A DNA stretch of 5,184 nucleotides, from positions 1 through 5,184 of the forward strand of contig JAISCU010000294.1 in assembly GCA_031265345.1 (NCBI GenBank), given 5' to 3'. The position numbers were made by a program, and so were the translations under genes. Below the pieces are notes generated by a model. It was not told the DNA's origin and did not search any database. It was given only the letters and a program-made list of their open reading frames with translations. This DNA comes from Bifidobacteriaceae bacterium. GTDB lineage: Bacteria > Actinomycetota > Actinomycetes > Actinomycetales > WQXJ01. Numbering within the stretch: the stretch's first letter is position 1; every line of letters begins with the position of its first letter. Below are positions 1 through 5,184 of the stretch, in pieces.

Positions 1-20
1 GGCAGATCGACAATCGTCAT
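1..20 (-). CDS. possible start of a downstream gene (only first 6 codons in window)
   Basis: An ATG at 20 is preceded by a strong GGAGGGG Shine-Dalgarno sequence with a 6-nt spacer and begins M-T-I-V-D-L. The same frame is open further upstream and could instead start at a GTG at 86, reading M-P-L-V-V-G-V-S-S-W-W-A-R-R-R-P-E-L-E-G up to the ATG region. It lies out of frame inside the 3' end of the recombinase gene, so either the two genes overlap or the recombinase frame is no longer meaningful here. The product cannot be named from so few residues. Confidence 0.3.
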
Positions 21-660
21 CGCAAACCCCTCCAACTCCGGGCGCCGACGCGCCCACCAACTCGATACTCCCACCACCAGCGGCACAAGTCCCGGCCGCG
101 GCGGCCTTGACCGCCCCCAGATGCTTCGTCACCGTGGACCGGCCAACACCCAACTGGGCCGCGATCTGGGTCAAGGTCAACTCCCCCGCAGCGTACAGCG
201 CCCCCGCGGCCGCCTCCTTCTCCGGCGTCGTCACCGACGGGCGCCCGCCCTTGCGGCCCCGCGCCCTCGCCGCCGCCAGACCGGCCCTCGTCCGCTCGCG
301 GACCAACTCCCGCTCCATCTGCGCCATCGCCGCGAACACACGGAACACCAGCCCGCCGCCCGGCGAGCCCGTGTCCAACCGCTCCGTCAACGACCGCAAC
401 TCCACCCCCCGATCCTCGAACATCTCAGCCAACTCGATCAGGTGGCGCACCGAGCGGCCCAACCGATCCAACCGCCACACCACCACCACATCGCCCCGGC
501 GCGCATAATCCAGCATCGCCGCCAACTCGGGCCGGTCCTCGCTAGCCCCGGACGCCCGATCCGTGAACACCCGCTCACACCCGGCCTCGGCGAGCGCGTC
601 GAACTGCAGCGCCGGCGTCTGATCGCCCGTCGAAACCCTCGCGTACCCGATGGCCGCCAA
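1..660 (-). CDS. small serine recombinase (resolvase/invertase family), 3' end beyond window
   Basis: Serine recombinases of the Tn3-resolvase/DNA-invertase class cut and rejoin DNA at short paired sites through a phosphoserine link. The translation starts M-A-A-I-G-Y-A-R-V-S-T-G-D-Q with the catalytic Ser at residue 10 and its partner Arg at 8. It continues with D-R-A-S-G (34-38), the V-V-V-W-R-L-D-R-L-G-R-S core (59-70; Arg66 and Arg69 are the expected active-site arginines), the E helix around 100-130, the R-K-G-G-R-P hinge (136-141) and a C-terminal helix-turn-helix, T-L-T-Q-I-A-A-Q-L-G-V-G-R-S-T-V-T-K-H-L (162-181). TTG at 660 is chosen because a TAG lies 33 nt upstream in frame, no ATG or GTG intervenes, and a purine-rich GAGAGGGGG precedes it. 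Family members usually end near 185-200 residues; this frame is still open at residue 220, with a low-complexity Ala/Gly tail, so the end may be altered. All residues needed for catalysis seem present. Whether it acts as resolvase, invertase or element integrase cannot be told. Confidence 0.93.
   Translation of the reverse strand, partial: MAAIGYARVSTGDQTPALQFDALAEAGCERVFTDRASGASEDRPELAAMLDYARRGDVVVVWRLDRLGRSVRHLIELAEMFEDRGVELRSLTERLDTGSPGGGLVFRVFAAMAQMERELVRERTRAGLAAARARGRKGGRPSVTTPEKEAAAGALYAAGELTLTQIAAQLGVGRSTVTKHLGAVKAAAAGTCAAGGGSIELVGASAPGVGGVCDDDCRSA
27..33 (-). promoter_or_regulatory. strong Shine-Dalgarno inside recombinase tail
   Basis: GGAGGGG, read on the minus strand, sits 6 nt before an ATG at 20. 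It is the best Shine-Dalgarno match noticed in the window and is the main reason to propose a translation start there rather than at the upstream GTG at 86. Confidence 0.4.
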
Positions 661-690
661 CCGCCCCGCCCCCTCTCGCCCTCGCTCCCG

Positions 691-721
691 ACCCTACCAC
701 AACAGGCCACAAAACGCTCAA
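691..721 (-). promoter_or_regulatory. candidate recombinase promoter
   Basis: On the minus strand TTGAGC (721-716) and TAGGGT (696-691) resemble -35 and -10 elements, separated by 19 bp and lying 30 nt before the TTG start. The 19-bp spacer is longer than the usual 17, so this is weak evidence. Confidence 0.3.
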
Positions 722-735
722 GAGGCTAGACGGTG

Positions 736-751
736 GCCTCAGAATAGAGGC
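736..751. repeat. inverted repeat GCCTC-N6-GAGGC upstream of the recombinase
   Basis: Perfect 5-bp arms GCCTC and GAGGC flank AGAATA. With one bulged G the arms extend outward to GTG/CAC. It lies 76 nt before the recombinase start and just upstream of its candidate promoter. It could be an RNA hairpin, an operator, or one half of a recombinase binding region. Small resolvases often have their res sites next to their own gene, but no second or third copy was noticed here. Confidence 0.35.
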
Positions 752-796
752 ACGGGTTAATAGCTCCCTCGCGCCGCACCAACAACGGATCCCCCG

Positions 797-1186
797 TCAC
801 GATGGACGCGAGGCCCGGAAACGGCCGTTTACCGGCGTAACCGCAAGGCGGCTTAGCGGGGTGAAAGAGAAGCAGTGAGCTGCTCCCGCAAGGCGTGCGC
901 GTTCAATCAGCGCCTGACCGCCCGTTGGCACCACTTCCCTAACAGAGTCTTCGCCATTCACATCGGCGGGACATTCGACGAGCAGCTCGTCAAGCTCTTC
1001 GGGTGCAGTGTCTGCTGGGCGAACCGCCGTGGGTGTCGTCATGCGCCCATCTGCTACTGGCGGCGCAGGATCGGCAGGCTCCGGGAACCCGTTCTCGCGG
1101 GCGCATGTGCAAATTCCGGCCCGTTTAGCGGCGACATTCACAGTTAAGCCGCAGAACTCAGGCGCGACTCCGCGTATGGCGGGCAT
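797..1186 (-). CDS. hypothetical small protein, 129 aa, in the lower-GC segment
   Basis: Not recognised. ATG at 1186 begins 3 nt after the stop of the preceding minus-strand gene (TGA-GAG-ATG), as in translational coupling; no good Shine-Dalgarno sequence is visible. The N-terminal part contains V-A-A-K-R-A-G-I followed by A-R-E-N-G-F-P-E-P-A-D-P and V-A-D-G-R. This faintly resembles the end of the recognition helix and the wing in small MerR/AlpA-like DNA-binding proteins of actinobacteria (typically G-F-P-x-P then a Gly-Arg turn), but it is not enough to assign the family. A second Met at residue 49 opens an acidic stretch (E-E-L-D-E-L-L-V-E-C) and could be an alternative start. Third codon positions are only about 60% G/C by eye, much less biased than in the scpA/parA block, so this is either imported DNA or a chance ORF. 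Confidence 0.4.
   Translation of the reverse strand: MPAIRGVAPEFCGLTVNVAAKRAGICTCARENGFPEPADPAPPVADGRMTTPTAVRPADTAPEELDELLVECPADVNGEDSVREVVPTGGQALIERARLAGAAHCFSFTPLSRLAVTPVNGRFRASRPS
815..835. repeat. palindrome AAACGGCCGTTT extended to a bulged stem
   Basis: The 12-bp perfect palindrome AAACGGCCGTTT (819-830) is flanked by CCGG on both sides, with a single unpaired A at 831. It has no loop, which fits a protein-binding DNA palindrome better than a terminator hairpin. It lies inside the 3' end of the small hypothetical ORF. Confidence 0.35.
838..855. repeat. short stem-loop TAACCGC-AAG-GCGGCTTA
   Basis: The arms CCGC and GCGG pair around an AAG loop, and the stem extends through TAA/TTA past one bulged C. 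It is adjacent to the palindrome at 815-835. No T-tract follows on either strand, so it is not called a terminator. Confidence 0.25.
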
Positions 1187-1189
1187 CTC

Positions 1190-1822
1190 TCATGGAGCAC
1201 AAGGTACGTCACCTGACGAAACACCGCCTGCTGCGACGCGAAACCCGTAAGACGCGCGATTGGACCAGCTCATATCGTATTGGGGCATCCGCCTCAAATC
1301 ACTGGCTGAAAGCCCGTAACTCAGCTCCACAACGACCACGCTAACCTCCCGAGGAAGACCCTCGTCCAGCTGAATTTCCAGGCCATCGCCGCCTGCCACC
1401 ACGCCCAAATCGCGAGTTTCAGAGTCGAAAATGTACAGCCCCGCCTCATGGGTCGGTATACCATCTTGGTCGATCACGTCAAACGCCTTGACAATGACTG
1501 TCAAGGGCACAATTTGAGAACTGACATGGATCTTCAGGCCGCCGCTGAGTGACGCGTCGATCGCAGGGAGCTCGAACGAGCTGAGAGTCTCCTCCGGATA
1601 GAACTTGTCCGTTCCCTCCGGCGTGGCCCAATCCTTGGTCAACAACGCCACTCGTTGGCCATTGAAGCAGACCTCAGGCGGCGCCGGATCCGACTTGTCG
1701 ACCCTTACGAACTGACCCGGAGACCAGGCCGAGGCATCCGTGGCGCCGGGATTCACTAGGTCCTCCTTCAAACTCGGACTGGAAGCGCAAGATACCAGTG
1801 AGAGCCGCCACGTCAACCTCAC
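1190..1822 (-). CDS. uncharacterised protein with lipobox but truncated signal peptide (chimeric 5' end)
   Basis: Not recognised as a known family. The frame opens at a GTG (1822) that directly abuts the scpA stop (TGA-GTG) and reads M-R-L-T-W-R-L-S-L-V-S-C-A-S-S-P-S. L-V-S-C followed by A-S-S fits a lipobox with Cys at residue 12 (codon 1789-1787). However, only about five hydrophobic residues precede it, far fewer than the 10-15 of a working lipoprotein signal peptide. The rest is a soluble, mostly beta-looking sequence: Val-rich stretches such as S-Q-I-V-P-L-T-V-I-V-K-A-F-D-V and V-S-V-V-V-V-E-L-S-Y, with the motif G-L-Y-I-F-D-S-E-T. The body is about 53-57% GC in the lines counted, against about 77% in a scpA line. 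I infer that the true N-terminus of a surface lipoprotein was lost at a recombination joint and the remainder now follows scpA. If expressed, the product would probably stay in the cytoplasm. The coding frame itself is intact over 210 codons. Confidence 0.65.
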   Translation of the reverse strand: MRLTWRLSLVSCASSPSLKEDLVNPGATDASAWSPGQFVRVDKSDPAPPEVCFNGQRVALLTKDWATPEGTDKFYPEETLSSFELPAIDASLSGGLKIHVSSQIVPLTVIVKAFDVIDQDGIPTHEAGLYIFDSETRDLGVVAGGDGLEIQLDEGLPREVSVVVVELSYGLSASDLRRMPQYDMSWSNRASYGFRVAAGGVSSGDVPCAP

Positions 1823-1826
1823 TCAC
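1674..1826 (-). pseudogene. scpB: possible scpB start fused to unrelated sequence (remnant)
   Basis: A GTG at 1826-1824 overlaps the scpA stop as GTGA, the coupling commonly seen between scpA and scpB. It opens V-S-E-V-D-V-A-A-L, a plausible ScpB beginning of the kind seen in actinobacteria. After roughly nine codons (about 1800) the frame becomes T-G-I-L-R-F-Q-S-E-F-E, simply the out-of-frame shadow of the lipoprotein-like gene, and stops at 1674 after 50 codons. None of the ScpB winged-helix core is present. ScpB normally dimerises and binds the ScpA linker in the SMC condensin complex. The call rests on position, overlap and a very short N-terminal resemblance. Confidence 0.35.
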
Positions 1827-2632
1827 ACGAACTCCTCCGAAATCTCCAACTCGGTCGCCGCACCGGTCCAAGCTATCGTCAACTCCCCCAGCGCCTCCGG
1901 CTGCTCAAAGGTCACCTGACCGGCCCGGAACATCTCCAGCAACGCCAGGAACCGGGCGACCACCAGGCCGAGCCGCCCCACGGCATCGTCCACCAAAGAC
2001 CGGAAAGTGGCCCGCCCGGCCGCGGCCAGCCGCTGCGACACCAACCGGGCCTGCTCCGCGACCGAGACGGCCGGGGCGTGCAAGTGGTCCAGCGGCACCG
2101 CCGCCAACTGGGGCGGACGCGCCAGGACGGCGGCCGCGATGGCGGCCAACTGGGCCGGACCCAGCGACCACACCAGGTCCGGCAACAGCGACGCGAACTG
2201 GGGTTCCAGGGAAACGATCCGCGGGACGTGGCGAGCCTGCTCGGCCAGGCGCGCCGCCAGCGAGCGCGAGACCTCCTTGAACGCCCGGTACTCTAGCAAC
2301 CGCGCGAACAACAGGTCGCGCGCCTCCAACAGTTCCAAGTCCTCCGAGTCGGCCAGCCCGCCGGGCAGCAGCGAGGCCGCCTTCAGGTCCAACAACGTGG
2401 CGGCCACCACCAAGAAGTCCGATGCCGCCGACAACGGCCAGGCCTCCTCCCCCGTCTGAATTCGGGCCTCGATATAACCGATGAACTCGTCGGTCACTTG
2501 CGCCAGCGCCACCTCGGTGATGTCGAGTTGGTGTTTGGCGATCAGCGACACCAACAAATCGAACGGGCCGGTGAAATTGTCCAGGGCGACGGCGAAGGGC
2601 GCCGGAGCCGGAGCAGACGCGCTAGGCGGCAT
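1823..2632 (-). CDS. scpA: ScpA, kleisin subunit of the SMC-ScpAB condensin
   Basis: ScpA bridges the two heads of the SMC dimer and recruits ScpB, compacting and helping to resolve newly replicated chromosomes in the nucleoid. After a Pro/Ala-rich leader (2-12) the family hallmark F-T-G-P-F-D-L-L-V-S-L-I (20-31) is followed by K-H-Q-L-D-I-T-E-V-A-L-A-Q-V-T (33-47) and E-F-I-G-Y-I, the N-terminal helical domain that binds the SMC neck. F-L-V-V-A-A-T-L-L-D-L-K-A-A-S-L-L-P-G is the next conserved block, and a mostly helical linker follows. The C-terminal winged-helix region (F-R-S-L-V-D-D-A ... A-R-F-L-A-L-L-E-M-F-R-A-G-Q-V) ends E-E-F-V. The length of 269 residues is normal and both ends look complete. 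ATG at 2632 overlaps the parA end by 11 nt, so translation is probably coupled. The expected partner scpB does not follow intact. Confidence 0.96.
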   Translation of the reverse strand: MPPSASAPAPAPFAVALDNFTGPFDLLVSLIAKHQLDITEVALAQVTDEFIGYIEARIQTGEEAWPLSAASDFLVVAATLLDLKAASLLPGGLADSEDLELLEARDLLFARLLEYRAFKEVSRSLAARLAEQARHVPRIVSLEPQFASLLPDLVWSLGPAQLAAIAAAVLARPPQLAAVPLDHLHAPAVSVAEQARLVSQRLAAAGRATFRSLVDDAVGRLGLVVARFLALLEMFRAGQVTFEQPEALGELTIAWTGAATELEISEEFV

Positions 2633-3482
2633 CGCCCCGCGCGATCAGCTCGCGGGCCAGGCGGCGGTAGGCCAGCGCGCCGGGATGGTCCGGGGCGAAA
2701 CTCAGGATCGACTCGGCGGCGACCGAGGAGTCCGGGAACTTGACCGTGCGGGCGATCACCGTGTCGAAGACCTGCGAGCCGAAGGCCTCGTGGACGCGCT
2801 GCAGGACCTCGCGCGAATGCAGGGTGCGCGAATCGACCATGGTGGCCAGGATGCCGTCGATCTTGAGGCGCGGGTTGAGGCGGTCCGCCACCTTGGCGAT
2901 GGTCTCCACCAGCAGGGCGACCCCGCGCAGGGCGAAGTACTCGGTCTCGAGCGGGATGATCACGCCGTGGGACGCGGTCAGGGCATTGACCGTGAGCAGG
3001 CCGAGGGACGGCTGGCAGTCGATCAACACGACGTCATACGAATCGAGCGCGGGCCGCAGCATGCGCGCCAACGAGGTCTCGCGGGCCACCTCCCCGACCA
3101 GTTGGACCTCGGCCGCGGACAAGTCGATGTTGGCGGGCGCGACGTCGAGGTCCGGCATCGCCGTGGGGACCACGATGTCCGCCAAAGTTACCGAGGAACT
3201 CATGAGGGCGTCGTACACGGTCGGTTGGTCGTCCCTGGTGACCACGCCCAGCGCGACCGAGGCGGCGCCTTGCGGATCGAAGTCGACTATCAGCACCCGT
3301 CGGCCGTACTCCGCCAGGGCCGCGCCCAGGTTGATCGAGGTGGTGGTCTTGCCGACGCCGCCCTTCTGATTGCACAGCGCGATCACGCGGGCGGGGCCGT
3401 GCCCGTCCAGGGCCACCGGCTCGGGGAAGTCCTTGACGGCAGGCTTGGTGTCAGCAGGCTTCGGGTCAGGAGGCTTGGTCAC
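2622..3482 (-). CDS. parA: ParA/Soj-family ATPase of the scpAB locus
   Basis: Deviant-Walker ATPases of the ParA/MinD family dimerise on DNA with ATP and help position chromosomes or other cargo. After a Pro/Lys-rich leader, V-I-A-L-C-N-Q-K-G-G-V-G-K-T-T-T (33-48) gives the Walker A box with signature Lys40 and catalytic Lys45. V-L-I-V-D-F-D-P-Q-G (63-72) is the A' motif and D-V-V-L-I-D-C-Q-P-S-L-G (150-161) is Walker B with the P-S-L-G that follows it in ParA/Soj. The length (286) is typical. The start is GTG at 3482, 27 nt after the glycosyltransferase stop; a GTG at Val23 is an alternative. In other actinobacteria a paralogous ParA, distinct from the origin-linked parAB pair, sits just before scpA (Rv1708 in Mycobacterium tuberculosis). 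No parB lies beside it and no parS-like palindrome was noticed, which fits that paralog and argues against the origin-proximal parA. Confidence 0.94.
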   Translation of the reverse strand: MTKPPDPKPADTKPAVKDFPEPVALDGHGPARVIALCNQKGGVGKTTTSINLGAALAEYGRRVLIVDFDPQGAASVALGVVTRDDQPTVYDALMSSSVTLADIVVPTAMPDLDVAPANIDLSAAEVQLVGEVARETSLARMLRPALDSYDVVLIDCQPSLGLLTVNALTASHGVIIPLETEYFALRGVALLVETIAKVADRLNPRLKIDGILATMVDSRTLHSREVLQRVHEAFGSQVFDTVIARTVKFPDSSVAAESILSFAPDHPGALAYRRLARELIARGDAA

Positions 3483-3488
3483 TCGCCA

Positions 3489-3494
3489 ATGGTA
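3489..3494 (-). promoter_or_regulatory. possible internal -10 element (leaderless start) for the ParA-like gene
   Basis: TACCAT, matching TANNNT, ends 6 nt before the GTG at 3482. That spacing would place the transcription start at the start codon itself. No convincing Shine-Dalgarno sequence lies in the 27-nt gap. A convincing -35 is absent, so transcription from upstream is equally possible. Confidence 0.35.
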
Positions 3495-3509
3495 TCCGCC
3501 ACCTGGGTG

Positions 3510-4658
3510 TCAATCGGCGACGGCGCGCGGCTCACCCGCGGGCCGGTCCCGCCGACGACCGCGACGGCGGCCGCGGCCGCCGAACCAGAAGCCCAAACCC
3601 CACGCCAGATGGATCACGATGACCGCCCACCACATCCGCACTTTGCCGCCTGGCCGCAGATCATGCGAAGCCACCGCCACTCCCGCTGCCACCGCCAAGC
3701 CGTAGGCCAGCGGCGCGGTCAACGCCCACCAGGCGTGGCCCACACCGGCCAGGCTGGCGGCGATCCCGCCCACCACGGCCAGCGCCAGCAAGACCACCAG
3801 CAACGGCGCCATCAGATAACGCCAAGTCGAAGTGTCCGAGTGCGCGGTGATGATGCGCCGTCGCCAAGCCCCGATCCGGAACATGGTCCTTGCTAATTCG
3901 CCGGATGTGCTCGGAGATCGCCCGCGTAACGCCAGCGACGGGTCGAGCCACACCATCCCGCCGGCGCGGCGCACACGATGCTGCAGTTCCCAGTCCTGGG
4001 CCCCGGCGAAGGCCTCGTTCAATCCGCCGACCCGCTCGAAGGCGTCGCGGCGGATCGCCACCATCCGCACGGAGGCGACCGGCCCGCGGCCCACTCCGAC
4101 CCGCGAGGGCCTGGGCCCCACCCCGATCCGAGAGTTCAACGCCCTGGAGATGGCCTGTTCGGACGAGCCCAGGCCGAACGCCACCGACGATCCGCCGACC
4201 ACATCCGCGCCAGTCACTTCCATCGCCGAAGCGGCCTGTTTGAGCAAGTTGATCCAATCCCCCGCCCCGCGCCGGACCTGGGACAGCACCGGGTACCGCG
4301 CCGCGAAGGCGGCGGCGTTGATGAGGGCTGCCTTGGCGTCCGACTTGGCGTGGACCACCGCCACATGCGGGTCGGCCGCCAGTTCCTCCAGCGGGTCCGC
4401 CTGGCCCGGCTCCCCGTCCGCCTGGCGGCCCCCGGGCGCGCTCTCCGGCTCTGACGGCGCCGCCAGCAGAATCTCGAACTCGCCCGGATAGGGCTCGGCC
4501 AGCAGCTCCGCGACGGTGCGACGGGCGTAATCGACGTCGGTGGCGACCACGATGATGCTGACGGCCGGCCAGCCATCCGTCGGCAGTCCGCCGTCCGCGG
4601 GGACTCCGGCGCGGACGGCAGGGCGGCTCGCTCCGGAGTCTCGCCCGCCGCTCGTCAT
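3510..4658 (-). CDS. membrane-anchored family 2 glycosyltransferase, ExoA-like
   Basis: GT2 enzymes move a sugar from a nucleotide-sugar donor to a polysaccharide or lipid acceptor at the inner face of the membrane. From ATG at 4658 (382 aa) a variable leader precedes P-A-V-S-I-I-V-V-A-T-D (31-41), the first beta strand of the GT-A fold. Next come S-D-A-K-A-A-L-I-N-A-A (106-116), the G-V-G-R-G-P-V-A-S-V region and A-G-A-Q-D-W-E-L-Q-H-R-V-R-R-A-G (219-234), matching the x-D-W-E-L motif of ExoA/succinoglycan-type transferases. Three membrane segments (about 283-303, 308-330, 342-359) lead to an Arg-rich cytoplasmic tail. The stretch where the donor/metal-binding DxD would be expected reads V-L-S-Q-V-R-R-G-A-G-D-W (124-135) and lacks a clear DxD. 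An ATG at 4733 would add 25 residues but puts the CRP-like site and -10 element inside the gene, so 4658 is preferred. Substrate unknown; possibly cell-envelope polysaccharide. Confidence 0.85.
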   Translation of the reverse strand: MTSGGRDSGASRPAVRAGVPADGGLPTDGWPAVSIIVVATDVDYARRTVAELLAEPYPGEFEILLAAPSEPESAPGGRQADGEPGQADPLEELAADPHVAVVHAKSDAKAALINAAAFAARYPVLSQVRRGAGDWINLLKQAASAMEVTGADVVGGSSVAFGLGSSEQAISRALNSRIGVGPRPSRVGVGRGPVASVRMVAIRRDAFERVGGLNEAFAGAQDWELQHRVRRAGGMVWLDPSLALRGRSPSTSGELARTMFRIGAWRRRIITAHSDTSTWRYLMAPLLVVLLALAVVGGIAASLAGVGHAWWALTAPLAYGLAVAAGVAVASHDLRPGGKVRMWWAVIVIHLAWGLGFWFGGRGRRRGRRRDRPAGEPRAVAD

Positions 4659-4665
4659 ACCTTCA

Positions 4666-4671
4666 ATCCTA
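4666..4671 (-). promoter_or_regulatory. -10 element, probable leaderless promoter of the glycosyltransferase gene
   Basis: TAGGAT fits the actinobacterial -10 consensus TANNNT and is followed by exactly 7 nt (TGAAGGT) and the ATG at 4658. Transcription would then start at or next to the start codon. The alternative is that GAAGG or AGGA in the same bases acts as a Shine-Dalgarno sequence for a longer transcript. No clear -35 is seen. Confidence 0.5.
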
Positions 4672-4694
4672 AGTCGTCGCCGCGACCCGACCGC

Positions 4695-4710
4695 CGTGAG
4701 CCTGATCACA
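4695..4710. promoter_or_regulatory. CRP/GlxR-like palindromic operator
   Basis: CGTGA-GCCTGA-TCACA matches the CRP-family consensus TGTGA-N6-TCACA at nine of ten defined bases. The flanks add a further C on the left and CGG on the right, so that CCGTG and CACGG also pair loosely. The centre (4702.5) lies 44.5 bp before the ATG at 4658, near the class II activator position if that gene is leaderless, and 81 bp before the divergent ATG. Mycobacterial CRP and corynebacterial GlxR use this type of site. Confidence 0.45.
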
Positions 4711-4770
4711 CGGCCGCCTCCCAATCCCGACATGCGCCTCTAGTACGAGCCAGGTCGGGCGCACGCCGCA

Positions 4771-4776
4771 TACTAT
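4771..4776 (+). promoter_or_regulatory. -10 element, probable leaderless promoter of the divergent gene
   Basis: TACTAT (TANNNT) is followed by exactly 7 nt (TGCCCCG) and the ATG at 4784. There is no Shine-Dalgarno sequence in those bases or just upstream, which favours a leaderless transcript. The -35 region (around 4748-4753, AGCCAG) is not recognisable. The A/T island stands out in otherwise very GC-rich DNA. Confidence 0.55.
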
Positions 4777-4783
4777 TGCCCCG

Positions 4784-5184
4784 ATGGCTCAGCACGACGA
4801 TCTTCCCCGTTTCCGCCCGGCCGCCCCACCGGGCACGCGCCGCCGCGCCACGGGTCCGGCCCGTCGGTCTGCCCAGGACCAGAACCACCAGTTGCCCGAT
4901 GCCGCCACCCCGGCCCGCCCGCACCACCCCGTCCTTCCGCCCACCAGGGTCCAGCCTGCGAGCTCCGCGACCCCGGCTCCGCCCCGCCGCGCCGCCGGGC
5001 GTCCCCTCGACGTCTCGCCCTCGTCAGGGGCCCGGCCCCGCGTCCCATCGGCCGGGCAGCCGACCGCCGCTCCCAGGCGGGCCGGTGGCGGCCCGCGCGC
5101 CTACTCGCCCACTCCGCCAGCTGAGCGTCAAGGCTGGGCCGGGCAAGCGGCATCGGGCAACGCTTGGCCCGACCCGAACAGCCC
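4784..5184 (+). CDS. protein with long disordered Pro/Arg/Ala-rich N-terminus (3' end beyond window)
   Basis: ATG at 4784 opens a frame with no stop through the window end (133 complete codons), beginning M-A-Q-H-D-D-L-P-R-F-R-P. The visible part has almost no hydrophobic runs, no membrane segment and no signal peptide. It is dominated by Pro, Ala, Arg, Gly and Ser, as expected of an intrinsically disordered cytoplasmic tail with net positive charge. Third positions are overwhelmingly G or C, supporting real coding. It is divergent from the glycosyltransferase gene and shares its control region. Such basic, proline-rich leaders commonly precede a membrane anchor in actinobacterial envelope proteins such as LytR-CpsA-Psr (LCP) ligases, and the glycosyltransferase next door would suit that. 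No LCP residue is visible, so this is only a guess. Confidence 0.7.
   Translation, partial: MAQHDDLPRFRPAAPPGTRRRATGPARRSAQDQNHQLPDAATPARPHHPVLPPTRVQPASSATPAPPRRAAGRPLDVSPSSGARPRVPSAGQPTAAPRRAGGGPRAYSPTPPAERQGWAGQAASGNAWPDPNS

Follow-up and report, generated by a model that had tools for sequence, protein, structure and literature searches.

A probable illegitimate joint between the start of scpB and a low-GC, lipoprotein-like gene in a Bifidobacteriaceae contig

An intact scpA gene is followed, on a short Bifidobacteriaceae contig, by only the first nine codons of scpB, after which the sequence passes into a low-GC gene that another Bifidobacteriaceae genome carries elsewhere. We consider it probable that an illegitimate joint at 1799-1804 fused these nine codons to a recently transferred lipoprotein-like gene, itself cut upstream of its lipobox. 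The window, by which we mean the whole stretch of DNA analyzed here, is a contig of 5184 bases; all annotated genes lie on its minus strand, and the contig end at base 1 falls inside a resolvase gene. The window contains, from its upstream end:

3510..4733, minus strand: family 2 glycosyltransferase-like gene, a normal neighbour (PF13641/PF13632 matches below the curated cut-off)
2622..3482, minus strand: parA-like ATPase gene, intact (PF13614, E 2e-59; 89% identity to L001)
1823..2632, minus strand: scpA, intact (PF02616, E 5e-40; 81% identity to L001, 83% to P0125)
1800..1826, minus strand: scpB remnant, GTG start plus eight codons (VSEVDVAAL), overlapping the scpA stop as GTGA and co-linear with the scpB of G013 (VTDSKLAALEAVLMVV)
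1799..1804, strand not applicable: junction between scpB and foreign DNA (homology to G013 ends at 1803; base 1800 and the CTC codon)
1190..1822, minus strand: foreign gene, conserved part 1190-1756 (88% identity to P0002, 57-58% to P0003 and P0004)
1148..1803, minus strand: 656-bp segment common to G013 (C60 end plus C144 start), 58.7% GC, about 93% identity, flanks unrelated on either side
968..1135, minus strand: 56 codons from the interior of a lipoprotein-like family gene bearing a CARENGFPE motif (tblastn, four of five members align)
1..660, minus strand: small serine resolvase/invertase gene running off the contig end (PF00239, E 3e-46; PF02796; phrog_125 DNA invertase, E 2e-68)

The order of glycosyltransferase-like gene, parA and scpA is also present in three relatives (L002, L003 and L004). 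By ScpA, the nearest relatives are metagenome-assembled genomes (MAGs) recorded as Bifidobacteriaceae (L001-L004, 68-81%; P0125, 83%); P0006 is probably the ScpB partner of P0125, the closest ScpA, both being encoded on contigs of 94,702 bases.

As the original prediction stated, scpA is intact: residues 30-256 of its product match the full-length kleisin domain (profile positions 1-232 of 232), and its stop codon TGA (1825-1823) overlaps a GTG (1826-1824) as GTGA. The frame opened by this GTG reads V-S-E-V-D-V-A-A-L down to 1800, and then T-G. In the MAG G013, the scpB that follows scpA begins V-T-D-S-K-L-A-A-L-E-A-V-L-M-V-V; the nine codons of the window are co-linear with it, with A-A-L common to both, and the final three to four bases of the remnant may derive from the foreign side. 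The core of ScpB (PF04079) found no match anywhere in the window in a profile search of six-frame segments (ScpB profile of 120 proteins, segments of at least 40 aa, E ≤ 1e-5), which agrees with the earlier claim that scpB is cut within its first codons. The cut precedes the conserved core (EAVLMVV) and lies inside a leader whose length varies among 21 close proteins; for three of these, the annotated start falls in the core itself. Given this position in a variable leader, the remaining scpB could have been kept at another site and be translated from a different start.

Base composition changes at the same place, from 68.6% GC in scpA to 58.6% in the gene at 1190-1756, with GC3 of 88.5 versus 65.6. 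The predicted drop in GC is thus real and its figure of 55% for the foreign gene roughly right, but the 77% given for scpA described one line of that gene and not the whole. The change is more than one of composition, since G013 holds an independent copy of the segment elsewhere in its genome. This copy is in two pieces, at the end of contig C60 (window 1251-1803, 92.8% identity) and the start of contig C144 (1148-1369, 93.2% identity), with an exact overlap of 119 bases; beyond 1148-1803, the window has no similarity to these two G013 stretches. As homology to G013 ends at 1803, the foreign edge can be placed at 1799-1804, inside the interval of 1795-1805 first proposed; base 1800 is unlike G013, whereas CTC suits the Leu codon of scpB. 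Both G013 contigs end within one gene (L084 end, L085 start), and their overlap suggests that more than one version of the foreign gene was present in the G013 sample.

The surroundings of the G013 copy are those of a different locus. C60 carries histidinol dehydrogenase and two more his-type genes beside the segment (hisD-hisC-hisB, Pfam), and dnaE, which encodes DNA polymerase III alpha, lies on C144 (Pfam). Relatives have a small gene adjoining dnaE; of 17 loci compared, this gene ends 21-287 bases from hisD in six and 981 bases in one, and in ten it was not found in the upstream sequence available, which in four of them amounts to only 0-616 bases. The corresponding distance in G013 would be about 3.0 kb, from coordinates, if the two contigs join, as the 119-base overlap and the gene order indicate they may. 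The scpA and scpB genes of G013 are adjacent on a further contig (C100); with the segment sitting elsewhere in a genome whose scpAB is intact, it appears to be accessory DNA that occupies different places. The segment is low in GC in both genomes (58.7% in the window, 58.2% in G013), and no further copy was found in 18 family genomes, among the matches listed. Measured against its G013 copy, the foreign gene of the window shows dN 0.056 and dS 0.135; the same pair of genomes gives dN 0.179 and dS 1.15 for scpA and dN 0.057 and dS 0.82 for parA. A dS six to eight times below that of scpA and parA indicates that the foreign gene moved between the lineages recently, after their split.

The strongest competing explanation is a chimeric assembly: DNA from two genomes would meet artificially near 1800, and the organism itself would have a complete scpB. 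The contig is short (5184 bases) and metagenome-like, and the G013 assembly branches at the foreign gene, inside which two contigs terminate with their exact overlap. On the other hand, no exact string of more than 10 bases that spans the joint occurs in the six loci examined (L001-L004 and L111, which contain scpA, and L084, with the G013 segment), and 10 bases are too few for the usual k-mer join; a repeat search of 1000-1950 found no repeat above chance length over the joint. The 10-base figure speaks against a k-mer join; chimeric molecules may still account for the contig, and we regard a chimera overall as rather unlikely.

The foreign gene has a possible GTG start at 1756, preceded by AAGGAGG at 1768-1762, and its open frame continues upstream through a lipobox-like L-V-S-C to GTG 1822 within the scpB remnant. 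Besides the window's own protein, there are only the three close proteins listed above; when 396 genomes of the order were searched, two distant relatives were added, in G006 and G020, with hhalign probabilities of 87 and 58. Judged by eye, the N-termini of these two resemble lipoprotein signal peptides, and a Cys and then a linker separate them from the shared region. The window frame reads L-V-S-C-A-S-S-P with only 11 residues before the Cys, and that of G013 reads V-V-A-R-G-L-L-I-A-F-stop-L-G-S-C-A-S-S-P. The stop in the G013 copy is an in-frame TGA (L084:9931-9933) directly upstream of the lipobox-like stretch; this stop, the short N-terminus in the window and the moderate hhalign probabilities weigh against the lipobox reading. 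From these two sequences and the distant relatives, on which that reading draws, we infer that the product of the foreign gene may be a lipoprotein of the cell surface and that the joint may have removed its signal peptide. As the edge at 1803 falls just upstream of L-V-S-C, the joint seems to have truncated the foreign gene as well as scpB; this, together with the lipoprotein-like appearance of the distant relatives, goes beyond the original prediction. Structure prediction for the foreign gene gave only a beta-sandwich at low confidence; an LPMO or other Ig-like beta-sandwich fold is at most a candidate.

At the other edge, a fragment of the CARENG family (1135-968), with its N- and C-terminal parts missing, begins just past 1148, and the right flank of the G013 copy differs from that of the window. 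Four of the five family members tried aligned with the fragment by tblastn (E 4e-13 to 2e-5); complete members in relatives have 346-372 residues, and the two that were scanned (L090, L092) had no Pfam match. Two copies of this lipoprotein-like family lie side by side in L091, and also in L092. We read the protein whose start adjoins the CARENG gene in L090 and L092 as efflux-adaptor-like; the L092 candidate matched only PG_binding_1, below its cut-off. With an internal fragment of another family abutting the right edge, the stretch looks like joined gene fragments and not like one element with ends, and we read the junction as illegitimate joining within accessory DNA rather than as the edge of a cassette with defined ends.

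A serine recombinase had been noted further along in the same orientation, and the gene at 660-1 is indeed a resolvase, matching both the N-terminal catalytic domain (PF00239) and HTH_7. It is of a common kind, with at least 5000 matching plasmid records, and its best match among the matches listed (18 genomes) is 68% identical and lies elsewhere in G013. A mobile cassette with defined ends at 1803 and 1148, moved by this resolvase 0.5 kb away and inserted into scpB, would fit the same 656 bases in both copies, their unrelated flanks and the low dS of a recent transfer. We nevertheless hold it to be very improbable: the gene inside the cassette seems to be interrupted, at its signal peptide, by the left end, no resolvase ORF was seen next to the G013 copy, and among the matches listed the 18 genomes contain no further copy. 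The repeat search of 1000-1950 returned no inverted pairs; it gave seven direct families, all short and of two copies, and no family pairs both edges. A larger insertion would have its other end beyond the contig, which bounds such a search for terminal repeats and target duplications. The earlier proposal of a mobile element or recombinase as the cause is thus not supported, and the comparison with relatives that it called for, aimed at an empty site and a target duplication, found no empty site bearing the window's own flanks.

Separation of scpB from scpA had been called unusual, and the relatives bear this out. ScpA and ScpB were each found in the same 14 of 18 family genomes, and neither in the remaining four; in all 14 they are neighbours on one contig, the two matches being 20-143 bases apart. 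Over 80 scpA loci, an ScpB match lies downstream in 79 (at less than 600 bases in 69 and at 0.6-1.5 kb in 10), and the remaining locus is cut by its contig end. Four of the 10 more distant loci were translated, and each has one long ScpB frame. ScpB has a long, acidic-rich N-terminal extension in L077 (8774-10238), and also in L065, L070 and L079, where an open frame of about 0.6-1.5 kb lies between scpA and the ScpB core. The gene after scpB in L001, L002 and L004 encodes a pseudouridine synthase with an S4 domain, as rluB would. L003 has, in place of the rluB-like gene, a PD-(D/E)XK nuclease family transposase-like gene (PF12784; 3763-4782, minus strand), which is a second accessory insertion within the same operon region. 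That the window instead shows the natural gene order of its lineage, with scpB elsewhere and the VSEVDVAAL frame due to chance, is scarcely credible: PMC7083940 gives non-consecutive locus numbers for scpA (cg1611) and scpB (cg1614) of Corynebacterium glutamicum, but the 14 family genomes with either gene all keep the pair together, and the nine codons retain both the GTGA start coupling and their co-linearity with G013 scpB, including A-A-L.

Under the favoured explanation of an illegitimate joint, 1799-1804 would mark where an insertion, a deletion or an inversion ended, linking the first nine scpB codons to a gene of low GC that was transferred recently and was itself severed a little before its lipobox. 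The segment would be part of a tract in which gene fragments stand beside mobile genes, as the CARENG fragment and the resolvase suggest, and the foreign gene would now be read from the parA-scpA operon, either from GTG 1756 or from GTG 1822 in the scpB remnant. A working ScpB may still be made if the remainder of its gene has been kept at another site and has acquired a new start, and a merely displaced scpB would amount to an ordinary rearrangement; if the remainder is not kept, the cell would hold ScpA without ScpB. An scpB truly gone, with scpA kept, would let one see in a natural bacterium whether Smc-ScpA works without ScpB, as has been proposed for archaea (PMC7055376). According to PMC11898615 and PMC7083940, deletion of smc gives no growth phenotype in C. 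glutamicum, so that a loss in an actinobacterium is conceivable. It is nonetheless doubtful that this lineage lacks the ScpB core and runs Smc-ScpA without the kite subunit, the foreign gene having captured the scpB start (GTG 1822, or the coupling to scpA) for expression from the parA-scpA operon.

Compared with the scpA-scpB pair of the SMC-ScpAB condensin in Actinomycetota, the window has the same parA-scpA order, the GTGA coupling and the first nine codons, but differs in having a foreign gene in place of the scpB core. The resolvase gene resembles small serine resolvases/invertases (PF00239) in its catalytic and HTH domain matches, and differs from them in standing without a partner transposase in the window and in being cut by the contig end. 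The closest counterpart of the foreign gene is LBC97_07170 (P0002), a hypothetical protein of the Bifidobacteriaceae MAG G013: the window's protein is 88% identical to it and the DNA 93% identical over 656 bp, whereas the G013 copy differs in its site (the dnaE/hisD locus), its split over two contigs and its flanks.
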